A program made the position numbers and the translations under genes. The notes beneath the pieces were generated by a model. The model saw only the letters and a program-made list of their open reading frames with translations. It was not told the origin of the DNA and ran no database searches. Shown here in pieces: positions 1 to 64,000 of a stretch of 64,000 bases of DNA. Source of the stretch: Thermacetogenium phaeum DSM 12270. GTDB lineage: Bacteria; Bacillota; DSM-12270; Thermacetogeniales; Thermacetogeniaceae. Location: the NCBI RefSeq assembly GCF_000305935.1, contig NC_018870.1:1544001-1608000 (forward strand), written 5' to 3'. Position 1 is the stretch's first letter; every line of letters starts with the position of its first letter.

Positions 1-1432
1 CCGGTTCGGGTTTTCCCACTTTGATTATCGAGTTGGGAGGCAGTACGGTATCGATTCGGGCGGGTTCCCCGTTGAGATAGATCGGAGCCGGCCTGCCCGT
101 TTCCCCCTTAATCATCCGCAATTCCCCATTGACTTCTACAGTAAGGGGTCTCCCTGGCTGCCCGCAAAGATCGGAAAATTTAATATCGGCGGCGAGCAAG
201 GCCTCCCCAATGGTGGTGCCGGCTCCCCGAAACAGCTTGACGGCCCTATCGTTGACCTGAATCTGACAGAGTCCGAGAGCCTTGGGACGCATAGCCATAA
301 AAGCTATCCCCAAAAGTGTCACCCCATCGGGGCCGGAAATATCCCGGCTCAACCCCTTAACTTCCCGCACCTTATCGGCACTGCGCACCGCTACCCGTTC
401 CCCTGAAAGGCCCAAATATTCCGCCAGCTCTCCCGTAATCCCCGGCGTCATGCTGCCTCCGCCGATACAGATCACGGCCTGGGGTGGGCCTCCGTTGAGC
501 TCGACGATGCTTTCTCCGATCCGCCGGGCGATTTCATGAACCGCATCTTTCAGGGAGGCAACTATCTCCGCCCCGTCAACCCGCCGCTTCAGGCCGAGAA
601 CGTCCCGAAAAGACAGGGTCTTTTTCGCGGTCAACTTCCTTTTAACCTTTTCCCCGGTTAGAAAATCTAAAAGGTAGAGGCTGCACAATTTTTCGGTCAC
701 TTCATCACCCGCCAGCGGAACCATGGCATAGGCGGTCACCGTACCCCCTGCCGTGATGGCGATATCGGATGTCCCCGCGCCGATATCCACCAGGGCCAGA
801 TTCAACCCCCGCATGGTCGAGGGAATGGCATACTCCAAAGCTGCTATCGGCTCCAGCGTCAAAAGCTCCATTTCCAGATTGTTGCGTTCCAGAACCGCCA
901 GCAAGGAGTCCACAACAACGCAGGGCAAAAACGTTGCAATAAGCTCAAGGCCAAGAGAGCTTCCTCTCTGCCCGACCGGGTTGCCGATCTTTTTACCATC
1001 CAGATAGTAGGAATAGATGCTGTATCCGACGCAGTAATACCGGTCCCTGGCCGGCCCGGCCTCTGATAGTGACTGCTGCGCCTGTCGGACGGCATCCAGC
1101 TCCAAACAAGCAACCTGATCCTCGTTGATCTCATCCCAGGGGGAAAGATCCTGTTCGGCCTTTTTGCGGACGGTGATCAGCGCCCGCCCGGCAGCAGCAA
1201 CGGCAACCTTCCGCAGTGGCATCTGGAGCATCTGCTCTAGTTCCTGCTTTACCTCTGCCACCACTCCGGCTACCTTTTCAACATCCTGGATCTGGCCGTC
1301 CAACATCGTCCTTTCCCGGTGTTCCTTCTTGGCCACGGCGAGTATCTGGGGTTCGGGACCGGTTTCCATTACCAGCCCCTTCACCGTCCGTGTTCCGATG
1401 TCCAGGGCAAATATCAATCGGGAATCAGCCAA
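1..1432 (-). CDS. FtsA-like cell-division ATPase (C-terminus cut off by window edge)
   Basis: The frame is open from a TTG at 1432 to the left edge, giving about 477 residues. It is an actin-fold ATPase: phosphate-1 motif FALDIGTRTVKG near the N-terminus, phosphate-2 motif VDIGAGTSDIAI about halfway, and adenosine motif CIGGGSMTPGI further on. These are features of the FtsA/PilM family. After the ATPase core, the last 95 or so visible residues form an extra segment with VNDRAVKLF and VEVNGEL strands, so the protein is longer than classical FtsA (about 420 residues). The TTG start follows an in-frame TAA and a good ribosome site (AAGAAGGTGA). The role, probably a divisome or pilus-like membrane anchor, is inferred from the fold only. 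It could equally be a specialised FtsA paralogue rather than the main one. Confidence 0.8.
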   Translation of the reverse strand, partial: MADSRLIFALDIGTRTVKGLVMETGPEPQILAVAKKEHRERTMLDGQIQDVEKVAGVVAEVKQELEQMLQMPLRKVAVAAAGRALITVRKKAEQDLSPWDEINEDQVACLELDAVRQAQQSLSEAGPARDRYYCVGYSIYSYYLDGKKIGNPVGQRGSSLGLELIATFLPCVVVDSLLAVLERNNLEMELLTLEPIAALEYAIPSTMRGLNLALVDIGAGTSDIAITAGGTVTAYAMVPLAGDEVTEKLCSLYLLDFLTGEKVKRKLTAKKTLSFRDVLGLKRRVDGAEIVASLKDAVHEIARRIGESIVELNGGPPQAVICIGGGSMTPGITGELAEYLGLSGERVAVRSADKVREVKGLSRDISGPDGVTLLGIAFMAMRPKALGLCQIQVNDRAVKLFRGAGTTIGEALLAADIKFSDLCGQPGRPLTVEVNGELRMIKGETGRPAPIYLNGEPARIDTVLPPNSIIKVGKPEP

Positions 1433-1497
1433 TTAGATCACCTTCTTAATGAAGGAATATAATGGTATTTTGACCAATTATCATCTTAATAAAGAGA

Positions 1498-1526
1498 TTG
1501 CCTCCTGCACACCTTATAAATGATAT
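1498..1526 (+). promoter_or_regulatory. Candidate sigma-A promoter for the 3D-domain gene
   Basis: TTGCCT (1498-1503) and TGATAT (1521-1526) are separated by 17 bases and lie 31 bases before the ATG of the only plus-strand gene. The match to consensus is moderate, so this is a suggestion only. Confidence 0.3.
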
Positions 1527-1556
1527 CAAGTTGTTTTTATGGGGAGGGTGAACGCA

Positions 1557-2021
1557 ATGAAAATCAAACATCTGCTCATCCTGAGCGCGCTCTTGATTGC
1601 CTGAGCTTTCCCGGCGGCAGCAAGTGCTCTGGCGCTGCCTTCAGAACCACACCATGAGGAAGCCTTTGTTTGGCTTCAAAATGAGCACCATCACGAACTG
1701 CAACGAGCTTTGACGGTCACCGTCACCGCTTATTGTCCTTGCCCTATCTGCTGCGGAAAAAGCGACGGGATAACCTGTAGCGGCGTTCGGGCCAGGGCAA
1801 ATCGAACAATCGCCGTTGATCCAGATGTAATACCCCTGGGCAGCGAGGTCTATCTGGAAGGTCTAGGCATTTTTATTGCTGAAGACACAGGGGGGGTTAT
1901 CAAAGGAAACAGAATTGATATCTTTATGGAAGACCATCAACAGGCTCTCCTGTTCGGTATCAAAGAGATGAAGGCTTATATTCTTCAAAAAGAATCTGAG
2001 ATTCACGAAACCCTTTTGTAA
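1557..2021 (+). pseudogene. 3D-domain (YuiC/MltA-like) secreted protein with in-frame TGA at codon 16
   Basis: ATG at 1557 follows a strong ribosome site (GGGAGGGTGAACGC). The frame encodes a signal peptide (MKIKHLLILSALLIA, then TGA at 1602-1604, then AFPAAASALA) and an approximately 110-residue 3D domain. The three conserved aspartates of the domain are visible in AVDPD, AEDTGG and NRIDIFM. Homologous domains occur in muralytic or stationary-phase cell-wall proteins (YuiC, YabE C-terminus, MltA). There are also four clustered cysteines (YCPCPICCG). Apart from the TGA the frame is intact to the stop at 2019-2021. This could be a nonsense mutation (for example from GGA, TGG or TGC), a sequencing error, or recoding. 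A downstream start at TTG 1708 would lack a signal peptide and has no clear ribosome site. It is convergent with cheR and overlaps it by 19 bases. Confidence 0.7.
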
Positions 2022-2776
2022 AAAAAGGAGGCAACGGCCTCCAGGCCGAGCCTGGAGGCCTGAAATATCTGCTCTGTACTCCCGGTAAAGAGAACACCTC
2101 CCGGACGCAGGGCGTCACGCAACATCCTGTAAAGAACACTTTTCGCCTCTTCAGTAAAATAAATCATCACATTGCGGCAGAGAATAAGATCACAGAAGGC
2201 GGGATAAACATCCCGGAAAAGGTCATGATGCCGAAATTCAACCATTTTTTTTATGTCATCGCTGATCTGGTAATGATCCTCTTTAATGTAATTAAAAAAC
2301 TTTTTCAGCTGGGTCGGAGGAACATTAAGGAGAACCCTCCTTCTGTAAAGACCCTCTTTTGCCCTGCTAAGAACGCGATCATCGATATCAGTTGCCAGAA
2401 TCCGCGGTCTAACGCCGGGAAAATATTCTCGCATCACCATTGCCAGGGTATAGGGCTCTTCACCCGTAGCGCACCCTGCACTCCAGAACACAGGCCTCGG
2501 ATTTACCCTGATGATCTCCGGAAGGATCCGCTCCACAAGCACGTCCCATTGAGAGGGATTCCGGTAAAATTCACTGACATTGATGGTCAAATGGTTTAAA
2601 AATCTCTCCAGGAGAACGGAGTCCCGTTTTAAATCCCTGAGATACTCTCGATATCCGGGGTATCCCTCCATTGACATCAAGGAAGTGATCCGGCGCTGCA
2701 TCTGGGGGCGTTTGTATTTCGTCAAATCAATTCCTGTAAAATCTCCAATCCTTTTGATGAATTCCTCAAACTCCAT
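2003..2776 (-). CDS. cheR: CheR-type chemoreceptor glutamate methyltransferase
   Basis: 257 residues. The N-terminal helical CheR domain (about 1-75) is followed by a SAM-dependent methyltransferase domain. Motifs seen are WSAGCATGEEPYTLAM (SAM binding), ILATDIDDRVLSRA, LILCRNVMIYF and the C-terminal LFTGSTEQI. In the family, the enzyme methylates glutamates on methyl-accepting chemotaxis proteins. The ATG at 2776 directly abuts the hemL stop (TGAATG), so it is probably translated from the heme operon message. No other che genes are adjacent. One possible client is the Rossmann-chemoreceptor fusion at 58547-59401, but that link is inference. Confidence 0.9.
   Translation of the reverse strand: MEFEEFIKRIGDFTGIDLTKYKRPQMQRRITSLMSMEGYPGYREYLRDLKRDSVLLERFLNHLTINVSEFYRNPSQWDVLVERILPEIIRVNPRPVFWSAGCATGEEPYTLAMVMREYFPGVRPRILATDIDDRVLSRAKEGLYRRRVLLNVPPTQLKKFFNYIKEDHYQISDDIKKMVEFRHHDLFRDVYPAFCDLILCRNVMIYFTEEAKSVLYRMLRDALRPGGVLFTGSTEQIFQASRLGLEAVASFFYKRVS
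2036..2060. repeat. Perfect 11-bp inverted repeat inside the 3' end of cheR
   Basis: GGCCTCCAGGC and GCCTGGAGGCC flank a 3-base loop. The repeat lies between the two convergent stop codons. On the minus strand a run of seven T follows 9 bases after the stem, just before the cheR stop, so it may help end transcription. It does not have the layout of a canonical intrinsic terminator. Confidence 0.5.
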
Positions 2777-4090
2777 TCAAGCCCTGCCCTCACCGAGCTT
2801 TTTAAAAGATAACCGCGCCGCATCAATGGTCCGCTTTAAGTCGTCATCCGTATGGGCAACGGACAAGAACAGGGATTCAAACTGCGATGGCGGGAGGTAA
2901 ATTCCCTCCTGCAGCATCAATCCGAAAAAGCCCTTAAAAAGCCCCTGGTCCGCCCTCCCGGCAGTTTCCAGATCTGTCACCGGGAACTCTGTGAAAAACA
3001 AGGACAACAAAGAACCGGCACGGTTGACCTGCAGCCGCAAACCTGCATCTTCAGCAGCTTTAAGGAGCCCATCTTGAAGTATTTCCGCTTTCTTTGTTAA
3101 CTCCGGATAGATGCTTTCCTTATGCGAGCGAAGATACCGGAGTGTGGTTATCCCCGCCTGAACTGCCAGGGGGTTGCCGGACAGAGTCCCTGCCTGGTAC
3201 ACCGGTCCCGCCGGTGCCACCAGCTCCATAATTTCTTTCCTGCCGCCATAAGCTCCGACCGGTAAGCCACCACCGATTATTTTGCCCAGACAGGTGAGAT
3301 CAGGGGTAATCCCGTAATATTCCTGAGCACCCCCATAGCTGAGACGAAAGCCCGTGATCACCTCGTCAAAGATCAGAAGGCTTCCGGCCTTTGCGGTCAG
3401 CTCCCGCAGTTTTTGCAGAAAACCGGGTGCAGGCGGAACAACTCCCATGTTTCCAGCTACCGGCTCGACAATAACGGCGGCGATTTCCTCCCCCTGATCT
3501 TCAAAGGCTCTCTCCACAGCCTCCCCATCATTATAGGGCAGCACAATGGTGAGGCCCCCGATCTCTTCCGGAACCCCGGGGCTCGAAGGAACTCCCATGG
3601 TCAGGGCACCAGAACCCGCCTGAACGAGAAAACCATCGGCGTGGCCGTGATAACAACCGGCAAATTTGACGATCTTCTTCCTTCCGGTGAAAGCGCGCGC
3701 CAGGCGCACAGCGCTCATTGTGGCCTCGGTTCCGGAGTTGACCAGACGCACCATTTCCATTGAGGGAAGGGCTTCCACAATCAGAAAAGCGAGCTCAACT
3801 TCCCTTTCGGTAGGAGCGCCGTAGCTCGTCCCCTTTTCCAGCACCTGTCGCAAGGCATCAACTATCTCAGGATGGGCATGCCCGAGGATCAAGGGACCCC
3901 AGGAACCGACATAATCGATGTATTCGTTCCCATCCACATCGAATATCTTCGAACCTTGGCCTCCGGCGATGAAAAGGGGATCTCCCCCTACTGCCTGAAA
4001 AGCCCGGACCGGGCTGTTGACCCCGCCGGGCAGCAACCGGCAGGCCTCTGCGAAAAGATGCCGCGAGCGGGTGATATTCTTCATTTGCAT
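2777..4090 (-). CDS. hemL: Glutamate-1-semialdehyde 2,1-aminomutase
   Basis: 437 residues, normal for the family. This PLP enzyme converts glutamate-1-semialdehyde to 5-aminolevulinate, the second step of the C5 pathway begun by hemA in the same operon. Visible motifs are [13 protein letters not shown] at the N-terminus, [33 protein letters not shown] and the PLP lysine in [17 protein letters not shown]. The ATG at 4090 is chosen because GGAGGG lies 4-5 bases upstream. A second ATG at 4084 is also possible. The frame is open further upstream to 4255, but that part overlaps ahbB and lacks family similarity. Confidence 0.95.
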
Positions 4091-4127
4091 ATTTCCCTCC
4101 AGAATCTTAGGAATTAACAAAGCCTGC

Positions 4128-4595
4128 TTATAATTCGCAAGGTATACCGGTCTTCTTAAACTCATGGGTGCTGAAAAGCACCTGATAATCGTCGATTCCG
4201 ATTTTCCGGGCAATGCGTCGTATTTTTTCCATACATAAATCCCGGTTCGGGGCATGGATCATCGTAAAGAGATTATAAGACCAGCCGGGGGGAACCTGGC
4301 GGTGATAGCAATGAGTTATTTCAGGGAAGGAGGCCATTAACCTCCCCATTTCCTCAACCTGCTCCTCCGGAACCGCCCAGAGCACGAGAGCATTGGCAGT
4401 ATACCCCAGGGCACGATGGCCAAGCACCGCCCCCAGCCTTCTGATTGCCCCTTTCCCTTCCAGGGATTTAATAATGGATATTACCTCATCCTCCTCAAGA
4501 CCGGCCTTCCTGGCGATGATCCTGAAGGGCCGGCTGCTTAGCGGAAGATCAGACCGTAAAAGGCGCAACACAGCCTGTTCGCGAGCTGAAAACAC
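4128..4595 (-). CDS. ahbB: Siroheme decarboxylase subunit AhbB (Lrp/AsnC-like)
   Basis: 155 residues. An N-terminal winged-helix half (about 1-60, with [17 protein letters not shown]) precedes an Lrp-type ligand-binding half with [22 protein letters not shown]. Although built like transcription regulators, AhbA/AhbB proteins act together to decarboxylate siroheme at C12 and C18 to 12,18-didecarboxysiroheme. The partner AhbA is fused to the gene just upstream (4549-6045). The GTG start at 4595 has GAGGAGG nine bases upstream and lies inside the end of the preceding gene (47-base overlap), suggesting coupled translation and a matched subunit ratio. Confidence 0.88.
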
Positions 4596-6045
4596 GGGCT
4601 AATTCCTCCTCGGGAAACTTGACTCCGATTTTATAAACCTTACGGGAAGGAAAGCTGTATATCTCTTGAATACCAGTACGTTTGCAAATCTCCTCCACTA
4701 CGTCCTCCAGCGCCCTTTCAGAGGAAGCGGTAACGGTAAACCAGAGGTTATACCGGTGCTCCCGCAGGTAGTTGTGGGTGACACCGGGATAGGAATTAAT
4801 GATGGCGACCGCTTTTTCCAGTTGATCCTCAGGCACGCTGGCGGCACAGAGGGTGCTCCGGTAACCAAGCCCCCGGGAATCGAAGATTGCCCCCAGGCGT
4901 CTGATGGCCCCTCGGGCTTTCAGCCAGCGCAAAGCGAACAATACCTCTTTTTCGGTAACACCCAGTTCCCGGGCCAGGACGGCATACGGTTCCTTTTCCA
5001 GAGGGAATCCTTCCTGGAGCCGGAGGAGGAGCTTTGTACCGAGAGGAGATACTTTACTTTCCTCCTGCAACAGATAGAGGCAACCGCGATCCTCAGCCAT
5101 ATAGTCGGCTTCCGGGCCGGCATAAGCCCTTGCCCGGCACCCCCCGCAGATGCCGCGGTACCTGCAGATACCGCAATAGCCTTCGTATTTCCTGGTACGC
5201 AACCGCAACAGAACGGGGTTGTTCTCCCAGATCCGGGAAAACGGTGTTTCCCGGACATTGCCCACACTTAGATCCAGGTAGGGGCAGGGGTAGACATCTC
5301 CCTCCGGCGCAATGATGCAGTAGGATATCCCTGCCAGGCAGCCGCGCTTGAATCTCGTCTTGATCCCTTTCTGCCGGGCAATGCGGAGAAATTGAGGGGC
5401 ACATGTGGGCTTGATCTCCAGCGGCAACCTTTCCTGAAGGGAAAGCAGACGCTCAAGGAGGTCTTCAACCTGTTCCGCAGCAACGGACTCCTCATTCCCC
5501 CTCCCCCTTCCTGTAGGGACAAAAAAGAAGACGTGGTGGCCGTGCGCTCCGACTTGCAGGGCAAGGGAGGTTACATCTGTTATCTCCCCATAATTCCAGG
5601 GAAAGACTGTGGAATGGATTTGGAAGGGCAGCCCTTCCGCCCGGCAGTTTTCTATCCCCTCCATCGTTGCCTCCCAGGCCCCGTCAACACCCCGGAAACG
5701 GTCGTGCTTCTCCCTATCGATGCTGTCAATGCTGATCCCCACTGCTGCCGCTCCTGCTTTTTTCAGATCCCGGGCGACCTCTCTGGTAATCAGGGTTCCG
5801 TTAGTGCCCAGAACGGGGCGCAGCCCGCGTGAGCGCGCCCGGTCGATCAAATCGAAGAGATCGGGGCGCAGAAGGGGCTCTCCTCCACTAAAGACCATGA
5901 TCCGGAAGCCGGAACGCCACACCTCCTCGATAAGTTCACAACCCTCTGCAGTTGTCAACTCCTGCGGTGCTTTTTGCCCGGCATCCCTGTAGCAGTGGGG
6001 GCATCGTAAATTGCAGGCATTGGTAGTGTTCCAGGAAACAAGCAT
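4549..6045 (-). CDS. ahbD-ahbA: Heme b synthase AhbD fused to siroheme decarboxylase subunit AhbA
   Basis: 498 residues from ATG 6045 (ribosome site GGAAGGGTGAGAG, inside the hemB stop region). Residues 1 to about 325 are a radical-SAM enzyme with CNLRCPHC at 11-18, FSGGEPLLRPD, and a C-terminal Cys cluster (GCLAG, YPCPYLDL, CGICRYRGICGGCRARAY), matching AhbD. AhbD converts Fe-coproporphyrin III to heme b by oxidative decarboxylation of two propionates. From about residue 333 a second domain begins that resembles AhbB ([17 protein letters not shown], then THNYLREHRYNLWFTVTA). This is AhbA, normally a separate protein. The fusion therefore joins the first and last enzymes after siroheme. The adjacent ahbB supports this reading. 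Confidence 0.88.
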   Translation of the reverse strand: MLVSWNTTNACNLRCPHCYRDAGQKAPQELTTAEGCELIEEVWRSGFRIMVFSGGEPLLRPDLFDLIDRARSRGLRPVLGTNGTLITREVARDLKKAGAAAVGISIDSIDREKHDRFRGVDGAWEATMEGIENCRAEGLPFQIHSTVFPWNYGEITDVTSLALQVGAHGHHVFFFVPTGRGRGNEESVAAEQVEDLLERLLSLQERLPLEIKPTCAPQFLRIARQKGIKTRFKRGCLAGISYCIIAPEGDVYPCPYLDLSVGNVRETPFSRIWENNPVLLRLRTRKYEGYCGICRYRGICGGCRARAYAGPEADYMAEDRGCLYLLQEESKVSPLGTKLLLRLQEGFPLEKEPYAVLARELGVTEKEVLFALRWLKARGAIRRLGAIFDSRGLGYRSTLCAASVPEDQLEKAVAIINSYPGVTHNYLREHRYNLWFTVTASSERALEDVVEEICKRTGIQEIYSFPSRKVYKIGVKFPEEELARVFSSRTGCVAPFTV

Positions 6046-6049
6046 TCTC

Positions 6050-7027
6050 TCACCCTTCCCGCAGCCAGCGGGCAACATCCCTGGCGTAGTAGGTGATAAT
6101 GAGATCCGCTCCCGCCCTCTTGATCCCGGTAAGCATTTCCAGAACTATCTGTTTCTCATCGATCCAGCCCCGGGCGGCAGCAGCCTTGACAAGGGCATAC
6201 TCCCCGCTGACGTTATAGGCAACCAGGGGGCAGAGCACCCGTTCCCGGACCTCTCTGATGATGTCCAGATAGGCGAGGGCCGGTTTTACCATCACCATGT
6301 CGGCACCTTCCGCCAGATCCTGCAATACCTCCTCCAGCGCTTCTCTCCTGTTGGCAGGGTTCATCTGATAGGAACGACGGTCGCCAAAGGAAGGGGCGGA
6401 TCCCGCCGCCTCCCTGAAGGGGCCGTAGAAGGCCGAGGCAAATTTTGCGGCATAGGAAATAATCCCGGTATTTGTGAAGCCGTTAAAGTCGAGCTTTTCC
6501 CGGATTGCCTTGACCCTGCCGTCCATCATATCCGACGGGGCCACGAAATCGGCGCCGGCGCGCGCATGGGAAAGGGCCGTCTGGGCCAGTAAGGGGAGGG
6601 TCTCGTCATTGACAATCTCCTTCCCTCTGACGACCCCGCAGTGCCCGTGGCTCGTGTATTCGCAAAGGCAAACATCGGTGATTACAATCAGCTCGGGAAA
6701 ATGCGCCTTCAACCGGCGTACCGCATCCTGGACTACCCCCTGCTCATCATAAGCGCCGCTCGCCGCCTCATCCTTGGTGTCGGGTATTCCGAAAAGCAGG
6801 ATCGCTAAGATCCCCTCTTCTCTGGCCGCCGCCACCTCTTCCAGGAGCAAATCAGGCGAGAGCCGGAAGACCCCCGGCATAGACTCCACCGGTTCCCGGA
6901 TACCGGTGCCTGATCGCACAAAGAGGGGGTAGATCAGTTCCTCAACAGCCAGCCTTGTCTCCTTAAGCATTTTCCGCACAGCAGGGCTGAGCCGCCTGCG
7001 TCGCAGCCTGATTTGAGGATAATACAC
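6050..7027 (-). CDS. hemB: Delta-aminolevulinic acid dehydratase (porphobilinogen synthase)
   Basis: 325 residues, normal length. The enzyme condenses two 5-aminolevulinates to porphobilinogen. The zinc-type cysteine motif [14 protein letters not shown] is present, so this is probably a Zn enzyme. The Schiff-base lysines lie in VKAIREKL / [11 protein letters not shown] regions. The GTG at 7027 is preferred because AAAGGAGG lies 8 bases upstream and the protein then begins just before the family's LRRRRLSP segment. The frame is open to an ATG at 7078. The gene lies between ahbC and ahbD-ahbA with very short gaps. Confidence 0.95.
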
Positions 7028-7093
7028 AACAGCCGCCTCCTTTTTGCTGCAATCACCATTTAATACCAGACTTCGCATCTCAGCCTTATTCCG

Positions 7094-8269
7094 TCAACTG
7101 CTGATCTCCTGCTCTGTCAGGTAGCATATAGGGTCCTCCGCCCAGATGTCCCCGGATACCGCCTCCGCCCTGATGCGGCAGCCGCCGCAGAGGGTTTTGT
7201 AATTGCAAAGCCCGCACCTTCCTTTCAGGTGCTTGTCCTTCTCCCGAAGCGCTTTCAAAAGGGCGTTGCTTTCGTCGTACCAGATCTCCCGGAAGGACCG
7301 CTCGGGATACTTCCCCAGGGAACCGGAACGCCAGAACTGGCACGGATAAACATTACCGGCCGGGTCGATATTGACCATCTTCACACCTGCAGAACACCCA
7401 CCGTGCATTTCCAGGAGCCTCCGCACATCCTGCTCCCGTTCGGGGATGTTTTCCTTCACCCAGCGGTAGAGGAAAACACCATCGGCATGGTGATCGGTGG
7501 TCAGGATCTCTGTAGGAACCCCTTCCTTTTGCAAGGATTCTACCTGTCCGATCAGGTATTCGACCAGTTCCCTCTTCTCCTCAACGGTGAGGTCACGGTT
7601 CGCCAGCTCCCTGCCTCTCCCTGCATAAACAAGGTGGTAAAGGCAAAAGCGCGGTATTCCTTCCCTTTTTATTAGGTCCATAACTAGTGGAAGTTCTCGA
7701 TAGTTATCTCTGTTGACCGTGAAGCGGATCCCCGTATTAAGCCCCGCTTCCCGGGCATTGCGCAGCCCCTCCAGGGCTTTCTCAAAGGCTCCCGGCAAAC
7801 AGCGAAAATCATCGTGCACCTGCCGTCCGCCGTCGATGCTGACCCCAACATAAGAGAAACCGCAGTCTCTAATTCTTGCGGCGATCGCAGGGGTGATCAG
7901 GGTCCCGTTGGTTGACAGGACGATCCTTATCCCCTGATTAGCGGCAAACTCCGCAAGTTCCCAGAGATCGGGGCGCAGCAGCGGCTCCCCACCGGAAAAG
8001 AGGAGCACGGGGATTTTCATATCCGCCAGTTCTCGAATGAGTTCGTACCCCTCGGCAGCAGTCAGCTCATCCCTCTTCGCCCCATCCCCCGCCTCCAGGT
8101 AACAGTGCCGGCACCGCAGGTTGCAGCGGCTGGTGATATTCCACACCACAACAGGACGGCTAACCGTAGAAAACTGAAGGAGATGCGGAGGCACCGCCCC
8201 GCACTCGGCGGCCCGCATGGCGGCGGCAACAGTAGCTTTGTTGGTGAGTAGTTTAGTAAAACCGATCAT
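7094..8269 (-). CDS. ahbC: 12,18-didecarboxysiroheme deacetylase AhbC (radical SAM)
   Basis: 391 residues. The N-terminus (MIGFTKLL, then PPHLLQFS, PVVVWNITSRCN) and the radical-SAM CNLRCRHCY motif match AhbC. The protein ends in a SPASM-like cysteine region (YPCQFWRSGSLG, CGLCNYKTLCGGCRIRA). AhbC removes two acetate side chains from 12,18-didecarboxysiroheme to give Fe-coproporphyrin III, the step between AhbAB and AhbD. The ATG overlaps the cobA-hemD stop (ATGA, 8266-8269). AhbC and AhbD are paralogues. The assignment between them rests on the N-terminal extension here and on the Cys-cluster spacing in the other protein. Confidence 0.88.
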   Translation of the reverse strand: MIGFTKLLTNKATVAAAMRAAECGAVPPHLLQFSTVSRPVVVWNITSRCNLRCRHCYLEAGDGAKRDELTAAEGYELIRELADMKIPVLLFSGGEPLLRPDLWELAEFAANQGIRIVLSTNGTLITPAIAARIRDCGFSYVGVSIDGGRQVHDDFRCLPGAFEKALEGLRNAREAGLNTGIRFTVNRDNYRELPLVMDLIKREGIPRFCLYHLVYAGRGRELANRDLTVEEKRELVEYLIGQVESLQKEGVPTEILTTDHHADGVFLYRWVKENIPEREQDVRRLLEMHGGCSAGVKMVNIDPAGNVYPCQFWRSGSLGKYPERSFREIWYDESNALLKALREKDKHLKGRCGLCNYKTLCGGCRIRAEAVSGDIWAEDPICYLTEQEISS

Positions 8270-9786
8270 TTCGACACGCCTCCTGCATCCGCCAGGATGG
8301 CATCCAGCAATCCGGCAGTTGTGTACTCACGGGAAACCACATCCACCCGCAGCCCCGCTTGATGAGCGGTTGCGGCGGTTACCGGGCCGACACAGGCAAT
8401 CCTGGTATGTTTGCCGATGAGAGCAAGTTCATCAGGCTGAAAGAGATTAACAAAATTCCGGACTGTAGATGAACTTGTGAACGTCAGGTAGTGTACCCGG
8501 CCTGTTAACAGCTGCTCTTCCACCCATCTTCGTTCCCTTTCCCCCGCCGGTACCGTCCGGTAAACAGGCAGGACATCAACGGCAGCACCGCATTCCCGCA
8601 GACCTTCCGGCAGGACCTCCCTGGCCATCGCCGCCCGGGGTATGAGCACTCTGCACCCGACGGAGATGTGCTTTTTCAGCTCTTCAAGAAGCGCCTCTGC
8701 CCGGTATTCTCGCGGCTGCAGGGCTACCCGGAGGCCGCGCTCTTCCAGAGCCCTGGCCGTTGCCGGGCCAATGGCGGCCAGCTTCCCCTTCAGAGAACGC
8801 AGGTCGATCTGCTGTTTTTTCAGGCACTCCAGGAAGAACACCACTCCATTGGCACTCGTGAAGATTACCCACTCGTAGTCCGGCAGTTGTTCCCGAATCC
8901 GTTCCGGTAAACCCTCATCGGCCGGAACCAGCTCTATCGTCGGGAGGCACAAGGGCTCTCCACCGAGCATGATGATTTCCTGGGCCATCCTCAAAGCCTG
9001 ATGGCGGGGGCGGGTGATCAAAATCCTCTTCCCAAAAAGGGGGCGCCGCTCACTCCACCCCAACATTTCTCTCATCCTGACCACACTCCCCACCACCAGA
9101 ACTGCCGGTGAGGTGATTCCCGCCTCCTGAGCCCGTTTCTCAATATCTGAGAGGACACCTGTGACGGTCTGCTGGTCGGCCCGGGTACCCCACTGTATAA
9201 GTGCGGCCGGGGTCTTCCCGCTCCACCCCTCATTCAATAAGCCGCTCACTATCGCCGGCAGGTTCTCGAATCCCATGAGAAACACCGTAGTTGCATTTCC
9301 CGTATCCCTTACCGGCAGGAAAACCCCTCCTTGACGCCTGTGCCCTGTAACAACCGCCAGGGCCGAAGCCCAATCACGGTGAGTAACCGGAATTCCGGCA
9401 TAGGCAGGGACGGCCACCGCCGAGCTCACTCCGGGCACGATCTCAAAGGGTATGCCCCTTTCGGCCAGGAAAGCCGCCTCTTCACCCCCCCGGCCGAAAA
9501 CAAAGGGGTCCCCCCCTTTGAGGCGGCAGATGGTTTTACCCTCCTCTGCCTTCTCCGCCAGGAGGAGGTTGATCCCCTCTTGGGGTACGGTATGGCAATC
9601 CGTCCTCTTCCCCACATAAATGATCTCGGCATCGGGGCGGCAGAAAGCCAGCAAATACTCACAGAGCAGACGGTCATAAATCACAACATCTGCCCGCTCC
9701 AGACACCACAACCCCTTCAGGGTTAACAGAGAAGGGTCTCCCGGCCCCGCTCCTACCAGGTAAACAACTCCTTTTCCTTCATTCAC
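8266..9786 (-). CDS. cobA-hemD: Uroporphyrinogen-III C-methyltransferase fused to uroporphyrinogen-III synthase
   Basis: About 506 residues. The N-terminal half (1 to about 245) is SUMT/CobA: VYLVGAGPGDPSLLTLKG, RLKGGDPFVFGRGGEE, VPGVSSA, and IPVTHR. The C-terminal half is HemD: ILITRPRHQA, WVIFTSANGV, and YLTFTSSSTVRNF. Together they cyclise hydroxymethylbilane to uroporphyrinogen III and methylate it twice to precorrin-2. This fusion is common in Clostridia. A GTG at 9786 is chosen, with AAGGAG 10 bases before it; another GTG at 9807 is in frame. The start overlaps the hemC end by 8 bases. Confidence 0.93.
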   Translation of the reverse strand: MNEGKGVVYLVGAGPGDPSLLTLKGLWCLERADVVIYDRLLCEYLLAFCRPDAEIIYVGKRTDCHTVPQEGINLLLAEKAEEGKTICRLKGGDPFVFGRGGEEAAFLAERGIPFEIVPGVSSAVAVPAYAGIPVTHRDWASALAVVTGHRRQGGVFLPVRDTGNATTVFLMGFENLPAIVSGLLNEGWSGKTPAALIQWGTRADQQTVTGVLSDIEKRAQEAGITSPAVLVVGSVVRMREMLGWSERRPLFGKRILITRPRHQALRMAQEIIMLGGEPLCLPTIELVPADEGLPERIREQLPDYEWVIFTSANGVVFFLECLKKQQIDLRSLKGKLAAIGPATARALEERGLRVALQPREYRAEALLEELKKHISVGCRVLIPRAAMAREVLPEGLRECGAAVDVLPVYRTVPAGERERRWVEEQLLTGRVHYLTFTSSSTVRNFVNLFQPDELALIGKHTRIACVGPVTAATAHQAGLRVDVVSREYTTAGLLDAILADAGGVSK

Positions 9787-10705
9787 CGGCCAATATCTCC
9801 TTCGCACCTTTTTCGATTAAGATTTTCGCAAGGGACCTTCCAACCTCCAAAGGCCTGCCGGCAGCTCCTGCGGCTTGCCCTTGGAGAAGCCTGCTGCCGT
9901 CAGGGGAGGCAACTGCACCCCGCAGCAGAAGATCGTCCCCCTCAATGCAGGCGTACGCCCCCAGAGGAAGCCGACATCCTCCCCCCAGTTCCTGCAGCAG
10001 CGCCCGTTCTGCCGTTACCGCCTGTCGTGACCGATAATCATCCAGCACATCGCAGCAGATATCCCTCAGCAGGTGATCATCACTCCTGATCTCTACCGCC
10101 AGGGCTCCCTGCCCTGGAGCCGGAAGGCAGAGATCGGGGGGCAGCAATGCATAATCGTTTTCTTTGTATCCAAGGCGCATCAGACCGGCAGCAGCAAGGA
10201 TGACGGCATCCACTTCCCCTCTTTGCAGCTTTCGGATGCGGGTATCGAGATTACCTCTGAGGTCCACAAAGCTTAAATCAGGGTAATGGTAGCGAATCTG
10301 AGCTGAGCGCCGCAAGCTGCTCGTCCCCAGCCGGGACCCCGGAGGAAGATCCGCCAACCGAACCCCCTCCCTGGTTACCACAGCATCAAAAGGGACCGCC
10401 CGTTCCGGCACCGCTCCTAAAATGAGGCCCTGCGGCAACACCACCGGGAGGTCTTTGAGGCTGTGGACGGCCAGATCGATTTCTCCCTTCAGCAGGGCCT
10501 TTTCCAGTTCCTTGGTAAAGAGCCCTATATCTCCGCCTCGCACCAATTGAGAAAAGGGACTGCGGTCGCGATCCCCCTTCGTAGAGATAATTACCTCTTC
10601 GATCTCCAGCTCAGGGTATTTTTCTCGAATCCGGGCTATGACCCAGGCTGTCTGCCGCCGCGCCAGCTTGCTTCCGCGCGTACCCGCCCGCAATCTCCGC
10701 TTCAT
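9779..10705 (-). CDS. hemC: Hydroxymethylbilane synthase (porphobilinogen deaminase)
   Basis: 308 residues. Motifs include RAGTRGSKLARRQT, the substrate arginine region GTSSLRRSAQIRY, LRGNLDTRIRKL, and the dipyrromethane-anchoring cysteine in LGGGCRLPLGAYA. It polymerises four porphobilinogens to hydroxymethylbilane, the substrate of HemD encoded next. The ATG overlaps the hemA stop (ATGA at 10702-10705). Confidence 0.95.
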   Translation of the reverse strand: MKRRLRAGTRGSKLARRQTAWVIARIREKYPELEIEEVIISTKGDRDRSPFSQLVRGGDIGLFTKELEKALLKGEIDLAVHSLKDLPVVLPQGLILGAVPERAVPFDAVVTREGVRLADLPPGSRLGTSSLRRSAQIRYHYPDLSFVDLRGNLDTRIRKLQRGEVDAVILAAAGLMRLGYKENDYALLPPDLCLPAPGQGALAVEIRSDDHLLRDICCDVLDDYRSRQAVTAERALLQELGGGCRLPLGAYACIEGDDLLLRGAVASPDGSRLLQGQAAGAAGRPLEVGRSLAKILIEKGAKEILAGE

Positions 10706-12018
10706 TTTCCCTCACGACTTTCTGTGATGGCCACTACCAGCTCACTCTCTTCTCCATGCGGCAGATCGAAGAGATTCTCCAGTACCTTGCTATAAAGATG
10801 CCCGTCGCTCTTGCAGGCATACTCCTTCAAACGCACAGTCGGACTGTGGAGCAGTTTATTGACAATGGAATGAGCCATGCTCCGGATTACGTTAGCCGTG
10901 CGGGAATCGATTTTCCCCAGCCGGTGGAAACACCTCTTCAACTCCTCTTCCATGATCTCGTTCCCTTTCTTTTTGAGCGCCCTGATGGTGGGAATCACGG
11001 ATAGGGTGCTGAGCCACTGCAGGAATTCATCAACGGCATCATCCACCATCTCTTCGGCCACAAGTGCCGCTTTCTTGCGCTCCTCCATCCCTTCCAGAAC
11101 CACCTGCCGCAGGTCGTCGATATTATAGACGACTACATTGGGAATCTCTTTGACTTCCGGCTCAACGTCCCGGGGCACAGCAATGTCAATAATGAACAAG
11201 GGTCTGTCCCGTTTCTCCCTGAGCGCCTGGCGCACCTTATCGGCATGGATTACAAAGTGACTGGCCGCCGTACAGCTGATCACAATATCGGCTCTGTGCA
11301 ACTGTGATAAAAAAAGGTCATAGCGAATAGCCTCTCCTCCATACTCCCGGGCCAGATCGCAGGCCCGTCCGTATGAGCGGTTGGAAACCAGAACCGTTTT
11401 GACGCCACGGGCAACCAGGTGTTTTAAAGCCAGTTCCCCCATTTCCCCTGCCCCGACGATTAAAACGGTGCAATCACTGAGGTCTTTGAAGGTCGAACGC
11501 GCCAGCTCTACCGCAGCGTAGCTGACCGAAACCGGGTGCTGGTCGATCCCGGTAATGGTGCGGATGCGCTTGCCCAGCCTAATGGCCTCCTGAAAGAGGG
11601 TGTTGAGAACCTTGTTGCCGGTTTTCAAGGCACAGGCCTGTTCATAAGCCTCAATAACCTGCCCCTGGATCTCGGTTTCCCCCAGGACCATTGAATCAAG
11701 ACCTACTGTCACTCGAAAGAGGTGCCTGACCACCTCATAACAGGTCCAGGTTTGGAAATAGCGCCCGGACTCATCTTCGGAAAGCCGCGCCTTATGGCAA
11801 AGATAATTCTTTAACTCTAGTAAACCGGCATCTACCTGAGAAACGGTCGCATAGATCTCCGTGCGATTGCAGGTAGAAAGCACAACGAATCCGCTCAGGG
11901 AAGGCAATCGCCTCAGCTCTGTGGCAACGGACTGCATTTCGCTCCTGCTAAAGGCCAGCCTCTCCCGGAGCTCTACCGGAGCTGTTCGATGATTTATTCC
12001 CAAGGCGATGAGATACAC
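10702..12018 (-). CDS. hemA: Glutamyl-tRNA reductase
   Basis: About 438 residues. It reduces Glu-tRNA(Glu) to glutamate-1-semialdehyde, the entry to tetrapyrrole synthesis. Seen are ALGINHRTAPVELRE, the catalytic cysteine in LSTCNRTEIYA, GETEIQGQV, NADPH-binding VLIVGAGEMGELA, and the C-terminal dimerisation helix region. GTG 12018 gives the usual N-terminus. The frame is also open from GTG 12039, with AAGGA 12 bases upstream, so the exact start is uncertain. It overlaps the preceding gene's end. Confidence 0.93.
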   Translation of the reverse strand: MYLIALGINHRTAPVELRERLAFSRSEMQSVATELRRLPSLSGFVVLSTCNRTEIYATVSQVDAGLLELKNYLCHKARLSEDESGRYFQTWTCYEVVRHLFRVTVGLDSMVLGETEIQGQVIEAYEQACALKTGNKVLNTLFQEAIRLGKRIRTITGIDQHPVSVSYAAVELARSTFKDLSDCTVLIVGAGEMGELALKHLVARGVKTVLVSNRSYGRACDLAREYGGEAIRYDLFLSQLHRADIVISCTAASHFVIHADKVRQALREKRDRPLFIIDIAVPRDVEPEVKEIPNVVVYNIDDLRQVVLEGMEERKKAALVAEEMVDDAVDEFLQWLSTLSVIPTIRALKKKGNEIMEEELKRCFHRLGKIDSRTANVIRSMAHSIVNKLLHSPTVRLKEYACKSDGHLYSKVLENLFDLPHGEESELVVAITESREGK

Positions 12019-12641
12019 TCTTCCACCTGCTTTCTCCACGAATTCATCTTTTCCTTTTGAAAATGGGCGAAAAATCCGGGTGGTAAGACCTTTTCCCAGA
12101 TTTTTCGTCGCTTTTCGGGATCGGAAAACCGCTCCTGAATGATCTGGCGCAGCTTCCCCAAAAACAGGGTCAGTTCGCCGAACTCCGGGCCTATGTGTTC
12201 CTCAAGTTCTTCACGCAGCCGCCTGGCCAGCAAAGGGCTGTTCCCTCCAGTGGTTATGCCGATACATAAAGGGCCTCTTCTGATCACAGAAGGAACGAAA
12301 AAGGTGCTCAGCTCAGGGTTGTCCACCACATTCACGGGGATACGCCGGTTCTCGCAAAGCCGGGCGATTTCCCGGTTGAGCGCCTTGTTATCGGTGGCAC
12401 AGATAGCAAGGTGCACCCCTTCCAGATCCCCTTCTTCAAATTCCCGGTTAAGATGGATAACCCTGCCGCTCGCTACAAGACGTTCCAGTTCCGGTGTCAG
12501 TTCCGGGCTGACCAGAACGACCTCTGCCCCGCACTCTTGGAGACCGGCGACCTTTCTTTCGGCAACATTACCCCCTCCCACCACCAGACAGCGCCTGCCC
12601 TGCACCTTAATGGCAACCGGGTATAAATTGAGCTGCTCCAA
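11994..12641 (-). CDS. Precorrin-2 dehydrogenase / sirohydrochlorin ferrochelatase-type (CysG N-terminal, Met8/SirC family)
   Basis: 215 residues. N-terminal Rossmann motif RCLVVGGGNVAERKV, then VNVVDNPELSTFFVPSVIRRGPL and GITTGGNSPLLARRLRE, the dimerisation part of the family. It oxidises precorrin-2 to sirohydrochlorin. Family members such as CysG/Met8 also insert iron, and no separate ferrochelatase is visible here, so it may do both. The start is TTG at 12641, 9 bases after AAGGTG. It is the first gene of the heme operon, and its 3' end overlaps hemA. Confidence 0.9.
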   Translation of the reverse strand: MEQLNLYPVAIKVQGRRCLVVGGGNVAERKVAGLQECGAEVVLVSPELTPELERLVASGRVIHLNREFEEGDLEGVHLAICATDNKALNREIARLCENRRIPVNVVDNPELSTFFVPSVIRRGPLCIGITTGGNSPLLARRLREELEEHIGPEFGELTLFLGKLRQIIQERFSDPEKRRKIWEKVLPPGFFAHFQKEKMNSWRKQVEECISSPWE

Positions 12642-12858
12642 AGCTGATCACACCTTTTAGCCAATCAGGATGTCCGTTTCATACCCGCGCCTCTTCGGCT
12701 TTCAACTGAACCCAAGCTATAATGGGAAGGTCGGTACGCTTGTTTGCTTGACTCTCTTCGGCCGACAACCGACGATCGTCCCGCAACAGTGCTGTCGGCC
12801 GAAAAGGACTTATCATCTGACTCTCCGTATCCTCGATAAGACATTTAATAGTTCTTTA
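12642..12858 (-). promoter_or_regulatory. Heme-operon leader with a long stem-loop (12757-12803)
   Basis: The 217-base gap upstream of the first heme gene holds an 11-bp perfect inverted repeat, TTCGGCCGACA (12757-12767) and TGTCGGCCGAA (12793-12803), around a 25-base loop that contains its own palindrome GACGATCGTC. No T run follows on the minus strand, so it does not look like a terminator. I found no convincing -35/-10 pair. An RNA or protein-binding control element for the heme operon is a reasonable guess. Confidence 0.4.
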
Positions 12859-13677
12859 TTAATTTAACACTAACTTCTGAAAATTGCTATACCCATCCCT
12901 GCGGGCGATCAGATCAAGGGGTAAGGTTTTGACATCCTCGAGCAACCAGTCTTCGTGACCACTCCCCTTCCTTTCATTAAAGGTCTTCAGGTAACCCCGG
13001 CACTTCTTGCAGACATAGACCTCGTAGCCGGGAACCTCTTTGACCTCAAAATAACTGATGCTCCCATGATCCTCATTTCCGCACCAGGTGCAGGCCAAAT
13101 AGCGATAAAGCCACTCCTGTCCGCATAGGGGGCAGATGAGAATCCTCCTTCCGTCCTCCCGCCGCAAATAGGAAAGGTTGGGCCGTTCCCCGCAGACAGG
13201 ACAGTACCTGCGCTGCCATCCGGCACCCCCCACCTCAGGGGGGAGTTGGGCAACAAACTTTTTTAAAAAAGGTCGCAACGACTGGCGGGCCACAAAGTAA
13301 GCCAACTCCTGTTCTGTCGGAGAAAAAGCTGCTGACAGTCGGGCCGACAACTTCCCCTCCTGCAGCAGATCCTGGCACAAATGACCGGATTCTCTGTTAA
13401 AGAAGTCAGATACTCGTTCCAGCTCCTCCTTCTTTCCCCCCCTCTCCCGGGCGAGCAAATGACAGATCTCCGTTGCCAAGCTGGCGTAGAGATCCGCATC
13501 GATCTCCGGAGCGATATAATTCAACAACACCTCCCCGTTCTCCTGAGCGCGTTTCCATACGTCCCCAGTTATAACGGGTACCAGCTGTTCTATTTTTGAT
13601 AGAAATTTTTGCTGGAGCGCATTCAATGATGAAAACAGCTGGTAAGACTTTTCCAGAACATCTATCTTTTCCGGCAA
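12859..13677 (-). CDS. fdhE: Formate dehydrogenase accessory protein FdhE
   Basis: 272 residues. The C-terminal half carries four CxxC-type knuckles: CPVCGERP, CPLCGQEW, CTWCGNED and CKKCRGYLK. These are the FdhE rubredoxin-like metal sites. FdhE is needed for maturation of respiratory, Tat-exported formate dehydrogenases. The gene lies directly downstream of that enzyme's operon. A TTG at 13677 is chosen because AGGAGG lies 9 bases upstream. The in-frame sequence further up (to 13776) would run across the terminator hairpin. Confidence 0.9.
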   Translation of the reverse strand: MPEKIDVLEKSYQLFSSLNALQQKFLSKIEQLVPVITGDVWKRAQENGEVLLNYIAPEIDADLYASLATEICHLLARERGGKKEELERVSDFFNRESGHLCQDLLQEGKLSARLSAAFSPTEQELAYFVARQSLRPFLKKFVAQLPPEVGGAGWQRRYCPVCGERPNLSYLRREDGRRILICPLCGQEWLYRYLACTWCGNEDHGSISYFEVKEVPGYEVYVCKKCRGYLKTFNERKGSGHEDWLLEDVKTLPLDLIARRDGYSNFQKLVLN

Positions 13678-13709
13678 GTTCGCTCTCCTCCTATTATCAT
13701 CAAAATAGC

Positions 13710-13746
13710 AAAAAGAGGGGGTATACAGAACACCCCCTCTCTTTTT
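13710..13746. terminator. Intrinsic terminator, T tract on both strands
   Basis: A 9-bp stem, AGAGGGGGT (13714-13722) with ACCCCCTCT (13732-13740), has a 9-base loop. Five T follow on the plus strand, and the five A before it give a T run on the minus strand. For minus-strand transcription it sits between the cytochrome gene and fdhE, so fdhE may be expressed by partial read-through or separately. Confidence 0.75.
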
Positions 13747-13760
13747 AAAACGGCTGCATA

Positions 13761-14414
13761 TTACTCTTTCCCACAAACCTGCTCATACCATTTGGTATGA
13801 TGATGCTTTGCCCAGCTCGCCCTGACCTTCCCGTCGCCAAACATCGCCCAAAAGGCTTCCCCGGAACCCGGGTGCAGAGAACCTAAATAGGCGTGGAAAC
13901 ATAACTGCGCCGTTCCGAGGATCCAGCAGATGTCATGAACGGGATAGGCCAGGCGAACCATCCAGAGCGGGAAGCTTTCGGCAAACCACATTACAAAACC
14001 GCTCAAGGCGATGAAGAAGCCGATAATCGGAAAGAAGAAGGAATTAAATTTTTGACCGGCATTGATCCTGTCCTGAGGAGGCATATGTACCTTGATACCG
14101 ATGAAGTCAAGGGGAAACATCATCATAAACTTGATTTCATCCTTCCCCCACTTGGCCGCCTCTTTCATCCAGCCGATGAAGCTGCGCGGCTTCAGAACCA
14201 AGCCGATCAAGGGTACTGCGACAAAGACAAGCGCAAAGATGCGGTGAATGAGATTGGCTCCGTTTGTTCCTCCGAAAACCGGCTTCAACCAGTCAAACCA
14301 GCCGCTGAACATCACCAAACCGGTCAGCAGTAGAATGAACCAACAAATGGTATGCGACCAGTGAACCATACGAGCCCCGGTACTACACTTGAGAATTCTC
14401 TTTTCTTCAGCCAT
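13761..14414 (-). CDS. fdnI: Formate dehydrogenase cytochrome b subunit (FdnI-type)
   Basis: 217 residues with about four membrane helices (roughly 17-37, 57-76, 122-146 and 155-175). Several histidines lie in or near helices (RMVHWSHTICW, LIHRIFAL, FHAYLGSLH), as expected for b-heme ligation. It would pass electrons from the Fe-S subunit to quinone in the membrane. It starts inside the end of the Fe-S subunit gene (8-base overlap), so the two are co-translated. Heme b for it can come from the Ahb pathway encoded nearby. Confidence 0.88.
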   Translation of the reverse strand: MAEEKRILKCSTGARMVHWSHTICWFILLLTGLVMFSGWFDWLKPVFGGTNGANLIHRIFALVFVAVPLIGLVLKPRSFIGWMKEAAKWGKDEIKFMMMFPLDFIGIKVHMPPQDRINAGQKFNSFFFPIIGFFIALSGFVMWFAESFPLWMVRLAYPVHDICWILGTAQLCFHAYLGSLHPGSGEAFWAMFGDGKVRASWAKHHHTKWYEQVCGKE

Positions 14415-15207
14415 GGAGACTCTCCCCCTCGTGAGCCTCTTTCCCGACCTTCAGCAGCCGGGTCGAGAAGAAGCTGAAAATCGAACCCGCCGCGGTGAGG
14501 GCGATCAACCACGGGAAGTAAGGCTTGATAACATTCTGCCAGGCAGTGATGGCAGTAGAGACCTTCGGGTCCTCCTCAAATCCGTACTTGCCTGGAACAT
14601 CGGCCAGCACATACAGGATGTTGGTGCCCCCTGCCTGAGTTTCACCGTAAACGTTGGCATTGGGATAATCTCCGATGAGGTTATTGACCCGTTCCTTGGC
14701 CTTCGCCAGCAGCTCATCGCGGTTCCCGTACTCGAGCGCCCCGGTGATACAGGCCTTAACACAGGCAGGCAAGTCCCCTTCTGCCGTCCGTTCGGCGCAG
14801 AGAGAGCATTTGGTTTCTTTATCGGTTGTCGGATTATAGCGCGGTATGTGGAAGGGACAGGCTGCGGCACAGTACTGGCAGCCGACACACTTATCGTTAT
14901 CCCTGACAACTGCACCGGTATCGGTAATCGAGATGGCCTTCTGAGGGCAGACTTTCATACAGACCGGTTCCAGGCAATGCATGCACTGGCGCTTGGCGAA
15001 ATACCACCGTATCCGGCCGTCTTCTTCATACTCATGGAAACTGATTATGGTGAACGTGTTTCCCGTCAGGTCGGGCACAGTCTGGTAGGACCCTGTAAAT
15101 CTGGTCTGCTCAGCAGGCAGCTGATTCCACTGCTTGCAGGCCACCACACAGCCCCGACAGGCAATACACTTGGTGGTATCGACGAGATAACCCTTGGTCT
15201 TCGCCAA
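14407..15207 (-). CDS. fdnH: Formate dehydrogenase iron-sulfur subunit (FdnH-type)
   Basis: 266 residues. Four [4Fe-4S] motifs are present in the usual order: CIACRGCVVACKQW, CMHCLEPVCMKVCP, CVGCQYCAAACPF and CSLCAERTAEGDLPACVKAC. A C-terminal membrane helix (around 228-250) anchors it on the outer face, as in FdnH. It relays electrons from the catalytic subunit to the cytochrome. It abuts the fdnG stop. Confidence 0.92.
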   Translation of the reverse strand: MAKTKGYLVDTTKCIACRGCVVACKQWNQLPAEQTRFTGSYQTVPDLTGNTFTIISFHEYEEDGRIRWYFAKRQCMHCLEPVCMKVCPQKAISITDTGAVVRDNDKCVGCQYCAAACPFHIPRYNPTTDKETKCSLCAERTAEGDLPACVKACITGALEYGNRDELLAKAKERVNNLIGDYPNANVYGETQAGGTNILYVLADVPGKYGFEEDPKVSTAITAWQNVIKPYFPWLIALTAAGSIFSFFSTRLLKVGKEAHEGESLHG

Positions 15208-18200
15208 TTACTTCACCCCCTTGTAGATATCGCACAGAAAGGCCTTATACTCCGGAGTTTGGGAGTTGGCACAACCGATATGGGGCGTCAGGCGATTGGC
15301 CGGGTCACCCTTGGCGATACCCTGGAAACCGTAATGCCAGACAAGCCCGATCTCATGATACCACTTACCGTTGATCTTGAAGGGTTTGAAGCGGCCGGTT
15401 ACGCAGGCGACAGCTTTGACCTTAGCGCGGGCGGATTCCACAGTTACAACATCACCGTTGGCAATACCCTTCTCCGCCGCCAGCTCCTTGCTGATCTCGA
15501 CAAACGCCTCAGGCATGAGCTCGGCTAGCCAGGGAGTGTTCCTGGTCATGATACCCGCCTGCCAGTGCTCGACTACCCTGTAAGTGGTCCCGATAATCGG
15601 GTATCTGTCGGCCTTACCCTGAGGATTCATGGGTGTATCCCAAATTATAGCGACTGGGTTGAACTGCACCGGAGAGAAAGGATGCTTTACCGGGCTCTCC
15701 CAGGGCTCGTAGTGCTCCGGGAAAGGCCCGTCGGCCATCTTGGCAAACAAACCGCCCACGCCGTCATCCTTCATGATGAAGGCCTTATCCTCGGCGTCAC
15801 CGGGCCCATACTTGACGATAAAGTCGGGAACATCGATGCCTTTCCAGCTGCCGCCATCCCACCAGACGATCTTCTTGTCTTCAGACCAGGGCTTACCCGA
15901 AGGATCTGCAGAACACCTGTTGTAAACGATCCGCCTGTTGGCCGGCCAGGCATAGGACCATTTTGGATAAACGCCCATCCCGGATGGGTCCTCGGTGCTG
16001 CGCAGCTGAGTCTTGTTGCCCTCTTCGGTGTACATTCCGCAGTAGATCCAGACACCGCAGGAGGTGGTTCCGTCATCCCTGAGATCGGCAAACTTGGGCA
16101 TCAGTTTACCTGTTTTGAGGTCATAGCCGTTGATCTCCCTCTGGACCGCGTCCAGCAGGGCGGCTTCCTCTTCGGGATAGTCCCAGGTCATATCCAGGAT
16201 CGGCTTATCCTTGGGGTCGGTACTGCCCTGGTAGACCTCTTTAATCTTATGGCCGATTTCCCGGAAGATCTCCAGGTCGCTGATGGCTTCTCCAACGGGA
16301 TCAACGGCTTTCCAGCGGAACTGAATCCAGCGCCCGCTGTTGGTGATCGTCCCGGACTTCTCATAGGACGCCGCAGCAGGCAGGAAGAACACCTCGGTCT
16401 TGATCTTTGAGGGATCCGCTCCGGCTTCCCTCTTCCAGAAAGAGGCTGTCTCCGTCTCGAAGAGATCCGCCGCTACCATCCAATCCAGCTTCTCGAGAGC
16501 CTTCGTTTCCTTAGCAGCATCAGGGCCGCTGACAAAGGGGTTCGATCCAAAAATGAGAAGACCTTTGATTTCCCCATCATACATGGCCTCAAAGATGCCG
16601 ATATGACTATGGTCGCGACCCGCCCGCCGCTTAGGCAGATAATCATAACAAAAATCATTCTCCGGTGTTGCCGCATCCCCGTACCAGGCCTTGAGCATGC
16701 TCTTCAGCCATTTGGGCGTGTTCACCTTGAAGCCTGCCTTGGGGGTTTCCTTTGCTAAGTATCCGGCCAGGTCGGCGTAAGCAGGGTCGTTCGTCGGAGC
16801 ACCCATATAACCGGTCAGGACATGGTTGAGCAGCCCCATATCGCAGGCGCCCTGCACGTTGGACTCCCCGCGCATGGCGTTGACACCGCCGCCCGGAACG
16901 CCGATGTTCCCCAACAACAGCTGGAGGATGGCATAGGCCCTCACATTTTCGGAACCTACCGTGTGCTGGGTCGTCCCCATAGCATAGAGAATGGTCCCGC
17001 TCTTATCACGGGTACCCGTCGCAGCGTAGGTTTCCGCTACCTTTAAGAACAGGTCTTTAGGGGTACCGGTAATGCTGCAAACAGTATCGACGTCGTAGCG
17101 CTCGAAATGCTTCTTCAGCAACTGGAAAACACAGCGTGGACTTTGAAGGGTTAAGTCTTTTAAGGGTTTTCCTGCAGCATCAGTTTTATATTTCCAGGTT
17201 GACTGGTCGTATTTACGCTTCTCCGGATCATAACCCGTGAAGAGCCCCTGGAAAACCCCATTGTCGTAACAGTCGAAACCGTCATCGATGATAAAGGGAG
17301 CGTTGGTGTAGTTTACAACATAATCGTGGAAGTACAGATTGTTCTCCAGAATGTAATTAATAATCCCGCCGATAAAAGCGATATCGGTACCTGATCGCAT
17401 TGGAACGTAGATATCTGCACGAGCTGATGTCCTGGTAAAACGCGGATCGACGTGGATAATTTTGGCCCCTCTTTTTTCTCTGGCTTCTGTCAGCCACTTA
17501 AACGACATGGGGTGGTTTTCCGCAGCATTGCTTCCGATTATCAAAGCGCAGTCTGTATTACGCATGTCAACCCAGTGGTTTGTCATTACGCCTCTACCAA
17601 ACGTTGGTGACAGACCTGCCACCGTCGAGCCGTGTCACAAGCGGGCGCAGTGTTCCACATAGACGATGCCGAGAATGCGCGCCAGCTTTGAATAAAGATA
17701 ACATTCCTCATTATCCAGTGCGGCACCACCCAGTGTGGCAATCGCATCCGTCCTGTTGACCGTTATTTCTATCTCTCTCTCGGCCCCGGTTTCATCCCTG
17801 GTTTTGACCTTTTCGGTGGTGATAAAGGTCTCGTCCCTTGTCTTTTTTATTCTTTGTGCGATTTCATTGAGGACCCAATCCCAATCCTTTTCCTCCCAGT
17901 GATCGCTGTAGGGTGCCCTGTAGAGAGGTTTGGTCATTCGCCGTGGGTTATCATGCAGCTGAAAGACAGACGCCCCCTTGGCACAAGTTGCACCCTGGTT
18001 GATGGGATGATCGGGATCCCCTTCGGTGCTGATCACCTTTCCATCGGCTGCGTAGACTACCAGCCCACAGCCGCACCCGCAATAGGGACAAATGGTAGGA
18101 ACCGGTTGGACATTTTTGATCCTGTAATCACCTATTTGAGCCATAGCGGGCGTGAGGTCAAAACCGAGGACCGGCAGGGTGGCTACCGCGGCGCCAGAAA

Positions 18201-18243
18201 TCTTGAAAAACTCGCGCCTCGTTACTTTCACCGTGTTCCTCAC
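15208..18243 (-). CDS. fdnG: Formate dehydrogenase catalytic subunit, selenoprotein, Tat-exported
   Basis: 1011 residues if the TGA at 17637-17635 (codon 203) is read as selenocysteine. The context ARL-Sec-HGSTVAGLSPTFGRGVMTNHW matches the Sec site of FdnG-type enzymes. The N-terminus has a twin-arginine signal (TRREFFKISG) and a [4Fe-4S] site (ICPYCGCGCGL). The C-terminal part is the molybdopterin-dinucleotide-binding oxidoreductase fold. It oxidises formate at the cell surface, with W or Mo held by two pterins and Sec. The GTG at 18243 or the in-frame GTG at 18231 may start it; AAGGAG lies 11 bases before the latter. A gene caller without Sec would split this into 17635-18243 and 15208-17622. 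Confidence 0.93.
17597..17637 (-). promoter_or_regulatory. SECIS element of fdnG
   Basis: Directly after the UGA, the minus-strand RNA can form a short stem GGUG (17623-17620) / CACC (17609-17606) with loop GCAGGUCUGU. The sequence and the apical GGUCUG closely resemble the known E. coli fdnG SECIS hairpin. It would bind SelB for selenocysteine insertion. selA, selB and selC are not in this window. Confidence 0.8.
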
Positions 18244-18427
18244 TCCTTAATCCTTCAGATATATTCGGTTGTTAGCGGTGTTAAGGATCGCAAACTCATA
18301 TCTCACCCCCTAAATTCATTACAAATAAAACTAAAATTATTAAATACCTCCAAAACAACAGCTTATATCCATCTTTATTTCTCCATTCTCAGAGAAATTC
18401 CTGCTTATCATTAAATGAAATCTATCA

Positions 18428-19195
18428 TCAACTTTCTTCACCTGCCAGTTCCTTAAACTTGGCCTCCTTTTTTCTGGCCACCGTTTTGGCCACTATAATT
18501 CCTACTTCATAGAGAATCAATATCGGTGCCGCCATAATGAGTTGAGAGAGGGGATCCGGCCCCGGCGTCAGCATGGCTGCGAGAATAAAGGTAACCACAA
18601 CGGCATACTTCCGGTTGCGTATCAGCCATTCTGGGGTAACCACCCCGATCTTAGTAAGAAAGTAGACAACAAGGGGGAGCTCAAAAATCAACCCAAAGGG
18701 GATCAGAAATGTCATAGTGAAAGAAAGGTATCTGCTGATGGTGAGCATCGGATCGAATTCGCTGGCAAGATTGATCAATACATAGATGGCTACAGGGAAA
18801 ACTGCGAAATAAGCAAACACCACACCGGCGACAAAGAGAATAATCGAAGCCGGAAGGAGACGGCAAAGATACCTCTTCTCATGAGGGTAAAGGGCAGGTA
18901 CAACAAAACGCCAGCCTTGCCAGAGAACAACAGGTGCAGCGAAAATCGTCCCTGCAATAAGGGCTATCTTGAATTTGACAAAGATACCCTCGGTAATGGC
19001 TGTATAAACGAGCTTGATACCCTGAGCATCCAAGGGCCTGGTGATTATTTTGAGTATCTGCTCGATAAAAAAGAAGGAGCCGATGCTAGCGATACCTATG
19101 GCAAGAAGGGAAATGATTATTACCCTTCTGAATTCTTCAAGATGCTGTACCAACGACATGGTTTCTTCTTTTTCAGGTGCTCCATTTCCTGTCAT
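18428..19195 (-). CDS. tatC: Sec-independent protein translocase TatC
   Basis: 255 residues with six predicted membrane helices. N-terminal family signature is LVQHLEEFRRVIIISLL. Other family segments are VVLWQGWRFVVPALYPHEKRY and LLPASIILFVAGVVFAYFAV. TatC recognises twin-arginine signals. The neighbouring fdnG has such a signal, so this is its likely exporter. No tatA/tatB gene is visible in the window. It follows the polyprenyl synthase gene by 27 bases and is probably in the same operon. Confidence 0.95.
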   Translation of the reverse strand: MTGNGAPEKEETMSLVQHLEEFRRVIIISLLAIGIASIGSFFFIEQILKIITRPLDAQGIKLVYTAITEGIFVKFKIALIAGTIFAAPVVLWQGWRFVVPALYPHEKRYLCRLLPASIILFVAGVVFAYFAVFPVAIYVLINLASEFDPMLTISRYLSFTMTFLIPFGLIFELPLVVYFLTKIGVVTPEWLIRNRKYAVVVTFILAAMLTPGPDPLSQLIMAAPILILYEVGIIVAKTVARKKEAKFKELAGEES

Positions 19196-19222
19196 GACAA
19201 TCTCCCCCCTCGAAAAATGATT

Positions 19223-20239
19223 TCAATATTCCCGCAAACCTATGAAATCGGTGATTGCCTCCATAACCCGGCGTGGAAGCAAGTCCGGCAGGTAAAAAAG
19301 CTCCTTCCTCGCCTTCTGCAAATATCGGTCACACAACCGCCAGGAAGTTCCTAAAGCACCCGATAACCTGATGAGATTAAAGGCCTCTTCCCAATCGGAA
19401 TTCTGCTTGTCTTCCTTCATTAGGATTTCTTTAAGTTTTGCCCCAGATCGCCTATCCCTCAAGGCATAGATCACCGGCAGGGTAACGATTCCCTGCTTGA
19501 GATCGCTGGTCACCGGCTTCCCACATCTCTGTTCGCTACTGACAAAATCGAGCAGATCGTCCGTTATTTGAAACGCCATTCCCAGATAATAACCGTATTT
19601 TTTTAAGTGCCCGGCCTCCTCTGCAGTTGCTCCGCAGGCAATCCCTCCAATCCAACAGCAAGCGGAAAAAAGGAGTGCTGTCTTCCGTTTGATGCGCCGC
19701 AGGTATTCGACAACCCTCAAATCAATCCTGCCGGCAGTTGCTATCTGTTCGATCTCCCCTTCGCACATTCGCAGGCCGATGGCTGCCAACAAGCGGCTGA
19801 TTTGCTCATTGCCGTAGCGGCTGATGATCGCCAGCGCCCGCGCAAATAGATAATCACCCGTATACAAGGCAAGTGGATCTCCCCATTCCGCACGAACCGT
19901 GGGCAGCCCCCGGCGTAAGGAAGCCCCGTCGATCACGTCATCATGAACAAGCGTAGCCATATGAATCAGCTCGATGGCTACAGCCAGCTGCCCTACCCGC
20001 TCTAAATCATAATTAAAAAACTTCCCCGACAACAACACAAAGGCCGGCCGCAGGCGCTTCCCGCCGGCAAGTACCAGCCGGCGGGAGGATTCACCCAGTA
20101 CCGTCTTGGAAAATGTTGCATATTGTTGTAATTCTTCCTCAACATATGCTAAGTCTTCATGAATATCCTTGAGGATATCCTGAAAGCTCATACTACCACC
20201 CGAACAAGAATCGTTCTTTACAACCATACCGCATCTCAT
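19223..20239 (-). CDS. Trans-polyprenyl diphosphate synthase
   Basis: 338 residues. Both aspartate-rich motifs are intact: DDVID in TLVHDDVIDGASLRRG, and DDLLD in FQITDDLLDF. GKRLRPAFV is also present. It elongates an allylic diphosphate with IPP, probably to make the menaquinone side chain. The ATG at 20239 follows a stop codon directly (TAGATG) with GAGG upstream. A second ATG 16 codons in is an alternative. A degenerate relative lies in the same operon at 22564-23409. Confidence 0.92.
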   Translation of the reverse strand: MRCGMVVKNDSCSGGSMSFQDILKDIHEDLAYVEEELQQYATFSKTVLGESSRRLVLAGGKRLRPAFVLLSGKFFNYDLERVGQLAVAIELIHMATLVHDDVIDGASLRRGLPTVRAEWGDPLALYTGDYLFARALAIISRYGNEQISRLLAAIGLRMCEGEIEQIATAGRIDLRVVEYLRRIKRKTALLFSACCWIGGIACGATAEEAGHLKKYGYYLGMAFQITDDLLDFVSSEQRCGKPVTSDLKQGIVTLPVIYALRDRRSGAKLKEILMKEDKQNSDWEEAFNLIRLSGALGTSWRLCDRYLQKARKELFYLPDLLPRRVMEAITDFIGLREY

Positions 20240-20359
20240 CTATGCCTCGACAACGCAGAAGGTACCCCGGAATTCGCCCAAAAAAGCTCCCACCCATCTA
20301 CTTGGCGTTCTATTAGCGTCCCTTGACACCGAGGCGTGAATATCCTCTTGGTTCGTCAC
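20240..20359 (-). CDS. Possible 39-residue small protein, unrecognised
   Basis: The 192-base gap between ubiX and the polyprenyl synthase holds a GTG-started frame of 39 codons. Its TAG directly abuts the synthase ATG. The peptide ends in a fairly protein-like stretch (RWVGAFLGEFRGTFCVVEA). No ribosome site precedes the GTG, so it may not be translated. Confidence 0.2.
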   Translation of the reverse strand: MTNQEDIHASVSRDANRTPSRWVGAFLGEFRGTFCVVEA

Positions 20360-20431
20360 CGCAATAAAGACTTTTCTGCAAGATGATCGAAATCCCTCTT
20401 TCGCCCCTCTGGAACAGTGCCGGATATTATT

Positions 20432-21031
20432 TCATATTGAGGGATCAATTTTTACCCCCACAAGATTCAAAACCCTGGAAACAAAATAATCCACCAGATC
20501 GTCTATACTCCGGGGGCCAAAATAAAATGCAGGCATGGGAGGAACAATGTGAACACCGATCTCCGCAAGTGCCAGCATATTTTTCAAATGAATGGAATTG
20601 AGGGGGGTTTCTCTAGGGACAAGAACCAGAGGTCTCCTTTCTTTGATGGTGACGTCGGCCGCCCGTTCGATCAGATTGCGAGACGTTCCCGCAGCAATCC
20701 CGGCCAACGTAGCCATACTGCAGGGCACGATCAGCATTCCCTTTGTGAGAAAGGATCCGCTGGCAAGACAGCATCCGATATCATTACAATCAAAGCAAAG
20801 GAGGGAATCATCTTCCTCCGGGCATCCCAATTTTTCCTTGATCTCAAGGGCGAACTCCTCTACCCCTCCTTTTAATGACCATCCCAACTCCTCCCTGAGC
20901 ACCCGCGCCCCAGGTTCTGAGATAATCAAGCACACTTTTTCACCGGCCGCCAGCAGCGCCCGGATCGTTTTGAATGCGTAAATAGCACCCGATGCTCCGG
21001 TAATGGCGATAACCCAGGGAGCCACGATCAA
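20432..21031 (-). CDS. ubiX: UbiX-type flavin prenyltransferase
   Basis: 199 residues. The FMN-binding N-terminus AITGASGAIYAFKTI and the later LVLVPRETPLNSIHLKNML match the family. UbiX makes prenylated FMN from FMN and dimethylallyl phosphate for UbiD decarboxylases. The ubiD gene ends 10 bases upstream, so the pair is co-expressed. In bacteria using the futalosine route, analogous enzymes act in menaquinone synthesis. Confidence 0.92.
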   Translation of the reverse strand: MIVAPWVIAITGASGAIYAFKTIRALLAAGEKVCLIISEPGARVLREELGWSLKGGVEEFALEIKEKLGCPEEDDSLLCFDCNDIGCCLASGSFLTKGMLIVPCSMATLAGIAAGTSRNLIERAADVTIKERRPLVLVPRETPLNSIHLKNMLALAEIGVHIVPPMPAFYFGPRSIDDLVDYFVSRVLNLVGVKIDPSI

Positions 21032-21040
21032 TTCCTCCCC

Positions 21041-22483
21041 TTACAGCCCATATTCCTGCCACCTAGCGGTGACCAGCTGCTTAATTTCATCCGACATGGT
21101 GATCTCTTCCGGCCACTCCCTCGGATGCCCCTCTTCAGGGCCTTTTTTCGTGGCGTCGATCCCCACTTTTGAACCGTAAGCAGGGAGTGGGGAAGCGTGG
21201 TCAAGGGTTTCGAGGGGGCCTTCCACAAAGAGGAAGTCTCTTTTCGGGTCGATGTTATTGAAGACCCTCCACCAGACTTCCGACATATCATGGACGTTGA
21301 CATGAGCATCAACGACAATGATCACTTTCGTAAACATCATCTGCCCCATCCCCCAAATGGCACTCATTACCTTCTTGGCCTGCCCAGGATAGCTCTTCTT
21401 AATCGAAACGATGGCGCAGTTATGAAAAACCCCCTCTAGAGGCAGATTAATGTCAACGATCTCCGGAAGCTGCAGCTTCAACAGAGGCAGAAAGATCCTT
21501 TCAGTTGCCTTTCCCAAGAAACAATCCTCCATCGGAGGCTTGCCGACCACAGTGGCTGGATAAATGGCATCCTTTCTGTGAGTAATGCAGGTAATGTGAA
21601 ATACCGGGTACATATCCGGGAGAGAATAATAACCTGTATGGTCTCCAAAGGGGCCCTCCAGCCGCTTTTCGGCAAGATCCACATAGCCTTCCAGAACAAT
21701 CTCCGCCTCTGCTGGCACCTCTAGGTCGACCGTCAGGCACTTGACCATCTCTACCGCCTGTCTGCGGAGAAAGCCAGCAAAAAGCATCTCATCAATCCCG
21801 CGGGGGAGGGGCGCCGTCGCAGCGTAGATGGTGGCCGGGTCGCCCCCGATCGCCACGGCTACATCCATGCGCTTGCCCATCTGCTGGTGCTTCCGGTAGT
21901 TTTCCGCCCCGTTTTTATGAATATGCCAGTGCATCCCTGTTGTCCTTCCGTCAAAAACCTGGAGGCGGTACATACCAAGATTGCGAGCCCCTGTTTCCGG
22001 GTCTTTAGAAAAAACCAAGGGGAGAGTGATGTAGCGACCGCCATCCCCCGGCCAGCACTTTAAAATGGGGAAGATGTCCAGGGTGGCATCTTCATAATGG
22101 ACAACCTCCTGGCAAGGCGCCTTTTTAACCAGTTTCGGAGCCCAGGAGGCGATCTCCGCCAGGCGCGGCAATACCTTCAGCTTATCCCAGATTCCTCCAG
22201 GAAGCTCCTGAATTGACAGCAGCTCTGAAATTCTTTCTCCAATTTCATCTAAGTTCTCAACGCCGAGGGCAAGAGCCATCCTCTCGAAGCTGCCGAAAGT
22301 GTTAATCAAAACCGGATACGAAGAGCCCTTGACATTTTCAAAAAGGAGGGCCGGGCCTCCTGCCTTGCTTACGCGATCGGTTATCTCCGTTATTTCTAAA
22401 ACCGGATCGACCTCTACCTTAATTCTCCGCAGCAAGTTTTTTCGTTCCAGCGCTGAGATAAAATCCCTCAAGTCCCGGTACAC
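21041..22483 (-). CDS. ubiD: UbiD-family prenyl-FMN-dependent decarboxylase
   Basis: 480 residues. It has UbiD-family segments MYRDLRDFISALE, GGRYITLPLVFSKDPETGARNLGMYR, the metal/cofactor region GMHWHIHKNG, and EGPFGDHTGYYS. It would decarboxylate an aromatic acid precursor of menaquinone. The neighbouring ubiX and prenyl synthase support that, but the substrate cannot be read from sequence. Confidence 0.9.
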   Translation of the reverse strand: MYRDLRDFISALERKNLLRRIKVEVDPVLEITEITDRVSKAGGPALLFENVKGSSYPVLINTFGSFERMALALGVENLDEIGERISELLSIQELPGGIWDKLKVLPRLAEIASWAPKLVKKAPCQEVVHYEDATLDIFPILKCWPGDGGRYITLPLVFSKDPETGARNLGMYRLQVFDGRTTGMHWHIHKNGAENYRKHQQMGKRMDVAVAIGGDPATIYAATAPLPRGIDEMLFAGFLRRQAVEMVKCLTVDLEVPAEAEIVLEGYVDLAEKRLEGPFGDHTGYYSLPDMYPVFHITCITHRKDAIYPATVVGKPPMEDCFLGKATERIFLPLLKLQLPEIVDINLPLEGVFHNCAIVSIKKSYPGQAKKVMSAIWGMGQMMFTKVIIVVDAHVNVHDMSEVWWRVFNNIDPKRDFLFVEGPLETLDHASPLPAYGSKVGIDATKKGPEEGHPREWPEEITMSDEIKQLVTARWQEYGL

Positions 22484-22563
22484 CCCAAATCCCTCCGTTA
22501 ACAGTTCATGGTCTAGTTATTCAGGCTAGGTAGCGTCTTGCATTCCCCAATGAGATTGCATTA

Positions 22564-23409
22564 TTAGACAATAGGAGTAGGGCACTGAACAATCCCCCTA
22601 GAGAATGACACCAGCTCATTGCGCTCAGCCGTTGCTGGAAGCCCAAGCAAAACAGAAAGCGCTTCCTCTAAAACCCCGACCGCCCAGGATGACGACTTGC
22701 AACCAGCAAGATAAGCACCGTGAGCAATTCCCAAGAGGATGCCGAACCTCCGCATCAGCGATTGCTCTTCTGGGGTGCCGCCGGCAAAGAGGCATCCTAA
22801 TGCACAGCACTCGCCATAAAAGGCGCCGTACTGCTTGCGCAGCCACGCTACAAATTCTCCTTCTTTCCGCTGGAGCTGTTGGTGCTTACCCTCCTCCCGG
22901 CAGGCATACCCCTCGCTCATTACGGTGATCAAATCGGCAAACCTCTCCAATAAAAACAGACACTGCTTCTCACAGAGCAGATGAAAAAGACTGCTGAGAA
23001 GGTAATCACCTGTGAGGATCAACAACTGCTGCTCCTGCCCTCCCTTTTCCCCCGCCTGGTTATGAAATAATGTTCCCATCTGTATAATTGCCATGAATAA
23101 AGCAGGGAGTTCAGCTCTGTTCTTTTCCCGGAAAAGACGAGAACTGAACAGAACAAGCGCAGGAGGAACCAAATGATCAACCTCCACAGCTGGTAAGAAT
23201 TTCTTGAGCAGAGGAAACTCTTTTAAACGCAAAGACCCTTCTAGCTCGGCAATTACGTTTACCAAATTGTCCCAAACGGGGCTCCAGTATGCTGAATGCT
23301 GTGAGATTTTCCAGTACAAATTACTTAACAATAAGGGGTTCTTCTTCTGGCAAGAACCCCCCATGATCGCTATATTCACATTCGCAGGTCGCATATTTTC
23401 GCTTTTCAC
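22564..23409 (-). CDS. Degenerate polyprenyl-synthase-like protein lacking both Asp-rich motifs
   Basis: 281 residues. It lines up with the synthase at 19223-20239: IQMGTLFHNQAGEKG corresponds to IHMATLVHDDVIDGA, and LLILTGDYLLSSLFHLL to LALYTGDYLFARALAII. The DDxxD motif is lost (HNQAG), and no second aspartate motif is present in the C-terminal half. It is therefore unlikely to catalyse prenyl transfer alone. By analogy with two-component heptaprenyl and hexaprenyl synthases, whose small subunit lacks these motifs, it may be a regulatory or chain-length partner. GTG 23409 begins 7 bases after hdrB. Confidence 0.7.
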   Translation of the reverse strand: MKSENMRPANVNIAIMGGSCQKKNPLLLSNLYWKISQHSAYWSPVWDNLVNVIAELEGSLRLKEFPLLKKFLPAVEVDHLVPPALVLFSSRLFREKNRAELPALFMAIIQMGTLFHNQAGEKGGQEQQLLILTGDYLLSSLFHLLCEKQCLFLLERFADLITVMSEGYACREEGKHQQLQRKEGEFVAWLRKQYGAFYGECCALGCLFAGGTPEEQSLMRRFGILLGIAHGAYLAGCKSSSWAVGVLEEALSVLLGLPATAERNELVSFSRGIVQCPTPIV

Positions 23410-23416
23410 GATAGCT

Positions 23417-24295
23417 TTATGCCACTCCTACTTTTTTGAGCATTACTGCGGGGTCCACAAACAACTTCGGGAATCCCAGGGCTTTCGGGCTCAACCCCAA
23501 AGCCAGTCCTATCAATTGAGTGAAGAACGGTATCGGCATCCTGTAGCTGATTCCGTACTTTTTCTCGACGGTTACCTGGCGCATATCCAGGTTCTGCTGG
23601 CAGAGCGGGCAGGCAGTAACAACGCAATCTGCTCCTGAATCCCTGGCAAATTTAAGAATATCATTACAAAGCTTAGTACAAACATCTTCATTCGTAACGC
23701 CGAGGGATGCACCACAGCACTCCGTTTTATAGGGCCAGGGTACCGGCTCAGCACCAATCGCCCGCATAATATCGTCCATAGCCTGGGGGTTTTCCGGGTC
23801 GTCGGCATAGTTCATCAACTTGGGCGGCTTAACAAACAGACATCCATAATAACAGGCAACCTTCAAACCGTTCAGGCTCTTCTTAACCCGCTTTTTTATC
23901 TCCTCTAGGGTTTCCGGGTTCGCAAAAACATCGAGATAGCTCTTTAATCTTATCTTACCGTTATAAGGCTTTTCCAGCAGGGAATTAACCTTCTGCTTGA
24001 GGTTTTCATCACGGCCGAGTTCGTATTCTACGGCGGCAAACCTTGCGTGGCAGGCAGCGCAAGGAGCGACCATTTCCGATACCGGTAATGCTTCTGCAAG
24101 GGCTAGAACGCGTGCTGGAAGGGCAAGAGACAAAAGGTGATCCGTCATATGAGCAGAAGAAGCTCCACAGCAATTCCAGTCCGGGACCTCGATAAATTCG
24201 ATACCCAAGACCTCGGCAACTGCATAACTGGAAATCCCGTATTCAATACCGCTGGTTTCCAGCGAACAACCCGGATACAAGGCATATTTCGGCAT
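23417..24295 (-). CDS. hdrB: Heterodisulfide reductase subunit B-like protein
   Basis: 292 residues with two CCG domains: PDWNCCGASSAH with upstream YPGCSLE and APCAACHARF, then CYYGCLF, KTECCGASLG and ACPLCQQNLD. These bind the non-cubane [4Fe-4S] clusters that split disulfides in HdrB. It abuts the hdrC stop. There is no HdrA here, so the electron partner is unknown. It could be a soluble HdrABC made with a remote HdrA, or a membrane-linked variant. Confidence 0.92.
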   Translation of the reverse strand: MPKYALYPGCSLETSGIEYGISSYAVAEVLGIEFIEVPDWNCCGASSAHMTDHLLSLALPARVLALAEALPVSEMVAPCAACHARFAAVEYELGRDENLKQKVNSLLEKPYNGKIRLKSYLDVFANPETLEEIKKRVKKSLNGLKVACYYGCLFVKPPKLMNYADDPENPQAMDDIMRAIGAEPVPWPYKTECCGASLGVTNEDVCTKLCNDILKFARDSGADCVVTACPLCQQNLDMRQVTVEKKYGISYRMPIPFFTQLIGLALGLSPKALGFPKLFVDPAVMLKKVGVA

Positions 24296-24862
24296 TTATT
24301 TCCCCTCCCGCTTGGTCTTTTCGAAAATGTTCTTGATCTCTCGGCGGCCCTTTATCCGGTGGGGGAAGGGCTTGGCCTTACCCTTAAGCATCAAGGGAAG
24401 ACCGAATTGCATGTCCTTCATGAAGTTGCCCGTCCGTATGTTGTTCATCATGGCCATACCAGGTTCAAAGAGGCGACCAAAAGTGCGAATTGTATACAGG
24501 AAGGAATCATTAAAGCTCATAACATACTTGCCTTCCTCAACATACCCCGCTTTGATAGCCTCCTGACGAAGAGTATCCATAACCCGTGCTACTTCAATAT
24601 TTCTGATGCAGCGAGTTGTACAGGTGTTGCATCCCATGCACACCCAGATTGTCCTGGATTTGAGGACCTCCTCCCTCATCCCCAACATCAACATCCTGAT
24701 AATCTGGCTGGGCAGGTAATCCATAGCATAGCTGCCAGGGCATCCACCGGAACATTTAGCACACTGGTAGCACTGTCGAATATCCTGGCCGCTCTCTGCA
24801 ATTACTCTGTCCACAAACGACCTGTTCTCATCCAGCACCTGAGACAAATTGATCTCGCCCAT
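24296..24862 (-). CDS. hdrC: Heterodisulfide reductase subunit C-like ferredoxin protein
   Basis: 188 residues. Two [4Fe-4S] motifs are seen: CYQCAKCSGGCPGSYAMDY and CMGCNTCTTRCIRNI, with no membrane helices. It delivers electrons to HdrB. ATG 24862 follows GAGGGGG. It appears to be the first gene of an operon running through hdrB, the degenerate prenyl synthase, ubiD, ubiX, prenyl synthase and tatC. Confidence 0.9.
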   Translation of the reverse strand: MGEINLSQVLDENRSFVDRVIAESGQDIRQCYQCAKCSGGCPGSYAMDYLPSQIIRMLMLGMREEVLKSRTIWVCMGCNTCTTRCIRNIEVARVMDTLRQEAIKAGYVEEGKYVMSFNDSFLYTIRTFGRLFEPGMAMMNNIRTGNFMKDMQFGLPLMLKGKAKPFPHRIKGRREIKNIFEKTKREGK

Positions 24863-24959
24863 CGCGACCCCCTCTAAAAAAGCATATAATCTTACCTACA
24901 ACTGTATTCGCCTTTTATTGAATAATTCCTCCTTATAACTGAAAGAAAAATTATCTTTA

Positions 24960-24998
24960 CGAAAAATAATAAGCCTTACATGCTCTTTCCTGTAAGGC
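24960..24998 (-). terminator. Intrinsic terminator of speD
   Basis: The minus strand forms an 8-bp stem GCCTTACA / TGTAAGGC (24998-24973) with a 10-base loop, followed by TTATTATTTTT. It lies about 50 bases after the speD stop. Confidence 0.8.
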
Positions 24999-25049
24999 CT
25001 ATTATCTAATCTTTAACTTTTTCTGGGCTATTAAAAATAAATATCCCTC

Positions 25050-25436
25050 CTACTGATTGACAACCGCCTTCTGGCCTGCTTCGAGAATCCCTCTTCTCAT
25101 CTCCGTAGCTGTAATGTGCTCTGCCTGGAATTTTTCGGCAAGGTACCTGCAGGCATCCCAGGGATCCACTTTTTCTCCACAGGTGAAGACATCTACTGCT
25201 GCATACCCTAACTCAGGCCAGGTATGGATCGCCAGATGGGACTCAGAAATAACAACAACGCCACTGACCCCTTGAGGGCTGAATTTATGGAAGACGCTTT
25301 CCCTGATCTCGGCTCCTGCTGCCAGTGCTGCATCGACCATAAACTGCTTGACTTTTTCTGTACTGTTCAGGGTCTCCCAAGCGCAACCATAAAATTCAGC
25401 TAAAATGTGACGCCCCAAAGAGTTGACATTTGTCAT
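25050..25436 (-). CDS. speD: S-adenosylmethionine decarboxylase proenzyme
   Basis: 128 residues. It is the bacterial short form. The self-cleavage site is [13 protein letters not shown], where the serine becomes the pyruvoyl group. [13 protein letters not shown] and VDVFTCG also match. It provides decarboxylated SAM for spermidine synthesis. ATG 25436 gives the usual N-terminus ([14 protein letters not shown]). A TTG at 25448 lies too close to AAAGGAGG to use it. It has its own promoter and terminator. Confidence 0.95.
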
Positions 25437-25536
25437 TAATAGTCTCAACCTCCTTTGATAAACTATTGCCGTAGTTGAAAATTAAAGACTAAAAATAAAA
25501 CCACATTTCTCCATCCTCTGATTACAATCCTCTTAA

Positions 25537-25564
25537 ATTTTAGCACCTCATAACGTTTTGTCAA
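25537..25564 (-). promoter_or_regulatory. Sigma-A promoter of speD
   Basis: Minus strand: TTGACA (25564-25559), 16 bases, TGC then TAAAAT (25542-25537). The perfect -35 and extended -10 make this one of the clearest promoters in the window. It points at speD, about 100 bases downstream. Confidence 0.75.
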
Positions 25565-25658
25565 CGAATTTTTATTTATTTACCAATAGCCTTCTTGTTA
25601 AATTCCTTCTTTACTAGACCCTTGGCAGATATCAGAGAAAAAGGTCAGCGGGGACATT

Positions 25659-27881
25659 TTATAAAGATGCCTCCTGTTCTCTGATAACAATGTAGAATAA
25701 TGTTGCAGCAGGGCAGATCATCGCCGTCGCTGCAGCAACAATTCCCGAATCATTGAAAACAAGGGCGGCAAATGCGGCTATCAACCCTCCACTCAGACCC
25801 GCAGCAACCGCCGGATTTTCCGTCAGCAATCTCCTGAAAATCCCTACCGGCCTGTAGAACAGAATCCCCAGGGTAAGCAATGTCCCGAGGAGAACGCGTG
25901 TCCAGATGGTGTACCTGATCAGCTTGTAGTTCATGCTCAATTTTCTAATAACCATGCTCCTGAAGGCCTCCGCACCATCGGCATGCAGCGAAAAGATAAA
26001 CTGTCCGAAATGAGAGCGCCCCTCAGGTGGCCTCAGAAAGTCAACCAAGAGCACTCCTCCTCCAAATAATCCCGCAAGTAAAAAGCCAATACACACTTCG
26101 CGCAGGCGTAAGCGAATGCCCAACAGCCTAAAATAGGTATAGCTGAAGGCAATTGCGGCTGCCAGCGAACCGCCGAAATTGCTGCCCCACTGTGGCAAAC
26201 CCAGCACCAGCAACACCAGCAAAAAGAAAAGACCTACCAGAACCCGGGGCCACAACGGATAATCCCGCAAACGCTGAAGAAGAAGGGCGTGTCCGATGAT
26301 AGTGGCTCCGAGGAGAATCCCCATGTACTCGTTTCCAATCCCGTAATACCGCGCACCGGCCATGGGATCATAGCTCAATACAGAGTATCTCTGCAGCTCC
26401 CCTCCTGTTACCGTGTCCAAAAGCAGCACGCCCACCGTAGCCAGGCAGAGAATAATCAGGGGATCAAAATCCTTGTTTCCCGCCAGGCAGATGCTGAGCA
26501 CTGCGAGAAGAACATCGAGCAGCAGGAAGAGGCAGAGATAGAGCCAGATATTAGTAATGGGGAAAAAGCCGACCAAGAGGAGGGCCAACGGTGCGGCAAT
26601 CAACCCGAGCAGGAAAGGAGTAAGGTGCACCACCTTTCGGGGATCGAACAACATAAAAAAGAGCAGGCCGGCCAGCACCAGCAAATGAAGAACAACATAG
26701 CCCCTAACCAGGGAAGGACGGAGAAGAGAAGCAAAAACCGTCCTTTTTTCTATTTCCAGCATCTCGGCCGTATTATCGGACACGGGCTCTACACGCCAGG
26801 GGCGACCAATAGAGGAGGAATCAAGGGATGCGCCCAAATAGGAAGCAATACTTGGTGCAATATCGCATAAGGTAACGATACCGGGCCTCCTGGTCGTGGG
26901 GGTGGTTAAAAGGCCGGTTGCCGTTCCCTCCCCACGGACGGCAATAAATCCAAAGAGCCTTTTTTGACTGACGGCCTGGGCGTTGGGAGTTGTCGAGGTG
27001 ATATATACCTGGCTGCTATTCAAATCAACCTCCTTCATCAGCCATCCAATGAAGGCATCATATTCTCGCAGAATTTTCTCCCTTTCCTGGTGGTAGACGG
27101 CAGGACTGAGGTATTGGCTGGTCTGCTCCAGGCGAACAAGATCCCCCAGTTCGATCACGATAAAATGGTGGTGCTGCATGAGGCTGATAATTCTCTTTTT
27201 TACGGCATCATAATCGAGACGATAGCCCAATGGATCACGCGGGTCCTCCAGTAAGATCTCCTCCGATACATCTCCAGCGTCAATGATACCCCGTCTGTCC
27301 ATGGCGATTACGGCCGCCGCCCGCTGCGGCATCGACTTGCCGGGAACGTCTGCATTGCCGACAACTGCCGTCTTAAGTCCGGCCTCGTGTAAAGAATCGC
27401 CCAGAGTTCCGGGCTCTGCCGTTATTTCATCCTTAATATTGGCCCACTGGATATACGGAAGGTCAAGAACAACAACATTTTCCGGACGCGGAGTAATCCC
27501 CGTTCTCGCCTGAAAGATCAAGAAAGGATCTTCGTTCCTATAAGATTCACCGGCACCGAAAGCCAGGGGTTCGGCAGGAGTACACAGAGCGGTGTTCCCC
27601 GAACTGATGGTAGCAGCTGCGTTCTGTCTGTTGCGAGCACCTGCAGTATTCGTGTTGAGAAGAGCAACGCCCCCCTTTTCAAAGAATTCACGAAGGTTGG
27701 GGAGATCAGCGAGTTGAATTTCTTCGGGCAGCAAATAATCACAAACAACAAAGATAACCCGGCGCTGGCTGTCGCTCTGATCAGACCAGGCAAAATCCGG
27801 GTTAAGCACTATAGTCAATGTCATAATAAAGAAAAAAAGCAGTTCTTTTAAGGTGCGATCGAACATTTCGGCCTTCCCCAT
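25659..27881 (-). CDS. Large membrane protein with alkaline-phosphatase-superfamily-like ectodomain
   Basis: 740 residues. A signal sequence or first helix (around 9-32) is followed by an outside domain of about 350 residues. That domain resembles the alkaline phosphatase/sulfatase superfamily in layout (VIFVVCDYLLPEE, ISSGNTALC, VVGNADVPG, ITSTTPNAQ, DIAPSIASYLG). The C-terminal half has about ten hydrophobic helices, with a conserved-looking YYGIGNEYMGILLG segment. No named family member comes to mind. The gene starts right at the stop of the glycosyltransferase (TAAATG), so a joint role in cell-envelope polymer assembly or modification is inferred. A second ATG at 27866 has a better ribosome site (GGGGAAGG). 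Confidence 0.75.
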   Translation of the reverse strand: MGKAEMFDRTLKELLFFFIMTLTIVLNPDFAWSDQSDSQRRVIFVVCDYLLPEEIQLADLPNLREFFEKGGVALLNTNTAGARNRQNAAATISSGNTALCTPAEPLAFGAGESYRNEDPFLIFQARTGITPRPENVVVLDLPYIQWANIKDEITAEPGTLGDSLHEAGLKTAVVGNADVPGKSMPQRAAAVIAMDRRGIIDAGDVSEEILLEDPRDPLGYRLDYDAVKKRIISLMQHHHFIVIELGDLVRLEQTSQYLSPAVYHQEREKILREYDAFIGWLMKEVDLNSSQVYITSTTPNAQAVSQKRLFGFIAVRGEGTATGLLTTPTTRRPGIVTLCDIAPSIASYLGASLDSSSIGRPWRVEPVSDNTAEMLEIEKRTVFASLLRPSLVRGYVVLHLLVLAGLLFFMLFDPRKVVHLTPFLLGLIAAPLALLLVGFFPITNIWLYLCLFLLLDVLLAVLSICLAGNKDFDPLIILCLATVGVLLLDTVTGGELQRYSVLSYDPMAGARYYGIGNEYMGILLGATIIGHALLLQRLRDYPLWPRVLVGLFFLLVLLVLGLPQWGSNFGGSLAAAIAFSYTYFRLLGIRLRLREVCIGFLLAGLFGGGVLLVDFLRPPEGRSHFGQFIFSLHADGAEAFRSMVIRKLSMNYKLIRYTIWTRVLLGTLLTLGILFYRPVGIFRRLLTENPAVAAGLSGGLIAAFAALVFNDSGIVAAATAMICPAATLFYIVIREQEASL

Positions 27882-29012
27882 TTATTGCCTACCCTTGAGG
27901 ACTATTTCATAAACCTCCGCCGTTCCGGCGATCATTTGTTCACCGGTAAAACGCCTGGCGACGAAGTCTCTCCCCCTTCGGCCGAGATTGCTGGCAGCAA
28001 CCCGTTCGCTGAGCAGGGAAACAATCACCGCTCCCATGGCCTTGGCGTCCCCCGGGGGCACCAGGAATCCCGTCCTTTCATGCTGAATCAGATCTCGCAG
28101 CCCGCCGACGGAACTGGCAACCACCGGTCGCCCAGCGGCCAGAGCTTCCAGGCAGAATATCGAAAACCCCTCAGAAAGAGAAGGTACCGCTACCACATCC
28201 AACAACGACAACAGCTCCCTGACATCGCTTCGGTAACCGGTGAAAATCACCCTCTCTGCCAGGTTCAGTTCAACGGCGAAACGCTGCAAAGATCCCCGTT
28301 CCGGTCCGTCTCCCACTATTAATAAATAAACCGGGCCGTATTCTTTGTCAATATATTTTAGTGCCTCCAGTAAAATCCTGACCCCCTTCTGCGGTTCCAG
28401 GCGGGCAACTGTGCCGATAACGGGCCAATTGCCGTTAATCCCCAGCTGCTCCCGCAAAGCCGTGCGAGCAACACCGACTGGAAAATAGCCCACATCCAGA
28501 CCGTTGCAGACAACGGAGATCCTGTCTTCTGGAAACCACCCTAACCTCTCTATTTCCTTTTTGAGCGCATTAGAAACCGTAATCAGGTGTGACTGCTGCA
28601 TTCTTGCAAGAAGCGCCAGAAAAACACGATAGGCCCAAAAAAAAGGGGTGCCGGGTTTCGGGAAATTGTGAGCAGTTGCCACAACTCTTCTACAGCCGGC
28701 TAACAAGGCTGCCGTAGCCCCAATAATCCCTGCCAGGATCCCATGGGTATGCACCAGATCAATATCATAGGCACCGATTAACCGGCTCAGGCTATAGATG
28801 ACGTGCCAGTTTCGGAAGGGGTCCCAAGTCTCACTAATCGGCAGGAAAAACTCACCCTTAATAAAGGGACGCAGCTCGGAGAACAGCTCGCTTTCAGAAG
28901 ATGCCAGATAGAGGAAATACCTTTCCGGATCGAGACCACGAAAAAGCATCTCCAGGTGTTTTCTCATACCGCCTTTCACAGGGCGCACCACATGTAAGAC
29001 CCTCACGGCCAT
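27882..29012 (-). CDS. GT4-family glycosyltransferase (group 1)
   Basis: 376 residues. The GT-B fold is shown by VRVLHVVRPVKGGMRKH, HTHGILAG, GTVARLEPQKGV, LLIVGDGPERG, and the donor-binding ESLG-type region VPSLSEGFSIFCLEALAAGRPVV. It would transfer a sugar from a nucleotide sugar to a lipid or envelope acceptor; substrates are unknown. The longer frame up to GTG 29054 runs through the tRNA terminator hairpin, so ATG 29012 (or 29024) is the more likely start. Confidence 0.85.
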   Translation of the reverse strand: MAVRVLHVVRPVKGGMRKHLEMLFRGLDPERYFLYLASSESELFSELRPFIKGEFFLPISETWDPFRNWHVIYSLSRLIGAYDIDLVHTHGILAGIIGATAALLAGCRRVVATAHNFPKPGTPFFWAYRVFLALLARMQQSHLITVSNALKKEIERLGWFPEDRISVVCNGLDVGYFPVGVARTALREQLGINGNWPVIGTVARLEPQKGVRILLEALKYIDKEYGPVYLLIVGDGPERGSLQRFAVELNLAERVIFTGYRSDVRELLSLLDVVAVPSLSEGFSIFCLEALAAGRPVVASSVGGLRDLIQHERTGFLVPPGDAKAMGAVIVSLLSERVAASNLGRRGRDFVARRFTGEQMIAGTAEVYEIVLKGRQ

Positions 29013-29028
29013 CCGCGCGCACATCCCC

Positions 29029-29066
29029 CAAAAATCGAAGAGCGGAGATACCACAGTATCTCCGCT
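29029..29066 (-). terminator. Intrinsic terminator of the tRNA-Pro gene
   Basis: An 11-bp perfect stem AGCGGAGATAC / GTATCTCCGCT (29041-29051 and 29056-29066) with a 4-base loop lies 14 bases after the tRNA. The minus strand continues CTTCGATTTTTG. Confidence 0.7.
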
Positions 29067-29079
29067 CCATATATTTGCA

Positions 29080-29156
29080 TGGTCAGAGTGGCGGGACTTG
29101 AACCCGCGACCTCTAGCACCCCAAGCTAGCGCTCTACCAACCTGAGCTACACCCTG
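29080..29156 (-). tRNA. tRNA-Pro (anticodon GGG)
   Basis: 77 bases with encoded CCA. The acceptor stem CAGGGTG/CACTCTG has one G-T pair. The D arm is GCTC-AGGTTGGTA-GAGC. The anticodon stem CTAGC/GCTAG holds loop TTGGGGT, so the anticodon is GGG. The T arm is GCGGG-TTCAAGT-CCCGC. It decodes CCC and CCU proline codons. Confidence 0.95.
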
Positions 29157-29170
29157 ATCAGCTACCTCTT

Positions 29171-29200
29171 ATTTTAGATGCTTCCCTATATCTCTGTCAA
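29171..29200 (-). promoter_or_regulatory. Sigma-A promoter of tRNA-Pro
   Basis: Minus strand: TTGACA (29200-29195), 18 bases, TAAAAT (29176-29171), ending 15 bases before the tRNA 5' end. Confidence 0.75.
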
Positions 29201-29310
29201 GGTTATAGATTTTTTAGATGACGGGTTACCAATGCCAGGCGCTCCAGATCGCCTAGTCCATCTACTTCTTGCCACTCAAAGAGACGTTGTTGTGGTATAA
29301 TAGCCGCCGC

Positions 29311-29338
29311 TTTAAACCCGGCTCGTGCCGGGGTAAAA
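29311..29338 (-). terminator. Weak candidate terminator after lysC
   Basis: A 6-bp stem CCCGGC / GCCGGG (29317-29322, 29327-29332) with a 4-base loop lies about 70 bases after the lysC stop. Only TTTAAA follows on the minus strand, so termination would be weak. The rest of the 29201-29402 gap has no gene that I can see. Confidence 0.3.
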
Positions 29339-29402
29339 TGCTTTTGCCATTGCTAAAACGCCCTATTCATCTTTTCTTCCGGTCATCGCAATTGGCTCTT
29401 TT

Positions 29403-30611
29403 TTAACCAAAGAATTCGGCATGGAGCGCTCCTACGGCCTTGATTGCCTGATCCTCTTGAATCACACAGGATACCTTGATCTCTGAGGTACTGATCATCT
29501 CGATATTGATCCCTTCCCTGGCAAGGGCCTTAAACATGGCTGCGGCGACCCCAGGGTTGGTAACCATCCCTGCCCCGACTATAGAGACCTTGGCAACGCG
29601 GTCATTATAAACAAACCCCGAAGCCCCGATCTCCTTGACGACCCTTTCTACAACCGGAATCACGCGCGCCAGGTCGTCCCGCGCCACCGTAAAAACGATA
29701 TCGTTATGGTCATTGCGGACCCATCCCTGGATGATCATATCAACATTGATATATTCATCGGCCAGCGCCTGAAAGATATGCCTGGCGATTCCTGGCCGAT
29801 CGGGAACGTCGAAAATGCCGATTTTGGCAACATTTAAATCATGAGCAATACCACTCACAAGACGACCGTTTTCCACTGATTTTACCTCCCCAACTAATGT
29901 ACCTTCACAATCGTTGAAGCTGGACCTGATTACGAGGGGCACCGCATACTTTTTGGCAAACTCAACCGCCCGCGGCTGCAGGACGAGGGCACCCAGACTG
30001 GCCAGTTCCAGCATCTCATCATAAGATATAAACTCCAGTTTATGAGCCTTGGGGACAATACGGGGATCTGCTGTATAAACCCCGTCAACATCTGTATATA
30101 TCTCACACTGATCCGCCTTCAACGCTGCTGCCAGGGCTACAGCAGTGGCATCCGACCCACCCCGCCCGAGAGTGGTTATCTCCCCCGCTTCGTTTATCCC
30201 CTGGAATCCGGCGACGATAACTATCTTGCGGTCATTCAGTTCTTTTTGCAGGCGATCCGAACGTATAGAGAGAATTCGGGCCTTGGTATAGGCAGAATCA
30301 GTTTCAATTCCCGCCTGAAAGCCCGTCAGGGAAACAACGGGATAACCAGCTGCGTCAATTGCCATGGCCAGTAAAGCAATGGATACCTGTTCTCCCGTTG
30401 CCAGAAGCATGGCGATTTCTCGCTCCGGAGGGCAGGGGGTTATTTCCCGGGCCAGGCTCAGCAACTCATCGGTAGTATGGCCCATTGCGGAAACCACCAC
30501 CACTACCCGATTCCCCGCTTCTTTCGCCCGGATGACGCGACGGGCAACATTTTTAATTAACTTCGTGTTGGCTACCGAAGTGCCTCCGTATTTCTGTACT
30601 ATAGTCCGCAA
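29403..30611 (-). CDS. lysC: Aspartate kinase
   Basis: 402 residues. The kinase domain opens with IVQKYGGTSVAN. Then come GFQGINEAGEITTLGRGGSDATA and the substrate-side DVDGVYTADPRIV. Two C-terminal ACT repeats follow (VAKIGIFDVPDRPGIARHIF and VAKVSIVGAGMVTNPGVAAAMF), so feedback control by lysine and/or threonine is expected. TTG 30611 lies 8 bases after GGGGAGG and gives the family N-terminus. It is the last gene of the hom-thrC-thrB-lysC operon. Confidence 0.95.
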   Translation of the reverse strand: MRTIVQKYGGTSVANTKLIKNVARRVIRAKEAGNRVVVVVSAMGHTTDELLSLAREITPCPPEREIAMLLATGEQVSIALLAMAIDAAGYPVVSLTGFQAGIETDSAYTKARILSIRSDRLQKELNDRKIVIVAGFQGINEAGEITTLGRGGSDATAVALAAALKADQCEIYTDVDGVYTADPRIVPKAHKLEFISYDEMLELASLGALVLQPRAVEFAKKYAVPLVIRSSFNDCEGTLVGEVKSVENGRLVSGIAHDLNVAKIGIFDVPDRPGIARHIFQALADEYINVDMIIQGWVRNDHNDIVFTVARDDLARVIPVVERVVKEIGASGFVYNDRVAKVSIVGAGMVTNPGVAAAMFKALAREGINIEMISTSEIKVSCVIQEDQAIKAVGALHAEFFG

Positions 30612-30643
30612 TAGACAGGCCTCCCCCAACCAGAATTAGTTCC

Positions 30644-31552
30644 TTAACATATTAGATGAGTTCCCTCTAACTCGGGTTCCAGATTCAGTACCCGGGCTTC
30701 GATACCTCGCGCCAGGAAGGCTCCGCGGATAGCTTCCCCCACCTCGCACTCCGGCGGGGAAAAGGCGATCACCGTCGGCCCTGCACCGCTTAAGGCCGCA
30801 CCGTAAGCGCCCTCCTTCCGGGCGATGGCAAAAATATCGTTTAAACCGGGCACCAACCGGCAGCGGTAGGGTTGATGCAGACGATCCTGCATGGCCACGC
30901 CGAGCAGATCCCAGTTTCCTTCCCGGAGGGCCGCCACCAGCAGGGCGGCCCTCCCCAAGTTGTATACGGCATCCTTCAATGGAACGAACTCAGGCAGGAC
31001 TTCCCGGGCTGCCTTTGTTGACAACCGGAAATCGGGCACTACAGCGGTAATCTTAACATTCCGCGGCACCTGAAGGCGGGTACAGGAGTAAAAAGTACCG
31101 TCTTGTACTACTATCACAACCCCCCCCAGGAGGGCGGCAGCAACATTGTCCGGGTGCCCTTCCAGTGCCACTGCCTGGTCCAATATCTCCTGCCTGGATA
31201 AGGGGTTGCCGGCAAGGGCGTTCGCTGCGACCAGCCCGCCGGCAATAGCTGCTGCGCTGCTGCCCAAACCACTAGCAAGGGGTATTTCGTTATACAGACG
31301 CAGCCTCAATCCGGCCGGACGATAACCAATCCGCCGGAAGAGGCTGGCAATTGCCCTCACTGCCAGATTGCTGTCGTCTCTGGGGAGCAGTGCTGCTCCC
31401 TCTCCCTCCACTTCTACCAAAAGCTGCTCTTTTTCTATCTCTTCCAGTTCTATCCTGTTGTACAGCTTCAAGGACATTCCCAGGGCATCAAAACCGGGCC
31501 CTAGATTGGCCGTTGTTGCGGGAACCCTAACTGCAATCCTTTTCACTACCAC
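30644..31552 (-). CDS. thrB: Homoserine kinase
   Basis: 302 residues, GHMP kinase family. N-terminal VRVPATTANLGPGFDALG, ATP-binding PLASGLGSSAAAIAGG and the C-terminal GAYGAALSGAGPTVIAF are all present. It phosphorylates homoserine for threonine synthase, encoded next to it. The GTG at 31552 is the chosen start; a GTG two codons later is equally possible. Confidence 0.95.
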   Translation of the reverse strand: MVVKRIAVRVPATTANLGPGFDALGMSLKLYNRIELEEIEKEQLLVEVEGEGAALLPRDDSNLAVRAIASLFRRIGYRPAGLRLRLYNEIPLASGLGSSAAAIAGGLVAANALAGNPLSRQEILDQAVALEGHPDNVAAALLGGVVIVVQDGTFYSCTRLQVPRNVKITAVVPDFRLSTKAAREVLPEFVPLKDAVYNLGRAALLVAALREGNWDLLGVAMQDRLHQPYRCRLVPGLNDIFAIARKEGAYGAALSGAGPTVIAFSPPECEVGEAIRGAFLARGIEARVLNLEPELEGTHLIC

Positions 31553-31582
31553 ACGATCTCACCTGTCAATCATTAAACTTCA

Positions 31583-32647
31583 TTAAAGGACCTGGAGCTT
31601 CTCCAACACATCTAAAACTCGGTTCTTATCAGGGGGAACAACCGCAGGCTTCAGAGAACAGGTCTTCAGCGTCGTATCCGGATCCTTTAAGCCGTGGCCG
31701 GTCATAATGCAGACCACATGGCTCCCCGGCGGGAAAAAGCCCTCCCCTGCCAGCTTGATGACCCCCGCCAGAGCAGCGGCAGAAGCTGGCTCAACAAAAA
31801 GCCCTTCTGTGCGGGCGACAAGCTGGTAGGCGCTGATTATCTCTTCATCGGTGACCGTTTCTATGCGCCCCTGCGATTCCTTCAAGGCCTCCAGCGCCTT
31901 CTGCCAGCTTGCCGGGTTTCCGATACGAATGGCGGTTGCCACCGTCTGGGGTTCGGTTACAACTTCTCCTCTGACAATAGGAGCCGCACCCGCTGCCTGA
32001 AAACCGAGCATCTTCGGAGTGCCCGAGACACGTCCGGCGGAGGCATACTCCCGGAAACCCTTCCAGTATGCTGTAATATTCCCGGCGTTTCCCACTGGCA
32101 GGGCCAGGTAATCAGGTGCGAACCCGAGTTGGTCGCAGATCTCGAAAGCAGCGGTCTTTTGCCCCTCAATCCGGTGGGGGTTGAGGGAATTAACCAGCGT
32201 CAGGGGATGCTCCCCTGTAACCTTCCGCACCAATCGGAGGGCAGTATCGAAATTGCCTTCAATGGCGATTACCTCCGCCCCGTGAATCAAAGCCTGAGCA
32301 AGTTTGCCGAGCGCGATGTACCCGTTGGGTACGAGGACTACGCACTTGATCCCGGCACGGGCGGCAAAAGCTGCTGCCGAAGCCGATGTATTCCCTGTTG
32401 AGGCACACATAACAGCTTTGCTGCCACTCTCTACGGCCTTGCTTACGGCCATGGTCATCCCCCGGTCCTTAAAGGAACCGGTAGGGTTCTGGCCTTCAAA
32501 TTTAAGATAGAGATGTACCTGCAATCTTTCCGATAGACGCGGCGCCGGAAGCAGAGCCGTATTCCCTTCATAAAGGGTTACCACAGGGGTATTTTCAGTA
32601 ACGGGAAGGAAGGAGCGGTATGCCTCGATAACACCCTTCCAGCTCAT
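31583..32647 (-). CDS. thrC: Threonine synthase
   Basis: 354 residues. The PLP lysine motif is [13 protein letters not shown], preceded by [11 protein letters not shown]. The phosphate-binding loop is [14 protein letters not shown], and [18 protein letters not shown] is conserved. It makes threonine from O-phosphohomoserine. The ATG overlaps the hom stop (ATGA at 32644-32647). Confidence 0.95.
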
Positions 32648-33954
32648 ATCTTACTCCCTCCTTCAACCCTGATAACATTCTCAACAGAACTGATTATTGA
32701 AAGACCCTTTAATACCGTAAGTGCATCCTGAATATCCTGTTCCAAAACCTCGTGGGTGATGAGGACGATCTCTGCCCGCATCTCCCCTTCTACCGCCAGA
32801 GTCCTTTTCTGGATCACAGAAGCAATGCTTACCTGATGGTTACCGAGAACACCGGCAATACTGGCCAGCACCCCGGGTTTATCCTTGACGATCAGGCGCA
32901 GGTAGTACTTGCTGTGAATCTGCCCAATAGGGCATATCTTCCTGTCCAGAAAACAGGTACAGGCAAACCTGCCGGTGCTGCCGCTTTCCAAGTTGCGAAC
33001 AATTTCCATAACGTCCCCGAAGACGGCGCTGGCAGTCGGCATCTGCCCGGCGCCCTGCCCGTAAAACATGGTTTCACCAACAGCATTGCCCCGCACAAAA
33101 ATAGCATTAAAGACGCCATTTACTGAGGCAAGCGGGTGTTCTTGGGGGAGAAAGGCAGGGTGCACCCGCACCTCGATATCCTCATTGTTATCTCTGGCGA
33201 TGGCCAGCAGCTTGATAACATAGCCTAACTCCCTGGCATAGTTGATATCCTCCGGGGCAATTTTTGTAATCCCTTCGACAAAAACATCCTTAGTGGTAAC
33301 CCGGGTGTTGAAAGCGATGGACGCTAGTATGGCTATCTTCCGGGCAGCATCATGGCCTTCAATATCGGCGGTGGGATCGGACTCGGCATAACCGGCTTCC
33401 TGTGCCGAGCGCAGCACCGACTGGAAATCTACGCTCTCTTCAGCCATCCGGGTAAGGATGTAGTTCGTGGTGCCGTTGACAATTCCGATCACTTCTTCAA
33501 TTTTATTTGCTGAGAGGTTTTCTTTCAAGGCATGAATTATCGGAATGCCTCCGCCGACACTGGCTTCAAAATAGAAGTCCGCATTCCCGGCAGCAGCCGC
33601 CTCAAACAACTCTTTTCCGTAATCGGCAACAACATCCTTATTGGCGGTTACCACGTGCTTCCCGCGGCGGAGCGCATCAAGCATCCAGGTTCTCGCCGGC
33701 TCAATCCCACCAAGAAGCTCAATGACAACCTGAATGTCGTCATCCTCCAGGATGTCTTCGAAGCGATTCGTCAGCACCTCCGGAGGAATCCCCAAAAGCC
33801 GCGCCTTTTCGGGATTGCGCTCGAGGATTCTTTTTATCTCCACTCTCCTCCCGATCAATTGAAAAATGCGGGGCGCGTTTTCCTCCAGCAGCTTGACAAC
33901 TCCCGATCCAACGGTACCTAGGCCTAGCAATCCGACACCGATAGCGTTGTTCAT
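32644..33954 (-). CDS. hom: Homoserine dehydrogenase with C-terminal ACT domain
   Basis: 436 residues. The NAD(P) motif is [20 protein letters not shown], with catalytic-region segments [13 protein letters not shown] and [19 protein letters not shown]-terminal ACT domain ([19 protein letters not shown]) suggests threonine feedback. ATG 33954 has GGAG 10 bases upstream. The frame above it, to 34038, lacks family similarity and runs into the spoIVA terminator. Confidence 0.95.
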
Positions 33955-34035
33955 AGCATCATCTCTCCGATCGATTTGAGGGTAGAACACAATAACCGTT
34001 TTTTCGATGCGATACTGCCCAAGTCCTGCCTGGAT

Positions 34036-34064
34036 CAAAAATAAAAAACGGTCAAATGACCGTT
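34036..34064 (-). terminator. Intrinsic terminator of spoIVA
   Basis: Minus strand AACGGTC / GACCGTT (7-8 bp, 34064-34047) is followed by TTTTATTTTTG. It separates spoIVA from the threonine operon. Confidence 0.85.
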
Positions 34065-34087
34065 GTTCTGAAAAGTACGAACTAACT

Positions 34088-35575
34088 TTAAATAATGATG
34101 CAGATCAAGCCACCACTTCCTTCGTTGACAATCCGCTGCACAGTCTCCTGCAGCTTCGCCTGAGCGTTTTCCGGCATCCTGTGCAGTTTATTCTGAATCC
34201 CCTCCCGCACTAATTCATGTAATGATTTACCAAAAATGTCCCGCTGCCAGATCTTTTGAGGATCATCCTCGAACTCTTCGAGCAGATAACGCACTAGCTC
34301 CTCACACTGCTTCTCAGTCCCTATAATCGGGGTGATTTCCGTCGTGATGTCCGCCCTGATAATGTGAAGAGAGGGAGCGCTCGCCTTGAGCTTAACTCCA
34401 AAGCGGTTACCTTGGCGGATCAGTTCAGGTTCTTCCAGAATCATCTCATCTAAACTGGGAGCAACAACCCCGTAGCCGAGCTCACGCACCTCTTCCAGAG
34501 CCGGGGCGATTTTTTCCATTTCATTTCTGGCTTTGGCGAGATCTCGCATCAAGCGGAGAATATCCTGATCCCCAGCAACCGATAGACCGCTGACCTCCTC
34601 AAGAACCCTGTAAAACAGTCCCTCTTCCACTCGAACCTCGATGTCGGCAACCCCTGTTCCCAGATTCATCTCCTGGAGCACGGCTGTGCTGACATGCTCA
34701 TTTTCCCTGATCTTCTCAACTGCCAGATCGATATCCCGGAGCCTGCTGACACTGCTGACGGCATCCTGGATCGTTTGTTCGAATTCGGTGCGCAGCCAGT
34801 AGTTCTGGTCGAGTTCTTCAAGCCAGAGCGGCAGTTTAACGTTAACTTCTTGGACAGGAAATTCATACAGCGACTCCTGGAGAATATTGAGGAGATCATC
34901 GGTGGACATCTCGCTGCAGTTCATGGCCAGCACTGGGAGGTCGTACTTCTCTTCCAGTTCGTGCACCAGTTCCTGCGTTTCCGGGGCTTCCGGATAAACG
35001 GAATTGAGAATCACCACAAAAGGTTTTCCCAGTTCCTTGAGCTCCCCGATCACCCGCTCCTCAGCTTCCAGGTAATTCTCCCGGGGAATATCTGTAATCG
35101 AACCGTCGGTTGTGACTACTATCCCGATCGTAGAATGATCGGTAATTACCTTTCGCGTCCCCATTTCTGCTGCTTCCTGAAAAGGAATCGCCTGCTCAAA
35201 CCAAGGCGTTTTCACCATTCGCGGGCTGCCTTCCTCTTCGACATATCCCAGGGCGCCGTCGACTGTGTAACCGACACAATCAACCATCCTAACCTTCATT
35301 TTGAGGCCGTCCCGGATTACAATATCCACCGCTTCTTGGGGAATGAACTTCGGCTCAACTGTCATCACCATCCTGCCGGCACCGCTTTGCGGCAGCTCGT
35401 CTGTAGCCCTCTCCTTATCCGCGGGATTCGCTATGTTGGGTAGCACCAGCAATTCCATGAAACGCTTAATAAAAGTTGATTTACCGGTTCTCACGGGCCC
35501 GACCACACCAAGGTAAATATCCCCACCGGTTCTCTCGACAATATCCCGGAAGATATTGACGTTCTCCATCTCCAT
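34088..35575 (-). CDS. spoIVA: Stage IV sporulation protein A (spore-coat basement ATPase)
   Basis: 495 residues. The P-loop GVVGPVRTGKSTFIKRF, the MVDCVGYTVDGALGY switch-like region and TDGSITDIPRENYLEAEERVI are typical of SpoIVA. In B. subtilis this ATPase polymerises on the forespore to anchor the coat. ATG 35575 follows GGAGGGGG; ATG 35569 is also possible. It is flanked by terminators on both sides, so it is monocistronic. Confidence 0.96.
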   Translation of the reverse strand: MEMENVNIFRDIVERTGGDIYLGVVGPVRTGKSTFIKRFMELLVLPNIANPADKERATDELPQSGAGRMVMTVEPKFIPQEAVDIVIRDGLKMKVRMVDCVGYTVDGALGYVEEEGSPRMVKTPWFEQAIPFQEAAEMGTRKVITDHSTIGIVVTTDGSITDIPRENYLEAEERVIGELKELGKPFVVILNSVYPEAPETQELVHELEEKYDLPVLAMNCSEMSTDDLLNILQESLYEFPVQEVNVKLPLWLEELDQNYWLRTEFEQTIQDAVSSVSRLRDIDLAVEKIRENEHVSTAVLQEMNLGTGVADIEVRVEEGLFYRVLEEVSGLSVAGDQDILRLMRDLAKARNEMEKIAPALEEVRELGYGVVAPSLDEMILEEPELIRQGNRFGVKLKASAPSLHIIRADITTEITPIIGTEKQCEELVRYLLEEFEDDPQKIWQRDIFGKSLHELVREGIQNKLHRMPENAQAKLQETVQRIVNEGSGGLICIII

Positions 35576-35893
35576 GGGCAACCCCCTCCCTATTCTTTTT
35601 TATGCAAAACGCCACTTTTTCATGCCTTTTAACTGCCATTTTTTAAATACGTCCGAAAATAGCAGTTCCTTCCTGTTGCTATAATTATATGCCAGGCGTT
35701 AACTGGTATTACCAGAAAGGATAATCGAGTAAGATATCGTTATCGAAGATCCAGCTTGCCTTCTCCGTCCGATCTGGTTGCTCATCTGACTGGCTTTCCC
35801 CGACCCCTGCCTTGCAGATTGTCTTCCTGCCGGTGGCAGTTAGGTATCGTCGATTCCCTTCAACCCAGTGGATCTGAGAAGGTGCCCGGCGAA
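35576..35893 (-). promoter_or_regulatory. Upstream region of spoIVA; weak sigma-E-like -10
   Basis: No gene is seen on either strand. About 110 bases before the ATG the minus strand reads CATATAAT (35691-35684). This resembles the sigma-E -10 consensus (CATACAAT), and B. subtilis spoIVA is sigma-E dependent. A convincing -35 could not be placed. Confidence 0.3.
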
Positions 35894-35894
35894 T

Positions 35895-35923
35895 TAAAAA
35901 AAGCGGCTGTTGACCGCTTTTTT
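35895..35923. terminator. Intrinsic terminator of gpsA (bidirectional)
   Basis: AAAAAAGCGG (35897-35906) pairs with CCGCTTTTTT (35914-35923) around a 7-base loop. T runs are present on both strands. It lies 28 bases after the gpsA stop. Confidence 0.85.
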
Positions 35924-35950
35924 CCGCCTCCGACTAAAGTGGAATGGAAT

Positions 35951-36982
35951 TCAGTACCCTATTCTTTGAAAGAATGTCTCTTCAACCTCATGGCGTTTCG
36001 ATCTAGTCATGAGATGGGAAACGGCCGCATCCGGCGGGAGCCCTTCAAAAAGCACCTGGTACGTTTTTTCGGTAATGGGCATTTCGATCTGGTAACTGAG
36101 AGCAATTCTTCGGGCTACAGCGGTGGTATGCACACCTTCCACAACCATCCCCACCCTTTCCAGCGCCTCCTGCAGGGAGTAGCCCTGCCCGATCAAAAGG
36201 CCGGCCCGGCGATTTCTGCTGTGCCTGCTCATTGCCGTAACGACGAGGTCCCCCATCCCCGTAAGCCCCAGGAATGTCAGGGGATTTGCCCCCAGCTTCA
36301 CTCCCAGCCGGGCAATTTCCGTCAGACCGCGGGTAATCAGGGCGGCCTTCGTATTATCCCCATATCCAAGGCCCTCAGCGATCCCCGCTCCCAGCGCGAT
36401 AATATTTTTCAATGCTCCCCCCAACTCCACTCCGACGAGATCGAGGCTGGTGTAAACGCGCAGGGTTGGAGACATAAAAACGTCCTGCAGGTACTCGGCA
36501 GCCTCCCGGGAATGACTTGCAGCGACTACCGCCGTAGGAATACCGCGCCCTACCTCCTCTGCATGGCTGGGCCCGGAAAGCACCACCAGCCTGTTTTTGT
36601 ATTGCGGCAGCTCTTCGATAAAAACCTGAGAAAGCCGCAAACAGGTGCTGTTTTCTAAGCCTTTGGCCGTATTCACGAGAAAACAATCGCCCTTTAATAA
36701 CGGTTTTGTTTTCTTAATAACCTCTCTGATGCTCTGAGAAGGAACAGCAAAGACAATTATCTTTGCTTCCTCCAGAAGCAGGGGCAGTTCTGACATCACT
36801 TCAATGGAGGAAGGCAGAGTCACCCCTGGTAGGTATTTTGCATTCTCCCTCTTGGCTGCAATCTCTCGTGCGAAATCCGGATTGCGCGCCCACAATCTTA
36901 CCCGATAGTGATTGGAAGCCAGATGTACAGCCAGCGCCGTTCCCCAGCTCCCGGCCCCTAATACGGCTATAACCTCCTGCAC
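35951..36982 (-). CDS. gpsA: NAD(P)H-dependent glycerol-3-phosphate dehydrogenase
   Basis: 343 residues. The NAD motif is VLGAGSWGTALAVHLA, and other family segments are LSGPSHAEEVGRGIPTAVV, GALKNIIALGAGIAEGLGYGDNTKAALITRG and LTGMGDLVVTA. It makes sn-glycerol-3-phosphate for phospholipids. It follows plsY, the next enzyme to use this product, after 38 bases. GTG start with GAGGAAG upstream. Confidence 0.96.
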   Translation of the reverse strand: MQEVIAVLGAGSWGTALAVHLASNHYRVRLWARNPDFAREIAAKRENAKYLPGVTLPSSIEVMSELPLLLEEAKIIVFAVPSQSIREVIKKTKPLLKGDCFLVNTAKGLENSTCLRLSQVFIEELPQYKNRLVVLSGPSHAEEVGRGIPTAVVAASHSREAAEYLQDVFMSPTLRVYTSLDLVGVELGGALKNIIALGAGIAEGLGYGDNTKAALITRGLTEIARLGVKLGANPLTFLGLTGMGDLVVTAMSRHSRNRRAGLLIGQGYSLQEALERVGMVVEGVHTTAVARRIALSYQIEMPITEKTYQVLFEGLPPDAAVSHLMTRSKRHEVEETFFQRIGY

Positions 36983-37020
36983 AGCTTCCTCTCCCCCGTC
37001 AACTTCGTGACCCGTATTCT

Positions 37021-37599
37021 CTATCGAAAACGAATTCTGGGCTCAGTTCCTTTTTGCAGGCGCCGGATATTGGGAAGGTGCCTGTAGACGACGATCAGCG
37101 GCGCAGGAATGGCAAAAAGATAATAGAGAGGAGGCACTTTGAAGAAAAAAGCGATCAGCGGTACAAAGAGAGCGGCAAAGATTGATGCCAGGGAAACATA
37201 ACCGGTGATCAGGACAACCGCCAGCCAGATGACTAGAGCGACGGCAACCACGCCGGGCATGAGGGCCAGCACGACACCTGCGCCGGTCGCAACGCCACGC
37301 CCACCGCGAAATCCGAGAAATAGCGACCAGTTGTGCCCCGCCATGGTGGCTAATCCGGCCATCACCGCCCAGGCGGGGCCGAAGAAGTGGTTTATTATCA
37401 GTACGGGGAAAAAACCCTTGGCAGCATCGCAGAGAAGTACCAGCAGTCCTACCCGGGGGCCCAAAACCCGGAAAGCATTGGTGGCACCGATGTTGCCGCT
37501 TCCATAGCGGCGGATATCAACCCGGTATTTTCTCCCGACCAGGTAACCGCAGGGTATGGATCCGATCAAATAACTTCCTAGCAGTAGCAAAACCTGCAA
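37021..37599 (-). CDS. plsY: Glycerol-3-phosphate acyltransferase PlsY
   Basis: 192 residues, integral membrane. The three conserved cytoplasmic loops are seen: GSIPCGYLVGR, RRYGSGNIGATNAFRVLG and GHNWSLFLGFRGGRGVATGAG. It transfers acyl from acyl phosphate to glycerol-3-phosphate. TTG start with GGGGTGAG. It lies between der and gpsA. Confidence 0.95.
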   Translation of the reverse strand: MQVLLLLGSYLIGSIPCGYLVGRKYRVDIRRYGSGNIGATNAFRVLGPRVGLLVLLCDAAKGFFPVLIINHFFGPAWAVMAGLATMAGHNWSLFLGFRGGRGVATGAGVVLALMPGVVAVALVIWLAVVLITGYVSLASIFAALFVPLIAFFFKVPPLYYLFAIPAPLIVVYRHLPNIRRLQKGTEPRIRFR

Positions 37600-37615
37600 T
37601 TTTTCTCACCCCTGT

Positions 37616-38935
37616 TCATTTTTCAGAAGAACGTTTCCTCGCTCGAAAGACCAACCGTACCGGTGTCCCTTCAAATCCGTATGCCTGCCGCAGCTGTCTT
37701 TCCAGGTACCTCTTGTAGGATGAACGAACCAGCTCCGGATTGTTGACAAAAAAAGCGATAACAGGAGGCCTGGAGCCGACTTGAGTTGCATAATAAAACT
37801 TCAATCCATGCTTCCCAGATCCCGGAGGAGGGTTCAGATAAACCGCTTCCTGCAGCCAGGAGTTCAGGTTGCCCGTAGTGATCCACCTGCTCCGCTCCTT
37901 TTGAACGGCATCCACTTTCTCCATTATTTTATCCACACCCTGGCCAGTCTGAGCGGAAACAAAATGCACTGGCGCATAATCGATAAAATCCAACTCTGCA
38001 CGCACATAAGCCTCAAAATCCCGCCGGAAAACATTCATATTTGCGTGTAAATCCCATTTATTGATTACTATTATAACCCCTTTTCCGCTTTCTTCAACAT
38101 ATCCGGCGATTTTCTTATCCTGCTCTACCACACCAGCGCCAGTGTCGAGGACGAGGAGAACCACATCGGCACGGTCGACGGAGCGCAGGGCGCGCACAAC
38201 ACCATAGTATTCAATCCCTCTTTTAAGACGGCTGCGCTTCATGATGCCGGCAGTATCGATCAGAATGTAGCGGCGGCCGTCTCTTTCAAAACTGGTATCG
38301 ATGGCATCACGGGTGGTCCCTGCAATATCACTAACAATCATCCGTTCGTCACGGAGCAGGGCGTTGACCAGGGTGGATTTTCCAACATTAGGACGGCCGA
38401 CGATGGCCACCCGCACCCCTTCCTCTTTCTCCTCTTCCCGGCCCTCCGGGAGCAGCTCAACAATTCTGTCCAAGAGTTCATCGATATTCAGGCCGTGCAA
38501 TCCGGAAATGGGAACGGGTTCCCCCAACCCTAACCGGTAGAACTCGTAGAAGTCTTGCTCCCGGAAGTTGTCCACCTTATTGACGGCAACAATTGTTCTG
38601 CTTTTGGCTTTGAGGAGTTCCTGAGCAATTCTCTCATCTTCCACGAGAGGTCCGACCCTGGCATCAACCATAAAAACCACCACATCGGCTTCGGCCAGCG
38701 CCTTCCCGACCTGTTTCTCAACATCTCGTCGGAATTCCGGGTCTTCCAGGAAAAGGCCGCCGGTATCGATAAGAGTAAACTTCCTGTTGTCCCACTCCAC
38801 ATCACCATAGAGGCGATCCCGGGTAACCCCTGGCTGATCGTCCACGATAGCCGTCCGCCTTCCGGTCAGCCGATTAAACAGCGTAGATTTTCCCACATTG
38901 GGTCTCCCTACCAGAGCAACGATAGGTTTGCCCAC
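37616..38935 (-). CDS. der: Ribosome biogenesis GTPase Der (EngA)
   Basis: 439 residues with two GTPase domains: GRPNVGKSTLFNRL with DTGG, NKVD near the N-terminus, and GRPNVGKSTLVNALL with DTAGI, NKWD from about residue 175. A C-terminal KH-like domain follows. It is required for 50S subunit assembly. Its position before plsY and gpsA is common in Clostridia. Confidence 0.97.
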   Translation of the reverse strand: MGKPIVALVGRPNVGKSTLFNRLTGRRTAIVDDQPGVTRDRLYGDVEWDNRKFTLIDTGGLFLEDPEFRRDVEKQVGKALAEADVVVFMVDARVGPLVEDERIAQELLKAKSRTIVAVNKVDNFREQDFYEFYRLGLGEPVPISGLHGLNIDELLDRIVELLPEGREEEKEEGVRVAIVGRPNVGKSTLVNALLRDERMIVSDIAGTTRDAIDTSFERDGRRYILIDTAGIMKRSRLKRGIEYYGVVRALRSVDRADVVLLVLDTGAGVVEQDKKIAGYVEESGKGVIIVINKWDLHANMNVFRRDFEAYVRAELDFIDYAPVHFVSAQTGQGVDKIMEKVDAVQKERSRWITTGNLNSWLQEAVYLNPPPGSGKHGLKFYYATQVGSRPPVIAFFVNNPELVRSSYKRYLERQLRQAYGFEGTPVRLVFRARKRSSEK

Positions 38936-38938
38936 CTC

Positions 38939-40267
38939 TCATCCCACCTTTTTTCCGCAGAGAAAATTAACCAGAGCGGCAGCCTGAGGCTCAACGAAGT
39001 GGAGAGAGCAGCCGGTTTCTCGCTCGACGTCAGAAACAGACATACCGTCCAGGAATAAGGAAGTGCCCTGGCGCAGCACGCTACACGGCACCAGAACATC
39101 TTCTCCCGCTGCATTCCGCAGGCCCCAAAGAAGGTCCCTGCCGGTCAGCAAACCGGTAACATTGATATGAGGCCCAAAAAATGTATTCGGAATAGCGATA
39201 ATCCTAAGATCCATCCTTTGAATCAGGTTTAGGCGATCCACCAGCGGCCTTATTACTTCAGCCCCTGCACGGGAGGTGGCAATCAAGAAGCGGCGGGAAG
39301 CAGCTAATTTTTTCGGGAGCGATGGAAGAAGTCGCCGGAACTCCTCCCTTAAAAGGCGCGCCATGCCTATCCCGTTTTCCAGTTGGGGGAAATCATCGTA
39401 ATGAGAGTACGGAGGAAAGGGAAGCCTCGCCTTCAGATAAAATTCATCTGCCAGGTAGACGAAAGATCTCCCCGTTCTTTTCCGAAACGCAGTCTGATAG
39501 GAGTAGCAATCGGCGATCAGCCTCCGGCATTCCACCCCTATCGGCGAACGCAGAGAAGGCAGCTGTCCGCGAAACTTCGTCAGGCCGACCGGTACTATTC
39601 CAATCGAGCGCACCTGCGGTTGAAAGGCTGCCAGATCCCCGATAGTCCGCTCCAGCTCCTTGCCGTCGTTCCAGCCGGGGCAGAGAACGATCTGAATGTG
39701 CATGTTGACGCCTGCGGCTGCAAGAGTGGCGATCTTATCCAGAACAGGAGCCTTTCTTTTTAGACCGAGCATCATTCCCCTCAGATGGGGATTTGTCGTA
39801 TGGACGGACAGGTACAGGGGGCTCAGCTTAAACCGAAGGATCCGGGTGAGATCTTGGTCTCTCAAATTAGTAAGAGTGATGAAGTTTCCGTGCAAGAAAG
39901 AAAGCCTGTAGTCATCATCTTTAACATAAAGCGTTTCCCGCAGTCCCGGTGGGAGCTGGTCGATAAAACAAAAGATACACCTGTTGCGACAGCGCTTGAT
40001 GCCATCAAAGCAGTCGTTTTCAAAAACGAGCCCCAGATCGGAATCATATTCCTTGGCTACCGTGATCTTCGTCACAGTGCCGTTGCTCTTTCTAAAGCTC
40101 AATCTGAGTTTTTCCCCTGCAATAAGATAGCGGTAGGCGATTAAATCGCGGGGACGAACCCCGTTAACAGAAAGAAGATAATCCCCTTTTTTGATGCCCC
40201 AGGATGCCGCAGGGGTACCAGCAATTATGCCGCTTATCGGTATGCCTGTTCGATCGTAGCGCTCCAT
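38939..40267 (-). CDS. PDZ / radical-SAM-like / DUF512 iron-sulfur protein
   Basis: 442 residues. An N-terminal PDZ-like part (about 5-70, ISGIIAGTPAASWGIKKGDYLLSVNG) precedes the cysteine motif CRNRCIFCFIDQLPPGLRETLY with spacing like radical-SAM enzymes. The rest is a DUF512 domain. The family is widespread in Clostridia and Bacteroidetes, usually beside der as here. Its substrate is unknown; a role with translation or envelope proteins would be a guess. Confidence 0.85.
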   Translation of the reverse strand: MERYDRTGIPISGIIAGTPAASWGIKKGDYLLSVNGVRPRDLIAYRYLIAGEKLRLSFRKSNGTVTKITVAKEYDSDLGLVFENDCFDGIKRCRNRCIFCFIDQLPPGLRETLYVKDDDYRLSFLHGNFITLTNLRDQDLTRILRFKLSPLYLSVHTTNPHLRGMMLGLKRKAPVLDKIATLAAAGVNMHIQIVLCPGWNDGKELERTIGDLAAFQPQVRSIGIVPVGLTKFRGQLPSLRSPIGVECRRLIADCYSYQTAFRKRTGRSFVYLADEFYLKARLPFPPYSHYDDFPQLENGIGMARLLREEFRRLLPSLPKKLAASRRFLIATSRAGAEVIRPLVDRLNLIQRMDLRIIAIPNTFFGPHINVTGLLTGRDLLWGLRNAAGEDVLVPCSVLRQGTSLFLDGMSVSDVERETGCSLHFVEPQAAALVNFLCGKKVG

Positions 40268-40313
40268 CTGCTGTTAGCTCCGTTTTAATACCATTATCAT
40301 AAAGGGGAGGTTG

Positions 40314-41279
40314 TTAGTCAAGAATCCCCTCTTTTATGGCGAGCTTGATTCTCAAGCTTTCCCGCAGGCAATAATCAAGAGAAAGCGACAGAATTGCCCT
40401 TGTTAAGAGGCGCAGCATTCTGAACATCCCGGGCAGCAAGAACAGCCGGCAGGTGAGCCTCAAAAATACCGGTGTTCCGCTGCTCTCAGCAATCATCAGG
40501 TAGTTCTGGGGTATCGCAATAAGAAAACGCATTTCTCGCATTATGCGGGAAAGGATCTGCGGCTCCCTTCCGGCCCCCAGCAAGTAGACATCATAACCGG
40601 CGGTTTTACCAACAAAGTACACCTCTCCCAATTTACCGGTAAATTGGCTCTTTAATAAAAAGAATCTGTCCAACAGAACATCCTCTGGTAGCCCGGGCTG
40701 CAGGTGAAGCATTGCAGTCAAAACGGCAAGCGGGTCTTTTTCAGGGCATATGTAGAAAAGAGCGCGGCGCTGCGGCAAAGATACTTCCTCGCCATTGACC
40801 GCTGTCGCTTGGCCTTCTCTAATGTCTTCCTGAACCTTTTCGACGAGCCGCAAAAGATATGAATAGGCAAGGCGCGTGCCCAACAGGACCAGGGGACGCC
40901 CCAGGGAGGCGGCCCTCAAACCGCGGGAAAGAAATCCCCCCACAATCATCAGGAGATTGATCGGTTTTGTCGTGTCTACCAGACAAATTCTGTTTTCGCA
41001 GCCGAATATTTTCGCCACTCTGTACAAATGGACGGATAGATCCCGCCCCGCCCTCCGTTTACCCAGCACAAATATTTCATTTCCACTGCGGTCACGGCCG
41101 ATAAAACGGAAATGACCGTGAGTTATCGATTCCCTTCTGTCAAAATGGGGTACCTGCAGGAGTTCGTCCGCCCGTGCAGTCCTCTCCCTGGGAAGGATGC
41201 CGAGATGGATTCCCGCTGCTGTTACCGACGAGTGGGAACCACCGTAGCAGTGATAGACTATTCTGGCCATACCCGGCAT
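40314..41279 (-). CDS. Tandem DUF3189 protein
   Basis: 321 residues. The first half (about 4-160) begins ARIVYHCYGGSHSSVTAAGIHLG, the hallmark of DUF3189. The second half (from about 172) repeats the pattern in weakened form: RRALFYICPEKDPLAVLTAMLHL, later GEVYFVGKTAGYDVYLLG matching FRFIGRDRSGNEIFVLG. DUF3189 proteins are usually about 150 residues, so this is an internal duplication with the second copy having lost the CYGG/HSS signature. The function is unknown. ATG 41279 directly follows the stop of the small gene before it (TAGATG). Confidence 0.75.
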   Translation of the reverse strand: MPGMARIVYHCYGGSHSSVTAAGIHLGILPRERTARADELLQVPHFDRRESITHGHFRFIGRDRSGNEIFVLGKRRAGRDLSVHLYRVAKIFGCENRICLVDTTKPINLLMIVGGFLSRGLRAASLGRPLVLLGTRLAYSYLLRLVEKVQEDIREGQATAVNGEEVSLPQRRALFYICPEKDPLAVLTAMLHLQPGLPEDVLLDRFFLLKSQFTGKLGEVYFVGKTAGYDVYLLGAGREPQILSRIMREMRFLIAIPQNYLMIAESSGTPVFLRLTCRLFLLPGMFRMLRLLTRAILSLSLDYCLRESLRIKLAIKEGILD

Positions 41280-41459
41280 CTAGTGGCTGACAACGATCGA
41301 CACCCCATTTCCCAGGTCATGGACCATCCCACCCAATACCTTGCTCAAATAAAGTGCCAGCTTTTCCTGCTCTTCAGGAGTGCGCGCCACGAAAATGGGA
41401 GCTCCTCCGGCCACTATCGCGGGTTCCGTCGTTATGACGGCCAGGATCGTTTTTATCAA
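41280..41459 (-). CDS. Capping-complex-type small subunit for YIEGIA
   Basis: 59 residues from TTG 41459. Distinct segments are ILAVITTEPAIVAGGAPIF and GGMVHDLGNGVSIVV. I recall this pattern from the small protein annotated as the capping complex subunit for YIEGIA, always encoded beside the YIEGIA gene. It lies 24 bases after that gene and abuts the DUF3189 start. The start is uncertain because no clear ribosome site precedes the TTG; the frame is open up to the YIEGIA stop. Confidence 0.75.
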   Translation of the reverse strand: MIKTILAVITTEPAIVAGGAPIFVARTPEEQEKLALYLSKVLGGMVHDLGNGVSIVVSH

Positions 41460-41483
41460 TGCGGTTCTCAGCGCTACATCACC

Positions 41484-42371
41484 TCAATCGGAAGCAATCC
41501 GTCCCGCCCTGCTGGCCAGAGGCTTCCGCGAAGCGCTCTCGAGCACGGGCGTGCGCTCGATTATATTCCTCAAGCATTCGAAATCCTTTTCTAAAGGAAG
41601 TATAAATACCCCTACAGCTCCCGTGTCGATGTCTTTGCGCGCCAGAGGGGTGAAATCCAGCTCATCGATCTCTCTTTTCGTGCCCAGCAGAGCTGCGGCC
41701 GTATGCAGGATCGCCTGCCGCTGCCCGATGTTATGCAGTACCGCCCTCCCGTTGTCATCTTTGGGCTTAATAATCACACCCATCCCCTCCGCCAGAATCT
41801 TTTCTCTCGTTGCGCTCAGACCAATATTCATAATAAAGATATCGTCCACCATCAGAAGAGGGCCTTGAAAGTGGAGTTTGCCCGGAACGACCTCGGCAAT
41901 GTCGCCGACAAGTTGACCTGTTTTCAACACTTGAGTGACCAGAATAATCACAACCGTAGCTGCCATCGCTGCATACCATCCCAACCAGATGAAAAAACCA
42001 CTGACAATGACAGAAGTGATAATCGTCAGGTAATTGCGGGCCTCAAATGTTCTGGCGATCCCCTCGATATAATCAACCCCTCTCGGGACGAGCTCCGTTT
42101 CGTCGAGCTTCGTCAGGGTCTCCCTCTCCATATTCCGGACATTGCGAAACTGTTCGGCTGCCAAAGCAAGAAAGGTGACGGCGGTATACTCCTTCGACAA
42201 CAAAGCCGGGATCAGGACCGCACCTATTAAGGCTGCGATAAAACCGAGGGCGAGGTGAGTTATTACATCATGGGGATAGGTAGGATACTGCCTGTAATCT
42301 ACACGCAGCATGAATATCCTGGCCAGGACGCCGGCAGCTAATCCTGCGACGATGCTCCACTGGTACGGCAT
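41484..42371 (-). CDS. YIEGIA-domain membrane protein
   Basis: 295 residues with several membrane helices in the first half. The name-giving YIEGIARTFEARNYL motif follows RGVDYIEGIA, and the N-terminus has LARIFMLRVDYRQYPTYPHDVI. The family is restricted to spore-forming Firmicutes, and its function is not established. It lies 13 bases after spoIIP, pointing to a sporulation role. ATG 42371 is chosen over 42419 because the latter overlaps spoIIP and lacks a ribosome site. Confidence 0.88.
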   Translation of the reverse strand: MPYQWSIVAGLAAGVLARIFMLRVDYRQYPTYPHDVITHLALGFIAALIGAVLIPALLSKEYTAVTFLALAAEQFRNVRNMERETLTKLDETELVPRGVDYIEGIARTFEARNYLTIITSVIVSGFFIWLGWYAAMAATVVIILVTQVLKTGQLVGDIAEVVPGKLHFQGPLLMVDDIFIMNIGLSATREKILAEGMGVIIKPKDDNGRAVLHNIGQRQAILHTAAALLGTKREIDELDFTPLARKDIDTGAVGVFILPLEKDFECLRNIIERTPVLESASRKPLASRAGRIASD

Positions 42372-42384
42372 TCTTCTTCCACCG

Positions 42385-43542
42385 TCATTGTTTTGATTTG
42401 ATCCGGAAGAAAACATCACGGACCCGGCTCAAGGATTCCCCTACTTTCAGGCGAGAGATGAAGTCGCGGATCTGGTACCAGGATTTCTCCAGACTTCCGG
42501 TGTTAATGTACAGGTAACCGCCAACGGCACCAGCTACGAGGAACAGCGCCCAGAAAAGCGCCTTCCAGGAACCCTTGTTCTCCGGGACGGGAGGAGCAGG
42601 AGCGCCCGGTTGCCGGGGCTCTACCCCTAAAACCTCAGGAAGCGCCTCGGCGAAGAAGGCAACACCCCTCTCCGCTGCATCCCGACTGTTGGTATGAGAA
42701 CCCACTTCGATTAACAGAGAATTAGGCGCCAGATCCTGATTGAAGTCGCTGGCGACGAGCAGGATGCCTTTGACCAAGCCGGGATGGGTCCGGTCTAAAA
42801 CCCTTTTTATTCTTTTGGCAAAATCGAGATTGGCACTCAAATTGGGATTAGTTCTTCCTAGCACAAATTTTACTTGGGTAACCTCTTGTCCTTTGACACT
42901 GGCGGCATAAACCTCCGGTGGTGTGGCATCCCGGTGAACATCAAAGAGCGCCTGAGGCCTTTTCTGGAGCAGCTCCACTGCTGTACGCCGGGAGCGATAG
43001 TAAGAATTGATGTCATGAGGGTCATGAGGGCGCTTACTGTGATAAACCTCAAACCCCAGGTGGCGCAATTTCTTCGCAAAGGCTTCACCCACTTTTAAGA
43101 TTCCGCCATTGGCGTAAATGCTGTCGGTTCCATCAGTGGGAACATAGGACTCATCGCTGTGGGTGTGGTAAATACCAACACCATTACTTTTCTGAGCCGT
43201 CATCAACTGCAGCCAGAGGAACCCCCAAAAGCCGGCCGCCGCTTTCTCATCTTTTTCCCTTCCGATCAGCTGCGCCCGAGCAATGTTCCCTTTGACTTCG
43301 GTGATCCGGTAGCGCAGATTGTCCGCGGTGATGAATTCATCCCCTTTGCTGAGAATGATCGCGGTGCAGTGAATTTTTTGGTTGCGCTCATCGACAATGG
43401 TGTAATATCCGCCATCCCTCCGCTCGGTCTCGGCTGTCGTGGCCGCAGAGGCCTCATCAGCCAGGGCAACCGCACAGCAAGTGATGAGCAAAAACAACCC
43501 AAAAGTAGCAATAGAAAAGCTAATTCTCCTTCTCCGGATCAC
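42385..43542 (-). CDS. spoIIP: Stage II sporulation protein P
   Basis: 385 residues. An N-terminal signal/anchor (about 7-28) and a C-terminal membrane helix flank the amidase/endopeptidase domain. Motifs are GIYHTHSDESYVP, LFDVHRDATPPEVY and LIEVGSHTNSRDAAERG. With SpoIID it strips septal peptidoglycan during engulfment. GTG 43542 follows GGAGGGGGTG, and the start overlaps the DUF1614 gene. Confidence 0.94.
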   Translation of the reverse strand: MIRRRRISFSIATFGLFLLITCCAVALADEASAATTAETERRDGGYYTIVDERNQKIHCTAIILSKGDEFITADNLRYRITEVKGNIARAQLIGREKDEKAAAGFWGFLWLQLMTAQKSNGVGIYHTHSDESYVPTDGTDSIYANGGILKVGEAFAKKLRHLGFEVYHSKRPHDPHDINSYYRSRRTAVELLQKRPQALFDVHRDATPPEVYAASVKGQEVTQVKFVLGRTNPNLSANLDFAKRIKRVLDRTHPGLVKGILLVASDFNQDLAPNSLLIEVGSHTNSRDAAERGVAFFAEALPEVLGVEPRQPGAPAPPVPENKGSWKALFWALFLVAGAVGGYLYINTGSLEKSWYQIRDFISRLKVGESLSRVRDVFFRIKSKQ

Positions 43543-44245
43543 CCGATTCACCCCCTCCATCCTTTTTATTTTTAACGGGCAGAGGTTTTAAATGCTTGAG
43601 CAGAGCCTGCGCCCTTCCCCTTTCCACAGGACCTCCCTGCAGGCGCTCCCTGGTTTCCCCGATGAACTCTGCCAGTAGAACGGCCAGCAGACCGGCAATG
43701 ACGATGGCGTCAAAAGCTCCCCCTCCCCCAATTACCACGGCACCGGGGATGCGTGAGATGAGCATCCGCAAATAGGTTATCAAATCGAAGAGAAGTATTC
43801 CCATTGTAGCTGCGATAAAAGCGCTCCGGCGCGATCTGCCTACCAGATAGGCAACTACCCCCCCGACAAGAGGGTAAAGATAAAGGGGATCCATGAACAT
43901 CGTTTCCGGTTCGGCTTTAAGGAATAAGCCCGCTAAATAAATGGCAACCGCAGTAGCAACCACTCCTGCCAAAGCCCGCGCCCTTTCCAGGTTTGTAGTG
44001 TCCGTCATCAAATAGCCTGCCAGGACGATGGGAACTACCCCTCCCCCTATGTTGAGCGAAGCTTCCAGCCGCGCCCAACCCGGCAGGGGGATATTGATAA
44101 AGCTGCCTACGATAATGGCGGCAATCGCGCCCAGAGCTGCCCTGTCCGACAGCCTCAATTTATCCAGCACCCGTTGGGCCACACCAAAATAAATAAGCAG
44201 GGAGATAATAAGCAAGATAATCGTTCCAAACGGTATGCGCAACAA
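43520..44245 (-). CDS. DUF1614 membrane protein
   Basis: 241 residues with about seven hydrophobic helices. It ends in a charged cytoplasmic tail (KNKKDGGGESGDPEKEN). Family segments are LNIGGGVVPIVLAGYL and GGAFDAIVIAGLLAVLLAEF. Function unknown; in spore formers it often neighbours spoIIP as here. TTG start with AAGGAGAG 10 bases before. Confidence 0.82.
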   Translation of the reverse strand: MLRIPFGTIILLIISLLIYFGVAQRVLDKLRLSDRAALGAIAAIIVGSFINIPLPGWARLEASLNIGGGVVPIVLAGYLMTDTTNLERARALAGVVATAVAIYLAGLFLKAEPETMFMDPLYLYPLVGGVVAYLVGRSRRSAFIAATMGILLFDLITYLRMLISRIPGAVVIGGGGAFDAIVIAGLLAVLLAEFIGETRERLQGGPVERGRAQALLKHLKPLPVKNKKDGGGESGDPEKEN

Positions 44246-44394
44246 ACTATCTGCACTCTCCTTTTGAGGCTTTTTCTAAAACCGGTTTTTCAGAATCTGG
44301 TATATCATGTCAACCAGCCTGCAATCCTTCCTTCTTTTCTAAAATGTCACCTGATAACTGAAACAATACCTGTTAAGATCAACCACTTGAGGAA

Positions 44395-44427
44395 ATAAAA
44401 AAAGCCCGATTGATGCTATCGGGCTTT
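44395..44427 (-). terminator. Intrinsic terminator of the aro-mobA operon
   Basis: A 10-bp stem AAAGCCCGAT / ATCGGGCTTT (44401-44410, 44418-44427) has a 7-base loop. On the minus strand it is followed by TTTTATTTCC. It lies 20 bases after mobA. Confidence 0.88.
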
Positions 44428-44446
44428 GGGTACGAGGCTTTTAAGC

Positions 44447-45037
44447 TTACGATCTCTGCTCCATTTCCATTGCCAATCTGTAGTCATCCCTGGTGTTGAT
44501 ATTAAAAAAGTTCCTCTTGCCTCCGTACGCCAGCAAATCCTCTTCGGGGATATATTTAACATTAACCAGAGGGTAGAATGACTTCACCTGATATTTTCCT
44601 GCCGCAAGGCAGTTCTCTATGGGTCCCAGGCAGGATTTTCTGTAAACAGCAGTCAGGGGCTCAGGGTAACCTTCCACCACAGGAACGATCACATCATCGC
44701 CAGGCTCTGCCCGCCGGACCAGATAGGCGATCAATTCCCTCTTGATAAACGGCATATCGCAGGCAACAACAAAATTAAGATCGAAAGGAGATGACACAAG
44801 TCCTGCATGAATCCCGCTTAACGGGCCCCTCCCCGGAATAATGTCGGAAATCAGGTCGACATCCAGGCTTCTATATTCGTCAGGGGTATTTGTTACAAGA
44901 ATTATTTTCGAAAAAACAGCTTTGAACTCGGAGACGATTCTGTCGATCAGCCTTTGGGAAGCGATCTCCGCCAGCGCCTTATTGCTGCGGAAGCGCGAGC
45001 ACTTTCCTCCGGCCAGAATTACCCCTGAAGCCCTCAT
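44447..45037 (-). CDS. mobA: Molybdenum cofactor guanylyltransferase
   Basis: 196 residues. GVILAGGKCSRFRSNKALAEI is the nucleotide-binding signature, and VACDMPFIKRELIAYL holds the metal-binding Asp. It attaches GMP to molybdopterin to make the bis-MGD cofactor used by formate dehydrogenases such as the one at 15208-18243. It is the last gene of its operon. Confidence 0.93.
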   Translation of the reverse strand: MRASGVILAGGKCSRFRSNKALAEIASQRLIDRIVSEFKAVFSKIILVTNTPDEYRSLDVDLISDIIPGRGPLSGIHAGLVSSPFDLNFVVACDMPFIKRELIAYLVRRAEPGDDVIVPVVEGYPEPLTAVYRKSCLGPIENCLAAGKYQVKSFYPLVNVKYIPEEDLLAYGGKRNFFNINTRDDYRLAMEMEQRS

Positions 45038-45048
45038 GCCACTCCCTC

Positions 45049-45303
45049 TTAAGAATGAGGCATCGGCACCGGGTTAGGCGCGTACTTCCCACAGCCGTAC
45101 TTCTTGGCCTGAACACAGTTGCTGGCAACATTACAGCCGGGGTTATATTTTTGGGTAATCTTCACATAATTAAACCTGCCGAACAGCTGCTTCAGCTCTC
45201 TTTCTCCGCAGTGAGGACAGGCAACTTGCTCCCTTTCCTTGATGCTGACCAACTTCGTAAACTCCTCACCGCACTTTTTACAGGCGAAACTGTAGACCGG
45301 CAT
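45049..45303 (-). CDS. FmdB-family zinc-ribbon protein
   Basis: 84 residues. The zinc ribbon is formed by FACKKCGEEF and CPHCGERELKQLF. Three more cysteines lie in the C-terminal tail (GCNVASNCVQAKKYGCG), beyond the usual ribbon. Family members are presumed regulatory; function unknown. It lies between ispH-rpsA and mobA. Confidence 0.85.
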   Translation of the reverse strand: MPVYSFACKKCGEEFTKLVSIKEREQVACPHCGERELKQLFGRFNYVKITQKYNPGCNVASNCVQAKKYGCGKYAPNPVPMPHS

Positions 45304-45330
45304 TATTACCCCCTCCAGTCTGGCTAAAAA

Positions 45331-47457
45331 TTAATCGGCTCTGGTGAGCAGGTCCCCGAAAACCTCCCCCAAATTAACACCGACTCCCGCACTGGCCGGC
45401 TGAGACTTCTCTTCTTCTTGCGTGTTCCCCCTCGGTTCGTTTTTATCAGAACGGGCATCTTTAATGCTCAAACTGATCCTCTGGTCCTGCTTGTTAATGT
45501 CCAGTATCTTTACCTGTATCTGTTCACCGACGGCAACGATATCCTCCGGTTTTTCAACATGATAGTCCGCCATGCGGGAAATGTGGACTAAACCCTCCAC
45601 ACCGGGCTCGAGTTCCACGAAAGCCCCAAAAGAGACCAGGCGAACGACCGTGCCGGTAACGATCTCCCCTACCTGGTAGCGTTCATCCACCGTATCCCAC
45701 GGGTTGCCCTGTACCTGTTTGAGGCTGAGGGAAATCCTTTTTCTCTCCTTGTCCACGGAAAGCACATAAACCTCAATCTCGTCCCCTTCCTGAACGACAT
45801 CCGAAGGATGTTTAACGCGCCCCCAGGAAAGCTCGGATATATGCAGCAAGCCGTCAACCCCTCCGAGATCCACAAAGGCACCAAAATTGGTTAAGTGCCG
45901 GACCGTACCCTTTCTTATCTGGTCTGGCTCGATGGTTTCCCAAAGTCTTCTCTGGGCCTCCAGATGCTCTTCCTGTAATATCGCTTTTTGGGAAAGCACA
46001 ACCTTTGCTTTATTGCGATCAAACTCGATAACCCGCAACCGCAGGGTCTTACCAAGGTACTTTTCCAGGTCTCCGACATAACCGCGCTCGATGAGGGATG
46101 CCGGTACAAATCCCCGAATTCCGAGGACATCAACGAGGAGCCCACCCTTTACCACACGGACAACTTCTCCCGCCAGCTCTGTTTTCTCAGCCAGCGCCTT
46201 TTCGAGAAAATCCAGAGCTTTAATGCGATCCGCCCGCTTCTTGGAGAGAAGGAGTTGCCCTTCGTCATTATCCACGCGCAAGACGTAGACATCAAGGACA
46301 TCCCCCACTTTGATCTCCTCTATTGGATTGCCGGTGTTTTTCAACGACAACTCCTGGCGGGGGATAACTCCCTCCGATTTGCCTCCGATGTCCAGCAGAA
46401 CCTCATCATCGCGCACCTGCACAACCGAACCGCTGATGATGTCCCCTTGTTGGATCTGGCGGGGAGTTCCCAAATCCAGGTTCATCATCTCCTCCTGCCC
46501 CGGCTCATGTTGTTCCTGGCCGGTAGGGGGATTTTCCTCGGTTGCGCTTTGCGGGGTGGTATCGCTGACAGCCTCTACCTCGCCCCCTTGTGCTTTTTCC
46601 ATCTCTTCGTCAAACATCGCCATACTTTCAATAACCTCCTCAATTATCCAATCTGGGGTCGAGGCCCCAGCAGTTACCCCGATCAGGTGCGCGCCCCGCA
46701 CCAACTCCATATCCACATTCGCCTTTAAATCCGCAACACTTTCTATATGATAGGTTCTGGTAAACCTGCGGCAGATTTCGGCCAGCTGATTGGTATTGGC
46801 GCTGTCTCTACCACCTATGACGATCATCACATCTGCCCGTTGTGCAATCGCTGCTGCCTCCTCTTGACGAGCCTGGCTGGCGTGGCAGATCGTGTCGAAT
46901 ACTCGCAACTCCTGAGTCTTTCCCAACAAAGACCTGGCAACAGCAAAATAATGAGAGCGGTTCTGGGTGGTCTGGGCAAGTAGACCGACCTTAGCAGTAA
47001 CTTTAAGGGAGTTTAAATCCTCCATCCCCTGTACCACGATCGCCCCTGCCCCTGCCCAACCGAGGATCCCTCGAACCTCAGGGTGATCGACCTGCCCCAC
47101 AATCACCACCAGATAACCTTCACGGACCAGCTCTGCTGCTTGGTTCTGAATTCTTCGAACGAAGGGACAGGTTGCGTCAATGATCTCAATCCCTTGTTCC
47201 TGCGCCTGTTGAAAGACCTCGGGGGCGGCTCCGTGCGACCTGATGATAACCGGCCTTCCCGCCGCCTTGCCCAGGTCGTCAATGATTTCAACCCCTTTTT
47301 TCCGTAGGGAATCCACGACCTGAGGATTATGGATAAGGGGGCCGAAGGAACATATCTGGCAACCATCAAGCAGCGCCTTTTCGACGAGATCGAGAGCTCT
47401 TCTCACCCCAAAGCAAAAGCCAGCGCTTTTGGCACGAATAATTTTCCCTTCGCTCAT
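45331..47457 (-). CDS. ispH-rpsA: IspH (HMB-PP reductase) fused to ribosomal protein S1
   Basis: 708 residues. Residues 1 to about 285 are IspH: KSAGFCFGVRRALDLVE, IRSHGAAPEV, DATCPFVRRIQ and GVTAGASTPDWIIEEVIE, with the three cluster cysteines. It makes IPP/DMAPP. An acidic linker (about 290-335) leads to four S1 RNA-binding repeats (for example GVIPRQELS, GFVPASLIERG, GLLHISELSWGRV, GLVHISRMADY). This fusion is known in many Clostridia. The ATG overlaps the plsC stop by four bases. Confidence 0.95.
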   Translation of the reverse strand: MSEGKIIRAKSAGFCFGVRRALDLVEKALLDGCQICSFGPLIHNPQVVDSLRKKGVEIIDDLGKAAGRPVIIRSHGAAPEVFQQAQEQGIEIIDATCPFVRRIQNQAAELVREGYLVVIVGQVDHPEVRGILGWAGAGAIVVQGMEDLNSLKVTAKVGLLAQTTQNRSHYFAVARSLLGKTQELRVFDTICHASQARQEEAAAIAQRADVMIVIGGRDSANTNQLAEICRRFTRTYHIESVADLKANVDMELVRGAHLIGVTAGASTPDWIIEEVIESMAMFDEEMEKAQGGEVEAVSDTTPQSATEENPPTGQEQHEPGQEEMMNLDLGTPRQIQQGDIISGSVVQVRDDEVLLDIGGKSEGVIPRQELSLKNTGNPIEEIKVGDVLDVYVLRVDNDEGQLLLSKKRADRIKALDFLEKALAEKTELAGEVVRVVKGGLLVDVLGIRGFVPASLIERGYVGDLEKYLGKTLRLRVIEFDRNKAKVVLSQKAILQEEHLEAQRRLWETIEPDQIRKGTVRHLTNFGAFVDLGGVDGLLHISELSWGRVKHPSDVVQEGDEIEVYVLSVDKERKRISLSLKQVQGNPWDTVDERYQVGEIVTGTVVRLVSFGAFVELEPGVEGLVHISRMADYHVEKPEDIVAVGEQIQVKILDINKQDQRISLSIKDARSDKNEPRGNTQEEEKSQPASAGVGVNLGEVFGDLLTRAD

Positions 47458-48104
47458 CCTATCCCTTTCTTCTCTTTTATAGTGTTTTCGGCAGGCGAGA
47501 AAAGATTCCTGCTAATTTGAGCCGAAGAACTAAATAATTCTCGAATCTTTTCCATCATCAAAAAGGCAACCTGCTGGTAGTCCCGCCTGTCTTGCCCCCT
47601 CAGATCCAGAAGGGGGCCAATTCTAACCCGAAATTTCCTGAAACAACCCCGGCTGAAGATGTGATCGGTTCCCAGAAGAGCCACCGGGCAGACAGGGGCT
47701 CCGCTCTTCAAGGCAAGGTAGGCGGCACCTGAGTTCGGCGCAAGGAGTTCACCCGACTTACTGCGCGTCCCTTCCGGAAAAATGCAAACAACCTTGCCGT
47801 TTTCCAACAGCTCCAGAGCCCTCCTGATGGCAGCCCGATCGACCCGTTGGCGGTCAACGGGGAAAGCTCCGAGTGCCTTAATGATTAAAGAAAGAACCGG
47901 TATCTTAAAAAGTTCTTGCTTGGCCATAAAGTGCACTTGACGCTTCAAGGCACTTCCTACGACTATCGGGTCCCAGTTGCTGATGTGATTGGCAATGATA
48001 AGAACAGGGCCTTTCTCCGGTACGTTCTGCAATCCTTCGATCTCCCACCGGCAAAGGAAAGTAAACAAGATGCGGAAAAGACCGCGACAGAGTCGATAAA
48101 ACAT
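47454..48104 (-). CDS. plsC: 1-acyl-sn-glycerol-3-phosphate acyltransferase
   Basis: 216 residues. The catalytic NHISNWDP block (HX4D) is followed by FPEGTRSKSGELL and PVCPVALLGTDHI. It acylates lysophosphatidic acid. One N-terminal membrane-associated segment is present. The cmk-plsC-ispH order is a common clostridial cluster. Confidence 0.94.
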   Translation of the reverse strand: MFYRLCRGLFRILFTFLCRWEIEGLQNVPEKGPVLIIANHISNWDPIVVGSALKRQVHFMAKQELFKIPVLSLIIKALGAFPVDRQRVDRAAIRRALELLENGKVVCIFPEGTRSKSGELLAPNSGAAYLALKSGAPVCPVALLGTDHIFSRGCFRKFRVRIGPLLDLRGQDRRDYQQVAFLMMEKIRELFSSSAQISRNLFSPAENTIKEKKGIG

Positions 48105-48108
48105 AAAG

Positions 48109-48792
48109 CTATACCCCTCGACAAATCCTCAGCATTTTGGCGACCACCTCTTCCACCGTCAGGCTGGTACAATCGATTACCACAGCATCAGATGCCGGCT
48201 TCAAAGGAGCAATTTCTCTCTTGAGATCCATTTCGTCACGATAATTCATTTCCCGCCGTAATTCCTCTTTTGTAAAATGCCGGCCGTCGGCGAGCAGTTC
48301 TTTTTCCCGGCGCGCCAGCCTGACGTCAGGGGCGGCGGTCAGAAAGAACTTATATTCACTATCGGGCAAAACGACGGTACCGATATCCCGTCCTTCCATC
48401 ACCACCCCTCCCTTGCGGGCAAAAAGGCGCTGACAGCGAACAAGGTGTTCGCGCACTCCGCGAAGGGCTGCGATCTCAGCCACCCTTCGAGAAACTTCGG
48501 GCTCCCGCAGGTAAGGCGTAACTTCCTCCCCATTGCACCAGAGATCGACCACACCCTTCGGCAGGAAACGGACAAGGGAAAATCGAAGTCCTTGAGTGAA
48601 GGCGGTGACGGCCGACTCGTCGGCCGGGTCAATCCCGGATTTAAGCACGAGATATGTTACGGCCCGATACATGGCACCCGTATCCACATACAGTAACCCC
48701 AGTTTTTGCGCCAGTTTTCTGGCAACAGTGCTCTTTCCGGAACCGGCAGGCCCGTCGATGGCAATATTAAAACCAGGAGGCACTTCTTTCAC
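48109..48792 (-). CDS. cmk: Cytidylate kinase
   Basis: 227 residues. The P-loop is IAIDGPAGSGKSTVARKLA; YVDTGAMYRAVTYLV binds CMP, and VVMEGRDIGTVVLPDSEYKFFLTA is conserved. It phosphorylates CMP and dCMP. Confidence 0.96.
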   Translation of the reverse strand: MKEVPPGFNIAIDGPAGSGKSTVARKLAQKLGLLYVDTGAMYRAVTYLVLKSGIDPADESAVTAFTQGLRFSLVRFLPKGVVDLWCNGEEVTPYLREPEVSRRVAEIAALRGVREHLVRCQRLFARKGGVVMEGRDIGTVVLPDSEYKFFLTAAPDVRLARREKELLADGRHFTKEELRREMNYRDEMDLKREIAPLKPASDAVVIDCTSLTVEEVVAKMLRICRGV

Positions 48793-48827
48793 TCCCGTCT
48801 CATTCTAACACAAGATGATCCGCGTGA

Positions 48828-50132
48828 CTAGCTTTCCGTTTCTACCACCGCACCCAGCGATCTCAAGAGTGTGGCAAAACCGGGAAAAGAAACATCGACA
48901 CAGTCACAGTCCTCTATCGTTGTTTCCCCTCCAGCTAACAGCCCCGCCACCGCTAAAGCCATGGCAATCCTGTGGTCCCCCCAGGAATGCACCCGGGCAC
49001 CTTTTAGAGCTCCTTTACCTTCTATCACCAAACCGTCAGGTCTTTCCTCCAGGCATGCTCCCATTTTCCCCAGTTCGCGGGCAATGGCCTGCAACCGGTC
49101 GGTCTCTTTAAAACGCAGCTCTTCGGCATTCCTGATCTCGGTTTTGCCCTCTGCCGCCGCTGCTGCAACGGCCAGAACGGGAATCTCATCGATCACCCGC
49201 GGCAGAAGAGCGCCCTCAATAATAGTTCCGCAAAGGCCGTGAGACCGGACCCTGAGGTCGGCTACCGGCTCTCCATTCCAGTCCCGCCGGTTGGTGACTT
49301 CGATCTGAGCCCCCATCCTCTCCATCACCTCGAGAATCCCAATGCGGGTTGGATTGATTCCCACATCTTCGATCACGACCTCACAATCAGGCAAAATGCT
49401 GGCCGCCACGATCACAAACGCCGCTGCCGAAATGTCCCCGGGCACCCGGATCCGTCTGCCCTGTAGGGGCTGACCCCCCTGCAGGCGCACAGCAAGTCCA
49501 TCGACTTCGATTAGAGCACCGAACGACTTCAGCATTCTTTCGGTATGATCCCTGCTTTTCTGAGGTTGGATCACGCAGGTCGTTCCAGGCGCGTTCAAAC
49601 CCGCCAAGAGAATTGCCGATTTCACCTGGGCGCTAGCTACAGGAAGATTGTAAGCGATCGGCTTTAAGGAGGAGCACCCTTTAACGGCCAGAGGTGCCCT
49701 GGTATCACCGGCGCGCCCATGAATTTCCGCCCCCATCATGACCAGAGGCTTGACAACGCGGCCCATCGGACGACCACGCAAAGAACGATCCCCCGTTAAT
49801 ACCGCAAAAAAGTCCTGGCCGGAGAGGGCACCAAGCAGCAGCCGCATGGTGGTTCCTGAGTTGCCGGCATCCAGAATGTCCTCCGGTTCCTTCAACCCCT
49901 TGAGCCCGCATCCCTTGACGCGGACCCCATTCTCTGTGCAGGTAACCTGCACTCCCAAAGACTCCAGGCAGCGCAGAGTGCTCAAACAATCGGCGCCAAA
50001 AAGATAATTGTCGATCTCGGTAGTCCCCTCGGCCAGCGCCCCGATTATGGCAGCACGATGAGAAATAGACTTATCCCCGGGAACCTTGCAGGTACCTGTA
50101 AGCCCCCGGCATGGCAAAACCCTGAGATTCAT
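48828..50132 (-). CDS. aroA: 3-phosphoshikimate 1-carboxyvinyltransferase (EPSP synthase)
   Basis: 434 residues. CKVPGDKSISHRAAIIGALAEG, DAGNSGTTMRLLLGALSG and IDEIPVLAVAAAAAEGKT are the family motifs. ATG 50132 has AAGGAGG 9 bases upstream. The open frame up to 50357 overlaps aroF and has no family similarity. It lies 14 bases after aroF. Confidence 0.96.
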   Translation of the reverse strand: MNLRVLPCRGLTGTCKVPGDKSISHRAAIIGALAEGTTEIDNYLFGADCLSTLRCLESLGVQVTCTENGVRVKGCGLKGLKEPEDILDAGNSGTTMRLLLGALSGQDFFAVLTGDRSLRGRPMGRVVKPLVMMGAEIHGRAGDTRAPLAVKGCSSLKPIAYNLPVASAQVKSAILLAGLNAPGTTCVIQPQKSRDHTERMLKSFGALIEVDGLAVRLQGGQPLQGRRIRVPGDISAAAFVIVAASILPDCEVVIEDVGINPTRIGILEVMERMGAQIEVTNRRDWNGEPVADLRVRSHGLCGTIIEGALLPRVIDEIPVLAVAAAAAEGKTEIRNAEELRFKETDRLQAIARELGKMGACLEERPDGLVIEGKGALKGARVHSWGDHRIAMALAVAGLLAGGETTIEDCDCVDVSFPGFATLLRSLGAVVETES

Positions 50133-50146
50133 CTGCGGGCACCTCC

Positions 50147-51184
50147 TTATAAACCGGCTGCGAGGCAGTTGGGCAGGCACCTGTCCACCGCTTCGGCAAC
50201 TTTTTTGACTTCCCCGACGAGAGCCCGGAAATTCTCCGGTGTCAGGGACTGCTGTCCGTCTGAAAGAGCATCGCAAGGGGATGGGTGAACTTCCAGCAAC
50301 AATCCATCCGCACCCGCCGCCACGGCGGCTTTGGACATCGGAGGAACAAGCCACCATTTTCCCGTACCGTGGCTGGGATCGACAAACACCGGGAGATGAG
50401 AAAGGCGTTGGAGAACAGGAACAGCGCTCAAATCAAGGGTATTTCTGGTGAACCTCTCAAAGGTTTTAACTCCACGTTCACACAAGATAACCTTGCTGTT
50501 CCCTCCCAACAGGAGATATTCCGCAGCCATTAACCATTCCTCAATCTCCGCTGCCGGGCCGCGCTTGAGCAGAATCGGCTTGTCAACACTTGCAACCTCC
50601 CGCAGCAGAGGAAAGTTCTGCATATTGCGGGCTCCGATCTGCAGAATATCGGCGCAAGAGGCTACCAACGGCACAAGACGAGGATCCATCACCTCTGTAA
50701 CGATCAGAAGGCCGGTTTGAGCACGGGCCTCATGTAGAATTGCCAGCCCTTCTTCAGCAAGGCCCTGAAAAGAATAGGGAGAGGTGCGGGGTTTGTAAAC
50801 ACCACCCCTTAAAAACGTAGCTCCCGCCTCTTTTACTGCATGGGCAATCTCCAGAAACTGAACCTTATCCTCAACAGCACAGGGCCCGGCAATCAGATGA
50901 ATCTCCTTACCTCCAATAACCTGATCCCCCATCCTGATCAGGGTGTCTTCCCGTTTAAATTCCCGGCTTACGAGCTTGAAAGGAGGGAGGGGGGAGATCA
51001 CCTTTTCTACACCAGGCATAATCTCGAGGGCCATATCCAAAATCTGAGGGCCGTCGCCGAACGCTTCAATAATAAAACCCCTGTTACCGCGAAAAAGACG
51101 TACGGTTAAACCTTTCTTGAGCAGTTTCGACCGTACGGCTTCCACTTCCTTCTCCGTTGCCTGGGGACTCATTACTACGATCAA
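50147..51184 (-). CDS. aroF: 3-deoxy-7-phosphoheptulonate synthase (DAHP synthase, AroA/KDPS-type with N-terminal ferredoxin-like domain)
   Basis: 345 residues. An N-terminal regulatory ferredoxin-like part (about 1-70) precedes the barrel, with [40 protein letters not shown] and [12 protein letters not shown]. It is the first step of the shikimate pathway. TTG 51184 follows AGGGGG and fits better than 51217, which lies in the leader hairpin's T tract. It heads an operon of seven genes. Confidence 0.93.
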
Positions 51185-51221
51185 TCGCCCAACCCCCTCG
51201 CTAAGAAAAAGGAGCAAAAAC

Positions 51222-51247
51222 AGAAAAATACTCCCCGCGGGAGTATC
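51222..51247 (-). terminator. Leader terminator upstream of aroF (possible attenuator)
   Basis: The minus strand reads ATACTCCC-GCG-GGGAGTAT (51247-51229 region) followed by TTTTCTGTTTTTG. It lies between the aroF promoter and the aroF start, about 90 bases after the -10, with no other gene between. A strong terminator inside a 5' leader usually acts as an attenuator. No T-box sequence was seen. Confidence 0.65.
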
Positions 51248-51338
51248 CCCCGAAAGCTCTCCATTCTCTTTCCTGCTCTGACCCGCTTATTCGGTTGCCG
51301 ACCAGTAAACTGCATCTCTTCTGCGCCTTCTTCAGGTT

Positions 51339-51367
51339 ATTTTAACATAACCGGGAAATGAGAGCAA
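51339..51367 (-). promoter_or_regulatory. Promoter of the aroF-mobA operon
   Basis: Minus strand TTGCTC (51367-51362), 17 bases, TGT then TAAAAT (51344-51339). The extended -10 strengthens it. It overlaps the T tract of the ferredoxin terminator. Confidence 0.55.
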
Positions 51368-51405
51368 TAAAATGCTCACAGCTTAAAAAGAACCCCGCTG
51401 TGAGC
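51366..51405 (-). terminator. Intrinsic terminator of the ferredoxin gene
   Basis: A 9-bp stem GCTCACAGC / GCTGTGAGC (51405-51397, 51382-51374) with a 14-base loop is followed by ATTTTATTG on the minus strand. Confidence 0.75.
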
Positions 51406-51439
51406 CAACTTTTTTTGATAACACCCCACTTAATAACTG

Positions 51440-51616
51440 CTATTCAAGGGTGATTGCCTCTTCCGGGCACTCCTCTACACATGTTTCACACTCAGTGCAG
51501 TCATCCGGACGAGCCACCTTAGACTTGTCATCCTCAATTTCAAAAACTTCACTCGGGCAAACATCGGCGCAGGTGCCGCAACCCGTACACTTGTCAAGGT
51601 CTACTTTCGGCGGCAT
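51440..51616 (-). CDS. 2[4Fe-4S] ferredoxin
   Basis: 58 residues. Two cluster motifs, CTGCGTCADVCP and CTECETCVEECP, fit bacterial clostridial-type ferredoxin. The protein is acidic. It would serve as a low-potential electron carrier. ATG 51616 follows GGGGAGAAAAGCC. It lies 89 bases downstream of aroH and has its own terminator. Confidence 0.95.
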   Translation of the reverse strand: MPPKVDLDKCTGCGTCADVCPSEVFEIEDDKSKVARPDDCTECETCVEECPEEAITLE

Positions 51617-51705
51617 TGGCTTTTCTCCCCTCCCTCTTTATGAAAGATTAATGAAAACCATTTTCATAATAACAACGCCCAAAAAGAATTGTCAACCGCT
51701 TTTTT

Positions 51706-52074
51706 TCAAAACAAGTCCGGCCTGAGGGCAACAGCATCTCCTAGATAAACGTGCTTTACATCCTCCTGGGCGCAGGTCAGATAGGCATGTACGAGAACCC
51801 TCACACACCTGGGCAGAGAGCCGGGGACCGCGATTTCCGTCGTACAGAACAAAGGCACCTTTGTCCAACCAAGGGCGCGGGCACCTTCGGCAGGAAAAGC
51901 GGCATTCAAATCAGGTGTAACAGAAAAAATGATACTGATAATCCGCTCCGGCTCCAACAGATTCTCACGAGCTATTTTTTCGAGCAGCTGCCTCGTTGCA
52001 GTAATGATGGCCTCCGGGGTATTCTCGGCAACCGTGACTGCTCCCCGGATACCGCGCACCCAGTACTTTTCCAT
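51706..52074 (-). CDS. aroH: Chorismate mutase (AroH class)
   Basis: 122 residues. VRGIRGAVTVAENTPEAI at the N-terminus and VPGSLPRCVRVLVHAY near the C-terminus are characteristic of the monofunctional AroH trimer. It converts chorismate to prephenate. ATG 52074 is preferred to the GTG at 52083. It is 21 bases after hutP. Confidence 0.94.
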   Translation of the reverse strand: MEKYWVRGIRGAVTVAENTPEAIITATRQLLEKIARENLLEPERIISIIFSVTPDLNAAFPAEGARALGWTKVPLFCTTEIAVPGSLPRCVRVLVHAYLTCAQEDVKHVYLGDAVALRPDLF

Positions 52075-52095
52075 CAAAATCACCCAGAAGATCGC

Positions 52096-52512
52096 CTAAG
52101 ATATGGCCCGGTGCCCCAGACCCACAGCCACCTCATCCAGATGCAAAAGGCCAATCCCAAAAAACACCGCTACGCTGACATGGTCTTGATAGCGGGCAAT
52201 ACCGATCTTTCCTCCCACATTAAACCCCACAGCCTTCATGCTGATCTGGTTGATAGCCTCTCTGGCAGCACCGGCAACGGCCCCTTCTTCGCTATGGGTT
52301 TCTCTGATCACACTTTCCCTTTTGGAGGCGACGACCGCCCGCTCGATGAACTTCTTGACCGAGCTGATGAATTCACCACCACAATCGACGGCTGCCGTCT
52401 TAATACCCTGCTCGAAAAAACGGGTTTTAAGCTCATTCTCTTCTTCCCTGCTTTGGGTAAGAGCCATTTTCAGAGCAACGGCGGCAACCTGCCTGCTTCC
52501 GTAGCCGCTCAC
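52096..52512 (-). CDS. hutP: HutP-family RNA-binding antiterminator-like protein
   Basis: 138 residues. The C-terminal half, with GKIGIARYQDHVSVAVFFG, GLLHLDEVAVGLGHRA, and the earlier SEEGAVAGAAREAINQI match HutP. B. subtilis HutP binds histidine and Mg and opens an RNA terminator. Here no hut genes are nearby; instead the gene lies beside aroH, and aroF with its leader terminator is 900 bases downstream. GTG start after AAGGGGTGATC. Confidence 0.85.
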   Translation of the reverse strand: MSGYGSRQVAAVALKMALTQSREEENELKTRFFEQGIKTAAVDCGGEFISSVKKFIERAVVASKRESVIRETHSEEGAVAGAAREAINQISMKAVGFNVGGKIGIARYQDHVSVAVFFGIGLLHLDEVAVGLGHRAIS

Positions 52513-52527
52513 TCTATGATCACCCCT

Positions 52528-53007
52528 TTAACGCTCAATCCACACCCTTCCCAAACTGACCCGGGAAGCATCGGTTGTCACTCGGTAATCCACAGGAGGC
52601 CAGAGTACCCCCATCGAAACGGCAGTTATCTGAAATACCAGCTGACAGTCATAAGTGCTGCCGTCAATCACGATCTCATCTCCTGAGCACACCTTAAGTG
52701 ATACTTCCCCATCCTGAAAATCGGCAACCTCTCTGCCGTTTACAAGCACAACCGCTCGGGGGAGGGAAAAATAGCTGCACACCCTTATTTTCACCTCTCC
52801 CGTAGCGGTTGGCAGCGAAAAAGCCGCCGCTGATTCCCTCCCGGGCCAGGGAACACCTTCCAGCCTTTCGGCAAAGCTCAAATAGAAACGAACCGGTTCC
52901 TGCGTCAACAAAATCTGCAGGACAATCAGGAAAGAGAAAAAAAGCGCCAGAATAACCTTGAGCTTTTGTTCCCAATACTCCAGGCGGTCAAAGATGCTTT
53001 TCCCCAC
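52528..53007 (-). CDS. Unrecognised membrane-anchored protein
   Basis: 159 residues. One membrane helix (about 17-36) follows a short charged N-terminus. The outer part (37-159) is beta-rich and holds CSYFSLPRAVVLVNG and VCSGDEIVIDGS, with three cysteines in total. No family recognised. GTG 53007 follows CGGAGG. It lies 15 bases before hutP and may share its operon. Confidence 0.65.
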   Translation of the reverse strand: MGKSIFDRLEYWEQKLKVILALFFSFLIVLQILLTQEPVRFYLSFAERLEGVPWPGRESAAAFSLPTATGEVKIRVCSYFSLPRAVVLVNGREVADFQDGEVSLKVCSGDEIVIDGSTYDCQLVFQITAVSMGVLWPPVDYRVTTDASRVSLGRVWIER

Positions 53008-53189
53008 TTTAAACTAACCTCCGTTCTGGGAAAACTGTTTATTAACCATCTTTTACGCAGATACGGAGGTTTTTATGCAGGGACTGCCATCTTTCTCGAG
53101 CACCCAAAGGATCGGCAGCAGGGGCATCTGACTGCTATTTCCGACAGCGCCCTGACCGACAGACGTGCGCCTACCGAGCAACGCAGATT

Positions 53190-53636
53190 TTACTTAGAAT
53201 TCAGGCGCCTTTCCAGGTAAAGGCGGTAATTGCGCAACTCCTCGTTGATTTTATAGATAATCCTCTCAACCTCATGCCTGTCCAGGCTGACCTCATCAGG
53301 GGAAATGACCTCTACTTTACGAAACTCATCCCGCAGGAGGAACGGTATTACATCTTCGATCGTGTCGGCCTCCATAGTGAATTCCACAGGTGCGTAGGCC
53401 ACTTCCCGCCCGCTAGCTTCATCATAGAGCACGTAAATCTCTCCGTTGGTGTCGATCTCCTCAATCCGAACACCTTGCACGGGAATGTTGCGGAGCAGAA
53501 TTGCCCTCTGTTCTCTGATTTCCTCGGCTACATCCTCCCCTTCTCTCCCTCGCGAGAAGAGCCGCCCCTGCTTCCCTTCCCCCCGGTAATCGAAGCGAAC
53601 CCTCAACCGCAGCTTTTTTTCATTGCCATTACTCAT
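53190..53636 (-). CDS. Unrecognised soluble acidic protein
   Basis: 148 residues, rich in charged residues and without signal or membrane segments. Composition and even codon use look like a real protein, but no motif is recognised. In the same frame, one TAG and 17 codons upstream, lies a well-placed ribosome site (see 53643-53696). The 182 bases between this gene and the next hold no gene I can support. Confidence 0.6.
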   Translation of the reverse strand: MSNGNEKKLRLRVRFDYRGEGKQGRLFSRGREGEDVAEEIREQRAILLRNIPVQGVRIEEIDTNGEIYVLYDEASGREVAYAPVEFTMEADTIEDVIPFLLRDEFRKVEVISPDEVSLDRHEVERIIYKINEELRNYRLYLERRLNSK

Positions 53637-53642
53637 AAAAGT

Positions 53643-53696
53643 CTATTCAGCCTCCCCAAATCGTGTACTTTTTCGCCTCAATTCGTCAGCGGGCAT
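53643..53696 (-). CDS. Possible 17-residue leader peptide in frame with the following gene
   Basis: ATG 53696 has GGGAGG 7 bases upstream, the best ribosome site in the area. The frame runs 17 codons (MPADELRRKSTRFGEAE) to TAG 53645-53643, then continues open for two codons to the ATG of the next gene at 53636. It may be a translated leader, or the true N-terminus interrupted by an amber codon. Confidence 0.3.
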   Translation of the reverse strand: MPADELRRKSTRFGEAE

Positions 53697-53713
53697 TAAA
53701 AATCCTCCCGTCA

Positions 53714-54313
53714 CTAATATTCAATACCCCGTCGGCTGGAGATACCCTTTTGAAAGGGGTGCTTACGCAAGGTCATCTCCGTCACCAGATCTGCTCTGGC
53801 GATCACCTGTGGATGAGCATTGCGCCCGGTGAGAATCACCTCCACGAAATCGGGCTTCTTGTTCAGAAGAGCAAGCACCTCCTCCACGCTGATGTAATTC
53901 AAGTAGACGGCTTGATTGATCTCATCCAAAATGACGATATCGAACTCTCCCGAACAAATTGCTTCTTCCGCGGCCCGGTAAGCAAGGCGCGCCAGTTCAT
54001 TGTATTCTTCTTCATTATCTGCCTTGCTCGGAAAGCATTCCCCGCAGCCCCGACACTTATCTTCCCCCTGTCTGATTTGAGCGCTGCGAGGGCAGGAAAT
54101 TCCGTACTGGCGCACGACAAGATTGGGGTAAAGCCGCTGGGCAGCAAACAGCTCTCCCGAATAGGCACTTCCTTTTAAAAATTGAATGAAACAAACCTGA
54201 AAACCGTGCCCAATGGCACGTAGGGCCTGTCCGAGAGCCGCTGTTGTCTTCCCCTTGCTCTCTCCCGTATACACTTGAACAAGCCCCCTATCCAAGCGCG
54301 GTCTTCTCGGCAC
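53714..54313 (-). CDS. cobO: Cob(I)alamin / corrinoid adenosyltransferase (CobO/BtuR type)
   Basis: 199 residues. The P-loop is VYTGESKGKTTAALGQALRAIG; ILDEINQAVYLNYISVEEV and VILTGRNAHPQVIARADLVTEM are family motifs. It adenosylates corrinoids with ATP. A cysteine-rich insertion, CPRSAQIRQGEDKCRGCGECF (about residues 75-95), is unusual and could bind metal. GTG 54313 is preferred (AAAGGGTGATC before it). It starts inside the end of the ABC ATPase gene. Confidence 0.92.
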   Translation of the reverse strand: MPRRPRLDRGLVQVYTGESKGKTTAALGQALRAIGHGFQVCFIQFLKGSAYSGELFAAQRLYPNLVVRQYGISCPRSAQIRQGEDKCRGCGECFPSKADNEEEYNELARLAYRAAEEAICSGEFDIVILDEINQAVYLNYISVEEVLALLNKKPDFVEVILTGRNAHPQVIARADLVTEMTLRKHPFQKGISSRRGIEY

Positions 54314-55583
54314 CGTGATCACCCTTTCGATAGTTTTGGACTATCCGTAAAACCGCTTGTTGATCGGGCAAAAAGAGCAGGCCTTGTTCACGCAATACCT
54401 CCACTATCTGCATAGCGGTTCCACCTGTATAGTCCCTTTCCGGTAATTGCCCGGGATTAATCAAAAAGCACTTCTTCCCTGACGCCAGCAAGGGCTCTAA
54501 AACCTTTAAATTGAGGATGTTCCCTCTCCCAAAAGGGATTTCCAGGAGAAAGATGAGATCCGCCCCCTCTGCCACCTTTAAATTGGAGTCATAGCTCTCA
54601 AGAGTTATCGGAGAAAAGGGCTTCTCCTCTACAATCTGCAGCCCGAGAGCCCGACCCACTTCCCAATCTGTATCTTTGATATTTAATACCCCTGCCGAAA
54701 CCCGGCACCCCATCCTCGTCAGGCGACCCATCAGGTTGCTCCCAATCCCTCCCCCGCAGATCAGGTGAACATGAGGGTAATCCGCCTCCGGATTATCACC
54801 TGCGGCAGGAAGGAGCACTACCTGGGGAGCACCGGTTAGCGGGTGCCTGATCACCAGCACATCGGCGCCATAAACTTCTTTGATGATTTCCGGCGTCAGC
54901 ACCTGATCCGGAGTTCCAGCAGCATAAACCTCACCCTCCCGCAGGACAATCAGCCGATCACTGTACTGAGCAGCCAGGTTCAGGTCATGGAAGACCCCGA
55001 TTACGGTGACCCCTAGCTTATCATTCATCTCCTTCAACAGGTTCAGCACTTCCAGCTGAGCGTTGAGGTCAAGATGGGCCACCGGCTCATCCAGCAGTAT
55101 TACCTGTGGATTCTGTGCCAGGGCGCGGGCAAGAACCACCCTCTGCCTCTCCCCACCGCTTAACTCCAGAATGCTGCGGTCCCTAAGATGCCAGCAATTG
55201 GCCGCTTCCATCGCCCGCCGAGCTATCCTCAGGTCCTCTTCACTTTCCCCGGAAAACCTCCCCAGATAGGGATGCCTCCCCATGAGTACTACCTCTAAAA
55301 CCGAAAAGGGGAAATGGGCTTCCATTTCCTGGGGAACAACGGAAACATCTCTCGCATAGTCACGCCGGGATATTTTGTCCAGCCTTTCACCGCAATAATA
55401 GACAACCCCGCGCGTCGGCCTGAGGGTGGCCGCTATCGTTTTCAGCAGAGTGGATTTGCCGGCGGCATTCGGACCGATGATTCCGAGAAAACTCCCCGGA
55501 GGAACATCCAAGCTTACCCCCCGGAGGGCCTGTCGCGCTCCGTAACGAAATTCCACACCGTGAATCCTAAAAATCATGTCCAT
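54288..55583 (-). CDS. btuD: Corrinoid ABC transporter ATPase (BtuD-type) with extra C-terminal domain
   Basis: 431 residues. Residues 1 to about 250 are the ABC ATPase: GPNAAGKSTLLKTI, LSGGERQRVVLARAL signature and LLDEPVAHLDL. The remaining 180 residues are an added domain with a Rossmann-like HLICGGGIGSNLMGRL and segments KDTDWEVGRALG and ADLIFLLEIPFGRGN. I do not recognise its exact function. Its place between btuC and cobO suggests work on corrinoids. ATG 55583 has GGAG 9 bases upstream. Confidence 0.88.
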   Translation of the reverse strand: MDMIFRIHGVEFRYGARQALRGVSLDVPPGSFLGIIGPNAAGKSTLLKTIAATLRPTRGVVYYCGERLDKISRRDYARDVSVVPQEMEAHFPFSVLEVVLMGRHPYLGRFSGESEEDLRIARRAMEAANCWHLRDRSILELSGGERQRVVLARALAQNPQVILLDEPVAHLDLNAQLEVLNLLKEMNDKLGVTVIGVFHDLNLAAQYSDRLIVLREGEVYAAGTPDQVLTPEIIKEVYGADVLVIRHPLTGAPQVVLLPAAGDNPEADYPHVHLICGGGIGSNLMGRLTRMGCRVSAGVLNIKDTDWEVGRALGLQIVEEKPFSPITLESYDSNLKVAEGADLIFLLEIPFGRGNILNLKVLEPLLASGKKCFLINPGQLPERDYTGGTAMQIVEVLREQGLLFLPDQQAVLRIVQNYRKGDHGAEKTALG

Positions 55584-55666
55584 CTCGCCCTACTCCTTAG
55601 AAAAGGCAATTTACCAGCCCCTCGATGAGAACTGAACCAGAACGGAAGCGAAACAAAGAGAAGCAA

Positions 55667-56731
55667 TCAGGCGCCGAAACAGCTTCCCCCGCTTTTGCGA
55701 CTTCGCAAGAGATAGGCGAAAAAGGGCGCTCCCAAAAAGGCGGTGACTACACCTACCGGAAGTTCAACTGGAGCCACGATGGTGCGCGCTACTGTATCGG
55801 CCCAGATCAGGAAGAGCGCTCCTCCTAAAGCCGCAAAAGGCAACAAGATGCGGTGATCTGGTCCGACGACGAGCCTGACCAGGTGAGGCACGATCAACCC
55901 CACAAAACCGATCGTACCTCCCAGGGAAACGGCAATGCCCGTCAGCAGAGTTGCCAGCGTCAGGAGGAACCTTTTTGTCCTTTCAACGGATATCCCCAGT
56001 TGACCGGCCGTCTCATCACCAAAGGTCAAAATATTTAAGTCCCGGCCGAAAAAGCACACCAGAAGGATGCCGACAGCAAGGAAAGGCAAGGTGTAAATAA
56101 AATATTCACTGCTCCTCAGGGCCAGGCTTCCCATCAGCCAGTAGACAACCTGGTGAAGATTTTCCCCAGCCATAGTAAGCAAATACGAGAGCACGGCCGA
56201 CATAAAGGAATTCATCACGACTCCGGCCAGAATCAGAGTTTCTACCGCCAGATAGCCGTTCATCAAGGCCAACTTGTAAACGATCATCACCGTCAACAAG
56301 GCGCCGATAAAAGCCGAAAAGGGCAGACTCGCTGCGCCGAAGACCGTTCCTTCTCCCCTGAGGATAACAAAAACAAGAGCCGCCCCTACCGCCGCCCCCG
56401 AAGAAACCCCAAGGGTATAGGGTTCTGCAAGAGGGTTGCGCAAGAGCCCTTGCAGAACGGCTCCGGCAACGGCTAGGGCTGCTCCGATAAAAACAGCCAG
56501 TATCACTCTAGGCAGCCGCAGTTGAAGAACAATCACATCCAGAGCGGTATCCGTCTTCACTTTAATTAAAGAAGACAGACCGGGGATGTGCGTCAGCAAG
56601 ACCCTGCCGGTGTCCACAAAGGATATCGATGCACTGCCAATGGCCACGCTGCAAATAACGGAGATGAAAAGCAGCAGCAGAAGGGTCAACATTGCATAAA
56701 TCTTGCGGTGTCTCCAGGCGCAGGAAGCCAT
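55667..56731 (-). CDS. btuC: Corrinoid/iron-siderophore-type ABC permease (BtuC family)
   Basis: 354 residues with about ten membrane helices. LRLPRVILAVFIGAALAVAGAVLQG, NPLAEPYTLGVSSGAAVGA and GTIGFVGLIVPHLVRLVVG are family motifs. It forms the channel of the vitamin B12-type importer with the ATPase and binding protein beside it. ATG 56731 follows AAGGTG; ATG 56737 is also possible. Specificity (cobalamin or Fe-chelate) is suggested by cobO. Confidence 0.92.
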   Translation of the reverse strand: MASCAWRHRKIYAMLTLLLLLFISVICSVAIGSASISFVDTGRVLLTHIPGLSSLIKVKTDTALDVIVLQLRLPRVILAVFIGAALAVAGAVLQGLLRNPLAEPYTLGVSSGAAVGAALVFVILRGEGTVFGAASLPFSAFIGALLTVMIVYKLALMNGYLAVETLILAGVVMNSFMSAVLSYLLTMAGENLHQVVYWLMGSLALRSSEYFIYTLPFLAVGILLVCFFGRDLNILTFGDETAGQLGISVERTKRFLLTLATLLTGIAVSLGGTIGFVGLIVPHLVRLVVGPDHRILLPFAALGGALFLIWADTVARTIVAPVELPVGVVTAFLGAPFFAYLLRSRKSGGSCFGA

Positions 56732-56750
56732 GTTCATCACCTTAAGTTTT

Positions 56751-57698
56751 TCACTCAAATAAATCCGGGTAAAACGCTTCCGCAATAAGTTTTACAGCCT
56801 GTGCCGACCTAGGACCGGGTCTGTTGATCAGGTTAGGGTCAATTTTCGTAATCACCCTCCCTTCACGAACGGCCTTAATCTGCTCCCACCCGGGACGCTT
56901 GTTAATCACCTGCTCGACATCAACATAGTAACTGTCAGGAGCCAGGATGACATCGGGGTTCTTTTCAATAACAGACTCTGAGCTGTACATCTGGTACCCT
57001 TCAATTTCGGAGGCCACATTGATCCCCCCCGCCAGGCGCACCAATTCATCCACAAAGGTTTTGTTGCCTGCGGTAAAGAGGGGATCGGTGCCTACTTCGA
57101 TAAAGACCCTCACCCGCTGCTCTTCAGGAATCCCGGCGATCTTTTCCTGCACCTCGGCGATCTCTTTCTTCATGTCGGCGATGATTTTCTCACCGACTTC
57201 TTCGGTTCCGGTTACCAGTGCTATCATTTCTATAGCCCTGTAAACACCTTCAATGCTTTCCGGCTCCACACAGAGAACGGGGATGTTCAATTTTCGCAAC
57301 TTATCCACCATATTTTTGTTGAGAGTCCATTTGGCAACGACCAGATCGGGGTGCAGAGCCACGATCTCTTCAGAATTCCCCTGCAGATCCCCAATCCGGG
57401 CTTTTTCTTTGGCTTCCTCCGGGTAATCACAGTAAGTGGTCACACCGACCACCCGCTCCCCTGCTCCCAGAGCGAACAGGATCTCTGTATTGCTGGGGGC
57501 CAGAGAGATAATGCGCTGCGGCGGCTTATCCAGTATTAGTTCATAACCCGAGTCATCGCGTACAACGATTTTACCTGCCGGTGCAGCGGCATCCCCTTCT
57601 CCAGAGCTCCCCTTCTCCCGGCAGCCGCCAAACAAAACAAGCATACACCCCACGGCAAAAACCGCCGCCATCAGGATGGAGAACCTTTTCAAAGACAT
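56751..57698 (-). CDS. btuF: Corrinoid-binding lipoprotein (BtuF family)
   Basis: 315 residues. The lipoprotein signal ends LVLFGGC. The periplasmic-binding-protein fold follows: RIISLAPSNTEILFALGAGERVVGVT, DLQGNSEEIVALHPDLVVA, and INRPGPRSAQAVKLIA. It presents the corrinoid to BtuC. ATG 57698 follows GGAGGG. No cobalamin riboswitch is seen in the 80-base gap upstream. Confidence 0.92.
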   Translation of the reverse strand: MSLKRFSILMAAVFAVGCMLVLFGGCREKGSSGEGDAAAPAGKIVVRDDSGYELILDKPPQRIISLAPSNTEILFALGAGERVVGVTTYCDYPEEAKEKARIGDLQGNSEEIVALHPDLVVAKWTLNKNMVDKLRKLNIPVLCVEPESIEGVYRAIEMIALVTGTEEVGEKIIADMKKEIAEVQEKIAGIPEEQRVRVFIEVGTDPLFTAGNKTFVDELVRLAGGINVASEIEGYQMYSSESVIEKNPDVILAPDSYYVDVEQVINKRPGWEQIKAVREGRVITKIDPNLINRPGPRSAQAVKLIAEAFYPDLFE

Positions 57699-57778
57699 GG
57701 CTGTACCCTCCGAATTTTGCAACAATAACTGGCACTAATCTCAGATATTCACGATGGATAATAATTTCTCTTCTGCAG

Positions 57779-58516
57779 TTAAGATTCCTGCTTCCTTTTA
57801 GCCAGTTTCTTCAGTCTTTCCACCTCAATTCTGGAGAGGAATCTGTATTCGCCGGGACGCAACCCATGAAGACCAAGAAAGGCGATTCTGGTGCGCTTCA
57901 ACTCGATGACCGGATGCCCAACATAACTGCACATTTTTCGTACCTGTCTCTTTTTGCCTTCTCGAATGCTGATTTCCAGCAGCGACCTGCCACCGGAAAG
58001 TACCGCCAGCAAACGCACCTTCGCCGGGGCTGACCTTCCCTCAGGAAGAGGCACCCCCCGGCGCATCTGCTGCAGTGCCGCCGAAGTGGGTTTTCCGGCC
58101 ACAAGGGCGTGATAGGTTTTCCAGATCCCGTACCTCGGGTGCGTCATAAGCTCAGCCAGCTCGCCATCATTCGTTAAGATTATCAGCCCGCTTGTCATGT
58201 AGTCCAGTCTTCCCACCGGAAAAAGGCGAACCCCAGGCAGCTGTACGAGATCTGTTACCTTCGGCCTGCCCTGGGGGTCCCTGACCGTAGATACGTACCC
58301 TTTTGGCTTATAGAGAAGCACAGAGGTGTTTTCCCGGGGAAGAATTACTTCGCGGCCGTCTACGCAAATCCTGTTCACTCCCGGATCGACCTTCATTCCC
58401 AGTTCGGCTTTTTTTCCGTCAACAGTAACCCTGCCTTCCCGGATGAGCTCTTCACAAAAACGCCGCGCTCCTACTCCAGCTTTTGCCAGAACCTTCTGCA
58501 GCCGTTCGCCCGCGAT
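57779..58516 (-). CDS. rluB: RluB-type 23S rRNA pseudouridine synthase, start codon unclear
   Basis: About 245 residues. The catalytic motif VGRLDYMTSGLIILTNDGELA holds the active aspartate; KTYHALV and REGKKRQVRKMC are also present. Before the first ATG (58396), the same frame encodes a complete S4 RNA-binding domain (GERLQKVLAKAGVGARRFCEELI). No ATG, GTG or TTG lies in frame upstream of it before the TAA at 58549. Two GTG codons at 58530 and 58527, with good spacing, are in another frame. An ATC (58516) or ATT (58546) start, or a one-base loss in GGAAG, would explain it. Confidence 0.85.
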   Translation of the reverse strand: MAGERLQKVLAKAGVGARRFCEELIREGRVTVDGKKAELGMKVDPGVNRICVDGREVILPRENTSVLLYKPKGYVSTVRDPQGRPKVTDLVQLPGVRLFPVGRLDYMTSGLIILTNDGELAELMTHPRYGIWKTYHALVAGKPTSAALQQMRRGVPLPEGRSAPAKVRLLAVLSGGRSLLEISIREGKKRQVRKMCSYVGHPVIELKRTRIAFLGLHGLRPGEYRFLSRIEVERLKKLAKRKQES

Positions 58517-58546
58517 CTTCCTTTCACCACCTTGATCCTCAGCAAT

Positions 58547-59401
58547 TTAAGACATACTGGCCAGCCTAAGGGCCACCTCCTCCAGCTCCCCAGCCAGCCT
58601 ACCCAACTGGGTTATGGTTGCTGCAACCTGTTCCGTAGCCGCGGCCTGCCCGGCACTAACTCCGGCAGTTTCACTGATTCCATCTATTATTTCCCCGACG
58701 GATTTTTCAATATTCTTTAGAATAACCCCTATTTGCTCCGCCGAGACGGCACTGTCCTCGGCGAGCTTCCTCACCTCATCTGCAACAACGGCGAAGCCTC
58801 GCCCGTGCTCACCGGCTCGCGCAGCCTCAATAGCCGCATTCAGCCCCAGAAGCTTAGTCTGGGTGGCCACCTTTTTAATGAAATTGAGCACCTCATCCGT
58901 ATCCGTTACATAGTTTTTCGCTTTATCGGCGATACTCCCCAGCTTTTTCCCCTGAGAAGCCAGATTTTCGGCACCTCCGGCCAGCTCCTGGGCACTTGCC
59001 GCAATTTGCTTGACACTTTTGTTCATTTCATCAGTCATAGCAGCCAGTTGCTGTGCCCGACGATGCAGTTCATTGATCATCTCCTCCTTGGCTTCCACCA
59101 TTATCATCATCAAGCGCGCTGCGGATGCGTCTATGATCTTGGTTTCCGGCTGCTTGTTCTCGTATAATAATTCCTGCACCTGGGGAACGCCTGTGGCTTC
59201 AATCACAATTTCCAGATCCGGCAGCTTTAATAAATCCAGACAATCCCTGAAAGTTTTAATCCCCAATTCACGTGCCAGCTTGATCCCTTGGGCATTGTCA
59301 TCAATATCAGCAATCCCCACAACGGTTACCCCAGGCAACCCATAGGTGGCCGCCAGGATCGCCTTGCCACCTTTTCCTGCCCCAACGATACCGATATTCA
59401 T
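58547..59401 (-). CDS. Cytoplasmic chemoreceptor with N-terminal Rossmann domain
   Basis: 284 residues. Residues 1 to about 100 are a dinucleotide-binding fold like aspartate/homoserine dehydrogenases: [14 protein letters not shown] at 3-16, acidic end VVGIADIDD at 27-35, and [11 protein letters not shown] at 64-74. From about 105 a coiled-coil methyl-accepting chemotaxis signalling domain follows, with hairpin tip [31 protein letters not shown] at 184-214 (shown as [14 protein letters not shown] and [15 protein letters not shown]). No membrane helix is present. It would report NAD(P)(H) or another ligand state to CheA/CheW. The 3' end abuts rluB. Confidence 0.85.
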
Positions 59402-59558
59402 TTTTTCCGCCCCCCCTCGGAATTACAGAAATATTTCGACATTATTCACTTCTTTCCTGCCATTTCCCGCTTTTATTACCGCGCTCTTGATAGCCGCCCC
59501 GTTGGCTTGGACGGCTTGAAAAAGAAACCATGAGTAAATCGTTCTTGAGTTAAGTTCT

Positions 59559-60095
59559 TTAGGGGTTAAAAAGCAGGTGACAGATAAAAAGGGAGGCAAT
59601 AAGTCCGGTCAAGTCGGCAAGCAACCCCAGGGCCACAGCATGCCTGTAACGCCTGACGCCGACCGAGCCAAAATAGACCGTCAAAACAAAAAAAGTGGTA
59701 TCCGTAGTCCCCTGCATTACAGAGGCCAGTCTGCCGGCAAAGGAATCGGGACCATATGTTCTGATGATTTCGGTGGCGATTCCCAGAGCGCTGCTTCCGG
59801 AAAGCGGTCTCATCAAGGCCAGAGTGAGAATATCGGGGGGAATCCCAAGCAGTCCGAGAAAAGGCGCCCCGATCCGGGCAAAGAGATCCATGGCGCCGGA
59901 CTCGCGAAAAACCTTTATAGCAACAAACATGGCCACCAGGTAAGGGATGATTCTGACGGCGGTTTGAAAGCCTTCTGCCGCTCCCTTGATAAATGCTTCA
60001 TAGACAGGAACACGGCGCACCCATCCCAGCACAAGAAACAGACATAAAAGAAAGGGAATTGCCCAGCGGGATACGGCCTCCAATAACTGCATCAT
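59559..60095 (-). CDS. spmB: Spore maturation protein B
   Basis: 178 residues with about four membrane helices. MRPLSGSSALGIATEIIRTYGPDS and QGTTDTTFFVLTVYFGSVGVR match SpmB. Nucleoside-recognition (gate) domain family. With SpmA it supports spore core dehydration. ATG abuts the spmA stop. Confidence 0.94.
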   Translation of the reverse strand: MMQLLEAVSRWAIPFLLCLFLVLGWVRRVPVYEAFIKGAAEGFQTAVRIIPYLVAMFVAIKVFRESGAMDLFARIGAPFLGLLGIPPDILTLALMRPLSGSSALGIATEIIRTYGPDSFAGRLASVMQGTTDTTFFVLTVYFGSVGVRRYRHAVALGLLADLTGLIASLFICHLLFNP

Positions 60096-60692
60096 TTAAA
60101 ACACCCGCCGCCTCGTTTTGATGAAATTGCGCCATAGGGAGTCGAGGAGCAGGACGAAGGCCATGGAAAACCCGGTAGCAAAGATAGTAGGGCCGACAAT
60201 CTCGGTGGGATTAACGGAACCTGCAGCGATGCGGACACCGATGATGGTGGCGGGCACCAGGGTGATGCAAGAGGTGTTGGCAGCCAGGAATGTACACATT
60301 GCATCGGAAGCCGTATCCGGACGGGGATTGAGCTTCTGCAATTCCTCCATGGCTTTGAGGCCGAAAGGTGTGGCAGCATTTCCCAATCCCAGAATATTGG
60401 CGCTGATATTCATAATGATCGCCCCTAGAGCGGGGTGTTCAGGGGGCACCTCTGGAAACAACCTAACAGCCAGCGGGCGCACAAGGCGCGCCAAAATCCT
60501 GATCAAACCGGCCTGCCGGGCGACCTCCAGCATCCCCAGCCAGAGAGTCATCAACCCGATTAGATCCAGGCAGACCTTGACCCCCTCGTCGGCGGCGCTG
60601 AAAAATGTTTCTGTGATGATGTCGATCCTGCCGTTTCCGGCCGCTACAACAACCCCAGCCAGAATCAAACAAAGCCAGATCAGGTTGAGCAT
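60096..60692 (-). CDS. spmA: Spore maturation protein A
   Basis: 198 residues, several membrane helices. PALGAIIMNISANILGLGNAATPFGLKAME and LAANTSCITLVPATIIGVR are typical of SpmA. ATG 60692 follows GGAGGAGGGAG. The order dacF-spmA-spmB is the one seen in other spore formers. Confidence 0.95.
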   Translation of the reverse strand: MLNLIWLCLILAGVVVAAGNGRIDIITETFFSAADEGVKVCLDLIGLMTLWLGMLEVARQAGLIRILARLVRPLAVRLFPEVPPEHPALGAIIMNISANILGLGNAATPFGLKAMEELQKLNPRPDTASDAMCTFLAANTSCITLVPATIIGVRIAAGSVNPTEIVGPTIFATGFSMAFVLLLDSLWRNFIKTRRRVF

Positions 60693-60784
60693 TTCTTCTC
60701 CCTCCTCCAGTTGCTACCTTTTTCACCTCTATGCAAGGAGGGATTATAAATAGACCTGTCCGGCCGAAAAGTTTCTACCCTATC

Positions 60785-61963
60785 TTAACCTATGATTTTG
60801 AGAAAAAGTGACCACAGCCAGCTGCATATGACCTGCCATAAGGGAGGCTTTAAAGACACGCTTTCCCGGGCAAGAAGCTCAACCCTTCCGATCTCCCTCC
60901 CTCTCAGCAGGATTTTCCCCGCCCCTAATACCGCACCTTTCTTAACAGGTGCTTCTACATTGGATGCCAGTTCAATCCGATAGGAGAGATGTTTCTTCTC
61001 CTCCGACTTCACCGCCACGACCACATCCTGTTGCGGCGCCACCTCAACAAACCGCTTCTCCCCTTTACGCACCGGCACCCGGGTAACGGCGCGCTCCTTT
61101 TTTTGCAAGATTACAGCCTCATAGCTTTGAAATCCGTAATCGAGTAATTTCTCCGTATCTTCATAGACCTGCGGGGAATTTAGAACAACCGATATCAGCC
61201 TCAAATCCCCCCGCTGCGCCGTCCCTACCAAGCAGTTACCCGCCTGCCGGGTATAGCCGGTCTTTACCCCGGTTGCTCCCTGATACCTGGAAAGCAGCCT
61301 GTTTTTGTTGATAAGCGCCCTCTGCCAGGGGTGTCCCGGCCAGGGCAGGTACTTTTCTTCGGTAGCGATGACATCCCGGAAGATGGGATACTGCATCCCC
61401 TCCCTGGTAATGACCGCCAGATCATAAGCGCTCGAATAGTGGTCCTGATCGTGCAGGCCGTGGGGGTTGACAAAATGGGTGGTGCTCAGCTGCAATTCCC
61501 TGGCGCGGCTGTTCATCTTATCGACAAAAGCGCCTTCACTGCCGGCAACGCTTTCCGCCAGGGCCACCGCCGCATCATTGGCCGAAACGAGCATCAGGGC
61601 ATAGAGAAGTTCCCTTCTGGTCAGAACCTCACCCTCTTCGAGCCAGATGGAACTCTCCCCTGTTTCCGCGGCATACCTGCTGACAGATACCTTCTGATCG
61701 AGGTCACCGTTCTCTATTACAAGAATGGCGGTCATGATTTTGGTCAGGCTGGCCGGCGGCAGCTGCAGGTGGGCGTTTTTTGCGTAGAGGATGCGGCCGG
61801 AGCCTTCATCCATTAAGATGGCGGCTTTAGCCTGAATGTCGGGCAATTCGGGCAACATGCCGGCGGCTGCCTCTCCTCTTTCTGGCAGAGAGATGTTAAG
61901 AGCGGTTATCAAGAAAAAGGTTGCGAACAGCACGGATAGAGTTTTGTAGATCCTGGAACGCAT
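60785..61963 (-). CDS. dacF: D-alanyl-D-alanine carboxypeptidase (DacF/DacB type)
   Basis: 392 residues. A signal peptide (1 to about 34) precedes the SxxK motif PASLTKIMTAIL; SAN and KTGYT complete the active site. A C-terminal PBP5-like beta domain and a final hydrophobic segment follow. It trims spore or cell-wall peptidoglycan. Its place before spmAB favours DacF of the forespore. ATG 61963 has AGAAGGG upstream; the frame above it to 62284 is not coding-like. Confidence 0.94.
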   Translation of the reverse strand: MRSRIYKTLSVLFATFFLITALNISLPERGEAAAGMLPELPDIQAKAAILMDEGSGRILYAKNAHLQLPPASLTKIMTAILVIENGDLDQKVSVSRYAAETGESSIWLEEGEVLTRRELLYALMLVSANDAAVALAESVAGSEGAFVDKMNSRARELQLSTTHFVNPHGLHDQDHYSSAYDLAVITREGMQYPIFRDVIATEEKYLPWPGHPWQRALINKNRLLSRYQGATGVKTGYTRQAGNCLVGTAQRGDLRLISVVLNSPQVYEDTEKLLDYGFQSYEAVILQKKERAVTRVPVRKGEKRFVEVAPQQDVVVAVKSEEKKHLSYRIELASNVEAPVKKGAVLGAGKILLRGREIGRVELLARESVSLKPPLWQVICSWLWSLFLKIIG

Positions 61964-62149
61964 CTTGACCCTTCTTTTCTTTTTTAGAAGCAATTCTCTC
62001 AAGATGCCCGGGATTCCTGCTATTTTAAGAAACAAGGGCGGTACTATACTGCAGGTGAAAATCAGGCGCAGCCGGCTTTTACTTGCGAAGCAACAACCGC
62101 CGGAAGGCTTTCTTACCGCGACGAAAGCAAAGACTGCAAAAATTTTCGG
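61964..62149 (-). other. Gap between the gerW terminator and dacF
   Basis: Together with the terminator at 62150-62182 and the downstream tail to 62304, this is a gap of about 340 bases. No gene or clear promoter is visible. It must contain the dacF promoter, which I could not place. Confidence 0.5.
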
Positions 62150-62182
62150 AGCAGGCAAGAGAACCCCCCTTGCCTGCTCCTG
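62135..62182 (-). terminator. Intrinsic terminator after gerW
   Basis: An almost perfect 12-bp stem GGAGCAGGCAAG / CTTGCCTGCTCC (62150-62182) has a loop of about 9 bases. The minus strand goes on GAAAATTTTTG. It lies about 120 bases after the gerW stop. Confidence 0.75.
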
Positions 62183-62304
62183 CCGTCCCGAATCTGAGCA
62201 GGTGTCGAATTGATCTGTCATGAAAATAGACCGCATACCCTGCCGGGTATTTTCATGCTCTGTTGGTGCCGCCGCTGGCGGCATGGTGGCCTACTGAGTG
62301 CATA

Positions 62305-62721
62305 TTATCCGGTAGAGGGCTCTGCCGGCTTTTCCTCTTTCTCTTGTTTCTGTTGCATCATGACCTGCAGCCTTTCCAACAAACTCGGCGCCAGATCGAT
62401 CAGGCGTTCGGCGATAGGGTTTCCGTCAACGGGAAGAAGTCTGACCTGGTTCTGACCAACCACGAGAAAACCGACCGGCCTTACGGAAACACCCCCTCCG
62501 CTTCCCCCTCCAAACGGTAAAGCTCCTTCATCCTTCCTTCCACCATCCGGCTGGTAGTCCGCTCCACCGGCTGCAAAGCCGCAGGAAACCCGGGAAACCG
62601 GCATGATGACGCTTCCATCCGGAGTTTCTACCGGATCCCCCACGATGGTATTGACGTCAACCATATCTTTAATGCTCTCCATGGCGGTTCTCATGAGAGT
62701 TTCGATCGGATGGTTCGCCAC
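62305..62721 (-). CDS. ytfJ: GerW-family sporulation protein (YtfJ)
   Basis: 138 residues. VGDPVETPDGSVIMPVSRVSCGFAAGG and FGGGSGGGVSVRPVGFLVV are the family signature. It is needed for spore lysozyme resistance or germination in B. subtilis. GTG start at 62721, overlapping the DUF2953 gene by 53 bases. Confidence 0.93.
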   Translation of the reverse strand: MANHPIETLMRTAMESIKDMVDVNTIVGDPVETPDGSVIMPVSRVSCGFAAGGADYQPDGGRKDEGALPFGGGSGGGVSVRPVGFLVVGQNQVRLLPVDGNPIAERLIDLAPSLLERLQVMMQQKQEKEEKPAEPSTG

Positions 62722-63364
62722 TCCTGCTCACCCCTCTTCTCCATGTGATCTTTATCCACCAGATCAAAAAATAACTAAATGTGTTTATAATATAACCCAA
62801 TCGCGTCATCAATATACAGTCCAGTCTGGTTTCCAGGCGAGGGGAACCAAAGTGAGGAGTGACATCGACCCGCAAACCTTCGGAATCAATCTTTAAGAAA
62901 CGGGATAAGCCTCCCAGAGCAATTCCTTTTGCAGCCCAGATCACCCCGGTAGCCACACCGGTAAGAGCGTAATCCTGAAAGCCAAGATCCGTTTCCCACA
63001 CCAGTCGCCTGCAGCGACTGTTCTTCGCCAATCTTTCAGCATTCCTGATTAATTCCCGAGAATAAGGAAACTTTAACCCTCCCCACCGGGTAAATGAGAA
63101 ACGGGTACGCTCGTCGCTTGCCGCTCTTCCCTGCGCCTTAATACCCAAGGTGTTGACCAGCCGGAAGCTTTTTTCGCTCCGCTCACCTAACAACTTGGTG
63201 CCGACGGCCAGTCTACCCTGAAAAATCCCGAACTTCAGAAAAAGAAAATGCCCCTCTGCCTTCCACCGGTAGTAGAAGTGAACCTCCACCGGCATCACCA
63301 GGAGAAGAAAGCCCACGGTAAAGGCAGCCAAACAGAAAAGAAAAAAGAAATCAGCCTGGCGCAA
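62669..63364 (-). CDS. DUF2953 protein
   Basis: 231 residues. An N-terminal membrane helix (about 8-25) and then a mostly beta domain. The C-terminal part has DVTPHFGSPRLETRLDCILMTRLGYII. DUF2953 genes sit between scpB and ytfJ in many Firmicutes, as here. Function unknown. The end is rich in basic residues. Confidence 0.8.
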   Translation of the reverse strand: MRQADFFFLFCLAAFTVGFLLLVMPVEVHFYYRWKAEGHFLFLKFGIFQGRLAVGTKLLGERSEKSFRLVNTLGIKAQGRAASDERTRFSFTRWGGLKFPYSRELIRNAERLAKNSRCRRLVWETDLGFQDYALTGVATGVIWAAKGIALGGLSRFLKIDSEGLRVDVTPHFGSPRLETRLDCILMTRLGYIINTFSYFLIWWIKITWRRGVSRSGEPSDRNSHENRHGEH

Positions 63365-63465
63365 ACCCCATCACCCCCGGCTATCTTTTGCCTGAAATGC
63401 CATCTTCGCCATCAAATATTAAGGTTTGCGCCTGTCGAAAAAACTATTCTTTTTAAGGAAAATAT

Positions 63466-63978
63466 TTATTCTTCTCTTTGCTCCAGTTCGTCAAGGGGCG
63501 GCAGTTCCGAGAGGTCTTTAAGCCCAAAATATTCCAGAAATGCCGGGGTGGAACCGTAGAGAATCGGCCGACCGTGACCGCTTCCCCTCCCGACCTCCTG
63601 GATCAGTCCCCGCTCCATCAGGACGGCCAAAATATGATCCACCCGTACGCCCCGGATCGCTTCGATCTGAGCCCTTGTAACAGGCTGGTAATAAGCAATA
63701 ATGCTTAAAGTCTCCAGGGCAGCACGCGAAAGCGGAGGGGTTTTCTCTTTTTCCTGCAAGAGCTTTTCGACATATGAGGAGTATTGCGGGCGGGTAACCA
63801 GCTGGTAACCACCGGCAACCCTTGCCAGCATAATGCCTCGCCCCGGCCTGTTATAAACCTCCTCTAGGCTGGTGAGAAGCTGTTCCACATCCGCCTCGTC
63901 CAAACCCGTCAGCCGGCTGAGCGTGTTTGCCGAAAGCGGTCGCGATGCTACAAAAAGCAGGGCCTCCAGCACCGCCAT
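63466..63978 (-). CDS. scpB: Segregation and condensation protein B (N-terminus may extend past window edge)
   Basis: 170 residues as read from ATG 63978. Two winged-helix domains: LEALLFVASRPLSANTLSRLTGL and ALETLSIIAYYQPVTRAQIEAIRGV. It ends VGRGSGHGRPILYG, then FGLKDLSELPPL. It joins ScpA and Smc in chromosome condensation. The frame stays open to the right edge (LIFPQEG before the ATG), and the ATG sits too close to GGAAGGA, so the true start is probably a few codons outside. Confidence 0.92.
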   Translation of the reverse strand: MAVLEALLFVASRPLSANTLSRLTGLDEADVEQLLTSLEEVYNRPGRGIMLARVAGGYQLVTRPQYSSYVEKLLQEKEKTPPLSRAALETLSIIAYYQPVTRAQIEAIRGVRVDHILAVLMERGLIQEVGRGSGHGRPILYGSTPAFLEYFGLKDLSELPPLDELEQREE

Positions 63979-64000
63979 TCCTTCCTGCGGAAAGATCAGC

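Follow-up and report, generated by a model that had tools for sequence, protein, structure and literature searches.

Soluble chemoreceptors have been described before: HemAT, YfmS and the soluble receptor of Thermotoga are cytosolic, lack a HAMP domain and carry a sensor joined to the MCP hairpin. Few receptor types are known through which a cell steers by its own energy or redox state and not by chemicals outside it. Two other regulators bear comparison. The redox repressor Rex uses a Rossmann domain to read the NADH/NAD+ ratio, and the BkdR-type sigma54 activators of Bacillus direct their output to transcription.

Here we describe a protein in which a Rossmann domain, not a globin, is joined to the signalling hairpin. 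Its gene lies in the window (the whole 64,000-nucleotide stretch of Thermacetogenium phaeum DNA that was analysed). Its architecture, fold and conservation, the sharing of its front end among output types and the presence of a chemotaxis pathway in the host were computed here. At a probability of roughly 0.55, we propose that it works in the cytosol as an NAD(H)-binding receptor and relays the metabolic or redox status of the cell to CheA. The reading as a redox or metabolite sensor, already suggested in a preliminary description of this DNA, is well motivated, if unproven.

Architecture and relatives of the fusion protein

The gene is a single open reading frame on the minus strand, running from an ATG at 59401 to a TAA at 58547–58549 and encoding 284 amino acids. 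It and its immediate surroundings comprise:

57779..58546, minus strand: rluB-type pseudouridine synthase (Pfam S4 and PseudoU_synth_2), conserved directly downstream neighbour, outside the mechanism
58547..59401, minus strand: Rossmann–chemoreceptor fusion gene, 284 amino acids plus stop; homologues with this architecture reach 76% identity
59129..59401, minus strand: Rossmann-type input domain, residues 1–91 (Pfam, AlphaFold, Foldseek)
59410..59418, minus strand: GAGGGGGGG, likely ribosome-binding site judging from its sequence, about 8 nt ahead of the fusion-gene ATG
59559..60692, minus strand: spmB and spmA (named by recognition), directly upstream neighbours conserved in relatives, outside the mechanism

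Pfam places GFO_IDH_MocA, a Rossmann NAD-binding family, at residues 1–69 (E 4.2e-6, exceeding the gathering score) and MCPsignal (PF00015) at residues 163–279 (E 9.5e-29), and has no dedicated model for the N-terminal module. The predicted models contain a Rossmann domain and a helix and nothing else. No transmembrane segment is visible in the protein, either in Kyte-Doolittle profiles with 19-residue windows or in the structure models; the highest window mean, 1.58, falls within the Rossmann core, and a membrane segment is therefore unlikely. Reading frame, Pfam and model thus agree with the preliminary description, which had seen a GxGxxG Rossmann domain fused to a chemotaxis coiled coil with an intact tip, with neither a membrane helix nor a classical ligand-binding domain. 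From its sequence we take the protein to be a soluble, presumably cytosolic, chemoreceptor whose Rossmann front end runs into the chemoreceptor coiled coil.

The earlier reading depended on the fold of the N-terminus, which AlphaFold, run on this domain with 40 homologues, models confidently as Rossmann (mean pLDDT 96.4), with strands at residues 2–6, 26–31, 49–51, 65–68 and 88–90, helices between them and the next helix starting at residue 92. The best PDB match found by Foldseek is 1nvm, the NAD domain of acetaldehyde dehydrogenase (E 4e-5, TM 0.71 on the query, 26% identity), followed by further pyridine-nucleotide dehydrogenases; with such enzymes as the top structural matches, S-adenosylmethionine was set aside as a ligand. 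Profile searches with the domain recovered acetaldehyde dehydrogenases at E 8.8e-9, with Rex as a weak match, and its closest sequence relatives are acylating acetaldehyde dehydrogenases and Gfo/Idh/MocA enzymes. The dehydrogenase-like character claimed earlier is thus borne out, although not the specific likeness to aspartate or homoserine dehydrogenase: PF03447 matches only at E 0.019, its 16 bits falling short of the 24-bit cut-off, and the profile search favours acetaldehyde dehydrogenases.

The resemblance to the NAD domain of acylating acetaldehyde dehydrogenase (1nvm, 4lrs) extends to fold, order of motifs and best sequence-profile match, but in the fusion protein the signalling helix replaces the catalytic domain of the enzyme. 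By both Pfam and the model, no catalytic domain of the acetaldehyde dehydrogenase or Gfo/Idh/MocA type is present, and the helix and MCP signalling domain follow directly. The difference from Rex is of another kind, since Rex is a winged-helix DNA-binding protein, whereas the domain described here is an exchangeable input module at the N-terminus.

Nine close or moderately close relatives have the receptor gene between spmB and rluB, and spmB was found at 13 of 57 short-receptor loci; in other relatives the gene adjoins parB-like, transport or unrelated genes. Chemoreceptor genes show no linkage to redox genes. We dropped the neighbours as a clue to the signal of the receptor, the spm-rluB cluster being conserved housekeeping within the clade and replaced by parB-like or transport genes elsewhere, and read this setting as location, not function. 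The rluB frame encodes its S4 domain upstream of its first ATG (58396), and has no in-frame ATG, GTG or TTG between the receptor stop codon and that ATG; translation may therefore begin, in coupling with the receptor gene, at a rare codon such as the ATT at 58546.

The predicted nucleotide site

Three elements of the domain form the predicted site:

59366..59383, minus strand: GAGKGG, residues 7–12, dinucleotide-binding loop between beta-1 and alpha-1; G7, G9 and G12 in 140 of 141 homologous domains
59306..59308, minus strand: D32, acidic residue directly after beta-2 (26–31), predicted to hold the adenosine ribose; aspartate in 138 of 141, glutamate in 1 of 141
59189..59194, minus strand: T70-G71, turn after beta-4 (65–68); T70 in 139 and G71 in 131 of 141

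GxGxxG, D32 and T70 are retained in 138–140 of the 141 domains, across all output types and several phyla, which suggests a common ligand. In Rossmann enzymes, GxGxxG and an acidic residue after beta-2 together mark a dinucleotide site, the acidic residue favouring NAD(H) over NADP(H). The N-terminal module therefore most likely binds NAD(H), the preference over NADP(H) coming from D32, a position that the HMM alignment does not superpose strictly on acetaldehyde dehydrogenase.

Pockets of the acetaldehyde dehydrogenase type accept CoA as well, and so NAD(H) is not the unique choice of ligand. The module might instead sense CoA or acyl-CoA, or the ratio of acyl-CoA to free CoA, in which case the receptor would report carbon flux; we regard this as improbable, though worth weighing. 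It draws on the acylating acetaldehyde dehydrogenases being the nearest relatives in both fold and sequence, and on one family member that weakly matches the CoA_binding family. Against it, the glycine motif and acidic residue are the usual NAD signature, and no CoA-specific motif was found in the module.

A module shared among output types

The 108-residue domain was used as a query against 300 sampled genomes of the host's phylum, of which 109 gave a match at E<=1e-3, some of the weak ones being ordinary oxidoreductases, and about 87 (counted from the match table) a match at E below about 1e-8. A scan of the host genome gave no second copy with a meaningful score. Relatives were sought with a family alignment of close relatives, a broader alignment having no usable stretch. 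Homologous domains occur on chemoreceptors, sigma54 activators, histidine kinases, GGDEF and HD-GYP proteins and receivers, in at least seven phyla. In Pfam scans of these homologues the domain is followed by a short MCP, or by an MCP with about 200 unannotated residues in front of it; by PAS, sigma54 AAA and Fis HTH, by sigma54 AAA directly, or by PAS-HTH without AAA; or by GAF-PAS-HD-GYP. In bacteria other than Bacillota it precedes HisKA-HATPase in Nitrospira, Elusimicrobia, Kiritimatiellota, Eisenbacteria and Spirochaetes, a GAF-PAS-kinase-receiver-GGDEF chain of about 1100 residues in Nitrospirota, Deltaproteobacteria, Zetaproteobacteria and others, and GGDEF directly in Magnetococcales. 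In the receptor form of about 500 residues (L034, L036, L040, L044–L048), which begins with the Rossmann domain and ends with the MCP, no Pfam family matches the 200 or so middle residues in those members that were scanned.

A tree of the 141 domains resolves few deep forks and clusters output types strongly; the most parsimonious count on it is seven changes of output class, with fewer forced by the well-supported branches alone. On the sequences compared, the N-terminal domain is best described as a portable input module common to several classes of signalling protein, a generality missed by the preliminary description. A search of the openly accessible literature, by Pfam names among other terms, returned no description of such a chemoreceptor or sensor domain, and a 2019 survey of sigma54 activators in Clostridiales does not include a Rossmann domain among the N-terminal domains it lists (PMC6615313). 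The sensor module is thus apparently undescribed in this literature and in Pfam, and the Rossmann variant is new among the already known soluble chemoreceptors.

The genes beside the transcription-factor fusions bear on the ligand. Eighteen of 24 such fusions adjoin at least one gene for fumarase, SdhC (succinate dehydrogenase cytochrome b), MeaB, SucC (succinate-CoA ligase beta) or Ptb (phosphate butyryltransferase), as identified by NCBIfam, in operons for fumarase, succinate dehydrogenase, methylmalonyl-CoA or branched-chain acyl metabolism, a proportion that is not a probability since the counts come from many related genomes and are not independent. None of the other fusion types stood beside these genes at the loci examined. 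The MeaB, succinate-CoA ligase and phosphate butyryltransferase operons are acyl-CoA operons and would suit a CoA sensor, but fumarase and succinate dehydrogenase operons contain no direct CoA step.

Fumarase genes account for 13 of the 24, and a C4-dicarboxylate would therefore be a natural inducer. BkdR, moreover, responds to isoleucine or valine. Both points favour a domain whose ligand is a different small metabolite, such as a dicarboxylate, amino acid or other nucleotide, held in a pocket retained from a dehydrogenase, with or without a permanent nucleotide. We think this a little less probable even than CoA sensing, given that the invariance is concentrated around the dinucleotide site, that the protein lacks a second domain in which a substrate could sit, and that most sigma54 fusions have a separate PAS domain as a possible inducer holder. 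The recurring context of catabolic oxidation and redox functions is in line with an NAD(H) input, and acyl-CoA would be nearly as natural for the operons named. Among the PAS-HTH proteins without sigma54 AAA (L077–L082), in which the Rossmann motif has diverged to GxGxEG, four of six also adjoin fumarase genes.

Three of the sigma54 fusions (L060–L062) have a Ptb gene downstream and a glycerophosphodiesterase-like gene, recognised by eye, upstream. Spo0A was confirmed upstream of L060, and L060 and L061 contain two PAS domains. Because Spo0A upstream, two PAS domains and Ptb downstream are features of BkdR, these three are probable BkdR orthologues that carry the N-terminal Rossmann domain of the fusion receptor; two papers on BkdR (PMC3734008, PMC4428206) describe no domains but its pair of PAS/PAC domains.

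In Nitrospira the glutaredoxin Grx4 lies near 13 of 23 histidine-kinase loci. At L127, L153 and other Nitrospira loci the Rossmann–histidine kinase gene has a receiver gene on one side and another large histidine kinase on the other, with Grx4 nearby. In Nitrospira and relatives there are also short proteins (L123, L126, L129, L132, L137, L147, L170) in which the Rossmann domain is C-terminal to a receiver, the reverse of the usual input position. A domain that follows a receiver and ends the protein is less typical of an input, and could point to a Rossmann domain that no longer binds a ligand and acts as a unit for dimerisation or for docking, for example to a metabolic enzyme or a partner sensor. 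We consider this unlikely, as near-invariance of the nucleotide-site residues in 141 sequences from several phyla is not expected of a pure scaffold.

NAD(H) is our preferred ligand. We give about even odds to the wider proposal of an unnamed cytosolic family that crosses phyla, in which an NAD(H)-reading half-dehydrogenase was joined on separate occasions to chemoreceptors, histidine kinases, sigma54 activators including BkdR, diguanylate cyclases and HD-GYP proteins, and would supply a shared redox or catabolic input to movement, transcription and second messengers. The same front end on so many proteins suggests a little-noticed shared part that reads internal redox or metabolic state. Since it sits on kinases, on transcription activators (probably including the textbook regulator BkdR) and on cyclic-di-GMP enzymes, the ligand of the module would give the input signal for a large number of signalling proteins, so far uncharacterised, of Bacillota, Nitrospirota and other phyla.

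Coiled coil, chemotaxis machinery and proposed mechanism

The signalling part of the protein, with the methyltransferase encoded elsewhere in the window, consists of:

58862..59128, minus strand: unbroken helix that leads out of the last Rossmann strand and into the N-terminal arm of the coiled coil; the model shows it from residue 92, without a linker domain
58985..58990, minus strand: Q138-E139, predicted methylation site of the N arm, consensus match at -60/-59 from E198
58757..58861, minus strand: chemoreceptor hairpin tip (CheA/CheW contact region) with tip glutamate E198; Pfam MCPsignal, PDB matches to Tsr and Thermotoga receptors
58550..58756, minus strand: C-terminal arm of the coiled coil; the stretch between the tip glutamate and the C-terminus measures 86 residues, identical in 13 relatives
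58628..58633, minus strand: E257-Q258, predicted methylation site of the C arm, consensus match at +59/+60 from E198
2003..2776, minus strand: CheR methyltransferase, Pfam CheR (PF01739), E 4.4e-53

The hairpin tip is intact and aligns with Tsr and Thermotoga receptors, and the Foldseek matches include YfmS and the Thermotoga soluble receptor. At the tip, the QTNLLALN of most receptors is replaced by QTKLLGLN, and the glycine is nearly invariant within this Rossmann-receptor family. The helix between domain and tip is free of indels in nearly all close relatives, and the distance from the start of the Rossmann match to E198 is nearly always constant among relatives, and that from E198 to the C-terminus exactly so in 13 of them; the register of the coiled coil is therefore conserved. 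An accidental, functionless gene fusion, in whose favour we found nothing, is ruled out for practical purposes by this conservation: many genera share the fusion with constant geometry, an intact tip and an intact nucleotide site. The full-length model draws the coil as one long helix, not the expected hairpin (pTM 0.48), a weakness of the monomer model. The general methylation consensus [ASTG]2-x2-[EQ]2-x2-[ASTG]2 has just two matches in the protein, symmetric about the tip and in the same hairpin layer; a more distant subset of receptors lacks the heptad containing the first of them (Q138/E139).

In the mechanism we propose, the N-terminal 91 residues would be the nucleotide-binding half of an acetaldehyde-dehydrogenase-like enzyme, with the coiled coil in place of the catalytic half. 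Nucleotide occupancy, or the oxidised or reduced state of bound NAD(H), would report the redox and catabolic status of the cell. Since the last Rossmann strand runs straight into the helix, a change in the domain would alter coil packing or dimer geometry and hence CheA activity, and CheR-dependent methylation at Q138/E139 and E257/Q258 would give adaptation. Nucleotide binding, the identity of the nucleotide, the direction of the response and methylation are what we infer in this scheme. A nucleotide-binding receptor, if confirmed, would be a direct and simple route to steering by internal state.

The pathway into which such a receptor would signal is present in the host. The CheR gene noted earlier in the window is real, and CheA and CheW, on whose presence the earlier reading also depended, are both encoded: the genome (a single contig of 2.94 Mb) has eight MCP-domain matches, CheW domains in seven places, and CheA, CheC, CheD, CheY-like proteins and flagellin, the genes that we take to be CheA and then CheC and CheD having been assigned by recognition. 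A second chemosensory cluster (L187, host C1:520500-533500) encodes a triple-CheW protein, a HEAT-repeat protein, a short CheR_N-only protein and a CheA-like kinase.
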